DNA of 64,000 nucleotides from Pseudomonadales bacterium (GTDB lineage Bacteria > Pseudomonadota > Gammaproteobacteria > Pseudomonadales > Azotimanducaceae): positions 1 to 64,000 of the forward strand of contig JADHNI010000005.1 of the NCBI GenBank assembly GCA_016779585.1. Reading direction: 5' to 3'. The notes beneath the pieces were generated by a model. That model did no database searches, was not told the DNA's origin, and worked only from the letters and a program-made list of their open reading frames with translations. Shown here in pieces: positions 1 through 64,000 of this stretch; the stretch's first letter is position 1, and every line of letters begins with the position of its first letter. A program made the translations under genes and the position numbers.

Positions 1-1542
1 ATGACCTTTGCCAAACCTTATGCTAACGAAGCCCCCGATGACATTGCCATTCGCGATGACCACACAGCACTCACCTGGGCGGAAGTTGATGATCAGCTAA
101 ATCGATGTGGTAGTGGTCTGCAGGCGATGGACCTGGGCCCCGAGACCCGGATTGCAGTGTTTGCCGAAAACGCGGTGGAAACGGCACTGGCTAACCTGGG
201 AGGCCTGATTGCCGGAGCCTCAGTGGTACCGGTGAATTTCCACCTGACCGCCGAGGAAGTGAACTACATTCTCTGTGATTCCGGTGCACGCGTCCTGTTC
301 GTCGGTCCCGAAACCTATGATCGCGGTATTGAGGCGGCGAAAGGTTCGGATGTGCATACCGTTATTGGCTGGGGTGCGCCTGCTGATGCGGACCTCACAC
401 CCTGGGCAGACTGGCTTGCTGGAAACGACCCCGCCGGCCCCGACCAGAGTGTTCCACCGAGACCAAACCTGCTTTATACCTCGGGTACGACAGGCAGACC
501 GAAGGGTACTGACCTGCCGCCCACCATGTTTGCCGGTGGTGATACGGTGGATGAGCACCTGGCCAACTTCAAGGCGGGTGTGCTTGAGCGTACCGGGGGC
601 CAGATTGGAACCCAGCTGGTGGTTGGCCCTATGTATCACACAGGCCCGTTGTCAGGAACGAGGCAGCTGATCGCAGGCATGAAATCGGTCATCCTGGGAC
701 GGTTCAGTGCGGAAAACACGCTTGCTGCGATTGAAAAGTACAAAGTCAGCAACACCATCATGGTGCCAACACACTTCGTGCGCCTGCTGGCATTGCCGGA
801 AGATGTGAAGGCGCAGTATGACGTGTCTTCTATTGTTTCTATCAGCCACACCGGCGCGAAATGCCCGGTGGACGTGAAGCGCGCCATGATCGAATGGTTT
901 GGCCCGGTCTTCATTGATGCCTACGGCGCCAGCGAAGTGGGCACAACCTGCATGATCACCTCGGAAGAGTGGCTCAAGTACCCGGGCTCTGTCGGTAAGG
1001 CAGTGCCGCCGTTCACCGCAAAGATCCTGGACGATGACAACAATGAAGTGCCGCCGAATACAGAAGGTCGCCTCTTTTTTGAGGATGAGACTGGCCGCGG
1101 CGTGATTTACCACAATGATCCTGAGAAGTCGGCGGCGGCCCACATAGCCCCCGGGGTGTTCACCCTGGGCGAAATCGCCTACATGAATGAAGAAGGCTAT
1201 GTCTTTATCACAGACCGCTTCAGTGACATGGTGGTCTCCGGTGGCGTGAACATCTATCCGGCGGAAGCCGAGCAGGTGCTGATTGATCATCCTGCGGTGC
1301 TGGATGTGGCCTGTATTGGTGTGCCGAACAAGGATATGGGTGAAGAGCTGAAGGCGCTCGTCATTCCCCATGACGATGCGGATCACCCGTCACCCGACGA
1401 ACTGATTGCCTGGTGTCGTGAACGGTTGTCCCATTACAAGTGTCCACGCACACTGGACTATGTAGATGACCTTGGACGCAATACAATGGGGAAAATTAAC
1501 AAGCGAAAGTTGCGCGCACCTTACTGGGAAAACGCCAGCTAA
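1..1542 (+). CDS. AMP-dependent acyl-CoA synthetase/ligase
   Basis: This is a class I adenylate-forming enzyme of about 513 residues that should activate a carboxylic acid with ATP and load it on CoA. The ATP-binding P-loop LLYTSGTTGRPKGT lies at residues 157-170. The late ITDRFSDMVVSGGVNIYP motif is present, and the C-terminal GKINKRKLR segment carries the lysine expected for the adenylation step. The ATG is the first base of the window, so an upstream start cannot be excluded, although the N-terminus looks natural for the family. The acid substrate cannot be predicted. The stop is followed after nine bases, in the same frame, by a tiny RiPP-precursor-like gene, which suggests co-transcription. 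Confidence 0.9.
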   Translation: MTFAKPYANEAPDDIAIRDDHTALTWAEVDDQLNRCGSGLQAMDLGPETRIAVFAENAVETALANLGGLIAGASVVPVNFHLTAEEVNYILCDSGARVLFVGPETYDRGIEAAKGSDVHTVIGWGAPADADLTPWADWLAGNDPAGPDQSVPPRPNLLYTSGTTGRPKGTDLPPTMFAGGDTVDEHLANFKAGVLERTGGQIGTQLVVGPMYHTGPLSGTRQLIAGMKSVILGRFSAENTLAAIEKYKVSNTIMVPTHFVRLLALPEDVKAQYDVSSIVSISHTGAKCPVDVKRAMIEWFGPVFIDAYGASEVGTTCMITSEEWLKYPGSVGKAVPPFTAKILDDDNNEVPPNTEGRLFFEDETGRGVIYHNDPEKSAAAHIAPGVFTLGEIAYMNEEGYVFITDRFSDMVVSGGVNIYPAEAEQVLIDHPAVLDVACIGVPNKDMGEELKALVIPHDDADHPSPDELIAWCRERLSHYKCPRTLDYVDDLGRNTMGKINKRKLRAPYWENAS

Positions 1543-1551
1543 TCAGGAAGG

Positions 1552-1716
1552 ATGGATAGGTCTGTCGATAACCAATCAAAAAAGAGCAAAAGATCTTACC
1601 GGAAACCACAGCTCCGTAAACATGGCCGTATAGCACGCATCACGGCAAGTGGCAGCGGCGCAATGCAGGAAATGGGTGGCATGATGGGGATGATGGCGGC
1701 CACACGATTCTCATGA
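1552..1716 (+). CDS. RiPP precursor with lasso-type leader, copy 1 (54 aa)
   Basis: This 54-residue product shows the full lasso-peptide leader pattern Y-x-x-P-x-L-x-x-x-G-x-I-x-x-I-T at residues 16-31 (Y16, P19, L21, G25, I27, T31). In lasso precursors the conserved Thr is the penultimate leader residue. Cutting after A32 would give a 22-residue core starting S33-G-S-G and placing E40 at core position 8, the usual ring-closing acid position (7 to 9). The core is rich in Met and Gly and ends TRFS. The AGGAAGG sequence directly abuts the ATG, an unusually short spacing, so translation may be coupled to the acyl-CoA synthetase. Its stop overlaps the start of copy 2 (ATGA). No lasso cyclase, RRE or leader protease is in the window, so the matured product is inference. 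Confidence 0.72.
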   Translation: MDRSVDNQSKKSKRSYRKPQLRKHGRIARITASGSGAMQEMGGMMGMMAATRFS

Positions 1717-1883
1717 AAATCGAAATCAACGACAAAACCCTGGGGAAAACTGGCAAGAGAAATTACCGGAAGCCCGGGCTGCGCAAACACGGGCGAATTT
1801 CCCGTATTACTGCCAGTGGCAGTGGTGCCATGCTGGAGATGGGTGGCATGATGATGGGCGGGGATCCAACCCGTTTTTCCTGA
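1713..1883 (+). CDS. RiPP precursor with lasso-type leader, copy 2 (56 aa)
   Basis: This 56-residue paralogue of the preceding gene starts in a 4-base ATGA overlap with it. The leader motif occupies residues 18-33 (Y18, P21, L23, G27, I29, T33). A cut after A34 gives a core beginning S35-G-S-G with E42 at core position 8, then a Met/Gly stretch and an identical TRFS end. The N-terminal 15 or so residues differ from copy 1, while the leader motif and core start are nearly identical. Over 30 aligned codons the two copies differ by 16 silent and only 3 amino-acid-changing codons. That pattern shows the peptide, not just the DNA, has been conserved. NCBI would probably label such proteins lasso RiPP family leader peptide-containing. 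The ring chemistry is inferred. Confidence 0.72.
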   Translation: MKIEINDKTLGKTGKRNYRKPGLRKHGRISRITASGSGAMLEMGGMMMGGDPTRFS

Positions 1884-1920
1884 TGATCGAAAACCAAAGG
1901 TAGATCAACAACTCTTTATT

Positions 1921-2022
1921 CGCTAAAGGCTTTCTGCTCGCTAAAGGCTTTCTGCTCGCTAAAGGCTTCTTTCTCGCTAAAGGCTTTCTGCTCGCTAAAG
2001 GCTTCTTTCTCGCTAAAGGCTT
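1921..2022. repeat. 18-bp tandem repeat, five copies plus a partial sixth
   Basis: The unit CGCTAAAGGCTTTCTGCT recurs head to tail at 1921, 1939, 1957, 1975 and 1993, with a partial copy at 2011. Units 3 and 5 carry a TTCTTTCT variant end. There are no spacers, so this is not CRISPR. The array overlaps the last three codons of the reverse-strand MFS gene, whose stop (CTA on the plus strand) sits inside the partial copy. Because 18 is a multiple of three, the array stays open in some frames and yields meaningless SRKPLA-like repeats. Confidence 0.9.
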
Positions 2023-3167
2023 CGCTGAGGGCTCATTGTTCTGGCGGCGGTTATGAATACAAAGAGAAGTGCATAGCAGGCGGTGCCGAACATCAGGATG
2101 GTTCTGTTGTCGGTCCACTCCACGACCTGGCTGGTGATCGCCGGGCTCACCGCGGTACCCACCGTTGCCCCCAGTAACATCAGTGACACCAGCCTCGGGC
2201 TCGGCAAGTCCACTATTTCGGTCGCGAACGAAAGTATGGCTTTCAGCATGGCAAGGTTCAGAAAACCCCACGCAAGCGCAAGGATGGTCAGCTGGCTGAT
2301 ATCCGACACCAGCCAGAGCGGCACCGAACCCAGGCACGTTGTGATAGAGCCAATCAGCACCAGCTTCCTGACTCCGATCCTGAATACCCACCAGGCCACA
2401 AACAGCTGCGCAATAAACATCCCGAGCCAGAACTGACCCACCAGGTTACCGGCAGCACCTTCTTCAGCCGCCAGTTGAGTCATTGCATAGTTGGGCAGCC
2501 AGAACAGGATGGAGTATTGCCCCAGGGTATACAGGAACAGTGAGGTGACGCAGAGCCAGACCGGCAAAGGCCAGGGTGTCCAGGGTACGTTACCGCTTGC
2601 TTCATGAGTGGTTTTCGGAAACAGGGACAGCAGCGCCAGCCCCATGATGGTGACGGTCACCAGAGCCAGCAGCTGGTAGCTGGTGCTCCAGCCAAATTCC
2701 CGGGAGATCAGGAAGGTGGTGACCCAGGCGCTGATAAAGCCGGCAATACTGAAACAGCTGTCGGTCAGTACCAGCATCGAAGCCCGGCGGTTTTCATCGA
2801 ATGTGAGGGAAATCACGATGGCAGCGCCGGCAAGCCCAATACCGCAGCCGGTTCCGACGACTCCAAGCGCAAGTCGAACCATGGTCAGGTTATCAAACAC
2901 CATCAGTGACAACAGTGCCGCCGTCATGATGCCGTAGACGCCGAGGAATACCTGTTTGAGCCCAGCGAAGTCATAGATCACGAGCGCAATGATGGCGCCC
3001 ACCAGGATCCCTCCGGTAAGCCAGCTGAACTGGCGTGTGACTTCAGGTACTGACTGCCCGAAGTGTTCAGCCATGGGTGTTGAGATAATCCCAATCGGTG
3101 CCAGCATCGCGGACATGACAAAGTAGGTGAGGAAAGCGAGCAGGGTGGTGCGCTGGGTGTTATTCAT
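2013..3167 (-). CDS. MFS transporter, TsgA-like
   Basis: This twelve-helix major facilitator carrier is about 384 residues if the second Met (MNNTQRTT) is the start; a Met 13 codons upstream is less likely because it adds a non-hydrophobic Cys/Lys tail. The segment LVLTDSCFSIAGFISAW resembles the LLFTDSFFSMAGMIFP stretch of enterobacterial TsgA, and the overall pattern of helices agrees. The substrate is unknown. The gene is divergent from the aldo/keto reductase gene, with about 105 bases between the starts. Its 3' end runs into the 18-bp repeat array. Confidence 0.8.
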   Translation of the reverse strand: MNNTQRTTLLAFLTYFVMSAMLAPIGIISTPMAEHFGQSVPEVTRQFSWLTGGILVGAIIALVIYDFAGLKQVFLGVYGIMTAALLSLMVFDNLTMVRLALGVVGTGCGIGLAGAAIVISLTFDENRRASMLVLTDSCFSIAGFISAWVTTFLISREFGWSTSYQLLALVTVTIMGLALLSLFPKTTHEASGNVPWTPWPLPVWLCVTSLFLYTLGQYSILFWLPNYAMTQLAAEEGAAGNLVGQFWLGMFIAQLFVAWWVFRIGVRKLVLIGSITTCLGSVPLWLVSDISQLTILALAWGFLNLAMLKAILSFATEIVDLPSPRLVSLMLLGATVGTAVSPAITSQVVEWTDNRTILMFGTACYALLFVFITAARTMSPQRSL

Positions 3168-3272
3168 GGGTGACTGCGTTTTTCGACAGGTTAGTGTGAC
3201 ACACAATAAAAATAGGCTACAGTGACTCGTTATCGAGCGCGGTCCGGCTCATCGAATTCGGGGAGAGCGAAA

Positions 3273-4760
3273 ATGAAGAACATTGGACAAATCACGCTGG
3301 CGGCATGGGTAGTGACCTTTCTTCTGGGTTACTTCGGCCTGGGTGCCTGGCTTTATGAAGGCCTCGAGGGCGTGGATCGCTCCATGGTGCCCCTCGCGCC
3401 TTCTATCGTGTTTGGCATCATGGTGGTGATCAGCATTGCGCTGACCGTGATCTGGGCGAAAAACCTGGGCAGTGATCAGCCTGCAGCAGACGCGCCAAGC
3501 GGCAGGCGAAAATTCCTGATGGGTGGCGCCGCGGTTACGGGTGGCCTTATCGGCGGTACGGCAGCGGTGGCGGCCAAAATGATGCCCTGGATGCAGTCCA
3601 CCATCCCTATGATGCGCGAGGCCGGCCAGGATGAGCTGACGGCTGAAAACCCTCATGACAGCTGGAAAGGTTCACGTATTGTTTCAAAGCGTCCGCTAGG
3701 CAGCACCGGTTTCATGGCCTCGGATATTTCCATCGGCACCGGCCGCATCATGCGTCACACCAATCCGGAGGACCTGCTGCGTGAAGCGCTGGATCGCGGC
3801 ATCAACTATATCGATACATCGCCTGACTATGCCGGGGCGCTTTCCGAGACCACCGTCGGTAATGTCATCAGGGATCGTAAACGTGAAGACCTGTTTGTGG
3901 TCACCAAGTGGTGTACTTCAGAGGGCCACGTGCGTCATGGCTCGTCCCCGGAAGATTACATTGCGGCACTGGACGACAGTCTGTCGAGGCTGCAAACCGA
4001 CTATGTTGACCTGGTGCATGTGCACGCCTGCGATACCGTCGAGCGCCTGATGGATCCAAACATGATGGAGGCGTTTGAAACCGCGAAAGCCCAGGGCAAG
4101 GTTCGCTTCCTTGGTGTCTCTACCCATACGCCGAACCTTGAAGAAGTTGCCGATGCAGCCATCGACAGCGGCAAGTTTGATGTCATGATGCTTGCCTACC
4201 ACCACGGTGCCTGGCCCAAGCAGCAGGACATTATCAAGCGTGCGGCAGAAAACGGCATCGGTATTGTCGCGATGAAAACCCTGAAGGGCGCCAAGCATCG
4301 AGGCATGGTGGAATTGCAGGATGATGCAACGTCCTACACGCAGGCTGCCTTCAAGTGGGTCAATGCAGACCCGAATGTTTCGTGTCTCGTTGTTTCGTTC
4401 TTTGAAACTGAACACCTGGATGAATACCTGCATGCATCAGGCAAGTCCCTGACCGACTCGGATGTGGATGTACTGAACAAGTATGACGACCTCATCGTCG
4501 GTACCCACTGCTTTGCCTCCTGTGGTGATTGCCTCAGCAGTTGTCCGGAATCACTGCCGATCAACGACGTGCTGCGTCACCGCATGTACTTTGAAGACTA
4601 TGGCGATGAGAAAGAAGCCATGAAACTTTACGCCGCGCTCGACAAGCAGGCCGACAAGTGCGTGACCTGTTCTGCACCCTGTACGGGAGCCTGCCCCGTG
4701 GGTATCGATATCAAGTACCGCATGACGGGCGCGCATGAGCGCCTGACCATGATTGCCTGA
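3273..4760 (+). CDS. Membrane-anchored aldo/keto reductase with two C-terminal Fe-S motifs
   Basis: The 495-residue start is chosen because GGGGAGAG precedes this ATG; a Met 17 codons upstream lacks a ribosome site. Two hydrophobic helices (about residues 6-28 and 43-63) are followed by R78-R79-K-F-L and a third hydrophobic stretch to about 101, like an internal Tat-type signal. Then comes an aldo/keto reductase barrel with IDTSPDY, VVTKW and LVHVHAC segments that hold the expected Asp, Tyr, Lys and His. The last 83 residues carry C413, C417, C420, C424-P and C463, C466, C470, C474-P, suggesting two [4Fe-4S] clusters. The substrate and the side of the membrane are unknown. The stop overlaps the next start by one base (TGATG). 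Confidence 0.85.
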   Translation: MKNIGQITLAAWVVTFLLGYFGLGAWLYEGLEGVDRSMVPLAPSIVFGIMVVISIALTVIWAKNLGSDQPAADAPSGRRKFLMGGAAVTGGLIGGTAAVAAKMMPWMQSTIPMMREAGQDELTAENPHDSWKGSRIVSKRPLGSTGFMASDISIGTGRIMRHTNPEDLLREALDRGINYIDTSPDYAGALSETTVGNVIRDRKREDLFVVTKWCTSEGHVRHGSSPEDYIAALDDSLSRLQTDYVDLVHVHACDTVERLMDPNMMEAFETAKAQGKVRFLGVSTHTPNLEEVADAAIDSGKFDVMMLAYHHGAWPKQQDIIKRAAENGIGIVAMKTLKGAKHRGMVELQDDATSYTQAAFKWVNADPNVSCLVVSFFETEHLDEYLHASGKSLTDSDVDVLNKYDDLIVGTHCFASCGDCLSSCPESLPINDVLRHRMYFEDYGDEKEAMKLYAALDKQADKCVTCSAPCTGACPVGIDIKYRMTGAHERLTMIA

Positions 4761-5557
4761 TGAGTGAAGAGCTTGTCATCAACTTCGAACCGCTTGAGGA
4801 TTTTGACAAGCGCCAGCTGACGTTCCTTGGCAAAACGAAGGATGTCTACGTCTCCGGTGAAGGTCCGGCGGTCATCATCATGTCCGAGATGCCCGGAATC
4901 TATCAGCTCGTTGCGGACTTTGCGCGAAGGGTGCGTGACGAGGGTTTCACGGTCTGGATGCCGCATATGTTCGGTAAAGACGGCAAGGTGCCGACCACCG
5001 GTTATACCCTTGGTTCCATGGCCAGGGCATGTATTTCCCGCGAATTCAGCGCTTTCGCTGCCAATCGAACCAGCCCGGTCGTTGACTGGCTGCGGGAACT
5101 GGCGAAACACGCCCATATTGAAAGCGGCGGTAAAGGTGTTGGCGCAATAGGCATGTGCTTCACCGGAAACTTCGCTTTTAACCTGATGCTGGAACCCTCG
5201 GTGTTGGCACCGGTGCTTTCGCAGCCATCATTACCTATAGGCAAAAAGGGTGGCATCCACGCATCACCGGAAGAAATTCGGTGCATCAAAGACAGGCTTG
5301 AAGCCGAAGACCTGACGGTGCTGGGCTACTGTTTCGAAGGCGACAGTTTCTGCGACAGGCAGCGGTTTGATGATTATCGTGAAGCGATAGGTGATCGATT
5401 CATCGGCACAATTCTTCCTGCAGAGTCTGCCCGCCAGGGCACAGGCATGCCTCCTCACAGTGTCGTTACCCGGCACCTGATTGATGAAGAGGGGGAGCCG
5501 ACGCAGAAGGCGTTGCTTGAAATCCTTGCCTTCTACAATGAGCGTCTCAAGAGCTAA
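4760..5557 (+). CDS. Dienelactone hydrolase family protein
   Basis: This 265-residue alpha/beta hydrolase has the nucleophile elbow G-M-C133-F-T-G, with Cys as in dienelactone hydrolase. Asp in the GYCFEGDSFC region and His in GMPPHSVV complete a plausible Cys-Asp-His triad. Family members open lactones or cleave esters in ring-compound breakdown, but this substrate is not known. It overlaps the reductase gene by one base and is very probably translated from the same message. Confidence 0.85.
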   Translation: MSEELVINFEPLEDFDKRQLTFLGKTKDVYVSGEGPAVIIMSEMPGIYQLVADFARRVRDEGFTVWMPHMFGKDGKVPTTGYTLGSMARACISREFSAFAANRTSPVVDWLRELAKHAHIESGGKGVGAIGMCFTGNFAFNLMLEPSVLAPVLSQPSLPIGKKGGIHASPEEIRCIKDRLEAEDLTVLGYCFEGDSFCDRQRFDDYREAIGDRFIGTILPAESARQGTGMPPHSVVTRHLIDEEGEPTQKALLEILAFYNERLKS

Positions 5558-5563
5558 GCTTTC

Positions 5564-5789
5564 TCGCGAGCAGTAAACAAAGATACTCGTCAGTCGCTGG
5601 ATCATGCCCGCGCCGCAGGCGCATTTACATTGCGTCTTCAGTTCACGAACCAGCCTCTCGAGCAGTAATTAGAGATTCATCCCTCATCACGGGGCCAACC
5701 GCGCTGTGGGCACTCCTTGATTAGGCGCCGTGCGCCAGCGGCGCGGGCACCTTTTATCATTGGGTCAGAATCTGGAATACTGCTCGCGA
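5564..5789. repeat. Nested imperfect inverted repeat (226 bp), possible MITE-like element
   Basis: The outer arms TCGCGAGCAGTA (5564-5575) and TACTGCTCGCGA (5778-5789) are perfect 12-base complements. The inner arms at 5605-5623 and 5731-5749 are 19 bases long with one mismatch. A partial third copy of the outer arm, TCGAGCAGTAA, lies near 5658-5668. The element fills most of the 268-base gap between the hydrolase and the VOC gene. No convincing coding region or target-site duplication was seen. It could be a decayed miniature element or a long RNA stem. Confidence 0.6.
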
Positions 5790-5825
5790 CATAGTCCGAC
5801 TCTCGCAATAAGGAAAACAACAAGC

Positions 5826-6281
5826 ATGATAGTAGGCATCCACCATGTCGCCATTGGCGTCAGCGACTTTGACAAGGCCCTGAAGTTTTACACCGAGGGC
5901 CTCGGTTTTGAGATAGTTCAGGAAAGTGAATTCGACAGGCGCCCGGAAGTAGACGCAGCCATCGGTCTTAAAGATGCAAAAGCGCAGATGGCGATGCTCA
6001 AGGGACCCAACGCCCACATTGAACTCTGGCAGTATACGAATCCGGAACCCGAGGACCTGCGCTCACGGCCCTGTGATTACGGATATCCACACTTCGCCCT
6101 GCAGGTGGATGACATCGAGGCCGAATATGTTCGCCTGCAGGAACACGGTATGGAGTTTGTGGGGGAGGTTGTGCACTTCGGCGATGAATCTTCTGCCATT
6201 TACGGAAGAGACCCCTGCGGCAATGTTATCGAGATCTATGAGATCAAGTCACCGGCGATCTCACAACTGGAGCGTCGCTAA
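5826..6281 (+). CDS. VOC family protein (glyoxalase/bleomycin-resistance fold)
   Basis: The 151-residue product starts at MIVGIHHVAIGVSD, a typical first strand of a vicinal-oxygen-chelate domain, and AAGGA lies upstream at workable spacing. Candidate metal ligands are the His in GIHHVAI, the Glu in IELWQY, the His in YPHFALQV and the Glu in GNVIEIYE. Members include glyoxalase I, ring-cleaving dioxygenases and epimerases, so the reaction is open. The stop overlaps the ATG of the SDR gene by one base. Confidence 0.85.
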   Translation: MIVGIHHVAIGVSDFDKALKFYTEGLGFEIVQESEFDRRPEVDAAIGLKDAKAQMAMLKGPNAHIELWQYTNPEPEDLRSRPCDYGYPHFALQVDDIEAEYVRLQEHGMEFVGEVVHFGDESSAIYGRDPCGNVIEIYEIKSPAISQLERR

Positions 6282-7147
6282 TGGCAGTGCGCTTTGATCA
6301 CAAGGTTGTGCTGGTCACGGGCGGCAGTCGAGGTCTGGGTAAAGCGTTTGCAAATTGCCTGGCAGGTGCTGGTGCCATGGTGGCACTGAACAGCACGTCT
6401 GACGACGACCGTGGCGCGACGAGGGAAATTGTAGATGCCGGTGGTGAGGCCGTGCATTTCCCGGGTCGTGTTGAAGACAGCGATGCGCTGGTAGAACGGG
6501 TGGTTAAACGCTGCGGTCGTATTGATGCCATCGTGCACAATGCCGGTTTTCTTAATGACAAAACGCTTAAGAAGATGACTGATGAGCAGTGGGATGCGGT
6601 GTTGGATGTTCACCTCAAGACTTCGTTCAAGCTTGCCCGTGCCGCCTGGCCACATTTTGAGAACCAGGGCGGCGGACGCATAGTGCTGCTCTCGTCCTCG
6701 GCTGGCATGTATGGGAATTTCGGGCAGGCGAACTACGCGTCGGCCAAGATGGGTATGTACGGTCTCGCCCAGTCTATCGCCCTTGAGGGTGCAAAATTCA
6801 ATATCACCTGTAATTGCGTCTCTCCATTTGGCGCCACCGAGATGAACAGCACAAACTTCCCGGAGGAACTGAAGGCGGCGATCAAAACGGAATATGTTGC
6901 CCCACTGGTGGCTTACCTGGCCCACGAAGCCTGCACGGAATCCGGCAGCATGTTTGAAGCTTCAGCCGGTTCTTTCAAGAAAGTGCGCTGGGAGCGCAGC
7001 GTCGGGTTGAATATTGACCCAAGGAAAGAAGCCGTCACGCTGGATGCGGTTGCGGAAAACTGGGACAGGATCACCGATTTTTCCGAGAGCGAACATCCCG
7101 CCAACATGGGAGAGGCACTCCAGGGTATGTACGGGAGAACACTATGA
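6281..7147 (+). CDS. SDR family oxidoreductase, MFE-2-like
   Basis: This 288-residue short-chain dehydrogenase/reductase has the NAD(P) motif TGGSRGLG at 13-20, NAG at 87-89, a serine-rich LLSSSAG near 137-142 and the Y152-x-x-x-K156 catalytic pair (YASAK). The sequence after the active site, including NCVSPFGATEMN and the extended C-terminus, resembles the hydroxyacyl-CoA dehydrogenase part of multifunctional enzyme type 2. A 3-hydroxyacyl-CoA substrate is therefore plausible but unproven. It lies in a tight run, one base overlapping the VOC gene and four bases overlapping the DUF3604 gene. Confidence 0.88.
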   Translation: MAVRFDHKVVLVTGGSRGLGKAFANCLAGAGAMVALNSTSDDDRGATREIVDAGGEAVHFPGRVEDSDALVERVVKRCGRIDAIVHNAGFLNDKTLKKMTDEQWDAVLDVHLKTSFKLARAAWPHFENQGGGRIVLLSSSAGMYGNFGQANYASAKMGMYGLAQSIALEGAKFNITCNCVSPFGATEMNSTNFPEELKAAIKTEYVAPLVAYLAHEACTESGSMFEASAGSFKKVRWERSVGLNIDPRKEAVTLDAVAENWDRITDFSESEHPANMGEALQGMYGRTL

Positions 7148-8985
7148 AAAAAATACCAATCACGGTAGCGCTCCTTGCGTGTGTGTCGCCGATCCTAGCT
7201 GAGGAGTCTCAAACCTTTTCTCCCTACGCGGACCGGAACTTCCCAACGAAAGTATTGTGGGGCGATACGCACCTTCACACCAACATGTCGATGGATGCAG
7301 GTGCCTATGGTAACCGGCTGGGCCACGATGCTGCATATCGCTTTGCGCGGGGCGAAGAAGTTACCAGCACACACGGTTTGAAAGCGCAGTTGTCAGAACC
7401 GCTGGATTTCCTGGTGGTTGCAGATCACTCGGACAACATGGGTTTCTTTCCGGACCTGTTCCAGGGTACTGACTACATCCTGTCACAGGAAATTGGTCGG
7501 GACTGGCATGACCGAATCCACTCGGGGAAAGGGGCGAGTGTCGCCTGGGAGATTGTTACAAAATTTTCCCAGGGTGTGTTTCCACAGAACATGGTCTACA
7601 CCCCTGATTCTGCGGCTTATCGCAATGCCTGGGAGAAGACCGTCGAGTTCGCGGAGAAATACAACGAGCCTGGACGGTTTACGGCCTTTGTTGGTTACGA
7701 GTGGACGTCTCTCGCGCTCGGCGGAAACATGCACCGGGTGGTGATCTATCGGGATGGCGCGGACAAGGCGAACCAGATGGTGCCCTTCACGACGGCAGAG
7801 CCCTTCGGTAGCCTGGACCCGCGCGAGCTCTGGAAGTGGCTTGAACAGTACGAGTCCGAAACAGGTGGTGACGTACTGGCCATTGCGCACAATGGCAATC
7901 TCGCTAACGGAATCATGTTCCCGATTGATGAGCAATACACCGGCCGCAAACTGGACGAGGACTATGTCCAGACGCGCAGCAAGTGGGAGCCGCTGTACGA
8001 GGTGACGCAGATCAAAGGTGACGGCGAATCACATCCTTTCCTGTCGCCCAATGATGAGTTTGCAGACTATGAAACCTGGGATGAGTGGAACCTGGATCGA
8101 TCCACCCCGAAAACTGATGACATGCTCGCCGGCGAATATGCCCGAGAGGCTTTGAAGCGTGGCCTGCAGCTGGAGGAACGCCTGGGTACCAATCCCTACA
8201 AGTTCGGCATGATCGGTTCGACGGACTCACACACATCTCTCGCTACCGCGGCCGAGAACAACTTCTTTGGCAAACACTCTTCCCGGGAACCTGGCGTTGG
8301 TCGAATGGACCATGACCGTTTGGGTTGGGAAATGGTGGCATCCGGTCTCGCCGCGGTCTGGGCTGAAGAGAACACCCGCGAGTCGATTTTCGATGCCATG
8401 GCGCGCCGGGAAACCTATGCAACGACGGGCCCGCGCATGACCGTCCGCTTCTTTGGTGGCTGGGATTTTAAGGCTGCGGATGCGAGATCAGGCACCAGGG
8501 ACAAGGTGGGTTACGGCAAAGGCGTTCCCATGGGCGGTGAACTGTCAAATGCACCGGATGATGATGCGCCCAGCTTCCTGGTCTACGCCAGCAAGGATCC
8601 ACGCAGCGGAAACCTGGATCGTATCCAGGTTATCAAGGGCTGGATGGATGAGCAGGGTGACGTGCATGAACAGGTTTTTGATGTGAGCTGGTCGGGAGAA
8701 CGTGATCCCGGAAAAGACGGTAAACTGCCTCCGGTTGGTAATACGGTGGATGCGTCAACCGCCACCTGGACCAACACCATCGGTGCTGCGGAACTCTCTA
8801 CGGTCTGGACAGACCCGGAGTTTGATCCTGCGCAAAAAGCCTTTTATTACGCGCGGGCGATCGAGATTCCGACGCCCAGGTGGTCAACTTATGATTCTGT
8901 GAGATTCGGCTTGCCGCTGCCGGAACAGACAGCACCCTGGACCCAGGAGCGGGCTTACACCTCTCCTATCTGGTACAACCCTTAA
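7144..8985 (+). CDS. Secreted DUF3604 protein (PHP-like metallohydrolase)
   Basis: The 613-residue product begins with a signal peptide (residues 1-19, ending ILA before EES). It has the metal-binding WGDTHLHTN motif (D41, H43, H45) that opens DUF3604 domains, a later ADHSDNMG and a distal GSTDSH. These fit a polymerase-and-histidinol-phosphatase-like hydrolase acting in the periplasm. The function of the family is not established. The ATG overlaps the SDR stop by four bases, so it belongs to the same operon. Confidence 0.88.
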   Translation: MKKIPITVALLACVSPILAEESQTFSPYADRNFPTKVLWGDTHLHTNMSMDAGAYGNRLGHDAAYRFARGEEVTSTHGLKAQLSEPLDFLVVADHSDNMGFFPDLFQGTDYILSQEIGRDWHDRIHSGKGASVAWEIVTKFSQGVFPQNMVYTPDSAAYRNAWEKTVEFAEKYNEPGRFTAFVGYEWTSLALGGNMHRVVIYRDGADKANQMVPFTTAEPFGSLDPRELWKWLEQYESETGGDVLAIAHNGNLANGIMFPIDEQYTGRKLDEDYVQTRSKWEPLYEVTQIKGDGESHPFLSPNDEFADYETWDEWNLDRSTPKTDDMLAGEYAREALKRGLQLEERLGTNPYKFGMIGSTDSHTSLATAAENNFFGKHSSREPGVGRMDHDRLGWEMVASGLAAVWAEENTRESIFDAMARRETYATTGPRMTVRFFGGWDFKAADARSGTRDKVGYGKGVPMGGELSNAPDDDAPSFLVYASKDPRSGNLDRIQVIKGWMDEQGDVHEQVFDVSWSGERDPGKDGKLPPVGNTVDASTATWTNTIGAAELSTVWTDPEFDPAQKAFYYARAIEIPTPRWSTYDSVRFGLPLPEQTAPWTQERAYTSPIWYNP

Positions 8986-8998
8986 GCGGCAAAAATGA

Positions 8999-9853
8999 TC
9001 AGGACTGAACGACCCGCTCGGCGATGGTCGTTCGGTGCAGCAACCGGTCATAACCATCGAAACCGCCGAATGCGCGGTGGATGACGCTGCGGTTGTCCCA
9101 CATGATGAGCATTTTTTGCTCCCAGGTGTGCATATAGATGAACTCTTCCCGGGTTTGCCACTGGTAGAGTTCCATCAGCAGGTCCCTGGCTTCGTCTTCA
9201 GGCATGCCTTCGATACCGATGATGTAACCAATACAGCCGAAGATGCCTTCAACGCCGGTTTCGGGGTGGCGCCTGACCAGTGGATGCCGCTGTGTGGCGC
9301 GTGCCTCCTCGGAAAAAATGATGCGCATACTGCGGTCAGCTTCCTCGGGTTTGTCTCCGTAGAGACCATCTGGGGCATAGCCTGAAGCCGCTGAATGAAT
9401 GGCGATCCTGTCCCGGATCTGCGATTTCAGCGCCATGGGCATCTGTTCATAAGCCAGGTGCTGGTTGACGAAACCCGTTTGGCCGCCCACGGGAGGAATG
9501 GTCATACCATAAAGGCAGGTGCCTGCCGGAGGTACCTTCTGGAAGCTCCAGTCACTGTGCCAGGATTCGGCGAACAACGGCGCCTTTTCGTCGGCCCTGC
9601 GCTCGATGGCAACGATATTCATGTGGCCGTCTATGGGTTTAAAAAAAGGATCCACGCCAAAATGACCGAAATAGAGTGTGTAGCGCTCCAGGTCTTCAGC
9701 CGAGAGCTCTTGCCCGGGAAAGATCAACAGATGATTGCGCAGCCACTCCTGCCTTAACGCGGCAATCTCTGTCCGATCCAGTTGTATGCTCAGGTCCAGA
9801 CCCTGCACGATGGCGCCCAGCGGCCCACCGGTTTCCCTGACGGTAATACTCAT
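8999..9853 (-). CDS. TauD/TfdA family Fe(II)/2-oxoglutarate dioxygenase
   Basis: The 284-residue protein has the Fe-binding H99-x-D101 pair in ESWHSDWSFQ. The distal His is in WDNRSVIHRA, and the downstream Arg expected to hold 2-oxoglutarate is in LLHRTTI. The family hydroxylates small organic molecules such as taurine, aryloxyacids or carnitine precursors; the substrate here is unknown. It runs convergent to the DUF3604 gene with 13 bases between the stops. A terminator for the next reverse-strand operon lies upstream of it, so it is probably a separate transcript. Confidence 0.88.
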   Translation of the reverse strand: MSITVRETGGPLGAIVQGLDLSIQLDRTEIAALRQEWLRNHLLIFPGQELSAEDLERYTLYFGHFGVDPFFKPIDGHMNIVAIERRADEKAPLFAESWHSDWSFQKVPPAGTCLYGMTIPPVGGQTGFVNQHLAYEQMPMALKSQIRDRIAIHSAASGYAPDGLYGDKPEEADRSMRIIFSEEARATQRHPLVRRHPETGVEGIFGCIGYIIGIEGMPEDEARDLLMELYQWQTREEFIYMHTWEQKMLIMWDNRSVIHRAFGGFDGYDRLLHRTTIAERVVQS

Positions 9854-9905
9854 CTCCAGAAATCCCTGTCCAGAAGGTTTTTGCTGATTTTCAGTCTATT
9901 GAAGC

Positions 9906-9936
9906 AAAAACGCCCTCCGTATGGGAGGGCGTTTTT
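9906..9936 (-). terminator. Rho-independent terminator of the thiolase operon
   Basis: A perfect 13-base stem AAAAACGCCCTCC (9906-9918) pairs with GGAGGGCGTTTTT (9924-9936) around a five-base loop. A T-run is present on either strand. It sits just past the thiolase stop at 9958 on the reverse strand and could work in both directions. Confidence 0.92.
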
Positions 9937-9957
9937 GTAAGCGACTTGCCCGATAAA

Positions 9958-11106
9958 TCAGGTACTTAGAATAGTGACACCTGAAATGCCAGGTGCACCG
10001 TAAACGTGGGTGTAGGCCACCTTGGGGTTATTGGGCACCTGTCGCTTGCCCGCATCACCACGGAGCTGCAGCACGTTTTCATAAACCTGGCGCAGACCGG
10101 AAGCACCGACGGGCTCACCGTTGGCCAGGCAACCACCATCCGTGTTTACAGGCAGTTTACCGGTGATCTCGGTGTCGCCGCGTGCCAGCATCTCTTCCTG
10201 CTCACCGTGCTCGCAAAATCCGTTTTCAGCCATGTGCATGATCTCTGCGCCGGACTCCGTATCCTGGAGCTGGGCAACATCGATGTCTTCAGGACCAACA
10301 CCGGCAGCTTCAAAAGCAGCCTTGGAAGCATCAACGGTCGGGCCGTCTGCATAGTCCAGTGCCAGGGAAGGTGCCAGTACCTCAAAGCTGCCGTAACGTC
10401 GTGATCGGACCACGGCAGACTTCAGGAAGATGGGTTTGTCCGTGTACTTGTGTGCCTGGTCAGCACGAGCAAGGATCAGCGCCACGCCGCCTTCGCCCGG
10501 TGAACAGAACATGTACTGGGTCAGCGGGTAAGACAGCATCTGGGACTGCAGGACTTCTTCTTCGGTGAATGCCTGGCGACGCCATGCATTTTCGTTCAGG
10601 GAACCGTTTCGGAAAGCCTTGGAAGAAACTCGCGCCAGGGAATCCTGGCTGATGCCGTATTCTTCCATGTAACGATTGATCTTCATGCCGAAGAACTGGG
10701 TGGTCAGCGCCATACCGCTACCGCCGTACCAGTCACGCTCGCCTGCTTTGCCGGTAGAAACCCGGAACGCGCCGCGCTCGTGCTTGTCGAAACCGATCGC
10801 AAGACCGATATCAAAAGCACCGGACTTGATCGTGTTGTATGCAGAAATCAGCGCGGAGCCGCCAGTTGCACAACCGTTGACCACGTTGATGAACTGCAGG
10901 CCCGTGAGACCCATCTGTGAAACCATGTGGTCCGGTGAACCAGCTGCAACACTGCCGCCAAAGGCGAACTGCAGGTCACTCCATTCGATTCCGGCATCAG
11001 CACACGCTTTCCGAATTGCGATCGCGCCCTGTTCCATTCCCGTGACACCCTCATGGCGTCCAAAGGGATGCATACCAATGCCAACAATTGCTACATCATC
11101 ACTCAT
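9958..11106 (-). CDS. Thiolase-superfamily protein (SCP-X/lipid-transfer type)
   Basis: The 382-residue protein keeps the acylated cysteine context VVNGC79ATGGSA and the C-terminal YTHVYGAPG. The usual thiolase GHPxGxSG reads G-E-P-V-G-A-S-G, so the active-site His is replaced by Glu. Non-classical thiolases of this kind pair with a DUF35 protein; the next gene is exactly that. Two roles fit: a degradative or biosynthetic acyl-CoA thiolase, or a retro-aldolase like Ltp2 in steroid side-chain removal. The terminator at 9906-9936 closes the operon. Confidence 0.85.
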   Translation of the reverse strand: MSDDVAIVGIGMHPFGRHEGVTGMEQGAIAIRKACADAGIEWSDLQFAFGGSVAAGSPDHMVSQMGLTGLQFINVVNGCATGGSALISAYNTIKSGAFDIGLAIGFDKHERGAFRVSTGKAGERDWYGGSGMALTTQFFGMKINRYMEEYGISQDSLARVSSKAFRNGSLNENAWRRQAFTEEEVLQSQMLSYPLTQYMFCSPGEGGVALILARADQAHKYTDKPIFLKSAVVRSRRYGSFEVLAPSLALDYADGPTVDASKAAFEAAGVGPEDIDVAQLQDTESGAEIMHMAENGFCEHGEQEEMLARGDTEITGKLPVNTDGGCLANGEPVGASGLRQVYENVLQLRGDAGKRQVPNNPKVAYTHVYGAPGISGVTILST

Positions 11107-11119
11107 GATTTTCTCCTCG

Positions 11120-11545
11120 TTAGGCTACCGGCGCGAAGGCGAAGGTGACCAGGTCATTGCCGTCTTCGTCCTGTCCGATGATTTCACCGACAATCTCCAT
11201 CTCCATGCCGTTTTTCAGTGCGGTTGGATCTGAGACAGTCAGTCTTGATTCTACTTTGAGTTGCCCCGGCAGTTCGATGTATCCCACGCCGTAGGGTTTG
11301 AATTTTTCGGGGTCCGTTTCGCCCAGGTAAGGGGGCGCCTTCGGCGGGAATCCCTGTATGGTCCATGCCCAGAGTGTGCCGCGAGTACCGAGCTGTACTT
11401 CCTCAACATCGTCCGAGGTGCACTTGGGACAACCTTTCTGCATGGGAAACACGTGATTGCCGCAGTTCTTGCAGTGCATTCCCTTGAGACGCGGACCCTC
11501 GTCTGTCAGGTCCATGACGTTCTCATTTATTGACACTTGACCCAT
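11120..11545 (-). CDS. Zn-ribbon/OB-fold DUF35 protein
   Basis: The 141-residue product starts at MGQVSINE; GGAGG lies six bases upstream, whereas a Met six codons earlier has no ribosome site. It has a rubredoxin-like zinc ribbon (C25, C28, C39, C42) followed by an OB-fold. DUF35 proteins bind thiolase-like partners and help hold acyl-CoA. Placed thirteen bases upstream of the thiolase, it is very likely its partner subunit. Confidence 0.9.
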   Translation of the reverse strand: MGQVSINENVMDLTDEGPRLKGMHCKNCGNHVFPMQKGCPKCTSDDVEEVQLGTRGTLWAWTIQGFPPKAPPYLGETDPEKFKPYGVGYIELPGQLKVESRLTVSDPTALKNGMEMEIVGEIIGQDEDGNDLVTFAFAPVA

Positions 11546-11622
11546 TCCAACCTCCGGGTTCATAAGCTTGTAGAAGGCTGGAAAAGTAGCAGCTTTTTGT
11601 AGTGGACGCCAGTTTCCGGGGG

Positions 11623-12483
11623 CTATTCATCAAACTGATTGGATTCGGACTTCTTCGCCTGTTTCCTGATTTTTTTTTCGCCCTCAGGCTCTACTGCACT
11701 CTGGTGCATGATGCGCTCGTGGGCGTGCCCCATATGTTGCAGCGACATGGCGGCCTGCAGTGATGGCCACAGGCCCTGCCCATCCTGCATCTGGTTCACT
11801 GATTGCTTCGCCAACTTGAGTCCCACCATGGGTTGTTTCGCGATATGTTTCGCCATCTTCATGGTGAACTCGGTGAGCTCGTCTCTCGGAACCACGTGGT
11901 TCACCATCCCCAGCGCCTTGCCCTCTTCTGCGGTCAGTGCCTCCCCGGTGAACAGCATTTCCTTCGCCTTGCGAACACCCACTTCCCAGGGATGGGCAAA
12001 GTACTCAACACCATTCACGCCGAAAGCCACCACCGGATCAGAAAATCGCGCGTCATCTGCAGCAATAATGATGTCGAATGGCCAGACCAGCATCAGGCCA
12101 CCGGCGATAACGCGACCCTGTACGGCCACCATTGTGGGTTTGGGAATATTGCGCCAGCGCCAGCAGAAACCTAGATACAGTTCTTCTTCATAAGACCAGT
12201 GGCCTTCGATACCGGGCTGTCGGAAACCACCCCAGGTACCCACAGGTTTGTGATCCAGGGGTTCAAGATCTTTCATGTCGTGTCCGGAAGAAAAATCGGG
12301 GCCATCAGCAGTCAGCACAATGACGCGGCAGTCGTCGTCATGGGCAGCAAGATCCAGCGCATCGTTCAGCTCATACAGCATGGCCTTGTTCTGCGCGTTG
12401 CGTTTGTCGGGTCTGGCCAATGCAATACTGGCGACGCCGTGTTTGACTCCCTCGTAGCGGATGAATTTGAATGACTCTGACAT
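11623..12483 (-). CDS. Crotonase-superfamily protein lacking both hydratase glutamates
   Basis: This 286-residue protein has the crotonase fold, with FSSGHDM at 64-70 and the oxyanion-hole segment VIAGGLMLVWPFD at about 126-137. Rat mitochondrial enoyl-CoA hydratase uses two Glu residues, in GGxCEL and FGQPE contexts. Here the corresponding positions read Met (about 131) and Val (about 151). Ordinary water addition by that pair is therefore doubtful, though the fold still fits a CoA-thioester isomerase, hydrolase or lyase. The later VEYFAHPWE segment is typical of an EchA-like subgroup. It precedes the DUF35/thiolase pair on the same strand. Confidence 0.85.
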   Translation of the reverse strand: MSESFKFIRYEGVKHGVASIALARPDKRNAQNKAMLYELNDALDLAAHDDDCRVIVLTADGPDFSSGHDMKDLEPLDHKPVGTWGGFRQPGIEGHWSYEEELYLGFCWRWRNIPKPTMVAVQGRVIAGGLMLVWPFDIIIAADDARFSDPVVAFGVNGVEYFAHPWEVGVRKAKEMLFTGEALTAEEGKALGMVNHVVPRDELTEFTMKMAKHIAKQPMVGLKLAKQSVNQMQDGQGLWPSLQAAMSLQHMGHAHERIMHQSAVEPEGEKKIRKQAKKSESNQFDE

Positions 12484-12549
12484 GATCCGGTTCTTCTTCT
12501 ACACTCTAAAACTTTAAGGCTAACACGTCGCGAGAGGAGGGAGGCTAAT

Positions 12550-13032
12550 ATGATTGAGGTTGATAGTGCACAAAACGAGGCGGAACGGCTGGTACTCCGG
12601 CTGATTCGAGCCATGGAAACAGGTGACCTGCCGGAAACTGTCAAAGCCATCTGTACCGAGGATTTCACCTGGCAGAACAGTGGCCTGGATACGATCCATG
12701 GCCAGGCCGAGTTGTTTCAACACATGGCAAAAGGCGGTTTCGCCAGTGAAATACCGATACTCAAAACCATGACACATTTCAGTGCAGAGCTATTGAATAT
12801 GGCAAGTAACGGTAACGTTGTTTTTACCGAACGTGTCGACCATCACTGGGATGAAACCGGCAGGGATCTCATGACGCCTTATATCTGCGGTGTTGCTGAG
12901 GTTCGTGATAGCAGGATCTGCGCGTTCCGCGACTTTTATGACGTTGCCTGCTACCAGCAGACGCCTACAGAAGTTCAGCCGGAATTTGAGCTGAGTACGT
13001 TTCGTGAAGCGCAGGCGAGAGGAGAGCTTTAA
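12550..13032 (+). CDS. Limonene-1,2-epoxide hydrolase-like protein
   Basis: The 160-residue single-domain protein has the NTF2-like fold seen in limonene-1,2-epoxide hydrolase (LEH). R95-x-D97 in FTERVDHHW and D128 in AFRDFYD match the Arg99, Asp101, Asp132 catalytic trio of Rhodococcus LEH with the same 31-residue spacing. That supports epoxide hydrolysis, probably of a terpene-like or fatty epoxide. It is divergent from the crotonase gene, and its TAA overlaps the stop of the following reverse gene (TTAA). Confidence 0.8.
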   Translation: MIEVDSAQNEAERLVLRLIRAMETGDLPETVKAICTEDFTWQNSGLDTIHGQAELFQHMAKGGFASEIPILKTMTHFSAELLNMASNGNVVFTERVDHHWDETGRDLMTPYICGVAEVRDSRICAFRDFYDVACYQQTPTEVQPEFELSTFREAQARGEL

Positions 13033-14087
13033 CCGCGGGAACTGCTGCGCACTACCTCGACATCACGCCACATCTTTTCAGCCAGTTCCTCGACACTTTC
13101 TTTTGTGCCGTTGCAGATCCAGCGGGCCAGGCACTCGTGTACGTTCGGGTAGGTCACCCTGACCGAGCGGCAGCTTTTCAACCACTTCTCGATTGATGGC
13201 AGGAACAGGTTATCGGTGACCGTGGCGTAGTCCAGCTCAGACAGCGCGGCTCCGTTGCTCAGCTGTTCCACCTGGCCAGCCAGTGGTTTGGTAAAAATCT
13301 TGATGCCAAGCGCCAGGCATTCGCTGATCAACTCAAACCCGGTGTTACAGATGACGGCGTTGGCACTGTACAGGTCGTCTTTGAAGGTAACGCGGGACGT
13401 GCGTCTTCGGTGAATGTTGCCGTCATCAGCGTCGACCAGCTTCGGGTGATACACATAAAACTGGTAGTCGGGGCACTTCTTGAGCATCGCAATCACCTGC
13501 TCTGCGTCTTCAAAAGGCAGGTATACGATCACTTTGTCCCGCTCAATTTCACGATCAATATCGGGCTCGATATCAACGATGGGTGGCAGGATAGGATGGT
13601 CAAAATGATGCCAATGCAGGCCAATAGCTGTATCAGCTGGTGCGAAGTTTCGCATGACTGTTGTGTTGAGCCAGTCTTCGCCCCGCATGGGAACGTTAAA
13701 GTTGAAGGCATACTGGTGGCCGATACCGATCGATTTTTTGCCTCGCAGTTTTGCGGCCCAGGAAACAATGGGTTCGAAATCAGAAAGGATGACGTCATAG
13801 CCTTCAACGTCCAGGTTACGGATGTCCATAAGCAGGCGCGGGATGTTGTTGCTCATGATGGTTTTACCCATCTGAACATTGCCTGCACTGGTGATGAAGG
13901 TCAGGCCTTGTCGCCAGGTAAAGCTGTTTGCCTCGATAGGCAGTGGTTCAGGAGACCTGCCCGAAAGCACCATGTCGAATTCGAGATTCTCGACTTCAGA
14001 CTTAAGTTCAGTAAGGGCCTCTGTGAGCGCGATGGCACGCGTGATGTGACCGTTACCGGTCCCCTGTACGCCGTAAAGTACTTTCAT
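13029..14087 (-). CDS. Glycosyltransferase of the MJ1255/VC2487 family
   Basis: The 352-residue product begins with a glycine-rich MKVLYGVQGTGNGHITRA, the first nucleotide-binding loop of GT-B transferases. The later GFELISECLALGIKIFTKPLAGQ resembles the donor-binding half. This family is conserved but uncharacterised in donor and acceptor. The start overlaps the PAP2 phosphatase stop by four bases, so the two probably act in one lipid- or polymer-linked sugar pathway. Confidence 0.8.
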   Translation of the reverse strand: MKVLYGVQGTGNGHITRAIALTEALTELKSEVENLEFDMVLSGRSPEPLPIEANSFTWRQGLTFITSAGNVQMGKTIMSNNIPRLLMDIRNLDVEGYDVILSDFEPIVSWAAKLRGKKSIGIGHQYAFNFNVPMRGEDWLNTTVMRNFAPADTAIGLHWHHFDHPILPPIVDIEPDIDREIERDKVIVYLPFEDAEQVIAMLKKCPDYQFYVYHPKLVDADDGNIHRRRTSRVTFKDDLYSANAVICNTGFELISECLALGIKIFTKPLAGQVEQLSNGAALSELDYATVTDNLFLPSIEKWLKSCRSVRVTYPNVHECLARWICNGTKESVEELAEKMWRDVEVVRSSSRG

Positions 14088-14620
14088 AGATAGAGTGCAC
14101 TGGATACATAAGCAATCAGGAATCCCATGACGCTGCCCACCAGTATGTCGGAGGGGAAGTGCACTCCGAGCAATACTCTCGACACGGCAACCATCGCGGC
14201 CCAGGCGTAAAGTACGACGAACATGGGGCCGTAGAACATCACCAGCAGGGTCACCATCAGGAAGGCGGCTGACGAGTGTCCGGAGGGGAAGCTGAACTCG
14301 TCAGAAGCAATGATGACACTGCTGTAGTTGGGGAGAATATTGGCCGGGCGCTTGCGTTTAAACCAGTTCTTCGCGAACAGGTAAATCACGCGTTCGACAC
14401 CGAAAGCGAGAAGCGCAAGCTTTAAGAATTGAAGTGGCTGCTCGAGTCCAGCCATCATGACAACGAGCGGGACCAGCGGATACAGGTAACCATTACCTGT
14501 GTGTGACACATGTCGAGCAGTTCGCACCAGCGGGCATGAAGCCGGGCGCGATACAATGCGACGGAATGTGAATACATCCCATTCGTGGATTGCCGCCAGA
14601 ACATGTGGTCGATAGCTCAT
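14084..14620 (-). CDS. PAP2-family membrane phosphatase
   Basis: The 178-residue integral membrane protein shows the three acid-phosphatase motifs: K-R-K-R-P near 88-92, P112-S-G-H115, and S-R148-x5-H154-x3-D. Members dephosphorylate lipid or polyprenyl phosphates at the membrane. Its start is the first of the two-gene unit with the glycosyltransferase; about 142 non-coding bases separate it from the mannonate dehydratase stop. Confidence 0.88.
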   Translation of the reverse strand: MSYRPHVLAAIHEWDVFTFRRIVSRPASCPLVRTARHVSHTGNGYLYPLVPLVVMMAGLEQPLQFLKLALLAFGVERVIYLFAKNWFKRKRPANILPNYSSVIIASDEFSFPSGHSSAAFLMVTLLVMFYGPMFVVLYAWAAMVAVSRVLLGVHFPSDILVGSVMGFLIAYVSSALYL

Positions 14621-14762
14621 GCGACGGCATCTTATGAGTGCAAATTAAAGATTTCGCAAACAGATCGTGTTTTTTCTTAACGCTTTGTTTAGATTTGATG
14701 ACCGCTGGAAAGCCTTGTTTTCAGGGGGCTAACAGGCAGTTCCTGTCGCGAAGTGGCCCCGC

Positions 14763-15929
14763 TTAGCGGCTTTTTAAAGAAGATACTGCGTATATAACGC
14801 CGCGTAGTTCCGCCAGACCCTTCATCCGCCCTCCATATGAGTATCCGGGTCGCACCTGTTCGTTCCCTTTTTCATCACCCATGGCGTGTCCGTGGTCCGG
14901 ACGCATGGGGATGCTGACTCCGTGTTCCCGTTCGATGTCGAGCAGGGCTTCTACCAGGCCGACAATGTCATTGTCTCCATCAAGATGCTCGGATTCGTAG
15001 AAGGATCCATCTGCCTCACGCCTGATATTGCGCAAATGTACGAAGCCGATGTTGTCCCGGAATTCCCTGACCATGCCCACCAGGTCGTTGTCAGATCTCG
15101 CGCCATAGGAACCTGCACACATGGTCAACCCGTTTGACGGACTTGGCACGGCTTCCAGTAGAGCCCTTGCGTCGTCAGCTGTGGAGACTACACGAGGGAG
15201 TCCGAACAGTGAAAAAGGTGGGTCGTCCGGGTGTATGGCCATGACAACACCGGCCGCCTCTGCGACGGGGATGATGGCTTCCAGGAAGCTGAAGAGATTC
15301 CGGCGGAACCGGGCTTCCCCCATGTTGGTAAACACGGCAATGGCTTCACGGATACCGTTCCTGTCATAGGATCCTTCACCGCCTGGCAGTCCAGCGATGA
15401 TGTTTTTCTCCAGCAGGCTTTTTTCTTCATCGCCCATCGCATCGAAACGTCGGGCAGCCCGTTCGATGATTGACGCCTCGTAACTTTCCTCGGCGCCTGG
15501 TCGACGCAGAACAAACAGGTCATAGGCCGCGAAATCCGTCATCTCGAAACGCAGGGCCTGCGCCCGATTCGGCAGGTCGTAAGAAAGATTGGTTCGGGTC
15601 CAGTCCACTACCGGCATGAAGTTGTAGCAGATGCGGCTGATGCCACAGTCTCCAAGATTCCGGATGCTGGTCTGGTAGTTCTCGATGTAACGTTCGAAGT
15701 CACCGGTTCGAGTCTTGATGTCGTTATGCAGCGGTACACTTTCCACAACGGCCCAGCAGAGACCAAATGATTCGATCAGTGCTTTTCTCTCGAGGATATC
15801 CTCGACCGGCCAGGCTTCACCGGTAGGAACATGGTCGAGGGCAGACACAATACCGGCTGCGCCCGCCTGGACAATTTGTTCCAGGGTTACGGTGTCCTGC
15901 GGACCGAACCAGCGCCAGCTTTCTATCAT
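14763..15929 (-). CDS. uxuA: Mannonate dehydratase
   Basis: This 388-residue protein is recognisably UxuA along its length, from MIESWRWFGPQDTVTLEQIVQAGA through VPLHNDIKTRTGDF, YNFMPVVDWTRT and the metal-binding IHPDDPPFSLFGLPRVVS to RPDHGHAMGDE. It dehydrates D-mannonate to 2-keto-3-deoxygluconate in hexuronate breakdown. No other hexuronate gene is nearby. No clear ribosome site precedes the ATG; a six-codon reading frame ends in an ATGA overlap with it. Confidence 0.95.
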   Translation of the reverse strand: MIESWRWFGPQDTVTLEQIVQAGAAGIVSALDHVPTGEAWPVEDILERKALIESFGLCWAVVESVPLHNDIKTRTGDFERYIENYQTSIRNLGDCGISRICYNFMPVVDWTRTNLSYDLPNRAQALRFEMTDFAAYDLFVLRRPGAEESYEASIIERAARRFDAMGDEEKSLLEKNIIAGLPGGEGSYDRNGIREAIAVFTNMGEARFRRNLFSFLEAIIPVAEAAGVVMAIHPDDPPFSLFGLPRVVSTADDARALLEAVPSPSNGLTMCAGSYGARSDNDLVGMVREFRDNIGFVHLRNIRREADGSFYESEHLDGDNDIVGLVEALLDIEREHGVSIPMRPDHGHAMGDEKGNEQVRPGYSYGGRMKGLAELRGVIYAVSSLKSR

Positions 15930-15954
15930 GGGCGGGACTCTTTCATGGGCGGGA
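15926..15954. repeat. 12-bp direct repeat at the uxuA start
   Basis: TCATGGGCGGGA occurs at 15926-15937 and again at 15943-15954. On the reverse strand each copy contains an ATG. The first is the uxuA start; the second opens a six-codon frame that ends at the uxuA ATG. Confidence 0.6.
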
Positions 15955-16070
15955 TACTAGCATGCGTTGGAGATTTTCAGGCAGACCCGTTACCCTGCAG
16001 GTTCCGGCTTGGTTCTTTCGTAGGCTTGCTTGCATCAGGTCATCATTCAAATACCTGTAATGGAGCAACC

Positions 16071-16534
16071 ATGAAAGTCGCGAACCACTCGGTCGTATCT
16101 ATTCACTATACCCTGACGAACAATGATGGGGAGGTCCTGGATTCATCAGAAGGCCAGGCGCCGCTGACCTACCTGCACGGTGTTGGAAACCTGATACCCG
16201 GGCTTGAAAAGGAGCTCCTGGACAAGGCGGTTGGTGACGAGTTCGATGTGACAGTGGCCCCAGGTGAGGGTTACGGGGAACAGACAGATGAACTGGTCCA
16301 GACAGTTCCGAGCAGCGTTTTCGAGGGTGTCGAGCAGGTTGAGCCGGGCATGCAGTTCCGTGCGTCAGGGCCCGGAGGCGAAGCTCAGCTCATTACTGTT
16401 ACTTCGGTGGAAGGCGATATGGTGACCATCGATGGCAATCCCCGCTCGCCGGTGTGACACTAAATTTTAAAGTTGAGATTACGGCGATCCGCGACGCAAC
16501 TGAAGAAGAAATTGCTCACGGTCACGTGCACTAA
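16071..16534 (+). pseudogene. FKBP-type peptidyl-prolyl isomerase, SlyD-like, frameshifted near the end
   Basis: GGAG precedes the ATG of MKVANHSVVSIHYTL, the usual start of SlyD-like FKBPs, which catalyse proline isomerisation and act as chaperones. FKBP signatures (DSSEGQAPLTYLHG, IPGLEKELLDKAVGDEF, GYGEQ) are intact. Near 16439-16443 one base appears to be missing: the frame as read ends early at 16457 (128 aa). A shift there restores [21 protein letters not shown] and stops at 16532-16534, exactly the expected family ending. It may be a true frameshift or a sequencing error. The shortened protein lacks the last strand of the domain. Confidence 0.82.
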
Positions 16535-16866
16535 TCCTCAAGCCTGACGATTATCCCGGCGTTGGCGATGACGATGGCGTCTTTGCCATCGTCGGAAGGT
16601 ATTTCGAGCCCACCTTTCTCAACCGTTATGTTCACCGTGCCATAGGGCAGGGCCCCAGCAACCCGCTTCCTGTCGACCTTGTCAGGCTCGGGCACGCCGA
16701 TCATCAGGTCGATATACATATCGCTGGCGGTTTTCCCCAGGGGTGCAAAGAAGTGCAGGCTTGAATGATGGATGGCATCGAACACTGCACGTTCTGCAGC
16801 CTGGGTATAGTCCCGACCGTGAACATCCGTGCCCATTCCCATCTCTGTGACGTAGCGTGTCTTCAT
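16531..16866 (-). CDS. Lin0512 family protein
   Basis: The 111-residue product opens [32 protein letters not shown], the G-M-G-x-D-x-H-G and A-x-R/E-A-V pattern of the conserved Lin0512 family. The family's function is unknown. It is convergent with the FKBP gene, overlapping the restored FKBP stop by four bases, and divergent from the LLM gene at 16914. Confidence 0.8.
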
Positions 16867-16913
16867 GGTTTATGCTCCGAAGGCAATTCAGAAAGAAACC
16901 ACGGTAGCAGAAA

Positions 16914-17801
16914 ATGAAAATTGGCGCGGTTTTCCCCCATCTTGAAATTGGCAGTGATCCCGTCGTCATTCGTGACTGGGCGCAGACTGCTGAAGGTCTC
17001 GGTTACTCCCACCTGCTTGTCTACGATCATGTGATTGGTGCCGTGCATGAAAACAGGGAGCCACCCTTGTGGGGACCTTACACGGAAGAGTCGGCGTTTC
17101 ATGAACTGTTTGTACTGTTTGGTTATTTTGCTGCCTGTACCGAGCGTGTTGGATTGGCCAGTGGCATCCTGATCCTGCCGCAAAGGCAAACCGTCCTGGT
17201 TGCCAAGCAGGCTGCTGAAGTGGACATCCTCTCAGGTGGCCGGCTGCGCCTTGGCGTGGGTACCGGCTGGAACTACGTGGAATATGACAGCCTTAACGAA
17301 GGCTTCGAGTCCCGCGGCAAGAGGCAGGTGGAGCAGATTGACCTGATGCGCAGGCTCTGGACTGAGCCGGTAATTGATTACAGGGGGCAGTGGCATCAAG
17401 TAGATCGCGCAGGTCTCAAGCCGTTGCCCGGTCGTCAGATACCTGTCTGGTTTGGCGGCTTTGTTGATGTTGCATTTCGCCGCGCTGCAGAGATCGGCGA
17501 CGGTTTCATATTCGGCAGCGGCCAGAAGGAAAATCTTGAGGCCATGAAACAACTGCAGGTTCATCTCGACAAAAATGGGCGCACGCCGAACGATTTCGGT
17601 ATTGAAGCCCTGTTGAACTACCAGTCCGGTCCCGACAAATGGGCCGGTGAGATCGAGGACTGGATCAATGTTGGTGCCGAGTATGTTGCCATGCGCGGCA
17701 TGGCGCTGCGTGGCCAGGGTGAGGGCCTTTCCTCACCCCGGAAACACATCGAAATCCTGGAAACCTACTGGAATGTGGTCGGCGAGCTGGCCGACGGTTG
17801 A
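16914..17801 (+). CDS. LLM-class flavin/F420-dependent oxidoreductase
   Basis: This 295-residue luciferase-like monooxygenase-fold enzyme starts MKIGAVFPHLEIGSDP and has YDHVIG, the GGRLRLGVGTGWN loop and PVWFGGF, all typical of the class annotated as F420-dependent. FMN use is also possible. The reaction is unknown. Its end overlaps the RND permease gene tail to tail by 37 bases. Confidence 0.85.
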   Translation: MKIGAVFPHLEIGSDPVVIRDWAQTAEGLGYSHLLVYDHVIGAVHENREPPLWGPYTEESAFHELFVLFGYFAACTERVGLASGILILPQRQTVLVAKQAAEVDILSGGRLRLGVGTGWNYVEYDSLNEGFESRGKRQVEQIDLMRRLWTEPVIDYRGQWHQVDRAGLKPLPGRQIPVWFGGFVDVAFRRAAEIGDGFIFGSGQKENLEAMKQLQVHLDKNGRTPNDFGIEALLNYQSGPDKWAGEIEDWINVGAEYVAMRGMALRGQGEGLSSPRKHIEILETYWNVVGELADG

Positions 17802-20800
17802 TCCTCTTTCCCTGCCAGGGCACTGAAACCCGGTTTCAGGAAGTTGCCCAGGTCATGCAGTATCAGGTAGCCGGATGGCACAACCAGCAGGGTTACCACA
17901 GTCGCAAACAACACCCCGAATGAGAGGGACACCGCCATGGGTACCAGGAACTGCGCCTGGACACTCTTGTTCAGCATCAGTGGCAACAGGCCAACGAAAG
18001 TTGTGATCGACGTCAGGATGATTGGTCGACATCGCGACACCGCTGCGTTAAGAACCGCATCATGCATATTCTCACCAGTCTCGCGTCGCGCATTCACGTT
18101 GTGAACCAGCACCAGTGAAGAGTTCACCACGACTCCGTTTGCAGCAACCAGTCCGAGTATCGACATCATGGCAAGCCCTGGTACGAAGCCCAGGGTTTTC
18201 ATGATCAGGTGACCCCAGATAGCACCAACGAAGGCGAAGGGAATCACACTCATGATAACGAGAGGTTGCACGTACGATCTCAGTGGTATGGCGAGCAAGG
18301 CAAAGATTACAAACAGCGCGACCACGGTATTCGGGATCAGGCTGCCGATGGATTCACTCTGGTCAGCCTGGGCTCCTTCCAGACGGTAGGTTACCCGCGG
18401 GTAGGGTTCCATCAGTTCCTGGATCGGACCTGACCGAAGATCCGCCAGAACCTCATTAGCGGTAATCTGGGTTCGATCCACGTCCGCTACAACATTGACG
18501 ATACGGCGACCATCAGCCCGCCGGATAGACGAAAACCCTCGACCGAGATCAGCTTCAGCCACTGTTGCAAAGGGAACCTCTGATCCACCGGGTGTCCGGA
18601 TACGCATTGAGTCCAGGGACCCGAGGGAACGTCTTTCGTCCTCTGTATATCGAACCATGACCCGGACATCGTCCCGGCCTCGTTGGATGCGCTGTGCCTC
18701 TTCGCCATAAAAAGCCTGCCGTACCTGGCTGGCCAGACTTCCCAGCGTCAGCCCTAACGACTCTCCAGAGGGGAGAATAGATAGTTTGACTTCCTGTTTA
18801 CCCGAGCGAAAGGAGTCTGTGATGTCCACGACTCCGGGATACTCGGCGAGCTTGAACCTGAGTTTTTCGGCAACGACCTGGAGTTCCTCGACGTTTTCTC
18901 CCTCGAGCTGTATATCGATGTCGTCCCCTGCCGAGAAGAGGCTGGAGTTGAACTTCAGTTCCACGGCATCGGGAATGGGGCCGTTTGCTTTTCGCCACAG
19001 GTCTGCAACTTCCCGGGTTTTGATGTCCCTGGTCTGGCTCGGTGTCAGCTGCAGGAAAACCTCTCCCAGGTGGCCGTTGGACACGCTGCCACCTACGCTG
19101 ATAGAACTGGGAGGTCCATTGCTCGCTGAGAGTTGGCTGCCAACAACAGAAAGCACGTGGATGACAGGTGGTGCGTCAGGGTATTGGTTGTTCAGTTGTT
19201 CTTTCACCACAGCAGCGGATTCTTCAAGCTGGCGTATACCGGCGCGGGTAACCTCAGCACTGGTACCCAGTGGCATGGTGAGCTTCGCGATCACCTGGTC
19301 CGATGCCAGTGGCGGGAAGAATGAGAAAGGCAGGCGGCCGCTTGCCATGATGGCAAGCGCTGACATCAGGGCAACGATAGCGATAGAGACGGTAATGTAT
19401 CTCGCGTTCAGTGCGGCCCTGGCCGCGGCCCGGAACTGCACGTGGATAAAAGACTCAAGTCCGTCGGCGAATTTTGATTGCACCTGGATCACTTTTGCAG
19501 CGAACCCGGCAAAGTATCCGGCGAGGTGAAGAGCGAACAGGAAACTCGCCACGGCAATGGCAAAGGCAATGTAGGAACGCGTGTCCCAGGCGACGCCGAG
19601 CAGAAGGATACCGACAAATGGCACCAGCATCAGGTCAACTTCTGCGGAGGGTGACTTCACATTGCTGTGTCCCAGGTGTGCCGGCAGGATCATCTGGGAC
19701 TCAATCAAGGAAAACACCAGGCAACAGATCACAGTTGTGGCAATAACGCTCATGACTTGCCCCATGAAACCCGTGACAAAGAGCAGAGGCATAAAGGCTG
19801 CGACGGTGGTCAGTACACCAAAGGTCACCGGTATCGTGACTCTTTGCGCACCCTCAATGGCACCCTGCAGCGGGCGTCCTCCTTCCTGGTGGCGAGAGTG
19901 CACACTTTCGCCCACCACGATCGCATCATCGACCAGGATCCCGAGCACCAGGATAAAGCCGAACAGGGAGATGGCGTCGATAGACATGCCAACCTGGTTG
20001 CTCAGGGCGATTGCGCCAAGAAATGCGACCGGAACACCAAGGCTGACCCAGAATGCCAGTCGTGGCCTGAGAAAGAGCGCCAGAAGTATAAGTACCATGA
20101 GAAAACCCTGGCGACCACTCTGCAGCAGCGTGTTAAGCCGATCCTCCAGGAAAGTCGAGTCATCATTCCAGACTGTGAGTTCAACCCCTTCCGGTAGTCT
20201 CGGTGCAACATCTTCAACGTACTGCTTTACAGTTCGTGCTATGAACTGAATATCCTGGTCGCCGGAGCGTGCTACGCGTATCAGTGCGGCAGGTTTGCCA
20301 TTGAACCTGAGCTCCTGGTCGGTATCAGCGAAGCCGTCGACAACCGCGGCAACATCTTTAAGGTAGACTCGCGTGCCATCGACACGTGTTGTAACCACCA
20401 ACTCTTCGAATTCCTTGCCCCAGTAAGCCTGCCCCTTGGTTCGAAGCAGAATTTCTCCAGCCCTGGTTTTAATGGAGCCTCCAGGCAGGTCCAGTGAACC
20501 GCTGCGAACGGCTCTTGCTACCTGGTCAAAAGTCAGGTTGTTTCGTCTAAGCGATTCTTCAGAGACTTCTATAGATATTTCGTAGGGTCTCGTGTTGGAA
20601 ACCGATGCTTGCGTGACGCCGGGCAACTGGGTGATGTCATCGCGCACCTGGTAGGCGAGCTCCTTCAGCGTGCGCTCGTCCTTCGGGCCCGTGATCGTAA
20701 TATCCAGGACGTTGCGGATGGGCTCAACGAGTGTTGTGATCGGCTTTTCTGTTTCCTCGGGGAAAGTGTCGATGGAATCAACGCGGTTTTTTACCTCATC

Positions 20801-21118
20801 AAGTGCCTTGGCTTCATCTGCACTTTCAAAGAGTTCAACAGATACGGTGCACAGACCCTCGTTGGCGCTGCTATTGATCTGCTTTACGCCCTCGATACCC
20901 TCGAGTTCCTCTTCGATGCGCACACAAACGCCTTCCTCTACCTCCTCGGGTGCTGCACCCAGGTAGGGAACCGAGATGGATATAAGAGGCAGGTCAATAT
21001 CCGGGAAAGATTTGCGCTGCATCTGCGGCAGGGTGACCAGTCCCGCCAGGATAATCAGCATCATCAGCAGGTTTGCAGCGACGTGGTTCGAGGCGAACCA
21101 GGCAATGATCGGTTTCAT
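17765..21118 (-). CDS. RND efflux permease (AcrB/HAE-1-like)
   Basis: The 1117-residue inner-membrane pump has the family start MKPIIAWFASNHVAANLLMM, two large periplasmic loops and the proton-relay Asp pair in LGILVDDAIVVGE. It exchanges protons for substrate together with the adaptor encoded by the preceding gene (four-base overlap). No outer-membrane channel gene is adjacent, so a TolC encoded elsewhere is presumably shared. The regulated TetR-adaptor-permease order suggests drug or hydrophobic-compound export. Confidence 0.93.
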   Translation of the reverse strand: MKPIIAWFASNHVAANLLMMLIILAGLVTLPQMQRKSFPDIDLPLISISVPYLGAAPEEVEEGVCVRIEEELEGIEGVKQINSSANEGLCTVSVELFESADEAKALDEVKNRVDSIDTFPEETEKPITTLVEPIRNVLDITITGPKDERTLKELAYQVRDDITQLPGVTQASVSNTRPYEISIEVSEESLRRNNLTFDQVARAVRSGSLDLPGGSIKTRAGEILLRTKGQAYWGKEFEELVVTTRVDGTRVYLKDVAAVVDGFADTDQELRFNGKPAALIRVARSGDQDIQFIARTVKQYVEDVAPRLPEGVELTVWNDDSTFLEDRLNTLLQSGRQGFLMVLILLALFLRPRLAFWVSLGVPVAFLGAIALSNQVGMSIDAISLFGFILVLGILVDDAIVVGESVHSRHQEGGRPLQGAIEGAQRVTIPVTFGVLTTVAAFMPLLFVTGFMGQVMSVIATTVICCLVFSLIESQMILPAHLGHSNVKSPSAEVDLMLVPFVGILLLGVAWDTRSYIAFAIAVASFLFALHLAGYFAGFAAKVIQVQSKFADGLESFIHVQFRAAARAALNARYITVSIAIVALMSALAIMASGRLPFSFFPPLASDQVIAKLTMPLGTSAEVTRAGIRQLEESAAVVKEQLNNQYPDAPPVIHVLSVVGSQLSASNGPPSSISVGGSVSNGHLGEVFLQLTPSQTRDIKTREVADLWRKANGPIPDAVELKFNSSLFSAGDDIDIQLEGENVEELQVVAEKLRFKLAEYPGVVDITDSFRSGKQEVKLSILPSGESLGLTLGSLASQVRQAFYGEEAQRIQRGRDDVRVMVRYTEDERRSLGSLDSMRIRTPGGSEVPFATVAEADLGRGFSSIRRADGRRIVNVVADVDRTQITANEVLADLRSGPIQELMEPYPRVTYRLEGAQADQSESIGSLIPNTVVALFVIFALLAIPLRSYVQPLVIMSVIPFAFVGAIWGHLIMKTLGFVPGLAMMSILGLVAANGVVVNSSLVLVHNVNARRETGENMHDAVLNAAVSRCRPIILTSITTFVGLLPLMLNKSVQAQFLVPMAVSLSFGVLFATVVTLLVVPSGYLILHDLGNFLKPGFSALAGKEDQPSASSPTTFQ

Positions 21119-22269
21119 GACGCTGCCAGCCCCGCTTCGTCAACAGGACGAACCTGCATGCCCTCGATGGCATTGTTGATTGTCGAGAGACAGATGGTGT
21201 CGCCGATACTGATTCCGCTCTTGACGTAAACATCCTCATCCACGATGCGCAGTATCTCAACATCCCGGAACTGGATGCGATTGTCGCTGTTGATCACGTA
21301 AACCTGCTCATTCGCCTGGAGTGCAGAGCGTGGCAGGACGAACACGTCGTCAACCTGGGTGCCGATGATCTCCGCCTCGACAAACAATCCAACGGCGAGA
21401 GGTGGTTTATTCACCTGCTCATAAGGTGATTCCACCTGTGCGATGACATTGATCATGCGGGTCTGGGGGTCCAGCTCTCCCTCGGTCCTGACGACCCTGG
21501 CTTCCCAGGTATGGTCAGCGCCGGCAAACCTTGCGCGAAGTAAAACGGTCGGTTGCTCAGTAACCTTTAAACCGGCCAACGGTAACTCCAGGTACGCCAG
21601 TTCCTCGTCATGAATCGGTAGTCTCACCTCAGCCATGTCAGTAGCGTACAGATTAGCGATCGCCTGGCCGCGAGTGATGAACTGGCCGATATCCACGCGT
21701 TCACTGCGCACACGGCCGTCATAGGGTGCGGTAATTTTTGTCCGCTGCAGGTCGCGTTCCGCCCGAGATAGCCTGGCACGCGCTTCGCGCAGGGAGGCCT
21801 GGGCAAATCTCAGCCGATTTTGCGCATCATCCTGTTGTGACTGGCTGGCAGACTGTTTTTTAGCGAGATCCAGCTGGCGTTTGTAGGCACGGTCAGCATT
21901 GTCCAGCTCACTCTCGGCTGACGTCAGCGCCGCGCGGGCCTGTTCCAGTGCCACCTCATAGTCCAGTGGGTCAATTTGCAGCAGAACGTCCCCTTCCGTG
22001 AAAAATCCACCCGATACCATGGAATCCGACATGCTGATCACCCTGCCGGAGACCTCCGGGATCAGCTCACTTTCCGTTCGGGGCAGGACCGTACCGTGAG
22101 TGATGGAGGTTAGCTGAACCGTCTGGGCGTCCGCGCGCCAGGTTCTGACGATGGGAGCATTGTTCGGCGGCGGCAGTTGCTCCAGCCTGGGACCGGTGGC
22201 GACAATGATCCCGGCAAGAGCGAAACCGCCAATTACGATTATTATGGGTAATAGAAAGCGCTTAATCAT
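21115..22269 (-). CDS. RND periplasmic adaptor (membrane-fusion protein)
   Basis: The 384-residue protein has an N-terminal membrane anchor (about 5-26), a barrel-sandwich/lipoyl part (GTVLPRTESELIPEVSGRV), an alpha-helical hairpin around residues 105-165 rich in Ala, Leu, Gln and Arg, and beta-barrel segments. It bridges the permease to the outer-membrane channel. It overlaps the permease by four bases and the regulator by eight, so the three are one operon. Confidence 0.92.
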   Translation of the reverse strand: MIKRFLLPIIIVIGGFALAGIIVATGPRLEQLPPPNNAPIVRTWRADAQTVQLTSITHGTVLPRTESELIPEVSGRVISMSDSMVSGGFFTEGDVLLQIDPLDYEVALEQARAALTSAESELDNADRAYKRQLDLAKKQSASQSQQDDAQNRLRFAQASLREARARLSRAERDLQRTKITAPYDGRVRSERVDIGQFITRGQAIANLYATDMAEVRLPIHDEELAYLELPLAGLKVTEQPTVLLRARFAGADHTWEARVVRTEGELDPQTRMINVIAQVESPYEQVNKPPLAVGLFVEAEIIGTQVDDVFVLPRSALQANEQVYVINSDNRIQFRDVEILRIVDEDVYVKSGISIGDTICLSTINNAIEGMQVRPVDEAGLAAS

Positions 22270-22900
22270 GAGTAATTCCGTTATGAGTTCGCAGCAGGCC
22301 AGCCTCTACGAAGTCAATCAGGCGAGGCACACCAGAGGTGAATGCATCATGTGTAGATTCACTTCCCAGTGGTGCGTGCATCTGGAGCAGATGGATCATG
22401 GATCCGATCATGAAGTGGAACCGCCAGCGAATTTCTTCGGCGGGTACGTGCGGCAGGACCAGGCGGAGAGCATCTTGAAATGCCATGGCCACTTCGTGGA
22501 AGGTTTCCTCGAGAATCGGTCGAGTCAGGGACTCAGGTTCTCCGTACATACGACCGATCAGCGCTGGCACCCCGGGATCGACGTATCGCAGCGGTTCGAA
22601 AAACGATTCCAGTATGGATCGAATAGTTAGTTGGCGCTTACCTACCTGCGCTTCGTGTTCTAGTGCAGCCAATCGCTTCAGCCGGTTCGCATTGACAGGC
22701 TGTACCCGCCGCTGGAACACAGCGGAAAACAGGCCTTTCTTTGAGCCAAAATGGTAGTTGGTGGCGGCCAGGTTAACCCCGGCCTTTGTTGCAATGGCAC
22801 GCACAGAGGTCGCAGCGAATCCGTGTTCGATAAACAGGGATTCGGCGGCATCGAGGATACGTTCCCTCGTATTGCTGGTGTCTGTTGCGGCGACGCTCAT
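22262..22900 (-). CDS. TetR-family repressor of the RND operon (CecR/YbiH-like)
   Basis: The 212-residue regulator has a TetR helix-turn-helix at about 10-57 (TRERILDAAESLF through GVNLAATNYHFGSKKGLF), closest in style to CecR/YbiH. It probably represses its own operon by binding the two palindrome-like sites just upstream, and a pump substrate would release it. It leads the regulator-adaptor-permease message. Confidence 0.9.
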   Translation of the reverse strand: MSVAATDTSNTRERILDAAESLFIEHGFAATSVRAIATKAGVNLAATNYHFGSKKGLFSAVFQRRVQPVNANRLKRLAALEHEAQVGKRQLTIRSILESFFEPLRYVDPGVPALIGRMYGEPESLTRPILEETFHEVAMAFQDALRLVLPHVPAEEIRWRFHFMIGSMIHLLQMHAPLGSESTHDAFTSGVPRLIDFVEAGLLRTHNGITHD

Positions 22901-22916
22901 TTCGTTATCCTAAAAG

Positions 22917-22932
22917 TCAAACGAACGTTTGA
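22917..22932 (-). promoter_or_regulatory. Operator-like palindrome 1 upstream of the TetR gene
   Basis: TCAAACGAACGTTTGA has perfect seven-base arms around AA. It lies 16 bases before the TetR start, where a repressor would block transcription. Confidence 0.75.
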
Positions 22933-22974
22933 ATGGCGCATGTTAACAGCGCTCACATAAGTTGCAAGTGGTAT

Positions 22975-22990
22975 TTATACGAACGTTTGA
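22975..22990 (-). promoter_or_regulatory. Operator-like palindrome 2 upstream of the TetR gene
   Basis: TTATACGAACGTTTGA matches site 1 at 14 of 16 positions and is 58 bases from it. The left arm is weaker, so it may be a second, lower-affinity site. Confidence 0.65.
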
Positions 22991-23026
22991 GTAATAGCGG
23001 ATGAGCGTCCAGGAGGATTTGCGGAC

Positions 23027-23953
23027 CTAATTCAGTAGCGGTGCCAGATGCTGCTGGGAGTCTGGTGCAAATTCAGTGAGCTGTACCCTGGTGATACCTA
23101 GTTTTCCCAGGTTTTCGAGCGCCTGGGCAACATCCTCCGGGTGACCCATGAAATTGCCCAGGTAGCCATTACCCATCGCAGCTTTCATCTGGTGCACAGC
23201 TTCGTTTTCGCCAGCCGCGACCAGCAGGAAAATGCCAATGGGAATATCGCCGCTGATCTGTCGCACTCGATCGATGCTTTCGCGCACCTCATCTTCTGTC
23301 ACAGTGGCCATCAGGCCCAGGTCAATGGAGCCGCCCCGGGTTGATCTCGCACTTGCCTTGATTTCGATGCGATCCACCAGGGGTGTGATTTCACGAATTC
23401 CCCTCGGCCCGCCAGCAGAGCCAACGAGTGGTGGCGGTGAGTCGAGCAGCGGTCCGATTCGCTGGTCACCACTGATATCTATCTGGTAATGCTCACCCTC
23501 GAACTGGCACTGGTTGGTGCGCAGCAGTTCCCCGGCAATCTTCATGGCTTCAATGTAGCGGCTGATTCGCTCACGGGGTGGTGGGTAGTGCATGCCGATG
23601 GCCTTCATCTCAGCTTCCGCCCAACCGGCCCCAAGACCCGCTTCAAAGCGGCCGTTTGAGGCCTGTTGCAGTGACAGGACGCCCTGTACGAACTCCACCG
23701 GGGATCGGAACAGGTTGTTACAGAATGATGAGGTGATTTTGATACAACTGGTGGCGCAGGCCATTTGTGTGGCCGCCACAAAAACGTGAGGATAAAGGTG
23801 ATTTGTTACCCAGAAATGATCAGAAGCGCAGATGCCATCCCAGCCCGCTTCTTCCATTTCCCTTGCCCAGATGCCAGGTTCATGAAAGCGTGCACCTGGC
23901 ATATTGACGAAATATTCCAAGAGTTGCTCCAGGTCAGTCCTTTGAACGATCAT
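23027..23953 (-). CDS. LLM-class flavin/F420-dependent oxidoreductase
   Basis: The 308-residue start at MIVQRTDLEQ is a compromise. The reading frame extends 47 codons further, but that region overlaps the divergent oxygenase gene; a Met at 23902 (MPGARFHEPG) is another choice. The fold signatures are EEAGWDGICASDHFW, NGRFEAGLGAGWAEAEM and GSAGGPRGIREI, typical of luciferase-like enzymes using F420 or FMN. The substrate is unknown. It lies on the same strand as, and just upstream of, the TetR operon, but the operators fall between them. Confidence 0.82.
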   Translation of the reverse strand: MIVQRTDLEQLLEYFVNMPGARFHEPGIWAREMEEAGWDGICASDHFWVTNHLYPHVFVAATQMACATSCIKITSSFCNNLFRSPVEFVQGVLSLQQASNGRFEAGLGAGWAEAEMKAIGMHYPPPRERISRYIEAMKIAGELLRTNQCQFEGEHYQIDISGDQRIGPLLDSPPPLVGSAGGPRGIREITPLVDRIEIKASARSTRGGSIDLGLMATVTEDEVRESIDRVRQISGDIPIGIFLLVAAGENEAVHQMKAAMGNGYLGNFMGHPEDVAQALENLGKLGITRVQLTEFAPDSQQHLAPLLN

Positions 23954-23986
23954 GTCACAAGTTGGGAGCAGACAAAAAGGCGCGTT

Positions 23987-24937
23987 ATGCAGGTACCCGT
24001 TATTGACCTGGAGAAAGCGGAAAGTGATCTTTCCGTGCTGGAGCCGCTGGATCGTGCCTGTCGTGATCACGGGTTTTTCCTGCTGCGCAACCACGGCATG
24101 GATGAAGCCATTGAGCGCATGTGGCAGGCAGCCGAACAGTTTTTTTCAGAGCCGGCGGAAGTGAAAAGACAGGTATTGCGCACCGAGGATATCCCGCTCG
24201 GCTACTATGATCGCGAATTGACCAAGCGCAAGCGTGACCTGAAGGAAGTCTTTGACTATATGCAGCCGCGTGCAGACGGTTCAGACGTCAACCAGTGGCC
24301 CGAAGGGAACCAGGCGTTTTTTAATGCGCTGATCGGTTTCTTTGATTCGGCGACGACAGTGGCGGGCAGAACACTCAACCTCGTTTACCGGGCGATTACC
24401 GGCGATGCGGTAAACCTGTCCACGCTGCCCCAGGGTGCAGGTCGGACCAGTACAGTCCGTTTGAACTATTACCCGGTGAATGACCCGCTTGGGGAAGCTG
24501 AGCGCGAGGAGGTTGCAGACCTGGGTGACATGGCGCTACATCACCACACGGACCCGGGTGTTCTGACACTGCTGCTTCAGGACATGACGGGTGGCCTGCA
24601 GACTCTGTCCAAAGAAGATGGCTGGATTGATGTGCCGCCGGAGGAAGGTACCATCGTCGTGAACCTTGGTGACTCACTGCAGGTCTGGACTAATGATGTT
24701 TACCGCGCAGCTGTGCACAGGGTGCTGCCGATGAAAGGCACGGGTCGCTACAGCACACCCTATTTTTATAACCCGACCAGTGACGCCATCCTGGAACCGA
24801 TGCCGCAATTGAATTCGGACGCGCCCCGGTACGAAACTTTCACCTGGCGCGAATACATCAAAGGACGAGTGGACGACAATTATACTGACCTGGGTGAAGA
24901 CGATATCCAGATCGATCGTTACCGCAAGGCTGGTTAA
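23987..24937 (+). CDS. 2OG-Fe(II) oxygenase of the isopenicillin N synthase family
   Basis: The 316-residue start is set by AAGG seven bases before ATG of MQVPVIDLEKAE, a classic N-terminus for this family. The metal site is H-x-D in LHHHTDPGVLTLLLQD with the distal His in AVHRVLP, and RYSTPYF holds the Arg-x-Ser that binds 2-oxoglutarate. Products of the family range from hydroxylated flavonoids and gibberellins to beta-lactams; this one is unassigned. It is divergent from the LLM gene with 33 bases between starts. Confidence 0.88.
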   Translation: MQVPVIDLEKAESDLSVLEPLDRACRDHGFFLLRNHGMDEAIERMWQAAEQFFSEPAEVKRQVLRTEDIPLGYYDRELTKRKRDLKEVFDYMQPRADGSDVNQWPEGNQAFFNALIGFFDSATTVAGRTLNLVYRAITGDAVNLSTLPQGAGRTSTVRLNYYPVNDPLGEAEREEVADLGDMALHHHTDPGVLTLLLQDMTGGLQTLSKEDGWIDVPPEEGTIVVNLGDSLQVWTNDVYRAAVHRVLPMKGTGRYSTPYFYNPTSDAILEPMPQLNSDAPRYETFTWREYIKGRVDDNYTDLGEDDIQIDRYRKAG

Positions 24938-25905
24938 CGGCAGCTATCGAGGTAGATACGAATCAGTTCATCACGAACGCCTGGCGTTAGTATCTCCAGC
25001 CACTCGGCTGAAGACTTCTCATAACCAAGCGCCTGGATGCAGATTTCGTGCAGGTCATCACGGCTGCAGAGACCTTGCTCCAGTATATCCCTGCCCGGAA
25101 AGATCATCGCACCGCGCAGGCGTTTCACGACTTCAGATACCACAGCCTTGTTCGCAGGACCTGGACTGATCCCCCAGGGTTCACGTTGAGCCTGTAACTG
25201 TGGCGCTGGCGCGTAACCTTCACCGAGCACTGCAAGGTTGCGGCTTGCAGCCGCCATGACGTTGAGACCCACCAGGTTCATAACAGCGAACGGGCCCAGG
25301 CCAACACCCAGTTTCGAGGTAGCGATCTCATCGATTTGCCCGGGTGTAGCGATATCCAGGCAACGCGCGGCTGCATTGATGTAAGGCAGCGATTGTCGAT
25401 TAAGGATAAAGCAGGGTGTATCGGCGCAGCGGATGGCAAGCTTTCCAGCCTGGTTCATCCAATGATGGATTGCGGATGCAATCGACTCATCGGATTGAGC
25501 AGAGGCAATAATCTCAACCACGGGGTTGAAGTCAGCCGGGTTGTTGTAGTGCACCCCGATAAACCTGTTGGGATATGTCACGGCTCCTGACATATCCCGG
25601 ATCAGGAGTGAGCTGGTGTTTGACGCAATGACGCAATCTGCGCTGACAATCTCGGCTACACGTGCCAGCAGATCACGCTTGACGGCCAGGTCCTCAAACA
25701 CCGCCTCGATAACAAAATCCCTGTCCGATAAATCTGCCAGGTCTTTAGTGAACCTGAGCGGCTGGTTTTCGGGAACTGCCTTTGCGGCGACCAGTTGTTC
25801 GGGCGAAGAGTCAGCAACAATAACATCAGCACCCTGTGAGGCGAGGTGTCTCGCAATACCGGTGCCCATGAGTCCGGCGCCAATAACGGCGGCTTGCCTG
25901 ATCAT
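24934..25905 (-). CDS. 3-hydroxyacyl-CoA dehydrogenase
   Basis: The 323-residue product starts at MIRQAAVIGAGLMGTGIARHL, with the GxGxxG NAD loop; an upstream Met 11 codons earlier lies inside the SDR stop region and is less likely. GVHYNNPADFNPVVEII has an unusual Asn where the family usually has FFNPxxxMxLVE, with the catalytic His in VHYNN. It would oxidise a 3-hydroxyacyl-CoA to the 3-keto form or act on a related acid such as carnitine. Only four bases separate it from the SDR gene before it. Confidence 0.85.
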   Translation of the reverse strand: MIRQAAVIGAGLMGTGIARHLASQGADVIVADSSPEQLVAAKAVPENQPLRFTKDLADLSDRDFVIEAVFEDLAVKRDLLARVAEIVSADCVIASNTSSLLIRDMSGAVTYPNRFIGVHYNNPADFNPVVEIIASAQSDESIASAIHHWMNQAGKLAIRCADTPCFILNRQSLPYINAAARCLDIATPGQIDEIATSKLGVGLGPFAVMNLVGLNVMAAASRNLAVLGEGYAPAPQLQAQREPWGISPGPANKAVVSEVVKRLRGAMIFPGRDILEQGLCSRDDLHEICIQALGYEKSSAEWLEILTPGVRDELIRIYLDSCR

Positions 25906-25909
25906 CCTG

Positions 25910-26659
25910 TTACCAGCCGGGTCTGACCGAGAGACCACAGTCGATGGTCAGCACGGAACCTGAGATGGATGCTGCGTTGTCGCTGGCAAGGTATACCGCA
26001 GCTGAAGCAATGTTCTTTGGATCCACCAGTCGACCGAGCGGAGCGGCGGATTTCCAGGCGCTAACACCCTCCGGCCAGCCTTCCTCAATTCCGTCGCGAT
26101 GAATCAGGCCGGGGGCAATGGCGTTCACCCGCACGCCAAGCGGGCCAAATTCCAGGGCAGCTGCCTGGCTCAGCATTTCCAGTGCGGCTTTCGAGGTTGC
26201 ATAGTGTGCGTGACCAAAGGCAGGCCTTGATCCCTCGATGGATGAGATATTAATGACTGAACCTGGTTTTTGCTGGGCCGCAAGGTGTTGAATCAATTTC
26301 ATGGGAGCCTGCACATTCGCCTGTTGTGTCATGGCCCACTGTTTGTTTGAAAGTTTTGCCAGGTCCTCAACGTTCTGCGACTCTGCTGCCGCACAGTTAA
26401 CCAGTACGGTGATGTCACCAAGTGCCGCCCTTGCATTATCGAACAGCTGGTCAACGCTGTGAGTATCACCGAGGTCAGCCTGAATAATCGCTGATTTGTT
26501 GCTGCATGCTGCAGCGACCGTCTCGGCACCTGTCTTGTTACCGTGGTAGTGCAGGGCAATGTTGGCGCCCGCCTCATCCAGGGCCTGGACAATAAATGGA
26601 CCCAGACCACTGCTGGCACCCGTTACGAGTGCGTTCTTTCCAGCAAGAGAAATCTGCAT
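25910..26659 (-). CDS. SDR family oxidoreductase
   Basis: The 249-residue enzyme starts at MQISLAGKNALVTGASSGLG with a Rossmann TGASSGLG loop. It has NISSIEGSRP and the YATSK catalytic pair, and ends in the usual SGSVLTIDCG. The true start is the Met divergent from the cupin gene; a longer frame extends across that gene. Substrate unknown. It forms a two-gene unit with the hydroxyacyl-CoA dehydrogenase. Confidence 0.88.
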   Translation of the reverse strand: MQISLAGKNALVTGASSGLGPFIVQALDEAGANIALHYHGNKTGAETVAAACSNKSAIIQADLGDTHSVDQLFDNARAALGDITVLVNCAAAESQNVEDLAKLSNKQWAMTQQANVQAPMKLIQHLAAQQKPGSVINISSIEGSRPAFGHAHYATSKAALEMLSQAAALEFGPLGVRVNAIAPGLIHRDGIEEGWPEGVSAWKSAAPLGRLVDPKNIASAAVYLASDNAASISGSVLTIDCGLSVRPGW

Positions 26660-26716
26660 GACGTCGTTCCGATTCACGAGATGATGTTGGATGATAACAC
26701 TGGTATCGTCTGCGCC

Positions 26717-27082
26717 ATGTCTGACTATCATGTAACGACCAACACACCAGAGTTCTGGACTGACGAACGCTGCTATATCACCGAACTCTGCAACACGGAA
26801 AAGCTCAACGGCGGTTCCCTTGCCATTGCGCGCGTCGAAGCTGGAGTGACCACGCAACTGCATTCGCTGACCGGTATTACTGAAACCTACATCGTGATCG
26901 AGGGTTCCGGTCAAATGGAAGTTGGTGAAGAGACGTTCGAGATCAATGCCGGGGACCAGGTGGTTATTCCCCCGGGGGTGCCGCAACGGGTTACGGCACT
27001 CCATGGAGAGCAGTTACGGTTCTACTGTCTTTGCACGCCCCGGTTTTATCCTGAAAGTTACGTCAATCTTGAGAGTGAATAG
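26717..27082 (+). CDS. Cupin-domain protein
   Basis: The 121-residue start at MSDYHVTTN gives a single cupin domain. Mets 11 and 12 codons upstream are alternatives, and no ribosome site decides between them. ETYIVIEGSGQMEVGEE and GDQVVIPPGVPQRVTAL form the two cupin motifs, with Glu present but some of the usual metal His replaced, so the metal site may be partial. It is divergent from the SDR gene and only three bases from the TPR gene. Confidence 0.82.
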   Translation: MSDYHVTTNTPEFWTDERCYITELCNTEKLNGGSLAIARVEAGVTTQLHSLTGITETYIVIEGSGQMEVGEETFEINAGDQVVIPPGVPQRVTALHGEQLRFYCLCTPRFYPESYVNLESE

Positions 27083-27085
27083 TTC

Positions 27086-27409
27086 ATGTCGATGACCGAT
27101 AACCTCGAGAAGATGCTGGCAGGTGGGCGAGATGATGCCATGCTTCGTTTTGGCCTCGGCAGTGCCTATTTCAATGAGAAACGTTACGAGGACGCCATTC
27201 GGCATCTACAGGCCTGCCTCAAACACGATGAGGGATACACTGCTGCCTATAAACTTCTTGGAAAAGCTTTCTTCCAGCAGGATCAACTGCAGGAAGCTAT
27301 CGAGGTGCTTGAGAAAGGCCTGCCGATCGCTACCGGTGGGGGCGACAAGCAGTCCCAGAAAGAAATCGAGGTATTCCTGAACAAGGCGCGATCAAGGAGT
27401 AACACATGA
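27086..27409 (+). CDS. TPR-repeat protein
   Basis: The 107-residue protein is mostly helical repeats: RFGLGSAYFNEKRYEDAIRHLQACLKHDEGY and AYKLLGKAFFQQDQLQEAIEVLEKGLP are two clear tetratricopeptide units. It probably mediates a protein contact. It overlaps the thioesterase ATG by four bases. Confidence 0.82.
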   Translation: MSMTDNLEKMLAGGRDDAMLRFGLGSAYFNEKRYEDAIRHLQACLKHDEGYTAAYKLLGKAFFQQDQLQEAIEVLEKGLPIATGGGDKQSQKEIEVFLNKARSRSNT

Positions 27410-28206
27410 GTTACGGCTTTGACTCCGACACACGGATGGAAAGCTCCGGCGATAGCCTCTTCTCAGGAGTCGTTAGCGCCGGCTGGAATATTGGGGACAA
27501 CCCTAATGGCGGATATCTTGTTTCACTCGTGAGCTCAGCGATTGCGCAGTGTGTGCCTCATCCGGACCCCCTGTCTTTTACAACACATTTCCTGAGGCCG
27601 GGCGTGGGTGGCGTCGAGTGCAGAGTGCATGTCGATGTCGTGAGAATCGGGCGAACCCTCAGCACGGTTCGCGCAACCCTGGAGCAGGAAGGCAAAACCA
27701 GGCTGGAGGTTATCGCGGCCTACGGTAACCTGGGAGAGCCCGCAGGCGTCAGTGCTGACTTGACGCTTGCAAGACCACAGATCCCGGAACCCGGAGCATG
27801 TATGCCACGGACGGGAGATCTGCAGAACATTGATATCGCACTGGTGCACAAGCTCGATGTGATGCTGCATCCTGAACTGGCCAGGCCAGGGGAATCAGAC
27901 GTTCCTGAAATCGCAGGATGGATTCGTTTTCCTGATGGCCGCGAACCGGATACGCGATCGCTGCTGCTGTTCTGTGATACGTTCCCGCCATCACCGTTTG
28001 GTGTGCTGGGCGTGGTTGGCTGGGTCCCGACCATTGAATTAACAGTTCATATAAGGCGCAGGCCTGCGCCCGGCTGGGTCCAGGCCCGCTTTGTCACCGA
28101 TGACCTGAATGACGGTCGCATGATCGAATCCGGAAGCCTTTGGGATTCAGAAGGGCAGCTGGTGGCGCAAAGCCGCCAGATCGGTCTTGTTATGCAACGC
28201 GACTAG
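27406..28206 (+). CDS. Acyl-CoA thioesterase-like (double hotdog) protein
   Basis: The 266-residue protein reads as a TesB-like pair of hotdog domains: NIGDNPNGGYLVSLVSSAIAQ and SFTTHFLRPGVGGVECRVHVDVVRIGRTLSTVRATLEQ in the first half, WVPTIELTVHIRRRPAPGWVQARF in the second. It would hydrolyse an acyl-CoA to the acid. Its message likely includes the cupin and TPR genes. It is convergent with the phosphorylase gene, with six bases between stops. Confidence 0.83.
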   Translation: MSYGFDSDTRMESSGDSLFSGVVSAGWNIGDNPNGGYLVSLVSSAIAQCVPHPDPLSFTTHFLRPGVGGVECRVHVDVVRIGRTLSTVRATLEQEGKTRLEVIAAYGNLGEPAGVSADLTLARPQIPEPGACMPRTGDLQNIDIALVHKLDVMLHPELARPGESDVPEIAGWIRFPDGREPDTRSLLLFCDTFPPSPFGVLGVVGWVPTIELTVHIRRRPAPGWVQARFVTDDLNDGRMIESGSLWDSEGQLVAQSRQIGLVMQRD

Positions 28207-28212
28207 AAGCGC

Positions 28213-28941
28213 TCAGGTGACAAGAGCTGTCAGTGCAATCTGCAGGCTGTCGGCCACTGCCTTCTTAACGCTGTCCTGGTGTGGGTCATAGGTCTCCATA
28301 GATCCGTCGTCCTGCGCCAGCGGGTTGCCATCAATGGCAACGACTGCTGCAGTTTCAACGCCATGAAGACCACAGATTACAAACAGTGTGGCTACTTCCA
28401 TCTCGACCGCTGTGACACCGGCTCGCTGCCAGAGTGGCAGGTCGCTGCCGAAAACATCATGGGGATAAAACATATCCGATGTCAGCAGGATGCCTTCATG
28501 GGCATTGATTCCAAGGCCGGCTGCCGCGTTACACATAGAAATCACCAGGTCCGGTGTTGCAAGAGCCGGGTAACCAACCGGCACGAGTTTCGGAGACAAA
28601 CCATCCTCACGAACTGCACCGGTTGCGATAACCACGTCTCCGGCGCTGACATTGTCCTGCATGCCGCCGGCAGAACCCGAGCGAATGATTCGTGTTGCGC
28701 CTGACTGGCAGATTTCCTCGAAACAGGCACCGGCGCCAGCGGAACCCACACCATGAGAGATGGCGCCAATTTCCTTGCCGAGATAAGTCCCCTTCAGGCT
28801 TCGGTATTCCCGGTTATGGGAGATCTCCTGCACGTCACTCAAGGATTCTGCAACCACATCAAGCCGATTGGGGTCACCCACAACCAGTACATGTTCAGGA
28901 ATGTTGTCTGAATCGGTTTTCAGGATTGGTAAAAATGCCAT
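28213..28941 (-). CDS. Nucleoside phosphorylase (PNP/UDP family)
   Basis: The 242-residue enzyme has the phosphate-binding VVGDPNR, ISHGVGSAGAGACFEEI and the ribose/metal-site AVEMEVATLF of the trimeric/hexameric nucleoside phosphorylase family, closest to uridine phosphorylase. It splits a nucleoside with phosphate to base and ribose 1-phosphate. It is downstream of a metallo-beta-lactamase-fold gene, two bases apart. Confidence 0.88.
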   Translation of the reverse strand: MAFLPILKTDSDNIPEHVLVVGDPNRLDVVAESLSDVQEISHNREYRSLKGTYLGKEIGAISHGVGSAGAGACFEEICQSGATRIIRSGSAGGMQDNVSAGDVVIATGAVREDGLSPKLVPVGYPALATPDLVISMCNAAAGLGINAHEGILLTSDMFYPHDVFGSDLPLWQRAGVTAVEMEVATLFVICGLHGVETAAVVAIDGNPLAQDDGSMETYDPHQDSVKKAVADSLQIALTALVT

Positions 28942-28943
28942 AG

Positions 28944-29903
28944 CTATTTCCTGCGTGAGCGGTGAACTTCCGCCATCAGTGTGAATATTTCTGCCGTATC
29001 TCCGGCCCGGGTATCACCCTGGTACTCCCGATAGAGGGTATGCACGTTAACGGCGATGCGTTCAGCGTCGGTCCAGGACTCAAAGTCGGTGAGGCAGATA
29101 TCATGGGCAGCATCCCGAACACTCATGCCGGCATCAAATCTTTTTCTCGCCTCCTGATCGACATAGGCGAGGTATTCTTTAACGCGTTGAACGCCGGCAA
29201 TGTCCGTGATGGGACCATGCCCTGGAACGATCACATCGGGATTACGATCAATGATCATGTCACAGGCTTTCAGCCAGTTGCTCACCGGCCCTGCCCACAT
29301 GATCGGTGTGCCATCAATAAACAGTATGTCGCCTGTGAATACGGTATTGTCTTCTTCCGCAAATACAAGAACGTCACCTCGGGTATGTGCGGGGCCAACC
29401 TCCACCAGTCGCAGTGTTTTGTCACCCACCTTCACTTCCATTTCTCCACTGAAGGTCTGTGTGGGCAACTTCTCGGCGACATCGCCGAAGTCGAAAGACC
29501 CGAAGATCTCCAGCATGTATTCACCCAGCTCGCCAATGGAAGGTGCGGCGTCCATCATGGCCTTCATCTGTTCGGGTCCAAACGCCTCCATCTCCCGGGC
29601 GCCGGCCTCGCTGGCAATGACTTCTGCGTGTGTGCAAAGACCGTTGCCATGGGTATGGTCGCCGTTTGCGTGGGTATTCACGACGGTACCGATGTCATCG
29701 GCGTGTATGCCAGTGGCGTCCTGCATGCTTTTCAGCATGTCCCTCGTCATGGAGGCGTCGAACAGGGTATCGACCAGTAGTGACTGGTCGTCATCGACGA
29801 TAAGGCCGCTGTTGGACCAGCCCCAGCTACCGTCCGGTTGCAGATAGCTGTATATGCCGTTACCGGTTTCATGCAGGCCTTTTGTGTAATTCCATGCAGC
29901 CAT
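28944..29903 (-). CDS. Metallo-beta-lactamase-fold hydrolase with altered His motif
   Basis: The 319-residue protein has the family motif T77-H78-A-N80-G-D82-H83-T-H-G-N and later GHGP. The canonical HxHxDH reads HxNxDH here, so the first metal site lacks one His; a variant seen in a subgroup of the fold. It could be a hydrolase of a thioester, lactone or phosphoester. Divergent from the SDR at 29997. Confidence 0.85.
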   Translation of the reverse strand: MAAWNYTKGLHETGNGIYSYLQPDGSWGWSNSGLIVDDDQSLLVDTLFDASMTRDMLKSMQDATGIHADDIGTVVNTHANGDHTHGNGLCTHAEVIASEAGAREMEAFGPEQMKAMMDAAPSIGELGEYMLEIFGSFDFGDVAEKLPTQTFSGEMEVKVGDKTLRLVEVGPAHTRGDVLVFAEEDNTVFTGDILFIDGTPIMWAGPVSNWLKACDMIIDRNPDVIVPGHGPITDIAGVQRVKEYLAYVDQEARKRFDAGMSVRDAAHDICLTDFESWTDAERIAVNVHTLYREYQGDTRAGDTAEIFTLMAEVHRSRRK

Positions 29904-29996
29904 GATTTTCCTCCCAGCCTAACTGCGTCGAAGATATCAGGATTAACCGGTGCGTGGTATGTTGCCGGTCTGGGAGTGCGATCAGGAGACGACGTA

Positions 29997-30839
29997 ATGA
30001 AAGATCTGAATGGCAGGGTAGCTGTGGTAACCGGAGCTGCCAGTGGCATAGGCAAGGCAACGGCAACCCGGCTCGCCGAAGAGGGTATGAAGGTTGTCCT
30101 GTCGGATATTGAAGAGGCTGCGCTGGAGAAGGCGGTCCAGGAACTCAAAGACCGAAACTTTGAAGTGATCGGCGTGCCGACGGACGTTTCGCGTAACGAG
30201 GCTATCGAGGCCCTCGCAGAAGAGACCATGTCGACCTTTGGTGCAGTGAATGTTGTGCACAATAACGCGGGCGTGGTGGTGTCCGGTCCGATTGAAGAGC
30301 TTAGCCTGTCTGACTGGGAGTGGGTCCTTGGCGTTGATCTCTGGAGTGTGATCTACGGCGTGCGTACTTTCCTGCCCCTGATCAAGGAAACCGGCGATGG
30401 CCATATTGTGAACACTGCTTCAACAGCCGGGCTACAGGCTTCGGGTTCTATTGCCCCCTACAACGTCGCGAAGTTCGGGGTGGTTGCGCTAACCGAGACG
30501 CTGCGCGTAGAACTGGATGATGCGAACTGCGGCGTGTCTGCCTCTGTGCTGTGCCCCGGTGCCATCAATACCCAGATCGTGATGAGCAAGCGTAACCGTG
30601 ACCCCGAATCAGCGCAGGATCACAAGGCCAGCGCCCAGGAAGAAGCCTTCGAAAAAAATGCGGGTGCGCTGCTGGCGCAACAGGGTAAAGACCCGTCGGA
30701 AGTTGCAGGTATGATCGTCAATGCGATCGTCAAAGACGAATTCTGGATCCTGACTCACGATGACTGGAAGAACGTGCTCCAGGAGCGCGTTGCTGCAATC
30801 GCAAAAGATCACAGCCTGTATCGCGGGTTTGGGGGATAG
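29997..30839 (+). CDS. SDR family oxidoreductase
   Basis: The 280-residue start is set by AGGAG about nine bases before the ATG of MKDLNGRVAVVTGAASGIGK. It has the TGAASGIG NAD(P) loop, NNAG, VNTASTAG and the YNVAK catalytic pair. The C-terminal tail is longer than in minimal SDRs. Substrate unknown. The GFA gene follows after three bases on the same strand. Confidence 0.88.
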   Translation: MKDLNGRVAVVTGAASGIGKATATRLAEEGMKVVLSDIEEAALEKAVQELKDRNFEVIGVPTDVSRNEAIEALAEETMSTFGAVNVVHNNAGVVVSGPIEELSLSDWEWVLGVDLWSVIYGVRTFLPLIKETGDGHIVNTASTAGLQASGSIAPYNVAKFGVVALTETLRVELDDANCGVSASVLCPGAINTQIVMSKRNRDPESAQDHKASAQEEAFEKNAGALLAQQGKDPSEVAGMIVNAIVKDEFWILTHDDWKNVLQERVAAIAKDHSLYRGFGG

Positions 30840-30842
30840 GCG

Positions 30843-31253
30843 ATGGCAAAAGAAACCGGAGGATGCCTGTGTGGTGCGATCCGCTACAAGTTTGATCGCG
30901 ACAGGGTAATCTCGTCAGGACATTGCCACTGCACAGACTGCCAGAAGGCAACAGGCAGCGGCAAGGCCACAATTCTTTTTATTCCCGCTGATGAGCTGAG
31001 CCTGTCGGGCGAGTGCAGGGTTTTCACGGTCGTTGGTACGGATGGCAGCCATGTTAGCCGGGGTTTCTGTCCTCAGTGTGGTTCGCCCATCATCAGTTAC
31101 ACCGCAGAGCAGCCTGAGATCAAGTTCATCAAGGCGGGCAGCCTGGATGATCCATCCTGGGTAAAAGTTGAAGCCAGTTACTGGGAAACGTCTGCACATC
31201 CCTGGGACCCGGTAAATCCATCGCTTCCCAGTTTCCCGCAGAATCCGAGCTAG
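30843..31253 (+). CDS. GFA-family zinc protein
   Basis: The 136-residue protein matches glutathione-dependent formaldehyde-activating enzyme-like proteins: C8-L-C10-G-A-I-R-Y, SGHCHCTDCQKATGS with C28, C30 and C33, and FCPQCGSPI near residue 77. These cysteines bind zinc. Many members do not act on formaldehyde, so the role is open. Tight spacing puts it in the SDR message. Confidence 0.87.
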   Translation: MAKETGGCLCGAIRYKFDRDRVISSGHCHCTDCQKATGSGKATILFIPADELSLSGECRVFTVVGTDGSHVSRGFCPQCGSPIISYTAEQPEIKFIKAGSLDDPSWVKVEASYWETSAHPWDPVNPSLPSFPQNPS

Positions 31254-31296
31254 AAACTGCTTTTTGCATCCTGGCAGGAACAGTCCCCACACCAGG

Positions 31297-32154
31297 TCAT
31301 GACACTTTCACCATTCCGCCATCAACAACCAGGGTCTGACCGGTGATGTTCATACTGTCTTCAGAGACCAGGAAGCAAACCGCATTACCCATGTCCTCCA
31401 CGGTTTGCTCACGGCGCAGCGGCGTTCGGTCGAAAATGGTTGGGTAGCTGTCATCGAAAATGCCCTCGAACCATTCTCGCGCATCCATGCCCTTGAATTC
31501 CGGCATGTGCTGTACGGCGTTCTCGGCGTTACTTTTCCAGGCGTCGGTATAGACGATACCAGGGCAGACCGCATTGACGTTGATGTTGTCTGCACCAAGA
31601 AGATCAGCCAGCGTCTGGGTGTAGTTGATCAGTGCTGCTTTCATGGCGTTGTAGCTGGGGTGCACAAAACCTGTGAGCATCTTTGGTGAAAACGAACCCA
31701 GGCCGGCAATGGAGGAGATATGTACAATCTTGCCGTACTGTTTTTCTTTCATATGGGGCGTCACCGCCTCGGTCATAAGCACCGCGGGCAGAAGGTTCTG
31801 GCGGTAGAGGGCATTCCATAAACCCTCGATCGCACCAAGTGGGTGATCCGGTGGAGTCTCCATATCTTTCGGGCCGGCACCGACGTTGTTGACCAGGATG
31901 TCAATCTGACCGAATTGGGCGAGGGTATCGTCCACGACCTTCAGCATGAACTCCGGGTCGGTTATGTCACCGGCCATTGCGACAGCCTTCCCTCCGGCTG
32001 ACTCAATCTGCTCGACCGTGTTCCGGGTGGTGTCCTGGCTGTAGCTGTTTACCACGACGGTGGCGCCCTCTTTGGCAAGGCTAATGGCAATGCCCTGGCC
32101 GATTCCCCTGCCAGCAGCAGAGACGATCGCCACGCGATTTTCCAGTTTACTCAC
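31297..32154 (-). CDS. SDR family oxidoreductase
   Basis: The 285-residue enzyme has SAAGRGIGQG, a VNNVGAGP loop, VHISSIAG and the Y-N-A-M-K catalytic pair. Its C-terminus (TGQTLVVDGGM) is standard. An insertion between the third and fourth motifs lengthens the protein. The substrate is unknown. It is convergent with the GFA gene and divergent from the MerR gene, with about 230 bases of non-coding DNA between. Confidence 0.88.
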   Translation of the reverse strand: MSKLENRVAIVSAAGRGIGQGIAISLAKEGATVVVNSYSQDTTRNTVEQIESAGGKAVAMAGDITDPEFMLKVVDDTLAQFGQIDILVNNVGAGPKDMETPPDHPLGAIEGLWNALYRQNLLPAVLMTEAVTPHMKEKQYGKIVHISSIAGLGSFSPKMLTGFVHPSYNAMKAALINYTQTLADLLGADNINVNAVCPGIVYTDAWKSNAENAVQHMPEFKGMDAREWFEGIFDDSYPTIFDRTPLRREQTVEDMGNAVCFLVSEDSMNITGQTLVVDGGMVKVS

Positions 32155-32387
32155 AGCGTTTCCTTCCTGGTTGTTCTTTTGCGTCCCACCATGGCGAAAA
32201 GCCCGACCTGACGCAAGGTGCAGGCTTTATGAACCCTGGGAGGGGAGAAAGGCACATAGTGAATGTGTCCAACTGAACCTGAACAAAATTGGCTAAAAGT
32301 GAGACAAAGCGGGCCGACGCTCGTAAACGTGTTCAAGGAATATCCACAAGTCCTGAAATATATAAAAGCTTCAGCGGAGGTTTGAGC

Positions 32388-33284
32388 ATGAACACAGGTT
32401 ACAGGATCGGCGCGGTCGCCAAGTTGACTGGCATTTCCACGGATACTATTCGCGCATGGGAGCGTCGATACAAGGTGGTTGAGCCCAATCGCGGTGAGAA
32501 CAACAATCGCTGCTATACGGACGGCCATATCAAGAAGTTGATCAGCGTTAAACGCCTGGTCGATGCCGGACAGGCGATTGGCACAATTTGTCGTCTTTCG
32601 GATGATGAACTTAAAGAGCGAACCAATGGTCTGCTCGGCGTAAACCGCAAGATCAGTACAGGTCCTGCCGGGACCTGGGCGGTTTTCAGCGTCCAGCAGC
32701 CAGCGTGGCTCAAGGCGTGTGTTTCAGCACAGTCAGAAAATGAGGTGAGCTGGTTTGCGTCTCTTGACGATATTGAACTCGAAAAGTACGAGTTCGTCGT
32801 GATTGACATGCCGAGCCTGTCTGAAGTCAACGAGCAGGAGATACTCAGGCATATCACCGAAAAAGACGCGCCGCGTTGCCTGGTGGTGTACCGATTTGCC
32901 TCGCGCACCCAGTTACGCTCGCTGACATCGAAAGGCTTCAGGCTTCTGAAAGGTCCCCTGGAACCCTTCGCGCTGGTGAATCTGCTCAGCAGTGATTCCA
33001 GTCCGGTTGCCAGTGCGCAGCCTCGACGGTACTCAGACATGCAGCTGACGAAGCTGGCAGAACTCTCCGGTGCGGTCGAGTGTGAGTGCCCGAAGCATCT
33101 TTCTGAGCTGGTTACGGCGCTCAATCAGTTTGAAGACTACACGCAGGATTGTATCTCGCAGTCTGATGAAGATGCGGCGCTGCATAGCCGTCTGCATGAA
33201 CTCACCAGCCAGGCCCGATCCATCATGGAGCAGGCATTGACAGATGTGATTGAAGTGGAAGGTTATTCAGAGCACATTAACTAG
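32388..33284 (+). CDS. MerR-family transcriptional regulator beside photolyase
   Basis: The 298-residue start is set by CGGAGG seven bases upstream. The N-terminal winged helix (residues about 4-70: YRIGAVAKLTGISTDTIRAWERRYKVVEP) is clear MerR. The remaining 200 residues show no Cys-rich metal site and no recognisable B12-binding motif like that of LitR/CarH, so the inducer is unknown. The gene runs three bases from the photolyase start, so it likely controls light-damage genes. Confidence 0.87.
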   Translation: MNTGYRIGAVAKLTGISTDTIRAWERRYKVVEPNRGENNNRCYTDGHIKKLISVKRLVDAGQAIGTICRLSDDELKERTNGLLGVNRKISTGPAGTWAVFSVQQPAWLKACVSAQSENEVSWFASLDDIELEKYEFVVIDMPSLSEVNEQEILRHITEKDAPRCLVVYRFASRTQLRSLTSKGFRLLKGPLEPFALVNLLSSDSSPVASAQPRRYSDMQLTKLAELSGAVECECPKHLSELVTALNQFEDYTQDCISQSDEDAALHSRLHELTSQARSIMEQALTDVIEVEGYSEHIN

Positions 33285-33287
33285 ACT

Positions 33288-34634
33288 GTGAATGTGCTCT
33301 TTATCTTCAGGCGGGATCTTCGCCTGGAGGACAACACCGCGCTGAATGAGGCGCTGCGCAGCGGTCATGATGTGACCGCTGCGTTCCTTGTTGACCCTGA
33401 ACTGATGTCGCGCTGGCAAAGCGCGGGAAAAAGACTCGCCTTTCTGGCGCAATCCCTGAGGGAACTCGCGGGTGCATTGGCAGCGCTGGGTGGCTCGCTG
33501 GTTTTCAGGACGGGTGAACCCGCTGCGACGTTGCGCGAGATGCTGGACGAAGGTGACTTCTCTGGCGTGTATATCAATCGCGATTACACACCTTTCGCGC
33601 GGCGTCGTGACAGTGCCATGGAGCAGGTCTGTAAAGAAAATGGCATCGCTTTCCACGCTTATGATGATCACCTGCTGAATCCCCCGGGACAGGTGCTCAA
33701 AGACGATGGCAGTCCTTATACGGTGTTCACACCTTACTTCAGGCGGGCGCAGCGTTTCCAGGTGGCAGAGTCACAGGACCTTGTGGCTGGCAGGTTCTCG
33801 CAAACCGAGACTGGTGAACTTGAACACACACCACTGGCTGTTTACCTGGGCACGGAAGTTGTCAGTTTTGAGCCGGGTGTCAGCGGTGCGAACCGGGCGT
33901 TGGAAAAGTTTTCCAGACTGACGGGCTACGAAACTGATCGCGATGTCCCTGCCATGGAGATGACCAGTCGGATGTCTGCACACCTCAGATTTGGCACCTG
34001 TTCGCCACGCCAGATGGCTGCCATTGTTTCAGGAGAGCTTGGTGCTGATCACCCGCTGATTCGACAACTGCACTGGCGTGACTTCTACACCCAGATCGCC
34101 TGGTACTTCCCACACGTTTTTGGTCACGCATTTCGCCTGCAGTATGACGCGATACACTGGCAGGAAGACGCGGAAGATTTCCGCAAGTGGTGTGAGGGAA
34201 GAACCGGGTTTCCTATTGTTGATGCAGGAATGCGTGAACTGGCCGAAACGGGTTACATGCATAACAGGGTGCGAATGGTTGTCGCCTCGTTCCTGACAAA
34301 GAACCTGCACATAAGCTGGCAGCAGGGGGAATCCTATTTTGCCGAACACCTGGTGGACTATGAGCCTTCAGTCAACAACGGCAACTGGCAGTGGGGCGCT
34401 TCCACGGGATGTGACGCACAACCATATTTCAGGGTGTTTAACCCCTGGCGCCAGCAACAGAAGTTCGACAAGGACTGTGTTTATATCAAGCGCTGGATAC
34501 CCGAGCTGGCTGATTATCCACCGGCCGCCATTCACAAGCTGGAGAAGGAAGGTGATTTCTACCTGCCACGGATTGTTGAGCTCAAATCCTCCAGTGAACA
34601 GATCAAGGCAGCCTTCAAGGAAGCCGCCGTGTAA
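33288..34634 (+). CDS. phrB: Deoxyribodipyrimidine photo-lyase (class I)
   Basis: The 448-residue enzyme begins at a GTG (a second GTG is two codons on). MNVLFIFRRDLRLEDN is the antenna-binding start, and WRDFYTQIAWYFPHVF, NNGNWQWGASTGCDAQPYFRVFNPW are the FAD and DNA-binding signatures of class I CPD photolyases. It repairs cyclobutane pyrimidine dimers with light. Expression probably follows the MerR gene before it. Confidence 0.95.
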   Translation: MNVLFIFRRDLRLEDNTALNEALRSGHDVTAAFLVDPELMSRWQSAGKRLAFLAQSLRELAGALAALGGSLVFRTGEPAATLREMLDEGDFSGVYINRDYTPFARRRDSAMEQVCKENGIAFHAYDDHLLNPPGQVLKDDGSPYTVFTPYFRRAQRFQVAESQDLVAGRFSQTETGELEHTPLAVYLGTEVVSFEPGVSGANRALEKFSRLTGYETDRDVPAMEMTSRMSAHLRFGTCSPRQMAAIVSGELGADHPLIRQLHWRDFYTQIAWYFPHVFGHAFRLQYDAIHWQEDAEDFRKWCEGRTGFPIVDAGMRELAETGYMHNRVRMVVASFLTKNLHISWQQGESYFAEHLVDYEPSVNNGNWQWGASTGCDAQPYFRVFNPWRQQQKFDKDCVYIKRWIPELADYPPAAIHKLEKEGDFYLPRIVELKSSSEQIKAAFKEAAV

Positions 34635-34651
34635 CGCATAATGGTGCCCCT

Positions 34652-35332
34652 GTGCCTTGCAGAACCCGAGCGTTGTTCAAATTCCTGCCAATCCTGCTGT
34701 TGCTGATTCCGCTTGCCGCACTTTCAGCAGAAAGTCACCTGAACCCTCATGATCGCGATTACTCCGGTCATTGGGAGCTGGACTATCAGCTGAGTGATCA
34801 TCCGCAGGAAAAAATCCGCAGCCTTTATGTCCAGGCGAGATCGCAGGCGCAACGGCTTGCCGAGCGAGCGCAGAATTCCGGACGTTACGTGGACCCACAG
34901 ATTTTTAACTACCAGTCCATCATTGGCCTTGGCCGACTGACTGAGAAAATTGCCAAGGCCACGGTTCTGGATATCACCCAGGGTGATGATCACGTTGTGA
35001 TCCGCCGCAATGATGATTACGCACTGGTCTGTGACTTTACTGACCTTGGATTCAAGCAGAGTGCCATTGGCACCGAAGGATGTGCCTGGCAGGAAGACCA
35101 ATTGACATTCCAGGTAGCGCTGCCTGAAGGCCTGAACGTGTTGCATCGCCTCAGTATTGCAGCAGACCGCAGTCGCCTGAACATCGCGACGACAGTAATT
35201 GTGGACGGTATCCGCTATCCCTTCACCCTGAACAGGGTCTACATGCCTTATGAACCCGGGGAAGGGCTTTACGACTGTGAATACACGATAGCCACCCAGA
35301 CCACCTGCACGCTGCGCGGTCAAGATGAATGA
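34652..35332 (+). CDS. Exported protein of unknown function
   Basis: The 226-residue frame starts at a GTG. A leader (residues 8-25, LFKFLPILLLLIPLAALSAES) predicts export. The body is mixed beta and helix, with Cys in pairs near the end (about residues 206 and 220) that could form a disulfide outside the cytoplasm. No family is recognised. It overlaps the lipoprotein ATG by four bases, so they are one unit with the photolyase operon. Confidence 0.72.
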   Translation: MPCRTRALFKFLPILLLLIPLAALSAESHLNPHDRDYSGHWELDYQLSDHPQEKIRSLYVQARSQAQRLAERAQNSGRYVDPQIFNYQSIIGLGRLTEKIAKATVLDITQGDDHVVIRRNDDYALVCDFTDLGFKQSAIGTEGCAWQEDQLTFQVALPEGLNVLHRLSIAADRSRLNIATTVIVDGIRYPFTLNRVYMPYEPGEGLYDCEYTIATQTTCTLRGQDE

Positions 35333-36414
35333 AAACAGCGCTTACCGTTTTACTTGCCTGCCTTCTCGTCAGCTGCAGTTCCGCACCGGAGCGAGCGAAA
35401 AGCCCTGAGCTGCCGCGCCCTGTCGATACTGTTCTCAGGGTAGCGAGTGAACCGCCATCCCACGCCCTGAATATCGGTATTCGGGTGTTTGAGGCTAATG
35501 AAGCGGAAGGCACATCCCTGTATGGAGCGCAGAAGCAGGTGCTTTCCGTGGAGAAACGTTATGTACCTTACCAGCTTAAGAAGACGCTGGACCGCTCGGG
35601 CTATTTCGGCGCCGTCAGGGTGATGCCTCGCGAAGACCTCTCGGCGGAATTGAACATTACTGGCCGCCTTATTGAATCGGACGGTGTCGTACTGAAGTTC
35701 TCCATTAAAGCGGAGGATGCAGCCGGCAGGATCTGGCTGGATCGTATTTACCAGGATGGCGCTACAGGTGAAGATTATTCAAAGGATCCGGACTACAACA
35801 AGGATCCGTTTCATGGGCTTTACAACCAGGTCGCTAACGATTTGGTTGAGGTACTGAGACTGCGCAGCGAGCCAGAGTTGCAGACGCTGCTGGATATTGC
35901 AACGGTGGTGTACGGCCGGTCTCTGTCTGAAGAAGCTTTTGGTCGTTACCTTAAAGAAACTGAAGAAGGCCTGGTGCTTGTTGGTCTGCCTGCCCTGACT
36001 GATCCCGCATTTGTTCGTGTCCAGAGAATCCGTGACAGTGAGTACCTGTTCGCGGACAGCATCGATGCCCATTATGAAAGTCTGCAGCGTCAGGTCGGGC
36101 AGACCTATGCCTGGTGGCAGCATTACAGCTATGAACTCATCATGGGTAATCGGCGACTTGAGACGATTGATGCCACTCGTGGTGCAACCAGTGGTTCCTG
36201 GTATTCACTGGAGCGTGTCTACAAGACTTACCAGGAGTCCAAGATGAATGAAGACGCGCTGCGTGAGCTGACCGAAAGTTTTGATCGTGAAACAGAGCCG
36301 ACGGTTACCGAGATTGCCGGCAAGGTAGTGCAACTGCACGGCACGCTGGATTTCCAGGTGGATGAATGGCGCCGCCTGCTGAGGCAGGCCTGGCAGCAGG
36401 AGACTGCTCTTTAG
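35329..36414 (+). CDS. Lipoprotein of unknown function
   Basis: The 361-residue product has a lipobox L-V-S-C16 after a hydrophobic leader. It contains RVFEANEA and a repeated, mainly helical body with many charged residues. No family is known to me. It is translated coupled to the exported protein before it. Its stop shares four bases with the PDZ gene on the other strand. Confidence 0.75.
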   Translation: MKTALTVLLACLLVSCSSAPERAKSPELPRPVDTVLRVASEPPSHALNIGIRVFEANEAEGTSLYGAQKQVLSVEKRYVPYQLKKTLDRSGYFGAVRVMPREDLSAELNITGRLIESDGVVLKFSIKAEDAAGRIWLDRIYQDGATGEDYSKDPDYNKDPFHGLYNQVANDLVEVLRLRSEPELQTLLDIATVVYGRSLSEEAFGRYLKETEEGLVLVGLPALTDPAFVRVQRIRDSEYLFADSIDAHYESLQRQVGQTYAWWQHYSYELIMGNRRLETIDATRGATSGSWYSLERVYKTYQESKMNEDALRELTESFDRETEPTVTEIAGKVVQLHGTLDFQVDEWRRLLRQAWQQETAL

Positions 36415-37244
36415 TCGTCGTCGGGATTGATCCTGATCGCGGACAACCTGACACCCAACGGTCCCCGGGGTACGGATACAGTCATTTGTTCACCGTCTCG
36501 CAACAGGGTCAGGTTAACCGCTTCATCTTTTTCACCCTGGGACGTCAGACCACGAATATCACCGGGCTTGTAGAGCGTGCTTTCTTCGTAGCGGAGAAGT
36601 ACGTCGCCCGCCTTTACGCCGCTGGTTTCGGCTGCGGATCCCAGCATAACCGATGACACCGCAACGCGGTTCGACTGCCCTGAATAGTAGAGGTAGCGAT
36701 CGTAGGTGGAACCATCAATCTGATCCCTTACTCGTACCTGTTCTTCGCGCAGGGCGATCATTTCCTCCCGGTACTGCTCTGACCCGATATAGCCCTCCCG
36801 GATGGCGCGGTCCCGAAGTTCCAGGCGTTTCAGTTCAGATTCACTGACGCGCCTGGCGATCTGCTCTGCGGTGTGACTGTCCAGTCCTGCTGCAACGAGC
36901 CCTTCAACAACCGCGACTGGTTCACGGCTCCCACCAAAGAAACTGATACTGCTTTCGGGTGTGGTGGCATCTTCGTCTTCAATCTGTCCAGTCCCGGGTG
37001 ATGTCGGGTTTTCGCGGGATTCAATTAGTTTCAGTCGTGCACTCACACTGGCGAGTTCTACCTCCAGGTTGCGCAGACGTTCATCGGACCGGGTTGCCAG
37101 GGAACCTGTTCTTGCCTGGTCAGCAGAAACGCCCGGTTCGCGGGAATCCGCAATCGAAGCCACTTCCGTGGATTTGGAAATGAAGACGCCAATGACGATG
37201 CCGACGGTCAGTAATACGAAGCTGCCAAGATAGAGTTTGATCAC
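36411..37244 (-). CDS. PDZ-domain membrane protein
   Basis: The 277-residue protein has one N-terminal membrane helix (about 3-23), a coiled-coil-like stretch with heptads near 53-75, and a C-terminal PDZ-like domain (about 180-272: AVSSVMLGSAAETSGVKAGDVLLRYEE and VNLTLLRDGEQMTVSVPRG). No protease domain is present. It probably anchors a periplasmic contact. Its stop overlaps the lipoprotein stop tail to tail. Confidence 0.8.
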   Translation of the reverse strand: MIKLYLGSFVLLTVGIVIGVFISKSTEVASIADSREPGVSADQARTGSLATRSDERLRNLEVELASVSARLKLIESRENPTSPGTGQIEDEDATTPESSISFFGGSREPVAVVEGLVAAGLDSHTAEQIARRVSESELKRLELRDRAIREGYIGSEQYREEMIALREEQVRVRDQIDGSTYDRYLYYSGQSNRVAVSSVMLGSAAETSGVKAGDVLLRYEESTLYKPGDIRGLTSQGEKDEAVNLTLLRDGEQMTVSVPRGPLGVRLSAIRINPDDD

Positions 37245-37262
37245 GCTACCTAGTGTAGCTTT

Positions 37263-38348
37263 TTACCGGCGGAGTTCATCCAGGCTGATGACCTGTTCGG
37301 CGATGACTGCACTCGTTTCGTCGCGCAGTTCAAGGCGCACCTCTTGGTTCGGCCAGTCCAGCAGGATCATGCCATAGTTAACCTCGTAGTAAGGTTTTGT
37401 CAGGCGATGGGGACCCGGCTCGTCCTGCGGGTCATCAACCCATCCTGTAAGAGGCAGGTTGAGTGAGGAACTTGTCATCTCATAGAGCGGATAGGGTGTG
37501 ACGTCGCTGCGTGAATAAATCGCAGCAGAGTGCCTGTCCCCGGATACGATGATGAGATTTTCGGTGCCGGACAGCACTTCATACAGGCGTTTTTGTTCTA
37601 CTGGCATCATCGCCCAGGACTCCCAGTAGTGCCCCTCTGCTATCACCTGGATGCTGGAAAGCAGGATGCGCAGGTCTGCGGGCTTGTTGAGTTCAGATTC
37701 CAGCCACTGCCATTGGGCAGCACCCAGCATGTCCTGGTTCGGATCCTGAGTGCGGGTGTAGCGGCCTACAGCCTGATCGGGGTTTCTTTCGTAAGGACTG
37801 CTGAAGAACCGGGTGTCCAGCACAATGATCTGCACCCGTTGTCCCTCGGGACCTGCCATCGTTGAGTAATAGGTACCCGGACGCTGCCGGCGTTCATCAT
37901 CCGAGGGCAGGTCCCAGACGTGTTCAAACAATTGTTCGGAATATTCCCGGACCACAAACGCAGCGCCGGTATCGTTTTTGCCATAGTCATGGTCATCCCA
38001 GGCGACAATGAGCGGTGTGTCTGCTCGAAGAGTAGCGAAATCCTGGGATGCAGCCAGTGCGCCGTAGGCATGACGCAGGCTCTTCAGCTCCGGATCATCT
38101 GATTCGTCCCGTGCGTAGACATTGTCTCCCATAAAGAGAAAAGCATCCGGATTCTGCCTGGCGATTTCACCAAAGATCGCGTCGGACCCGTAGGGTGTAA
38201 AACAGGAACCAATCGCGATACGGGTAAGACTGGCTGCAGGATCAAGACTTGCGGCGGGCATTGGCCGCGCAGGCAGGAAATCGTCTGCTCCGGAAATCGA
38301 CGAATGTATGGAAACCAGGAACAGGAAAAACGACGCTAGATATCTCAT
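37263..38348 (-). CDS. PhoD-like alkaline phosphatase/phosphodiesterase
   Basis: The 361-residue start is at MRYLASFFLFLVSIHSSISG, a signal peptide; an upstream Met leads into it without improving it. IGSCFTPYG, FLFMGDNVYA, IVAWDDHDYGKND and SGDRHSAAI carry the metal-binding Asp, Asn and His of the PhoD-like metallophosphatases. It would release phosphate from esters in the periplasm. It follows the PDZ gene's start region on the same strand, 18 bases away. Confidence 0.88.
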   Translation of the reverse strand: MRYLASFFLFLVSIHSSISGADDFLPARPMPAASLDPAASLTRIAIGSCFTPYGSDAIFGEIARQNPDAFLFMGDNVYARDESDDPELKSLRHAYGALAASQDFATLRADTPLIVAWDDHDYGKNDTGAAFVVREYSEQLFEHVWDLPSDDERRQRPGTYYSTMAGPEGQRVQIIVLDTRFFSSPYERNPDQAVGRYTRTQDPNQDMLGAAQWQWLESELNKPADLRILLSSIQVIAEGHYWESWAMMPVEQKRLYEVLSGTENLIIVSGDRHSAAIYSRSDVTPYPLYEMTSSSLNLPLTGWVDDPQDEPGPHRLTKPYYEVNYGMILLDWPNQEVRLELRDETSAVIAEQVISLDELRR

Positions 38349-38439
38349 GGGCAGAATGTATCCTTTCGCACGGGTCCGGCCAAGAGCTTTACCGAAACCT
38401 AACAATCCCTCGCTAGCATCTGCTCTTCTCCTTTAGAAG

Positions 38440-39390
38440 ATGAAGAAGCCGATGCGGATCGTTTTCCTGATAGTTGTCATGCTGCTTTCACCACTCACCC
38501 AGGCAGAACCCCTGGTGATCGCCCATCGGGGTGCAAGTGGTTACCTTCCGGAGCATACCCTTGAGGCTTACCGCATGGCCATCGAACAGGGCGCGGACTA
38601 TATCGAGCCGGATCTTGTGGTCACCCGCGACAATATCCTGGTCGCAAGGCACGACATTTATCTTAGTACAACGACCAATGTCGCTGAAATTTACCCGGAA
38701 CGAAAGCGTACCCTGGAAGGGCGGGAGGACTGGTTCGTCCATGACTTTACGCTGGCCGAACTTCGCCAGCTGCGTGCCAGGCAACCCTTCGAGGGTCGAA
38801 GCACAGAACATGATGACCGCTACCGGATACCAACTTTTTCTGAAGTGCTGGATCTGATTAAGGCGGTCCGGGGTGACAGGATCATTGGCGTTTATCCGGA
38901 GCTGAAGGCCCCGGGGTTGTTCCAGGCAGCAGGTCATGATGTGGCCAGCCTGCTGCTGGCTGAGCTCAAGGTCCACGGGATAACGTCAGATATCTTTATC
39001 CAGTGTTTCGAGGCAGAGGCCCTCAGGAGGCTGGATAACCTGACAGACCTGCCCCTGGTCATGCTGGTGATGCCCAGGAGCCGCGATAACCTGGCCGAGC
39101 CCAACATACCGCTCGCTGAAATTGCCGAATTTGCCGATGGTGTTGGCGCCATGAAGTATCTGCTCATGGATAAAACCGGGCAATCCTCGGGGTTTGTGCA
39201 GCAGGCCAAATCACTTGGACTGTTCGTTCATGCCTGGACTTTCCGTGATGACCAGCTGCCACCGCTGATCAATTCCGGTGAGGAAGAACTCCTGCTTTTC
39301 CTGAAACTCGGCATTGATGGTTTCTTCACAGACTTTCCAGATACCGGCGTAAGCGCGGTTCAGACTTTTTCGCGCGCACCCGAAAGGTAG
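38440..39390 (+). CDS. glpQ: Periplasmic glycerophosphodiester phosphodiesterase
   Basis: The 316-residue protein has a signal peptide (to about residue 22, LTQA before EPL) and the GDPD motif IAHRGASGYLPEHTLEAYRMAIEQGADYIEPDL, with His, Arg, Glu and Asp for metal and phosphate binding. It cuts glycerophosphodiesters to glycerol 3-phosphate. Its end overlaps the kinase gene tail to tail by 31 bases. Confidence 0.9.
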   Translation: MKKPMRIVFLIVVMLLSPLTQAEPLVIAHRGASGYLPEHTLEAYRMAIEQGADYIEPDLVVTRDNILVARHDIYLSTTTNVAEIYPERKRTLEGREDWFVHDFTLAELRQLRARQPFEGRSTEHDDRYRIPTFSEVLDLIKAVRGDRIIGVYPELKAPGLFQAAGHDVASLLLAELKVHGITSDIFIQCFEAEALRRLDNLTDLPLVMLVMPRSRDNLAEPNIPLAEIAEFADGVGAMKYLLMDKTGQSSGFVQQAKSLGLFVHAWTFRDDQLPPLINSGEEELLLFLKLGIDGFFTDFPDTGVSAVQTFSRAPER

Positions 39391-40349
39391 GTGTAGTGAT
39401 CCCCAATGGCGGCCAGGTGACGATCCAGCAATAGTTCACCTTCTCCAGGGTCACCATGCTTGAAGACAAGTCCCGGCAGGTAGAGAGAAGGAAGCAGCGC
39501 CAGGCGGTAGGAATCGAGTATTTCCTGCCTGTGGCAGGCAACGCCCGAGTTCCGGAGTGTGTCGCAATAGAGGTCAAGTAATCCAGACTCCCACTGCCGG
39601 CGGTCAGCTGCCGCCAGGCTGCCCGCCATGAAACTCGCCAGGTCAAACCCAGCCGGCGCATGATTGGACTCACCCCAGTCGAGGACAATCACATCGTCAA
39701 GGAAGCGCAGGTTGTCCAGGCGATAGTCCATGTGGGTGAATACCTGGTCCTGCCCCGTGAATAAGGAAACGTACGCCAGGCTGTTGCGAGCATAATAATG
39801 CGCCAGGGTCCTGGCTTGTTCCCTGCCCGAAAAGTTCTGAAGGCTATCCAGCACAAATGACTGCATGTCTTCCACGGCAGACACTAAGCCGGTTTCGATA
39901 CCCTGCAGTTGCTCTGGTGGATTCAGCTGAAAGTGCGCGTGAATCCGGGCGAGAGTTGCTATGGCACTTGCTGCCTTGCCCTCAGATGCTCCCTCGCTCG
40001 TGCTGACAGTACCCTCGTCACCGAGATCCTGTAACAGAAGAAGAAACCGGTCAGTTGCACTGTGGTAACACTCGGGTGTTCGAAAAGGCAGTTCGTGTGC
40101 CAGCTCTCCATAAAACCGCCGTTCATTAATATAGGAACCAAAACGTTCTGCCATCGAGCGACGTTCAGGATCCTGGCTCGCCTTTTTCATAATGACGGAT
40201 CGTGTTTCTTCTCCGCAGTTGACCTTGAGCCGATATACGTCAGCCATGTATCCCCGGGGTGACGCCTGGATAGGGTACACGGTGAAGGAGCGCACATCGC
40301 ACTGCAGTGCGCGAGCGAGTTCTTCCTGACTGATGTGTTCGGTTTCCAT
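39360..40349 (-). CDS. APH/choline-kinase-like phosphotransferase
   Basis: The 329-residue kinase fold has the catalytic H-M-D-Y-R-L-D-N in VFTHMDYRLDNLRF and the metal-binding VLDWGE. The target could be an alcohol, an amino sugar or an ecdysteroid-like compound, and cannot be read. An ATG is the first likely start. It overlaps the GlpQ-like gene at its end. Confidence 0.82.
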   Translation of the reverse strand: METEHISQEELARALQCDVRSFTVYPIQASPRGYMADVYRLKVNCGEETRSVIMKKASQDPERRSMAERFGSYINERRFYGELAHELPFRTPECYHSATDRFLLLLQDLGDEGTVSTSEGASEGKAASAIATLARIHAHFQLNPPEQLQGIETGLVSAVEDMQSFVLDSLQNFSGREQARTLAHYYARNSLAYVSLFTGQDQVFTHMDYRLDNLRFLDDVIVLDWGESNHAPAGFDLASFMAGSLAAADRRQWESGLLDLYCDTLRNSGVACHRQEILDSYRLALLPSLYLPGLVFKHGDPGEGELLLDRHLAAIGDHYTYLSGAREKV

Positions 40350-40404
40350 TGAAGCAGTTTAAACCAGTCGCTATCTCGCAAGGGAACTGGTAGCTTCCTC
40401 GCCG

Positions 40405-42120
40405 ATGGTTACCCGAGTTTTAGTACCCGACGAAACCGGCGGCTGGCTGGTTTTTACGGAGCCGCGCGAGATACTGACTGCAACCTCGCCTGACAAAGTC
40501 GTAGAGGTGTTGGCCAGGGCTGAGTCTGCTGCGCAGGAAGGTTTTCATGTGGCCGGGTATGTCACCTACGAGGCAGCTTCTGCTTTTGATGCTGCGCTGG
40601 CGCACCATCCCGTCGGGCCTCTGCCCCTGCTGTCTTTTGGTGTTTTTGACACGCCCCGGCCGGCAACAATCAATATCCAGGAAGAAGTTACGATATTGCT
40701 GGCGCCGGATCTTCCGCGGAGTGACTATGAATTGTCACTAAACCGGATACGCGGGTTCCTGGCTGATGGGGATACCTACCAGGTGAACTTTACCCAGCAG
40801 ATGCGGGGTCGGTTGCACGGCGAGGCTGAATCCCTGATGGCTCAGCTGGCGCAGGTTCAGCCCACACCCTATGCCATGATGATTGAATCCTCTGGGCACA
40901 TCATTTTCAGCATATCCCCCGAACTCTTCTTCGAGCGAACCGGTAATCGCCTGCGAACGGAACCGATGAAAGGCACCCGACCAAGGGGGCGGTTTATTAA
41001 AGAAGACCAGATGCAGTACGAATCGCTCGCCGGGTCCGGAAAAGATCGCGCGGAGAACCTGATGATCGTAGACATGATTCGTAATGACCTCGGGCGGGTT
41101 GCAGATACGGGAAGTGTTCATGTCGATGAGATGTTCAGGATCAGAGCGCTGCCCACGGTGTGGCAACAGGTATCTTCGGTCTCCGCCGAGACTGGTGCCA
41201 GTCTGTCAGACATCTTTTCGGCCCTGTTCCCATGTGCTTCGGTCACCGGTGCCCCGCGGGCGAGAACCATGGAGATCATAAGCGAGCTGGAATCAGGACC
41301 GCGCGGCGTTTACACGGGCGCGGTCGGTATGATCCGGCCGGGTGGTGACTGCAGGTTCGCCGTGGCGATTCGCACACTGCTGTTGGACAAAAAAACCGCT
41401 GAGGCAACTTATGGTGTCGGCGGCGGTATTGTCTGGGATTCGGATACTGAAGAAGAATGGCAGGAAGCCCTGGTGAAGGCGTCGGTGCTCGGTGCGAGCC
41501 GACCGGATTTCCAGCTGTTCGAAACCATGCGCTTTGAGGTCGCTCGTGGATTCCAGAGGCTGGACTATCACATGAGTCGGCTCACCGGCTCGGCAAAGTA
41601 TTTTGATTTCAGTTGTCCGCAAGCAGAAATTCGTCGTGCGTTGGATGACTTCCAGTGTGCCGACGACTGTCGCGTCAGGTTACTCCTCGACAGGCATGGT
41701 GCATTTACTCTGGAACAGTCCCCGCTGCCTGAGAGCAGTGAAGTGGTCAGGCTGCGCATCGCATCAGCCCCTGTGGATAGTCAGGATGTCTTTCTGTTTC
41801 ACAAGACTACCCACCGCACGGTTTATGATGAGGCCAGGGCGTCGGTCACGGACTGTGACGATGTGCTGCTGTTCAACGAGAAGGGCGAGCTGACGGAAAC
41901 CAGCATCGCCAACGTGTTCCTTGAGGTAGAAGGCCAACTGCTTACGCCACCAGTTTTCAGCGGTTTGCTGGCCGGGACGCTTCGCCAGGCCATGCTGGAC
42001 TCAGGGGAAGCAAAGGAAGCGATCCTCAAGCTCGATGACCTTGAACGAGCAGACGGCGTATTCGTGGCCAACAGCCTGCGTGGGCTCCGCAGGGCGATCG
42101 TGCTGTCGAATAGTCAGTAA
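40405..42120 (+). CDS. pabB: Fused aminodeoxychorismate synthase I and ADC lyase (PabB-PabC)
   Basis: The 571-residue protein joins two enzymes. Residues to about 365 are the chorismate-binding PabB part, with P187-M-K189-G-T, the lysine-bearing motif that marks PabB rather than TrpE, and VTGAPRARTMEI. From about 368 a PLP lyase part begins (LFETMRFEV) with the candidate Schiff-base lysine K467 in FHKTTHRTVYDEA. Together they make 4-aminobenzoate from chorismate for folate, given a PabA. No PabA is adjacent. Confidence 0.92.
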   Translation: MVTRVLVPDETGGWLVFTEPREILTATSPDKVVEVLARAESAAQEGFHVAGYVTYEAASAFDAALAHHPVGPLPLLSFGVFDTPRPATINIQEEVTILLAPDLPRSDYELSLNRIRGFLADGDTYQVNFTQQMRGRLHGEAESLMAQLAQVQPTPYAMMIESSGHIIFSISPELFFERTGNRLRTEPMKGTRPRGRFIKEDQMQYESLAGSGKDRAENLMIVDMIRNDLGRVADTGSVHVDEMFRIRALPTVWQQVSSVSAETGASLSDIFSALFPCASVTGAPRARTMEIISELESGPRGVYTGAVGMIRPGGDCRFAVAIRTLLLDKKTAEATYGVGGGIVWDSDTEEEWQEALVKASVLGASRPDFQLFETMRFEVARGFQRLDYHMSRLTGSAKYFDFSCPQAEIRRALDDFQCADDCRVRLLLDRHGAFTLEQSPLPESSEVVRLRIASAPVDSQDVFLFHKTTHRTVYDEARASVTDCDDVLLFNEKGELTETSIANVFLEVEGQLLTPPVFSGLLAGTLRQAMLDSGEAKEAILKLDDLERADGVFVANSLRGLRRAIVLSNSQ

Positions 42121-42740
42121 GCGCTGTCAGGCAAGCCAGGCAAGGGTCCTTCGCCAGCCACGAAGTGTTGCGTGTGGAATCCTTCACCGGCCTGGACCAG
42201 GTGAAAGATGGTGTCGTTGGACTGGGAAAAGCTGAACATTTCCTGTTCATCGTGACCCAGCAGGATGCTCACCATGATTCGCCCGATGATGCCGTGAGAG
42301 ACAATGGCGATCTTCCGGTGTTCAAGTTGTACGATCTCATCCAGGAAAGGCCTGGCCCTGTCGATCATGTCCGGATAATTCTCACAGTTTGGACCGCGGT
42401 AGTGGAAACGGTCTGCCTGCCAGGCCGAGAATTCCTCTGGCCATTTGTGCGACACCTCATCCCACATCTCTCCGCTCCAGTCGCCGCAGTCCCACTCCTT
42501 GATGCGATCGTCGAACTCAACGTTAACATTCAGATGTCGATTGATGATCTCCGCAGTCTGGCGAGTTCTGTCCAGCGGTGAGGCCACCATGTGTTCGATA
42601 TCCAGGCCTGCGAGAAAACGGCCACTGATATCCGCCTGCTGACGGCCGGTTTCGTTCAGGTTGGAGTTCCACTGGCCCTGCATGCGTCGAATGGCATTCC
42701 ATTCGGTCTGGCCGTGCCTGATGAAGTAGAACTCTTTCAC
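42114..42740 (-). CDS. Histidine phosphatase family protein
   Basis: The 208-residue enzyme has the phospho-acceptor R8-H9-G10-Q-T-E-W-N and the distal SHGIIGR, typical of phosphoglycerate-mutase-like phosphatases. The substrate is unknown; small phosphate esters or alpha-ribazole phosphate are options. Its stop overlaps the PabB-PabC stop by seven bases tail to tail. Confidence 0.88.
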   Translation of the reverse strand: MKEFYFIRHGQTEWNAIRRMQGQWNSNLNETGRQQADISGRFLAGLDIEHMVASPLDRTRQTAEIINRHLNVNVEFDDRIKEWDCGDWSGEMWDEVSHKWPEEFSAWQADRFHYRGPNCENYPDMIDRARPFLDEIVQLEHRKIAIVSHGIIGRIMVSILLGHDEQEMFSFSQSNDTIFHLVQAGEGFHTQHFVAGEGPLPGLPDSAY

Positions 42741-42866
42741 GTCTTGCGCCCTTCCATTGTTTCCCGGATTGACGAAATTAACACAAACGACAGCTGGTCA
42801 CTCATTGTGCTGGCATTGCTCCTTCGGCTGGGTTTCCTTGCGCCGTAACCAATAAAAGAAGTCCTC

Positions 42867-44420
42867 ATGCAGCGTTTATCAATTGCCATGTGTCTGCTGT
42901 TTTTCGTCTCAATGAGTTCAGCGGCTGACAAACCCAACATCCTGGTGATCTGGGGAGATGACGTGGGTGTGCACAATATCAGTGCCTACAACCACGGCAT
43001 CATGGGTTTCCAGACACCCAACATCGACCGAATTGCTGCGGAAGGTGCGCTCTTCACGGACGCCTACGCGCAGCAGAGCTGCACGGCGGGTCGCGCCTCT
43101 TTCATCCTGGGCCAGCATCCGTTCCGAACAGGGCTGCTGACCATTGGCATGCCAGGTTCTGACCATGGTATTCCCGACTGGGCGCCTACCATCGCTGACC
43201 TGGTCAAGGACCACGGTTACATGACCGGGCAATTCGGCAAGAACCACCTCGGAGACCAGGACAAGCATCTTCCGACCAATCATGGTTTCGATGAGTTCTT
43301 TGGCAACCTGTATCACCTGAATGCAGAGGAAGAGCCCGAGACCTATTACTACCCCAAGGATCCCGAGTTCCGAAAGCGTTTCGGACCGCGCGGTGTCATC
43401 AAGTCCTCTGCTGACGGCAATATCGAAGACACGGGACCAATGACGAAAAAGCGTATGGAAACGGCGGACGAAGAGTTCCTGAACGCTGGCCTGGATTTTA
43501 TCGATCGTGCGCACAAGGCAGACAAGCCTTTCTTCGTCTGGATGAGCACCACTCGAATGCACGTGCGGACAAGACTGAAAAAGGAAACCGAAGGCAGAAC
43601 CGGCATTGGCCTGTATCCAGACGGCATGGCGGAACATGACGATCATGTTGGCATGCTGCTGGACAAGTTGGATGAGCTGGGTATTGCTGACAACACCATT
43701 GTGATTTACAGCACTGACAATGGCGCAGAAACTGTATCCTGGCCGGATGGTGGTATCACACCCTTCAAGGGTGAGAAAGGCACGACCTGGGAAGGTGGTT
43801 TCCGCGTGCCGCTCGCGGTTCGCTGGCCCGGCGTGATAGAACCAGGCACCAAGAACAATGACATCATCTCCCACGAGGACTGGATGCCGACATTGCTTTC
43901 CGCCGTTGGTGAATCAGACATCGTCGGCAAGTTGAAGGAAGGGCACCGTGCCAATGGCAAAGATTGGCGTGTACACCTCGACGGCTATGATTTCATGCCA
44001 CGCTTCAAGGGTGAGGTAGACAAGGGACCAAGAGAACAGATCTTCTACTTTGGCCAGGGCGGCGAGCTGAATGCTGTGCGCTGGAATGACTGGAAGATTC
44101 ATTTCGCCACGCTGGAAGGCAACATCACCAATGCCTCACGGATTGAACCCTCTTGGCCTGTAGTGATTAACCTGAAGGCTGATCCATACGAATATGCCTG
44201 GGAGCACTCGGCCATGTACCTGCGCTGGATGGCAGATAACATGTGGCTCTTTGTTCCCGTACAGGTTGAGATCCAGAAGTTCCTGGCATCGATGGACGGT
44301 TACCCGTTCCAGGAAGGCCGGTCCCTGAATGCTGGCGGTATCAACTATCGTTCGCTCAAGGCGCTGAAGATCCTTGAACAGATTGAGGGCAAGGGGTTGC
44401 TCGAACGTCCGGGTAACTAG
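42867..44420 (+). CDS. Sulfatase with C-x-A-x-R formylglycine motif
   Basis: The 517-residue protein has a signal peptide (to about residue 20), D31-D32 metal ligands, and C72-T-A-G-R76, where Cys is converted to formylglycine. Most such sites read C-x-P-x-R, so Ala replaces Pro; this variant is accepted in the family. It has the SHEDWMPTLL segment typical of arylsulfatases. A periplasmic sulfate ester is the likely substrate. It is divergent from the histidine phosphatase gene with about 126 bases between. Confidence 0.9.
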   Translation: MQRLSIAMCLLFFVSMSSAADKPNILVIWGDDVGVHNISAYNHGIMGFQTPNIDRIAAEGALFTDAYAQQSCTAGRASFILGQHPFRTGLLTIGMPGSDHGIPDWAPTIADLVKDHGYMTGQFGKNHLGDQDKHLPTNHGFDEFFGNLYHLNAEEEPETYYYPKDPEFRKRFGPRGVIKSSADGNIEDTGPMTKKRMETADEEFLNAGLDFIDRAHKADKPFFVWMSTTRMHVRTRLKKETEGRTGIGLYPDGMAEHDDHVGMLLDKLDELGIADNTIVIYSTDNGAETVSWPDGGITPFKGEKGTTWEGGFRVPLAVRWPGVIEPGTKNNDIISHEDWMPTLLSAVGESDIVGKLKEGHRANGKDWRVHLDGYDFMPRFKGEVDKGPREQIFYFGQGGELNAVRWNDWKIHFATLEGNITNASRIEPSWPVVINLKADPYEYAWEHSAMYLRWMADNMWLFVPVQVEIQKFLASMDGYPFQEGRSLNAGGINYRSLKALKILEQIEGKGLLERPGN

Positions 44421-44459
44421 GGCGACGATACCCGGGCGACGGGTGGCGTTCCTGCGCTT

Positions 44460-45299
44460 TTACTCCTGGATCGCTGTACCGATCTGAACCAGTTCAAGGT
44501 AGGAGTTCTGGAAGTGAACATAGGAAACGTCACCGCCGCCATCCGGGAATGCTTCTATCGAGTTGGCGAGTACCTGTTTCTTGTCAGGTGCTCCCAGCCG
44601 GAAATGTGAATAACCGGCGTCCCTGAAAATATCAAAACTGTGTTTCGGGGCGACGTCACCAGTCAGCAGCGCGATCGTAATTCCCGGGTCTTCCCGAACC
44701 AGCAGGTGAGCGGTACCTGAACCGTAGAAATCCTCGGTACCTTTTGATTCCGTCTGGAAGTGTTCACGGTATCCCTCGATATGCGGTTCCAGATCTTCCT
44801 GCGCTGTCCAGATGTAAACCCGGTGATTCTCCGAGCGTCTGTCGCTGGATTGGATAAGTTCATACATCTGGTGATCGGGTCCGGTAAAGAGCAGCGTCGA
44901 CGCAGCGCCGGAAACAAAGTCATCGAATGAGGATAAGGGCTCGATCAGGTTCTCGTCCAAAAGCACTTGTGCTATGCCTGCAGGATCACGATGGGGCAAT
45001 CTGAAGATGGCATCTCCTACCCTTGGTTTGCCCGCTGGGGGTACGGGTACGGCAGTATAGGAAGTGAAGGTGTCTTTCTCGAAGTAGTCCGGGTCTGAGA
45101 ACTCTCCACGCCGATAGATGTATTGTCTTCCGATGCCGGGATACATGTTGGTTATGTACACCTCAGCACCGAACAGGGTCAGGAATCTATCAGTCGCCTC
45201 CAGGTCACCGGTTTTTGGAATCCCGGCCTGGTCCGCGCCCTCTGGTGCGGGCGCCTCGATCAGCGTGGTGCCAAAATGTGCTATGGACATGTCTGCCAT
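44460..45299 (-). CDS. VOC-like two-module protein, function unknown
   Basis: The 279-residue cytoplasmic protein seems to hold two VOC-type modules. One ends LLFTGPDHQMYELIQS and the other ends YVHFQNSYLELVQIG, both shaped like the terminal VOC strand with a Glu. GDLEATDRFLTLFGAEVYITN fits the opening helix. The assignment is from pattern alone and no reaction is proposed. It is convergent with the sulfatase gene. Confidence 0.6.
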   Translation of the reverse strand: MADMSIAHFGTTLIEAPAPEGADQAGIPKTGDLEATDRFLTLFGAEVYITNMYPGIGRQYIYRRGEFSDPDYFEKDTFTSYTAVPVPPAGKPRVGDAIFRLPHRDPAGIAQVLLDENLIEPLSSFDDFVSGAASTLLFTGPDHQMYELIQSSDRRSENHRVYIWTAQEDLEPHIEGYREHFQTESKGTEDFYGSGTAHLLVREDPGITIALLTGDVAPKHSFDIFRDAGYSHFRLGAPDKKQVLANSIEAFPDGGGDVSYVHFQNSYLELVQIGTAIQE

Positions 45300-45433
45300 G
45301 GGTAACCTCCGTGCCTGGATAAGAAAAATATAGCACAGCAGTCTGGAAGATCTTTTGGGTTTGTGGGAGCAGATTGTATCGTCATGAGCAATAACCGATG
45401 ATGACGACTCGGGTTACAGGTTAAGAAACGTCG

Positions 45434-47152
45434 ATGCTAAATGCGAAACTTGTGTCAATGATGGTGATTCCGGGCCTGCTCTTAATGCTGCCCGCGGCGA
45501 ACGCCGAACAGATGAGACCAAAGCTGGTATTGCAGATTACGGTTGATGCGCTGCGCGGGGACCTTCCGCAACGCTACAGTCGTGTGATTGGGGATGGCGG
45601 TTTGCGTTATCTCCTCGATAAGGGCGTCCACTACACTAACGCTCATTATCAGCACGCGAACACGGAAACCATAGTGGGTCACACGTCTTTATCCACGGGA
45701 ACAATTCCTGCTGCCCATGGCATGGTGGGCAATGTCTGGTTTGATCGGGAACAGGACCGACTTGTCTACAATGTGGAAGACCCTGAGTATCGACTTCTGA
45801 CCGCTGGTGCCGATGTTGACCAGGACACCGAGATTGACCCCACCCAGAGAACCGCACGCTCTGATGGTCGCTCACCGCGAAACATCCTGGCCAGCACTTT
45901 TGGTGATGAACTGGCGATTGCAACCGGTGGAGCCGCGAAGGTATTTGGTGTATCGATCAAGGATCGGGGTGCCATTGCTATGGCCGGCCAGGCCGGCAAG
46001 GCGTTCTGGTTTTCCAAAAAATCCGGGGAGTTTGTCACCAGTGACTACTATTACGACCGCTACCCGGAATGGGTCACCCGCTGGAACCAGGCTGACCCCA
46101 CCGCGGCTTACTCAGGGAAATCCTGGCAACTTGCACACGACAAATCGCGTTACCTGTTTGGCGATCGAGATGATAACGATTATGAAACGGATGTGGCGGG
46201 ATTCGGTCGTACCTTCCCGCATGCCTTCGGCAATCAGGATGATGGCTACTATACAACCAAGCTGACACTGAGCCCGGCAGGAGATGAATTGACCCTGGCG
46301 TTTACAAAAGCCCTGATCATAAATGAAGGCATCGGGGAGGATGACGTCCCGGATTACCTGTCTGTCAGCTTCTCTTCAACAGATTATGTTGGCCACATTT
46401 TCGGCGCGTCCAGCCTGGGAAGTGAAGACAACCTTGCTCACCTGGATCACACGCTTGGTGGACTCTTTGCGTTTGTGGATAAACATGTTGGTCTTGAACA
46501 TACCCTGATTGTTTTCTCCGCTGATCATGGCCAGCCTGAAGCGCCGGGTTACCTGAATGAGTTAGGCATTGGGAATGCACATTATTCTGACGTCGATTCG
46601 ATGGATACCTCGGGCGCGATCACAACACTCAAGGAAAAGTTCGGAATCAATGAACCTTTGATCGAAGCGTTCTTCCAGCCATACCTCTACCTCAATCAGG
46701 AAGTGATTCAGAAGCATGACCTGGACCAGACTGAGATTGAAAATGTTATCGCAACAGAGGTGCTCAAATTCCCCGGAATCGCCCATGCCGTCTCCAGCCA
46801 TGCGCTGCGCAGCGGTGCAGTTGCCGACACCGGGATTACCCGGTCTGTTTTGCACAACTATTACAGCAAGCGTTCCGGTGATGTTTACCTCGTTTTCCAG
46901 CCCAATGTATTTATAAACGACTTTGATGGCCTCACCGTATCGACAACCCATGGTTCGCCCTGGCGCTATGATACCTATGTACCTGTCATCTTTGCCGGGT
47001 ATGGTCTTCAGTCGGCGCGTATCGATCGCAGGGTTGCCCCCTATGATATTGCGCCAACGTTAGCTGCCCTGTTGGGTACAAAACCTCCTTCAAGCACCTT
47101 TGGTTCGGTCTTGCCCGAAGTTGTTTCCAGGCACAGAACTGCAGACCACTGA
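45434..47152 (+). CDS. PafA-like alkaline phosphatase/phosphodiesterase
   Basis: The 572-residue protein has a signal peptide (to about residue 24) and the alkaline phosphatase superfamily layout: D38 in ITVDALRGD, T77-E-T79 in HANTETIVGH where a Thr nucleophile is expected, and SADHGQPEAPG for metal binding. It resembles PafA-type phosphate-irrepressible phosphatases and would act in the periplasm on phosphomonoesters or diesters. Confidence 0.87.
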   Translation: MLNAKLVSMMVIPGLLLMLPAANAEQMRPKLVLQITVDALRGDLPQRYSRVIGDGGLRYLLDKGVHYTNAHYQHANTETIVGHTSLSTGTIPAAHGMVGNVWFDREQDRLVYNVEDPEYRLLTAGADVDQDTEIDPTQRTARSDGRSPRNILASTFGDELAIATGGAAKVFGVSIKDRGAIAMAGQAGKAFWFSKKSGEFVTSDYYYDRYPEWVTRWNQADPTAAYSGKSWQLAHDKSRYLFGDRDDNDYETDVAGFGRTFPHAFGNQDDGYYTTKLTLSPAGDELTLAFTKALIINEGIGEDDVPDYLSVSFSSTDYVGHIFGASSLGSEDNLAHLDHTLGGLFAFVDKHVGLEHTLIVFSADHGQPEAPGYLNELGIGNAHYSDVDSMDTSGAITTLKEKFGINEPLIEAFFQPYLYLNQEVIQKHDLDQTEIENVIATEVLKFPGIAHAVSSHALRSGAVADTGITRSVLHNYYSKRSGDVYLVFQPNVFINDFDGLTVSTTHGSPWRYDTYVPVIFAGYGLQSARIDRRVAPYDIAPTLAALLGTKPPSSTFGSVLPEVVSRHRTADH

Positions 47153-47189
47153 TGTGAGAGAATAGGTCGGTCATTAGAAGGGCTGGTCC

Positions 47190-49196
47190 GTGCGGGACTC
47201 AACGAATGTACAGGCGTCAATGAGACGCGGGTTTTCTCTCAGAACCAAAATCGCGGTAGGAACCGGCATGATCGCCGTTGTCCTCTGGCTGGGTCTTGCG
47301 GGTTTCAGTTTTTATACGACCGAACGAATGCTGGATCTTGCCGCGAAGGAACTGTTCGCAGCAAATTCGAGTCGTGTCGCCAGTGACATCACGTCTGTAT
47401 ATCGGCCGATCCAGCGAGCGACCGCGCTGCTTTCGCAGAGTCAGCTGATGGCAGCGGACAGTCGTGATACCCGGCTGGGTTCACTGCCTTTGCTCGCGGA
47501 TACACTTGATGCCCTGGCAAGCGCAACAGCGATCCAGGTCGGCACTGACCAGGGCGACTTTTTTATCGTGCGCAAGATGACCTCATCCCGGCTCGCGGAA
47601 AAATTCAACTCGCCGCCAGCAACCCGCTACGTGGTGGATCACATCAGTGGCAGCGACGGCCGAAATGATCGCTGGTATTACGATGAACTGCTGAACCTCC
47701 TGCGTCAGGAGCAGTTGATTGACTCTACCTATGACCCCAGGAGCAGACCCTGGTATCAGCAGGCGATGAATTCCAGGACCACGATTATCACGGCGCCCTA
47801 CATATTCTTCTTCATGGGTGAAATTGGTATCACGTCGGCTCATGCTTCCCAGGATCGCCAGTCGGTGGTTGCGATAGATATAGAACTGAGTTCAATTTCC
47901 AAAACCCTGGCTGATTCGAGGATCACTCCGTCCGCCAGATCCCTGCTGACCACTGACCTCGGTGTGCTGGCGTGGAGCGGAAATCTGCCGGTGCTCATGG
48001 AGACCGGGGAGGGTGAGCTTCGCCGCAGGAGTATTGCTGAATTCGAGGATCCTGTGCTGAGCAATATCGTGTCAGGTACACAACTGAACGGCTGGCGAAC
48101 ATACAGGACGCGGCTGGAACTTGAAGATGGTATTGCTCCCAGCCTCTATATGGCTGTACCCGGCAACGAGCTTCTTGGTGATCTTGGGGATACGCGGAAT
48201 AGGTCATTGCTCATCTCGTTTGTGCTGCTGACACTGCTCATTCCAATTACCTGGTGGCTTGCCGGCAGGATCGCCGGTCCGCTGCGTGATCTTCATAAGG
48301 CGATCACTGAAGTCGGTCAGGGTAACTTTGATTTCTGGTTGCCCGAGATTAAATCTGCTGATGAGGTTGGTGACCTGAACCTGGCGCTGCGTACGATGCG
48401 TGGGTCACTGAAACAACATATCGATGATCTTGCTACAGCCAAGGCGGCCCGGGAGAAACTGGAAAGTGAACTCAACATCGCTCGCCAGATTCAGATGAGC
48501 CTGCTGCCAGGGGCGGGTGAGCTTGTAACCAGACTCTCAGGGGAAGAGCTTTTTGCTCGCCTGAAACCGGCGAAAGCCGTTGGTGGAGACCTCTATGAAG
48601 TCACGGAACTTGATAATGACCGCTATTTCATCGCGGTAGGTGATGTTTCCGATAAGGGGATTCCGGCCGCACTGTTCATGTCACGCACGATGACGCTGGC
48701 GAAGATGTTGGTACCTAAGTGTACGAACCTGGGTGAATTGCTTGAGGAACTGAATAACGAACTCGTTGAAGACAACGATGCTTGCATGTTTATCACTCTC
48801 TTCTGCGCGGTCATCAATCCTCACACGGGTGATATGCACTTTGCCTGCGCGGGTCACAATCCACCCGTTCATGTCACTAAAGATGGTTCCTTGCTGCTGG
48901 AGATGGAAAGTGGACCACCGCTTGGCATCTTCCCGGAGACAGAATATGTTGAAGTGCAGTCCCGCATTGAGCGAGGTGAGCGATTGGTTGTCTACTCGGA
49001 CGGTATTACTGAAGCCTTTAATGAATCAAGGGCGGAGTTTACTGAAGAACGCCTGGTGGAACTGATGCAGGAACTGGGCACAAAAGGTTCAGCAGCAGAA
49101 GCAGGTTGGCATATCCTGGAAGCGGTTTCCGGTTTCGTTGGTGGTGCAGAACAGTCTGATGATATCACCCTGCTGGTACTGGATCGACCTGAGTGA
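47190..49196 (+). CDS. Membrane sensor with HAMP and SpoIIE-type PP2C phosphatase (RsbU-like)
   Basis: The 668-residue protein has two membrane helices (about 22-45 and 335-357) around a roughly 280-residue periplasmic sensor, then HAMP (about 357-410), a coiled coil, and a PP2C/SpoIIE domain from about 425 with GGDLYEV, VGDVSDKGIPAALFMS and SDDITLLVLD metal-site motifs. The sensor responds to an unknown signal and dephosphorylates the STAS antagonist encoded two genes on. It overlaps the kinase gene by four bases. Confidence 0.92.
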   Translation: MRDSTNVQASMRRGFSLRTKIAVGTGMIAVVLWLGLAGFSFYTTERMLDLAAKELFAANSSRVASDITSVYRPIQRATALLSQSQLMAADSRDTRLGSLPLLADTLDALASATAIQVGTDQGDFFIVRKMTSSRLAEKFNSPPATRYVVDHISGSDGRNDRWYYDELLNLLRQEQLIDSTYDPRSRPWYQQAMNSRTTIITAPYIFFFMGEIGITSAHASQDRQSVVAIDIELSSISKTLADSRITPSARSLLTTDLGVLAWSGNLPVLMETGEGELRRRSIAEFEDPVLSNIVSGTQLNGWRTYRTRLELEDGIAPSLYMAVPGNELLGDLGDTRNRSLLISFVLLTLLIPITWWLAGRIAGPLRDLHKAITEVGQGNFDFWLPEIKSADEVGDLNLALRTMRGSLKQHIDDLATAKAAREKLESELNIARQIQMSLLPGAGELVTRLSGEELFARLKPAKAVGGDLYEVTELDNDRYFIAVGDVSDKGIPAALFMSRTMTLAKMLVPKCTNLGELLEELNNELVEDNDACMFITLFCAVINPHTGDMHFACAGHNPPVHVTKDGSLLLEMESGPPLGIFPETEYVEVQSRIERGERLVVYSDGITEAFNESRAEFTEERLVELMQELGTKGSAAEAGWHILEAVSGFVGGAEQSDDITLLVLDRPE

Positions 49197-49597
49197 CGAT
49201 GGATCAGATTCTTTTGCCTGTGGCTGGTCAACCTTTACAGAACGCTTCGAAGTTCCTCACAGGGTTTGCGGAAACTCATCAGATCGCATCTGAATTGACA
49301 CAGTCATTGTTGATCATTGCAGATGAATTGATCAGCAACACCATTAAGTATGGCGAAGCGGAAGAGCTACGCCTGACCCTGGACCTGGGGAGTGAAAAGC
49401 AGCTCACCTTGATTTACAGCGATGACGGCAACCCATTTAATCCACTGGCTGCCGATTTGCCTGACCTTGACACACCAGTTGAGGATAGGGATATCGGGGG
49501 GCTGGGTCTGATGATGGTGCAATCCATGACCGAGACCCAGGAGTATGAGCGCACGGACGACCTAAATGTGCTCGTGTTGACACTGCGAATTGACTAA
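49193..49597 (+). CDS. Serine-kinase anti-sigma-type protein (RsbW-like HATPase)
   Basis: The 134-residue protein has the N-box ADELISNTIKYGEAEEL and the G-box RDIGGLGLMMV of RsbW/SpoIIAB-like kinases. It would phosphorylate the STAS antagonist and bind a sigma factor or another target. It starts in a four-base overlap with the phosphatase gene. Confidence 0.9.
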   Translation: MTMDQILLPVAGQPLQNASKFLTGFAETHQIASELTQSLLIIADELISNTIKYGEAEELRLTLDLGSEKQLTLIYSDDGNPFNPLAADLPDLDTPVEDRDIGGLGLMMVQSMTETQEYERTDDLNVLVLTLRID

Positions 49598-49629
49598 CAT
49601 CGAAGGTTAAGCCTTCAGGGAGACAGAAA

Positions 49630-49992
49630 ATGGCACTGGATATTTCTCTCGATGACAGCAAGCAGGGCGCACTGCGCGTTGCGCTAAACGGTTCACTGGA
49701 TAGTGAAACAGCGCCGCAGCTGTCGGCAGCGTTAGGAAACATTGATGACTCTGTGAGCGCGGTGGTTTTTGATATGAAGTCGCTGGGCTTCATCAGTTCC
49801 ACGGGCTTGCGCGTCATTTTCACGGTGTTGAAAGCCCAGAAATCTCGAGGCGGGCGAGTGGCAGTCAGCAACATGAGCCCCGGCGTCAAGAAAGTATTCG
49901 AGATTGTTAAGGCGCTGCCGGATATGACAGTGTTTGCCAACGATCAGGAAATGGATGACTACCTTGCCAGTTTCCAGCGTGGCGACGACTGA
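49630..49992 (+). CDS. STAS-domain antagonist (RsbV/SpoIIAA-like)
   Basis: The 120-residue protein is a single STAS domain. FDMKSLGFISSTGLRVI has the S56-S57-T58-G-L segment where the kinase adds phosphate in this family. AGGGAGACAG lies before the ATG. Dephosphorylated by the SpoIIE protein it would free the kinase's partner. No sigma factor gene is adjacent. Confidence 0.92.
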   Translation: MALDISLDDSKQGALRVALNGSLDSETAPQLSAALGNIDDSVSAVVFDMKSLGFISSTGLRVIFTVLKAQKSRGGRVAVSNMSPGVKKVFEIVKALPDMTVFANDQEMDDYLASFQRGDD

Positions 49993-50107
49993 TTTCCCGG
50001 GCTCTTTGATAGTTCGGTATTTTCGATCTTTCGGCCTCTATTTTTCGAGTAGACCTGGCACCTGAATCAACTATCGTCTCTGCTTTTTATCCTCCGCAGT
50101 TTTCCGC

Positions 50108-51424
50108 ATGAGTGACAACCAGCCCACGACTCTTGACCAAGCCGATCCAAGGCTGCGCTCACCCAGGTACTGCAGTTACGTCCTCGCCATGCTTGTAGTG
50201 GTGTACATATTCAATTTCCTGGATCGGCAGATTGTCACCATTCTTGCGGAACCCATTAAAAACGATCTAGGGCTGAACGATACCCAGATAGGTTTGATGA
50301 CAGGTCTGGCATTTGCCGTTTTTTATACGGTTCTTGGTATCCCAATTGCGCGTTTGGCTGACCGTGCCAACCGGGTGTCGATAATCTCGGTTGCCCTGGT
50401 CATCTGGAGCGGCATGACGGCGTTGTGCGGCGTGGCACAGAATTTTTACCAGATGTTGGCAGCGCGAATCGGCGTCGGCGTTGGTGAGGCAGGCTGTTCA
50501 CCGCCTGCACATTCACTGATCGCTGATTACTACCCGCCGGAGCAGCGCGCCTCCGCTTTGTCGATTTACGCGCTGGGTATCCCGATTGGCAGTATCCTCG
50601 GTTTGCTGGCCGGGGGATGGATTGCGGAATTCTGGGGCTGGCGGGCCGCGTTCTTTATCGTTGGGCTGCCAGGGATCCTGTTGGCGATCATCGTCAAGCT
50701 GACCCTGCTGGAACCCATCCGGGGTATGAGCGATACCTCGCACATGGCGGGTGGTGAACAACCACCACTGGTCGAAACCATGGTTACGCTGCTTCGCAAC
50801 AGGACGATGGTTCACATCGCGATGGGAGGTGCACTGACTTCTTTTGTCGGCTACGGCCTGGGCCAGTGGTTACCCGCTTACTTTATTCGCATACACGATA
50901 TGGGTATTGCAGAAACAGCGACCTATTTTGGCCTGGTGCTTGGCGTTGCCAGCGCCATCGGCACGGTACTCGGCGGTAACCTGGCGGATCGTTTTGCCCG
51001 TCGGGATGTTCGAATGTATGCCTGGTTGCCTGCAGCAGGTGTACTTCTGGCGTTTCCTTTCTACGTGGCGGCGATGTTAATGAACAACCCCTACGTGGCG
51101 ATAGCCATTATGGTGGCTCCCAGTCTTCTGAACTCCCTGTGGCTCGGGCCGGCATTCGGCACTATCCAGAATCTGGCACCAGCCCGAATGCGGGCACTGG
51201 CATCGGCGATACTGCTTTTTGTGCTGAACATCATTGGGCTGGGTTTTGGTCCTTTCCTCGTAGGTGTGTTGAGTGATCTGTTAAGCGGCACTTTCGCTGA
51301 AAACTCCCTGCGTTACGCCATCCTGATTGCGACAGTTGCCTACTTCTGGGCGGGCGCACATTTCCTGCTTGCTTCCAGGACACTGGCTGAAGACCTGAAG
51401 CGCAATGCGGAAGAGGCTGCGTAG
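50108..51424 (+). CDS. MFS transporter, spinster family
   Basis: The 438-residue twelve-helix carrier begins with LVVVYIFNFLDRQIVTILAEPIKNDLGLNDTQIGLMTG and has GVGEAGCSPPAHSLIADYYPPEQRA, both typical of spinster-like major facilitator proteins. Substrates include lipids and organic acids. About 115 bases separate it from the STAS gene. Confidence 0.9.
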   Translation: MSDNQPTTLDQADPRLRSPRYCSYVLAMLVVVYIFNFLDRQIVTILAEPIKNDLGLNDTQIGLMTGLAFAVFYTVLGIPIARLADRANRVSIISVALVIWSGMTALCGVAQNFYQMLAARIGVGVGEAGCSPPAHSLIADYYPPEQRASALSIYALGIPIGSILGLLAGGWIAEFWGWRAAFFIVGLPGILLAIIVKLTLLEPIRGMSDTSHMAGGEQPPLVETMVTLLRNRTMVHIAMGGALTSFVGYGLGQWLPAYFIRIHDMGIAETATYFGLVLGVASAIGTVLGGNLADRFARRDVRMYAWLPAAGVLLAFPFYVAAMLMNNPYVAIAIMVAPSLLNSLWLGPAFGTIQNLAPARMRALASAILLFVLNIIGLGFGPFLVGVLSDLLSGTFAENSLRYAILIATVAYFWAGAHFLLASRTLAEDLKRNAEEAA

Positions 51425-51468
51425 ATCCTGATATGAGGTAAACTCAGGCTCTTTTTGCAGGAGCCGTC

Positions 51469-52782
51469 ATGTCCTCTGAAATTCTCTGGCCGTTCATACC
51501 GAATGCCAATCCAACCCGCATAAAAGGTGCCGAAGGTGCTTACCTGATCATGGCGGATGGCCAGAGAGTGCTGGATGCCGCCGGTGGTGCAATTGTTACG
51601 AACATAGGCCATGGCAGGAAAGATGTGGCCGAGGCCATTGCTGCAGCGGCGCAGAACTGTACTTATGCCGTACCGCCCTGGCTCACAGCCGAACGTGAGG
51701 CACTGCTGGAAGAACTGACGACTCACTGGCTACCGGAGCACCTGCCCTGTGTGCACCTGGCATCCGGTGGTTCAGAGTCCAATGAATCTGCGATCAAGAT
51801 TGCAACACAATACCAGGTTGCCATGGGGCGCCCGGACAAACAGATCGTGCTGGCACGTAGTCTCTCTTATCACGGTACCACTATCCAGATGGCGGGCGTT
51901 TCCGGGCACCAGTCGCGGAAAAGGGGCCTTGAAGGGTTGATCACCGAAGTGCCGCGCATAGAAACACCTTACCCATTGCGTTGTCCGCTTGGTCCGCATC
52001 ACCCGAATGCGGCTGACTACTATCTTAAAAACCTTGAAGACACTATCGAGACGATTGGTGCCGAAAACATTGCGGCGCTGATCGCCGAGCCACTGAATGG
52101 CTCATCAGCCGGGGCTATCACACCGCCCGAAGGTTACTGGCCAAAAGCACAGGACATCCTGCGTCGTCACGACATCCTGCTGATCATGGATGAGGTCATG
52201 ACGGGGTTCGGTCGTACCGGTGAAAAATTCGGCTCGGGGCTCTATGGCCTGGAACCCGATTTGCTGGTGGCTGGGAAGGGCATGGCCGGAGGCTATGCAG
52301 CCATCTCCGGTACCTATGGTCGCAGGGAAATTGCTGACGCCATTGGCGACGCCGGTTTCAACATCATGTTCCATACGTTTGGAGCGCTGCCGCTTTCCTG
52401 CGCAGCCTCAACCAAAGTCCTGCAGATACTCCGGGAGGAAGAACTGTTGCCACGGGTAAAAACCATGGGCGCAACACTCAAGGAAGCGCTGATCGATCGA
52501 CTGGGTCAGCATCCTCACATTGCGGAAATCAGGGGAGAAGGCCTGCTGCTCGGTATCGAAATCGTGAAAGACCGCGAAACCCTTGAGAAGTTTGATGAGT
52601 CCGAGCGTGTTACCGACAGGGTTGTTGGCAATGCGATGGGTGAAGGTGTGTTCTTTTACCCCGGTGGAACGGGTGTCGCCCGTGACATTATATGTATCGG
52701 TGCACCGTTCATTATCGGGGATGCGGAGGTAGACCTCATGGTGAACGCCCTGGACAGGGCGCTCGCCGGGTTGAGTGCCTAG
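51469..52782 (+). CDS. Class III PLP-dependent aminotransferase
   Basis: The 437-residue enzyme has the class III signature [16 protein letters not shown] and [13 protein letters not shown] with the Schiff-base lysine. It transfers an amino group between an omega-amino acid or amine and a keto acid; the pair is not known. AGGAG is near the ATG (GCAGGAGCCGTC). Its TAG overlaps the DUF465 stop tail to tail. Confidence 0.92.
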
Positions 52783-53012
52783 GCCTGCAGCATTTTAAAC
52801 TGTTCATCTTTCAGGTGCAGCCTTACCTTTTTCCTTTCTTCCAGGTAGTCGTCCGAGGTGTTCTCTGCACCGGTTTCGATACGGTGCACCTCGTGGTCAA
52901 CGTCATGGTACTCGGCAAACAGCTTAGCAAAGTGTGCGTTCGACATCTTCATGTCGTGAATCTTGTCCCGGTACTCAGGCAGTTCGTGGATCAGGTCGTG
53001 TTTTTCCAGCAT
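52779..53012 (-). CDS. DUF465/YdcH family protein
   Basis: The 77-residue start is chosen because [42 protein letters not shown] is the family N-terminus; a longer frame adds unrelated residues. It is a small helical-hairpin protein of unknown role common in Proteobacteria. Its stop shares four bases with the aminotransferase stop. Confidence 0.85.
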
Positions 53013-53120
53013 GGTTACATCTCTTTCGAATCTGGTAACAGTATCAATCGAACATGAACGATCCGCGTTGATTTGAGTCAACTCGATGGGCTGTGCACTT
53101 AACATGCCTGAACAGGAGTG

Positions 53121-56100
53121 TTAACTGCCAACCACCGGTGGCGCGAACCTCAGGTCCAGAGAGTAGGGTTGTTCAGGCCTGACTTCCTCCGGCGGGATAT
53201 CGAACACACCCTGCCGGTGTCCATGTGGCAGGAAGCGGGCATGTCTCCTGGCTTCCGCTTCATTGGCGTTAACCGGGAATGTATCGTAATTGCGACCACC
53301 CGGGTGTGATACATGGTATGTGCAACCGCCAATTGATTTTCTGTTTGCGATGTCTACCACGTCAAATACCAGGGGCGTATGAGTCTTGATGGTTGGGTGC
53401 AGGGCAGAGAAGGGTTCCCATGCCTTGTAACGAACACCGCCAACGTAGTGACCGCTGACACCGGTTTCCCGGATGGGAATCCGTCGGCCGTTGCAGGTTA
53501 CCAGGTATCGATCAGCAGACATGCCGTGCACGCTGACCTGCAACCTTTCCACTGAAGAATCCACGTACCTGGACGTGCCCTGCCCTGATGATTCTTCACC
53601 CAATACGTGCCAGGGTTCCAGCGCACCGTGCAGGTCGACCTGGATTCCCTGCAGGTTGATGGTGCCGATACGCGGGAAGCGAAACTCCCTGAAGGCTTCG
53701 AACCACTCCAGTTCAAACTTGTAGCCCTCCAAACGCAGGAACTCAATCACGTCGCGCATGTCTTCCCAGATATAGTGTCCCAGCATGAAGCGGTCATGCA
53801 GTTCCGTGCCCCACCGGATCAGCCGGTGGTGATAAGGCTTGTTCCAGAACCGTGTAAACAAGGCGCGGATCAACAGCATCTGGACAAGGCTCATCTGTGG
53901 ATGCGGGGGCATCTCGAAGTTACGGAACTCCAGCAGGCCGAGTCGCCCCGAGGCGGAATCCGGGGAGTACATTTTGTCGATACAGAATTCCGCCCGATGG
54001 GTGTTTCCAGTGAGGTCAGTCAGGAAGTTTCGCAGGATCCGGTCAATCAGCCATGGCTGTTTTGTATCTCCCTCGGGTAACTGGTCAAAGGCAATTTCCA
54101 GCTCATAGAGGTTGTCGTCCCTGGCCTCATCGACACGTGGTGCCTGGCTGGTGGGTCCGATAAAGAGGCCCGAGAAAAGATAGGATAGTGACGGATGGTG
54201 TTGCCAGAAGGTCAGCAGACTGCGCAGCACGTGGGGTCGTCTCAGGAACGGGCTTTCGTCAGGTGTGGCACCGCCGAGCGTGACATGGTTGCCGCCGCCT
54301 GTCCCGGAGTGACGACCATCCAGCATAAATTTTTCGGTACCGAGGCGCGTCTGCCTGGCTTCCTGGTACAGGGTGTTGGTATTGCTGACCAGTTCTTTCC
54401 AGGATGCTGCCGGGTGGATGTTTACTTCTATCACGCCCGGGTCCGGTGTGATCTTCATTAACTCCAGGCGCGAGTCCCTGGGTGGCTCGTAACCTTCGAG
54501 CACGATGGGCAGTTTTGTCCTGGCTGCAGCGGCTTCAATCACGTGCAGCAGTTCAAGGTAGTACTCGATACGAGAGACGGGTGGCATGAAGACGTAGAGC
54601 CTTCCTTCCCGTGCTTCGACACACATCGCCGTGTGTATGATTTCCTTAGGAAGGTCCTTCGCAACTTTTCTCGATGCCCGGGCACGTGTGTTGCCGATTG
54701 GCCCAAGGTCTTCGAATGGGTCAGGTTCCGGATCTACTTCAGGGGGTAGTTGCCAGGGAAGCGAATCCAGTGGAATTCGGTAACCCATCGGTGAATCGCC
54801 GGGTATCAGCAGAAGTTTACCGACCCTGAAAGGCCAGGGCCCGGTCTGCCAGTATTCGGTATTGCCAATGGCAACATGCTTGATTGGCAATGCGTAGCCA
54901 GTGGGTTCGTCCAGACCCTGAGAAAACAGTTTGGCTATTCGTTTTCGTTCCAGCGGTTCACGAAGTTTGTTGTTTTCAGGGGTTACGTTCTTCGGCAGTG
55001 TGCTTTCTTTCCACAGGTAATAGGCAGTGTTTTCAAAAGCCGTGACGATTCTTTTTTCCGGCAGCTCCAGGCTTTGCACGATCTGCTTCATCAGGCGCCG
55101 GGCATCTTTTGCCGTATGGCCATAGTCATGCTGTTCATCGGCCAGCCACTTGTCCTGGTTCCAGACGGCTTTGCCATCGAGTCGCCAGAACAGGGTCAGG
55201 GCCCAGCGCGGCAGGGGTTCACCCGGGTACCATTTGCCCTGGCCAAAATGCAGCATGCCACCGGGTCCAAACTTCGCCCGAAGCCTCTGCAGCAGGTCGC
55301 CTGCCAGCTCGCGTTTTTTATCGCCAAGCGCCGCGTTGTTCCACTCCTGGCCTTCCATGTCGTCGATGGAGACAAAGGTCGGTTCGCCGCCCATGGTCAG
55401 TTTGACCTTTGATTTTTTCAGATCAGCATCAACCTTCCTGCCCAGCGTATCAATTGCCTGCCATTGGGACTCCCCGTAAGGTTTGGTTACGCGGGGGTCC
55501 TCATGAATGCGTTGCACAGTGTTGGAGAATGAGAAGGTTGTCTCGCAGGGATCTGTCGCTCCGCTGATCGCCGCAGCCGTGGCAGGGTCGGGAGTACACG
55601 CTAGCGGAATGTGGCCCTCACCGGCGAACAGGCCTGATGTTGGGTCCAGCCCGACCCAACCGGCACCGGGCAGGAACACTTCTGTCCAGGCATGCAGGTC
55701 TGTGAAATCCGCCTCCGGACCGGAAGGTCCATCCAGGGACGTTTCGTCAGCCTTCAGCTGGACCAGGTAACCAGAGACAAAGCGGGCTGCCAGGCCCAGG
55801 TGCCTCAAAATCTGTACGAGAAGCCAGGCGCTGTCACGGCAGGATCCGCTAAGGCGGGTCAGTGTCTCCTCGCAGGTCTGCACACCCGGTTCCATCCTGA
55901 TTTCGTACTGGATTTCCTGTTGCAGTCTCTGGTTCAGGGCGACAAGGAAACTGACAATCGGCTGTTTCCTGCGGCGGTTTACCTCTTTGAGCCAGCGGGT
56001 CAGTTTTTCTCCGCGCTCGCTGATTTTCAGGTAGGGCGCGAGGTCCTGCTTCAATAGCTTGTCGTAGCGGAAAGGATACTGTTCTGCCTCTTCCTCAAGA

Positions 56101-56381
56101 AAAAAATCGAAAGGGTTGATCACCACCATTTCAGCGATCACTTCCACATGAATAGACAGTCGCGTGGCTTTTTCCGGGAAGACGAAACGGGCAAGGTAGT
56201 TGCCGAACGGGTCCTGTTGCCAGTTGACGAAATGCCCTTCCGGCTCAACCTTCAGTGAGTAGGAGCTGATATTTGTCCTGCTGTGTGGCGCAGGTCTGAG
56301 GCGAACTACATGAGGGGCAAGGGATACTGGCCGGTCAAAAAGATAGTCAGTCTTGTGGTTGATCGCGACATGAATCGCCAT
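53121..56381 (-). CDS. Transglutaminase-like plus DUF2126 protein
   Basis: The 1086-residue protein has an N-terminal transglutaminase-type domain (to about 290) with a Cys-His-Asp triad: C181 in LSGSCRDSAWLL, H230 in DLHAWTEV and D246 in GLDPTSGL. The rest is the long DUF2126 part, which includes a glutamine-synthetase-like run (SGTGGGNHVTLGGA). Families of this type sit with cp-ATP-grasp and alpha-E genes, as here, and are predicted to form or cut amide bonds. It is the last gene of a two-gene reverse unit. Confidence 0.88.
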   Translation of the reverse strand: MAIHVAINHKTDYLFDRPVSLAPHVVRLRPAPHSRTNISSYSLKVEPEGHFVNWQQDPFGNYLARFVFPEKATRLSIHVEVIAEMVVINPFDFFLEEEAEQYPFRYDKLLKQDLAPYLKISERGEKLTRWLKEVNRRRKQPIVSFLVALNQRLQQEIQYEIRMEPGVQTCEETLTRLSGSCRDSAWLLVQILRHLGLAARFVSGYLVQLKADETSLDGPSGPEADFTDLHAWTEVFLPGAGWVGLDPTSGLFAGEGHIPLACTPDPATAAAISGATDPCETTFSFSNTVQRIHEDPRVTKPYGESQWQAIDTLGRKVDADLKKSKVKLTMGGEPTFVSIDDMEGQEWNNAALGDKKRELAGDLLQRLRAKFGPGGMLHFGQGKWYPGEPLPRWALTLFWRLDGKAVWNQDKWLADEQHDYGHTAKDARRLMKQIVQSLELPEKRIVTAFENTAYYLWKESTLPKNVTPENNKLREPLERKRIAKLFSQGLDEPTGYALPIKHVAIGNTEYWQTGPWPFRVGKLLLIPGDSPMGYRIPLDSLPWQLPPEVDPEPDPFEDLGPIGNTRARASRKVAKDLPKEIIHTAMCVEAREGRLYVFMPPVSRIEYYLELLHVIEAAAARTKLPIVLEGYEPPRDSRLELMKITPDPGVIEVNIHPAASWKELVSNTNTLYQEARQTRLGTEKFMLDGRHSGTGGGNHVTLGGATPDESPFLRRPHVLRSLLTFWQHHPSLSYLFSGLFIGPTSQAPRVDEARDDNLYELEIAFDQLPEGDTKQPWLIDRILRNFLTDLTGNTHRAEFCIDKMYSPDSASGRLGLLEFRNFEMPPHPQMSLVQMLLIRALFTRFWNKPYHHRLIRWGTELHDRFMLGHYIWEDMRDVIEFLRLEGYKFELEWFEAFREFRFPRIGTINLQGIQVDLHGALEPWHVLGEESSGQGTSRYVDSSVERLQVSVHGMSADRYLVTCNGRRIPIRETGVSGHYVGGVRYKAWEPFSALHPTIKTHTPLVFDVVDIANRKSIGGCTYHVSHPGGRNYDTFPVNANEAEARRHARFLPHGHRQGVFDIPPEEVRPEQPYSLDLRFAPPVVGS

Positions 56382-56413
56382 GCGGCACAGCTCCTGTTAA
56401 AAACGTTGGAGTT

Positions 56414-57160
56414 CTAACCGGACTCTTCCGTGCGATCCCAGGTTGAACTCCAGGCTACCGGCGGCAATTTCTTGAAAGCATCCTTCAGCAGCTTGTCCCA
56501 GCTTTTCTTCAACTGGCGAAGGTGTTCACTGTCTTCATCGAATCGATAGTAGCGACCCGGTTGCAGGGCACCGGCATCATAGACGGAGAGTTCTATCGGT
56601 GGTCCCACGGACAGATTACTGCGCATGGTGGAATCCATGGAAACCAGTGCGCACATGGCTGCGGTTTCAAGGCTGACGTCAGGTGTCAGAATCCGATCGA
56701 GAATCGGTTTTCCGTACTTGCTCTCACCAATCTGCAGGTAAGTTGTGTCTGAAGAGGTGGAGATGTAATTACCCTGCGGATAGACCATGAAAATCGCTGG
56801 TCGCTGGTCGCGGATCTGCCCACCGATGATAAAAAAGGATTGCACATTGATGTTCGGAGCTGAGGCTTTTTCCTGTTCCTCGCGACTGATTTCGCCGATG
56901 TACTCCGCAACATCGGTCATATGTTCACGCGTCAGGATGCAATCATGCGAGGTCTTCTTGATATCCCTCTTGATCCGGCTGATGACGGACTGAGAGGTCG
57001 CGAGGTTGCCGGAGGTCAGGATTGTGAACTGTCGCTCGCCAGGGATGCCGAAAGCGTACATTTTGCTGTAGGTGCTGACCATGTCGACCCCGGCATTGGT
57101 CCGTGAATCAGAGATGAAGACAAGACCGGTTTCGGCGGCGATGGCGAGGCAATAGGTCAT
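56414..57160 (-). CDS. Proteasome-type (Ntn) peptidase
   Basis: The 248-residue protein starts MTYCLAIAAETGLVFISDSRTNAG. Removal of Met exposes T2, the expected N-terminal nucleophile of Ntn hydrolases. The body matches predicted proteasome-type proteases. Its substrate is unknown; in these clusters it is thought to cut the peptide made or joined by the ATP-grasp protein. It is divergent from the ATP-grasp gene with about 108 bases between, which must hold both promoters. Confidence 0.85.
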   Translation of the reverse strand: MTYCLAIAAETGLVFISDSRTNAGVDMVSTYSKMYAFGIPGERQFTILTSGNLATSQSVISRIKRDIKKTSHDCILTREHMTDVAEYIGEISREEQEKASAPNINVQSFFIIGGQIRDQRPAIFMVYPQGNYISTSSDTTYLQIGESKYGKPILDRILTPDVSLETAAMCALVSMDSTMRSNLSVGPPIELSVYDAGALQPGRYYRFDEDSEHLRQLKKSWDKLLKDAFKKLPPVAWSSTWDRTEESG

Positions 57161-57268
57161 GAAAGGAAAGCCAAAATTTCAGACCTGCATGTTCTTTCCT
57201 TCCTCCGGAGCTGTCAAGGTTGAGTAAGAGGCAGCTATCTGCGCGATTCTCCAGCTATACTTCAGGGC

Positions 57269-58714
57269 ATGAAACTCGACTACAAGAACACCCCTAACTC
57301 CTTTGATGAGCTTTTCACGCCTACAGGACGCGCCAGGCAAGGGCTTTCCGAACTGACTGGTTTCCTTCGAAAAATGAGTACAGGCAACCTGAACCAGCGG
57401 CAGCGAAATGCCGAAATGACCATCCGAACCATGGGTATCACCTTCACGGTGTATTCCCAGGGTGAGAATATTGATCGCGAATGGCCGTTTGACATCATCC
57501 CCCGCACGATCATGAAAAAAGAGTGGGATCGCGTGCAGCAGGGGCTTGTTCAGCGGTTGACTGCCCTGAACCACTTTATCAATGACGTCTACAACGATCA
57601 GAAGATTATCAAGGATAAGGTGGTACCGGGCGACCTGCTGAAGTCATCCGCGAACTTCCGAAAAGAGTGTGTCGGGATTACACCGCAGTTTGGTGTGTGG
57701 GCGCACATCTGTGGGTCTGATCTAATTCGCGACTCGGATGGCACCATGCATGTGCTCGAAGACAACCTGCGGGTGCCTTCAGGTGTTTCCTATATGCTCG
57801 AGAACAGGAATATCTCAAAACGCGTGCTGCCCGAGTTGTTCGAGAGTTACAACATCCAGCCGATGGACAATTATCCCACCCAGCTGTTTGATACGCTTAG
57901 CTCTATATCACCCTATCCAGCCGATTTCCCGGAAGTGGTAGTCCTGACCCCGGGCATCTTTAACTCGGCCTATTTTGAACACTCTTTCCTGGCGCAACGC
58001 ATGGGCGCAGAACTGGTTGAGGGCTCGGACCTGGTTGTCGGTGATGACGATTGCGTTTACATGAAAACCGTGGCCGGGCTTTCCCGGGTTGACGTCATCT
58101 ACAGGCGTATCGACGACATGTTCCTTGACCCTGAGGTGTTCTACAAGGATTCAGCGCTCGGTGTGAACGGGCTGATGCGTGCCTGGAAGAAAGGCAATGT
58201 CGGTCTTGCCAATGCCCCGGGCGCTGGCGTCGCGGACGATAAAGTCGTTTACACCTACGTACCGGACATGATCAGGTATTACCTGGGTGAAGATCCGATA
58301 CTGCCAAATGTTCCTTCCTTTAAGTGCGAAGACAAAAGCCAGAGACAGCATGTCCTGGAAAACCTTGAAAACCTGGTAGTGAAACCGGCCAATGAGTCCG
58401 GTGGTTACGGCATGTACATTGGCCCCAGGGAAAACAGGCGTACCACAGCTGAGATGAAACGTAGAATTAAGGCGAACCCGAGAAACTATATCGCCCAGCC
58501 GATCATTAATCTTTCAACGGTGCCGACGCTGTGTGATAACTCCATTGAACCGCGGCATGTAGACCTTCGGCCATTTATCCTGCAGAGCGATCGATCGTTT
58601 GTCACCGCCGGTGGGCTTACCAGGGTTGCCCTGGTCAAGGGTTCACTCGTCGTCAACTCCTCCCAGGGCGGAGGCAGCAAAGATACCTGGATCATTGAGG
58701 AGAAGGGGTCATGA
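57269..58714 (+). CDS. Circularly permuted ATP-grasp ligase
   Basis: The 481-residue protein has the cp-ATP-grasp signatures: DNLRVPSGVSYMLENR, GVNGLMRAWKKGNVGLANAPGAGVADDK and ESGGYGMYIGPRENR. It would join an amino group to a carboxylate using ATP. Its start at ATG lies in the divergent promoter region. The next gene overlaps by four bases, so both are coupled. Confidence 0.9.
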   Translation: MKLDYKNTPNSFDELFTPTGRARQGLSELTGFLRKMSTGNLNQRQRNAEMTIRTMGITFTVYSQGENIDREWPFDIIPRTIMKKEWDRVQQGLVQRLTALNHFINDVYNDQKIIKDKVVPGDLLKSSANFRKECVGITPQFGVWAHICGSDLIRDSDGTMHVLEDNLRVPSGVSYMLENRNISKRVLPELFESYNIQPMDNYPTQLFDTLSSISPYPADFPEVVVLTPGIFNSAYFEHSFLAQRMGAELVEGSDLVVGDDDCVYMKTVAGLSRVDVIYRRIDDMFLDPEVFYKDSALGVNGLMRAWKKGNVGLANAPGAGVADDKVVYTYVPDMIRYYLGEDPILPNVPSFKCEDKSQRQHVLENLENLVVKPANESGGYGMYIGPRENRRTTAEMKRRIKANPRNYIAQPIINLSTVPTLCDNSIEPRHVDLRPFILQSDRSFVTAGGLTRVALVKGSLVVNSSQGGGSKDTWIIEEKGS

Positions 58715-59670
58715 TGCTCTCTCGTGTTGCTGAGCGCATGTACTGGTTTGGACGTTACATTGAACGTACAGAAAATACAGCTCGTCTGCTCAATGTGAAC
58801 ACCAGCCTGATGCTGGACCTGCCAAAGGTGAAGTTTATCTGGGGCAGTCTCATAGACATTACAGGATCACAGCCGGCTTTTTCTGCAAGATTCCAGGTCG
58901 AAGATGAACGCAATGTCGTCAAGTTCCTGCTTGATGATCCCTCGGGTTCAATCAAGAACAGCGTTGAAATGGCGAGAGAAAACGTCCGTACGACGCGTGA
59001 GGTTATGCCTAATGAAACCTGGGAAAAGGTGAATGCGCTCAAGCTGTTTGTAGACAGTCATATGGCGGATGGTCTCAAGCGAGATGGGCGCCACCAGTTC
59101 CTGAAGGAGGTGCTTCGAGCCTGTCATGAGATTACCGGCTACCTGGCCGGGTCCATGAGTAACAACGAGGCATACAACTTCATCAAAATCGGGCGGAACC
59201 TGGAGCGAGCAGACATGACCACCCGTATCATTGATGTTGGTGTGCTCAACCTGACTAAGGACGATCATCCGGAGATTCAGGAATACGAAAACATCCTGTG
59301 GAACAACGTACTTCGTTCTTCGACTGCTTATCAAATGTATCGCCAGCATGTGAAGGATCGGGTCAACGGCGAGGATGTGTGTGATTTCATGATTAATGAT
59401 GAAGTCTTTCCGCGTTCCGTCGTTCACTGCTTGAAAGAGGTGCAGAGCTGTTTCGAAACCCTGCCTAACCCTGACCAGCCACTCAGATCGCTGGCACATA
59501 CCCAGAGAATGGTGGCAGGAAGCGACGTCATTGTGCTGCTTAATGAGGGCAAACTGCATCAGTATATTGATGAGATCCAGGAAGACCTGGCAGAAATTCA
59601 TGACCAGCTCGTGCAGAGCTGGTTCCTGCACGATGCGGCAGAAGTGACACACGAGACAGCAAAGGCCTGA
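58711..59670 (+). CDS. Alpha-E domain protein
   Basis: The 319-residue all-helical protein begins MMLSRVAERMYWFGRYIERTENTARLLNVNTSLMLDL, the signature of the alpha-E family. It is nearly always beside cp-ATP-grasp and transglutaminase genes and is probably a partner or scaffold. It overlaps the ligase by four bases. Confidence 0.9.
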   Translation: MMLSRVAERMYWFGRYIERTENTARLLNVNTSLMLDLPKVKFIWGSLIDITGSQPAFSARFQVEDERNVVKFLLDDPSGSIKNSVEMARENVRTTREVMPNETWEKVNALKLFVDSHMADGLKRDGRHQFLKEVLRACHEITGYLAGSMSNNEAYNFIKIGRNLERADMTTRIIDVGVLNLTKDDHPEIQEYENILWNNVLRSSTAYQMYRQHVKDRVNGEDVCDFMINDEVFPRSVVHCLKEVQSCFETLPNPDQPLRSLAHTQRMVAGSDVIVLLNEGKLHQYIDEIQEDLAEIHDQLVQSWFLHDAAEVTHETAKA

Positions 59671-59672
59671 AT

Positions 59673-61199
59673 GTGACGACGGATGTTGTCGTTGAACCCA
59701 ATCCCGCGATAGCGGTCAAGAAAGTAGCCGCCCTGGATCTTGGATCCAACAGTTTTCACCTGGTGGTTGCCAGGATCGTTGCACAGGACGTCCAGATCCT
59801 GCATCGCCTCAAGTTTCGGGTGCAGCTCGCAGACGGTCTCGATGAAGACGACAGGCTATCCGACAAAGCGATCGAAAGGGGGCTTGATAACCTCAGGTTG
59901 ATGGCAGAAAGCCTCAATGACTTTCATCCCGACCAGGTGCGAATCGTTGCAACCTATACCTTGAGGAAGGCCAAAAACGCCAACAAGTTCGTAAAGGCAG
60001 CGCGGAAGATCCTGCCTTACCCGATCGAAATCATCTCGGGTCTGGAGGAGGCGCGCCTCATTTATTCCGGGGTCGCGCATACCAACTACCATGAAGGTAA
60101 CCGGCTGACCATCGATATAGGTGGTGGCTCAACTGAACTGGTGATTGGGGAAGGTTTTGAACCTGTGTTGCTGCGTTCCCTGCCATTGGGCTGTGTGACC
60201 CTGAGTCAGCGTTGCTTCAAGGGCGGACGTATCCGCGAGAAAGATTTTTCCAGGGCGATCAGTAGGGCGCGCCAGGAAATCGACACTATCAGCTCGGTCT
60301 ATCTGCGTGAGGGTTGGGAATCCTGCGTGGGATCTTCAGGAACCGTGAAGGCGATTGTTGATTTTGCCCATGCGCTTGGTACTGAAACCAGGGAAAACCA
60401 TGTCATGCTCAATGATCTTAAGCGCCTGACAAGGATCTGTATCGAAGCCGGTCACGTTGACGAACTCAGTTTTCCCGGAATTACACCGGAGCGACAGCAC
60501 GTGTTTCCTGCTGGTCTTGCTATTCTGACAGCGCTGTTCGAAAGCCTTGATATTGAATCCCTGGAGTATTCCCAGGGTGCCCTGCGCGAGGGTGTGCTCT
60601 ATGAAATGGAAGAGCGCATGGAAGAAAAAGACATACGGGAAAGAACAGCCCAGAGTCTCGTGACCCGTTACGTGGTTGATGTAGAACAGGCCCAACGAGT
60701 TCGTGAAACCACGCTGAAGCTTTACCAGGATGTAAAAAAGAAGTGGCAGATCGACGCACCTGAACTCCAGAACCTGTTGACCTGGGCTGCCTTGCTGCAC
60801 GAGGTCGGTCTGCACATTCATTCACGTAATGTGCACAGGCACTCCGAGTACATCCTTCGAAACGTTGAACTCCCGGGTTTTAATATCGAAGAGCAGAAAC
60901 TTCTGGCGACGCTCGCAAGATTCCAGCGAAAAAGAATCCAGAAAGATGAATTCAGGGAATCCCTGATGTACGCACCACCTGAAGTGAGCAGGTTAATTTC
61001 CCTGCTGCGCCTCGGTGTGCTGCTTAACTTCAAGCGGCAGGACGACATCCTGCCGGAGATCACCGCTACGGTTAAGAAGAACCAGATTATGCTCGATTTT
61101 GGTGAAGGCTGGCTTGAAGAGAGACCCGTGTTCGCAGCGAACCTGGAACGTGAAAACCACCAGATTTCAGCGTTGGGTATCACCTTGTCGGTAAGTTAA
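59673..61199 (+). CDS. ppx: Ppx/GppA exopolyphosphatase
   Basis: The 508-residue enzyme starts at a GTG two bases after the alpha-E stop. KKVAALDLGSNSFHLVV and LTIDIGGGSTELVIGEGF are the two ASKHA-fold phosphate loops. The second half holds HD-like helices. It removes phosphate from polyphosphate or the fifth phosphate of pppGpp. Its placement suggests it shares a message with the alpha-E gene and the transporter. Confidence 0.92.
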   Translation: MTTDVVVEPNPAIAVKKVAALDLGSNSFHLVVARIVAQDVQILHRLKFRVQLADGLDEDDRLSDKAIERGLDNLRLMAESLNDFHPDQVRIVATYTLRKAKNANKFVKAARKILPYPIEIISGLEEARLIYSGVAHTNYHEGNRLTIDIGGGSTELVIGEGFEPVLLRSLPLGCVTLSQRCFKGGRIREKDFSRAISRARQEIDTISSVYLREGWESCVGSSGTVKAIVDFAHALGTETRENHVMLNDLKRLTRICIEAGHVDELSFPGITPERQHVFPAGLAILTALFESLDIESLEYSQGALREGVLYEMEERMEEKDIRERTAQSLVTRYVVDVEQAQRVRETTLKLYQDVKKKWQIDAPELQNLLTWAALLHEVGLHIHSRNVHRHSEYILRNVELPGFNIEEQKLLATLARFQRKRIQKDEFRESLMYAPPEVSRLISLLRLGVLLNFKRQDDILPEITATVKKNQIMLDFGEGWLEERPVFAANLERENHQISALGITLSVS

Positions 61200-62408
61200 A
61201 TGGAAACCGTTCATATCCTGATGGCAGGGGTTACGGCCATCATTCTGTTTGTTTTTGGACTCGAACACTTTTCCAGAGAAATTGAGCAGGTATCGGGTGA
61301 GCGTTTTCGAAGACTGCTCGGTCAGGCAACCAGTGTTCCTGTCGTTGGGTTGGCGATTGGCGCTGCTGTTACGGCACTTATCCAGTCCAGCTCCGTGACA
61401 ACTGGTCTGGCAATCATCTTTACGCAACAGGGAATTCTAGGCCTGGAAAATGCCGTGCCGATAATTATGGGTGCCAATATCGGCACTACTGTCACCGCAT
61501 TTGTTGCTGCGTTAAACATGGATCTCGCGGCGAAGAAGACAGCATTCTGCCACTTCCTGTTCAACGTTGGCGGCGTATTGCTTTTCCTGCCTCTGCTTCT
61601 GACCATGGGACACCGACTGGGGGAAATCGAGATAGAACCGGCACTGGCGCTTGCCAATATTCACCTTGTTTTCAATCTGGTTGCCAGCTTTGTATTTCTC
61701 CTGTTGATTGATCCCTTCTCGCGCTTCATTGACAGGATGTTCGGCGAGGGTGAAATGGATTTCAGGAGGATCGATTTGCCCTCTGATCCGGCGAATGAAG
61801 ATTTTGAACAGATCAGGGAGCATCTCAGCCTTGGCGCCGGCAACCTGTATGCGTTCCTGCAGGAGAATTACAGTCTCGTTACGCTGAGTATTGAAACCAA
61901 CTACGGCAACATTGTGGAGACCGCAAGCAAACGCCTTGACTACTTCGCTTTTGTAAAACGGGAGTATATGAACTATTTCGTAAAACTTGCATCAATCGCG
62001 ACTGACCAGGAACAGTCCCGTTCGCTGATGAAGTTGGTTCAGGTCTATGACTATCTTTTCCAGATTCATGATTCCATATCTGACATTTTTGAAACGAAAC
62101 GGGTGATTGATGCGCACTATCTGGAACTGGAGGGTGACGTTTTGATTCTCTGTCGTGAGTTGTCGGGATCAACGCTTGGTTACTTTGAAGATCTTTCGTT
62201 GTACCTGCAGGGGGGTCGCTCTGTAGATGTAAAAGGCGCTTCCGCTGAGGTGCAGCGTCGGTTGAACGAGACTCACGTGAAGCTACTCCGGCTGTTGGCG
62301 AACTCTGACAGGAAAGATGTTGGTGCATTGACAAATGTGGTCACATACTCCCAGCGTCTCAAGGATAAACTGGATAACTACCGACGGCTCGTTGACCCCG
62401 ATCAATGA
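61200..62408 (+). CDS. Half-size Na/Pi cotransporter with PhoU-like tail
   Basis: The 402-residue protein starts at the base after the Ppx stop. The membrane half (to about 185) shows one QSSS transport loop (Q62-S65) and the IMGANIGTTVT segment. Full-length NptA-type carriers have two such repeats; here one repeat is followed by a helical PhoU-like tail (about 205-395). It may act as a dimer. Paired with Ppx, it probably moves or senses phosphate. Confidence 0.85.
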   Translation: METVHILMAGVTAIILFVFGLEHFSREIEQVSGERFRRLLGQATSVPVVGLAIGAAVTALIQSSSVTTGLAIIFTQQGILGLENAVPIIMGANIGTTVTAFVAALNMDLAAKKTAFCHFLFNVGGVLLFLPLLLTMGHRLGEIEIEPALALANIHLVFNLVASFVFLLLIDPFSRFIDRMFGEGEMDFRRIDLPSDPANEDFEQIREHLSLGAGNLYAFLQENYSLVTLSIETNYGNIVETASKRLDYFAFVKREYMNYFVKLASIATDQEQSRSLMKLVQVYDYLFQIHDSISDIFETKRVIDAHYLELEGDVLILCRELSGSTLGYFEDLSLYLQGGRSVDVKGASAEVQRRLNETHVKLLRLLANSDRKDVGALTNVVTYSQRLKDKLDNYRRLVDPDQ

Positions 62409-62501
62409 ATGAAGCGATTTCCCCGCGTTAGGATGTTCTTGAGTTCACCTTGAGAGAGCGTCGGTGAAAAAGCACAGCACAGGTTCCCTGACACCGAACA
62501 G

Positions 62502-64000
62502 TTGCAGGCACAAAATGACCTGTACAATGCCAGGCGTTCGGATGGCACTCACTATGACTACCTCTTTATAGGCTCGGGTAATGCCGCATTTTTATAGGCT
62601 CGGGTAATGCCGCATTGACCTGCGCGTCTCTGCTTGCGAGCAAAGGCTACCGTATTTGCATGCTTGAAGCTCACGATCTGCCCGGTGGCTATGCACATAC
62701 CTTCAAGATGGGTGGGTACCACTTCTATGCCCAGGTTCACTATATCTGGGGTTGTGGCGAAGGTGGCCGCATTTACGAGTTCCTGAAACACATCGGGCTT
62801 GACGAAGAGATTACTTTTGAGCTGTTCGACCCGGACGGTTATGACCACATGATCATGCCGGATGGGAAACGGGTCACCATCCCCTATGGCTGGGATGCGC
62901 TGCAGGAAAACATAGCGTCAGCTTATCCGGAATCCACCGGGCTCGACCGGTTTTTCGATCTCGTGAAGTCGCTTCGTGAAGAGATGGCGCGTCTGCCAAG
63001 GAAGATTCGCTGGTGGGACGTTGCACTTAAAGGCTGGTTGTTCTACCCGAACCTGATGCGGTTCCGGCACGCAACGGTGCAGGATTTGTTTGATCACTGC
63101 GATGTCTCCGTTGAAGCCCGGACAGTGCTGACAGCACAGGCGGGAGATTTGTTGCTCCCACGAGAGAGATTGTCATGCCTTTTTTACATCGGGCTTCTGG
63201 GTGGTTATGGTTCTGGTGCCTACGCGCCCAGTGAATTTTTTAAAGGGTATATCGATCGACTGGTAGCTTTTATTCAATCGCGTGGCGGCGATCTTTACCT
63301 GGAAGAGAAGGTTACTGCGATTAGCTCGAGCGGTAGAACCATAAACGGCGTCACTACCATCAGCGGCAAGACTTTCAGCGCTGACCACTATATCTGCAAT
63401 ATGGATCCCCAGGCTGCGGCGCACATGATCGGCTGGGATAAGTTCAAGCCATCAGAGCAGAAGCTCCTACAGTATGAATATTCCGACAATGGCATCGTGG
63501 TTTACCTTGGACTCAAACCAGGCTTCACCCCTGGAAACTACGACATCGGAAATTACAATACCTGGCACTGCCTGGACTGGGATATGAATGAGATGTGGCG
63601 GGCCTGTGACCGTCTTGATCTTGAGCGCGGCTGGTTCTTCCTCTCCACACCGACCCTGCACAGCGCCGCCAGTGGCATGGCGCCGGAAGGCTGTCACACC
63701 CTGGAGATCGCCACCTACCTTCCTTACCAGCCGTTCAGGGAAGCCGCGGACCAGAGTTATGCGGAGTACCATGCACTGAAGATGCAGCTGGCAGATCGGC
63801 TGATCGATCTGGTAGTTAAACACCACATTCCTGACCTGCGGGATCACATCGCAGTGAAAGTCGTGGGCTCTCCTGTTACCAGTGAAGACTTTTGTCATGC
63901 GCCATTCGGCAACGCTTACGGCAGCGCCATGACACCCAAAAACACAACAACACGGCTCGGCGCCGAAACCAGCTTTTCAAACCTCAGCTGGTGTAATGCG
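62502..64000 (+). pseudogene. CrtI-like FAD oxidoreductase interrupted by a 26-bp duplication, 3' end beyond window
   Basis: YDYLFIGSGNAAL is the FAD-binding loop of carotenoid/retinol dehydrogenase-type enzymes, and the frame then runs open to the window edge with LEAHDLPGGYAHTFKMGGYHF and ICNMDPQAAAHMIG. A 26-base tandem duplication at 62565-62616 breaks it: read through, the frame reaches TAG within the second copy. Removing one copy restores a continuous protein of over 490 residues. No ATG is found in frame; a TTG at 62502 is one candidate start. It may be a fresh mutation, a repeat-switch or an assembly slip. Confidence 0.8.
62565..62616 (+). repeat. 26-bp exact tandem duplication
   Basis: The segment TTTATAGGCTCGGGTAATGC plus six more bases occurs at 62565-62590 and again, identically, at 62591-62616. 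Because 26 is not a multiple of three, it shifts the FAD oxidoreductase frame and brings in a TAG stop. Confidence 0.95.

Follow-up and report, generated by a model that had tools for sequence, protein, structure and literature searches.

The accepted features of a lasso-peptide core are an Asp or Glu at positions 7-9 and a first residue that is Gly, Ala, Ser or Cys. The closest described counterparts of the peptides considered here are the split B1/B2 lasso systems of paeninodin, SyanA and BsfA, in which a YxxPxL leader precedes a core with a ring acid (Asp-8 in BsfA) and the B1, B2 and C proteins are accompanied by an HprK-like kinase. The kinases of such systems have different targets: BsfK phosphorylates core Ser-3 (PMC10368454), and PadeK phosphorylates the C-terminal Ser (PMC9266682). 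Pseudomycoidin adds the combination of the PsmK kinase with PsmN, a nucleotidyltransferase homologue and putative NTP_transf_5 protein.

The window analysed here is a stretch of 64,000 nt from a Pseudomonadales bacterium (genome G000; G014 is a sister species). It carries two tiny ORFs that share the YxxPxL leader and the ring acid with paeninodin, SyanA and BsfA, and relatives of the window's species encode B1, B2, C and an HprK-like kinase as those systems do. Unlike them, the window's peptides have Met-rich S/G-G-S-G cores and Thr at -2 (Ile in BsfA), the precursors are unlinked from the machinery, the machinery of relatives includes an extra PRMT-fold methyltransferase, and no machinery was detected in G000. 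The G014 cluster resembles that of pseudomycoidin in having both a kinase and an NTP_transf_5 protein, but it is proteobacterial, its precursors lie elsewhere, and NTP_transf_5 survives in G000 as a mere pseudogene remnant. The best explanation, to which we give a probability of roughly three in four (0.77), is that the pair are genuine lasso-peptide precursors, presumably processed in trans in relatives and orphaned here by deletion of the machinery.

The tandem pair and its surroundings

An initial annotation of the window had described two tiny tandem ORFs at 1552-1883, each with a lasso-type leader and a Glu at core position 8, and both are present as given:

1..1542, + strand: acyl-CoA ligase gene directly upstream of ORF 1; context, not lasso machinery
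1552..1716, + strand: putative lasso precursor ORF 1, 54 aa, 9 nt downstream of the acyl-CoA ligase stop codon
1597..1644, + strand: recognition motif in the ORF 1 leader, YRKPQLRKHGRIARIT, T at -2; Y-P-L-G-T invariant in nine homologues
1648..1713, + strand: ORF 1 predicted core SGSGAMQEMGGMMGMMAATRFS; Glu-8 codon 1669-1671
1713..1883, + strand: putative lasso precursor ORF 2, 56 aa, with its start codon overlapping the stop of ORF 1 (ATGA)
1764..1811, + strand: recognition motif in the ORF 2 leader, YRKPGLRKHGRISRIT, T at -2
1815..1880, + strand: ORF 2 predicted core SGSGAMLEMGGMMMGGDPTRFS; Glu-8 codon 1836-1838

An ATGA stop/start overlap is an arrangement typical of translational coupling, and the ligase and the precursor pair are probably co-transcribed; a promoter and terminator scan found nothing. 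Common to both products are YRKPxLRKHGRIxRITA, which fits the leader pattern YxxPxLxxxGxxxxxTx with Thr at -2, then SGSGAM[Q/L]E, with Ser as the first core residue and Glu at position 8, and a C-terminal TRFS. Met makes up 23-27% of the cores. The Ser start had been taken as a departure from the usual lasso core; the residue is indeed Ser, but Ser at this position has already been reported for lasso peptides (PMC6856326). In the comparison with lasso-leader profiles proposed at the outset, ORF 1 scored 17.4 bits against NCBIfam lasso_leader_L3 (NF033521), just under the curated cut-off of 19, and ORF 2, which was not listed for NF033521, gave weak lasso matches only.

Chance ORFs were considered and ruled out, both by the expected frequency of the motif and by the pattern of substitution. 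The leader pattern Y..P.[LIV]...G.....T occurs twice in the six-frame translation of the window; order-1 Markov sequence gives an expectation of 0.128 per 64 kb, with 3 of 250 replicates reaching two; the stricter Y..P.[LIV]...G.[ILV]..[ILV]T also occurs twice, against none in 150 replicates. The two ORFs are 65% identical, with pS at 0.76 (synonymous sites saturated) and pN at 0.24, and are, judged by this divergence, ancient duplicates. Compared with the second copy of G014, the window copies give pN of 0.26-0.33 with pS saturated or nearly so; the neighbouring ligase in the same comparison gives a pN of 0.046. Saturated synonymous change beside limited nonsynonymous change indicates that both ORFs are translated genes kept under purifying selection.

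The acyl-CoA ligase also lies upstream of the pair in G014. In three other genomes (G004, G011 and G012) an MFS gene comes straight after the ligase, with no precursors between, and among the genomes that could be inspected the pair is therefore confined to the G000/G014 lineage. The window begins where its contig begins, and its first 64 bases are overlapped identically by contig C110, which carries a lipoamide dehydrogenase, the same neighbour as in G014, and no lasso genes. Machinery lying just upstream of the window is excluded by this 64-bp join.

Two tandem repeats were also seen in the window. An 18-bp unit present in 5.7 copies, TCGCTAAAGGCTTTCTGC, occupies 1920-2022, after the precursors and ahead of the MFS gene; at this place G014 has a 160-aa ORF without a Pfam match (L012:9967-10449). 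A 26-bp unit in two perfect copies (TTTATAGGCTCGGGTAATGCCGCATT) lies at 62565-62616.

Homologues and lasso machinery in relatives

A search of 58 related genomes recovered homologues in four other congeners and in one other genus of the family. In a profile search of 207 family genomes, 12 gave matches with an E-value of 0.01 or lower; those in G028, G081 and G185 are weak and look like chance. The convincing homologues are spread over congeners and other genera of the family. At class level, outside the family, a single weak match appeared, in G453, where the linked lasso-type precursor is of a different core type; no plasmid or viral homologues were found. An independent alignment of nine sequences shows no variation at Y, P, L, G, T or Glu-8, as the initial annotation had asked of a genuine pair. 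A broader table of 19 precursors, two of them from Erythrobacter, was selected with the leader pattern, so that leader conservation there is partly built in; in it the core acid falls at position 8 in 18 precursors and at position 9 in one, and the cores begin with Gly, Ser or Ala. All Met-rich precursors of the genus, and that of G024, have Ser or Thr at core position 3; G017 and the Asp-8 subfamily do not. In one G005 precursor (GGSNMRTME..., contig C109, L064:1489-1680) no acid occurs before core position 9, and its adjoining cyclase is otherwise similar.

A cyclase-type Asn synthase adjoins every convincing homologue (G001, G004, G005, G010, G011, G014:C19, G017 and G024) except the pairs of G000 and of G014 contig C17. 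The suggested search of relatives for asparagine-synthetase-like, transglutaminase-like and RRE genes was productive: they carry the cyclase, the B2 protease and the RRE protein (B1), along with an HprK-like kinase and a PRMT-fold methyltransferase. On G014 contig C11 these form an apparent operon of an acetolactate-synthase-like TPP enzyme, B1 (PqqD/RRE, 65 bits), B2 (Transglut_core3, 71 bits), methyltransferase, kinase, cyclase (Asn_synthase plus GATase_7) and an NTP_transf_5 protein. The B2 protein reaches 79 bits against lasso B2 family NF033537 (cut-off 33), the cyclase matches lasso cyclase NF033535 at E 3e-90 and the HprK-related kinase is found at E 3.6e-12. The cyclase and B1 score below the NCBIfam cut-offs (exception-type), and B1 resembles the solved lasso RREs 9x90 and 5v1u.

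No precursor was found near this C11 cluster. The G014 pair syntenic with the window lies on another contig, C17 (JAEPOO010000002.1, from a Pseudomonadales MAG), and since the only other G014 precursor adjoins a second cyclase on C19, the C17 pair presumably depends on the C11 cluster acting in trans. Other relatives show further layouts. In G024, B2, methyltransferase, kinase, cyclase and precursor all fall within about 7 kb. In G001 and G005, the kinase, B1 and cyclase (in G005 also the methyltransferase) accompany two precursors elsewhere in the genome; B2 has remained at the TPP-enzyme site, with a truncated methyltransferase after it. Such split clusters, with B2 apart from the cyclase locus and then a truncated methyltransferase remnant, were seen in three genomes:

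L034:9368-10125, L031:1307-2064 and L028:2628-3145 (G001, G005 and G004): B2 with methyltransferase remnant

The methyltransferase is clearly of the PRMT fold (PRMT2, E 4.7e-34) and keeps the THW loop and the second Glu of the double-E loop; the first Glu is replaced by Val. This Glu is presumably relevant to Arg methylation, which as the job of the enzyme is weakened by the replacement and is not safe to assume. A PRMT-fold methyltransferase lies at L026:9183-10322, with homologues in L013, L015, L030, L033, L075 and L078; in these proteobacterial lasso clusters THW is mostly kept and the first double-E Glu is not.

A more distant counterpart of the window pair is found in the alphaproteobacterium Erythrobacter colymbi. 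Its stand-alone ORF (L069:9968-10141) has the junction ITASGSGAMVE, and no lasso genes were found within 10 kb; lasso clusters lie elsewhere in the genome, one of which includes a kinase and a methyltransferase of the same types. The ITASGSGAMxE junction and the position apart from lasso clusters are as in the window; the retained machinery and the longer tail are not. The ORF is likely, though not certainly, homologous to the pair, to judge from one short match (E 6e-6).

Proposed maturation and loss of the machinery

By homology, maturation in relatives would begin with binding of the leader YxxPxLxxxGxxxxxT by B1 and cleavage by B2 after Thr-Ala, the predicted site. The cyclase would then link the amino group of Ser-1 to Glu-8, closing a ring of eight residues with a 14-residue Met-rich tail. 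The HprK-like kinase probably phosphorylates the precursor at core position 3 (Ser/Thr) or at the C-terminal Ser; the window's cores contain both Ser-3 and the C-terminal Ser, the targets of BsfK and PadeK, so either site is possible. The PRMT-fold methyltransferase may add a further mark. In the G000/G014 lineage the precursors, sitting behind the acyl-CoA ligase and apart from the machinery, would be matured in trans, and in the window's species the machinery cluster would then have been deleted. The precursors, orphaned in this way, are most likely not matured any more.

The sequence of the ancestral machinery site supports such a deletion. Profile and protein searches of G000 found no Transglut_core3 (B2), no PqqD (B1/RRE) and no cyclase homologue; the single Asn_synthase match was assigned, by reading the sequences, to QueC, beside a QueE-like radical SAM protein. 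No gene detected in the window's species accounts for any of the maturation steps. The site lies on contig C7, away from contig ends, with its flanks kept (acyl-CoA dehydrogenase 95% and ROK kinase 74% identical). Between them are only a nucleotidyltransferase fragment and a PspC-like gene; ALS, B1, B2, methyltransferase, kinase and cyclase are absent, and the machinery site spans 217 nt against 6836 nt in G014. The fragment is a remnant of NTP_transf_5 (aa 155-357, 56% identical) with an internal TAG, one stop in 203 codons. On the sequence evidence, this site is the deletion scar of the machinery cluster, and we infer complete loss of the machinery from the species. Similar erosion recurs in the group: in G012 the TPP enzyme and a nucleotidyltransferase stub remain, and in G009 the TPP enzyme and B2.

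The main uncertainty is the completeness of the G000 assembly (94.6%). A cluster relocated as in G001 and G005, where most of the machinery moved and B2 stayed, could lie in the roughly 5% missing from the assembly, and the pathway would then be complete and active, with the precursors matured in trans. Intact precursors with a history of purifying selection would agree with this. We consider it unlikely nonetheless: the ancestral site is deleted down to a pseudogene remnant, B1, B2 and the cyclase are all missing rather than one of them, and relatives with a relocated cluster have precursors beside the cyclase, which the window's pair is not.

The intact, motif-perfect state of both precursors would also fit continued use. 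There is a slim chance that the pair still functions without machinery of its own, as unmodified Met-rich peptides or after maturation by an unrelated or borrowed enzyme; lasso-type precursors would then have gained a role outside lasso biosynthesis. Retention for a job that never involves the machinery, whether as Met-rich peptides binding a metal or regulator or as substrates of another unlinked enzyme, is more doubtful still. The Met content and the survival of both copies after the machinery had gone speak for it, but the conserved motif is exactly what lasso maturation needs, and intactness is also expected if the loss was recent, as the lone stop in the remnant would suggest. The initial proposal of a new RiPP class, with a lasso leader borrowed for other modification enzymes, draws on Ser-1, the Met-rich cores and the missing lasso machinery of G000, and is rejected as barely credible, for the homologues adjoin lasso cyclases in relatives that have lasso B1 and B2, the acid at position 8 is conserved, and G000 has no PqqD-type RRE whatever.

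Implications for lasso-peptide mining

The peptides belong to a known kind, lasso precursors, of which the unlinked layout and the survival of precursors after loss of the machinery are a variant. As far as the searchable literature goes, no description was found of Met-rich S/G-G-S-G cores or a PRMT-fold methyltransferase in lasso peptides; no account of this variant, and no relevant paper on orphan lasso precursors or PRMT-like enzymes in lasso clusters, was found either, most subscription journals being out of reach.

Genome mining for lasso peptides usually takes as its starting point clusters that hold precursor and enzymes side by side. In the cases described here, one species keeps its precursors well away from the machinery, another retains them after the machinery has gone, and a comparable stand-alone precursor is present in an alphaproteobacterium. 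Such precursors would be missed by cluster-centred mining, and precursor-centred mining would predict products that cannot be made. Within the genus there is a natural series, from the linked cluster through the split cluster with B2 elsewhere and precursors apart from the full machinery to loss of the machinery.
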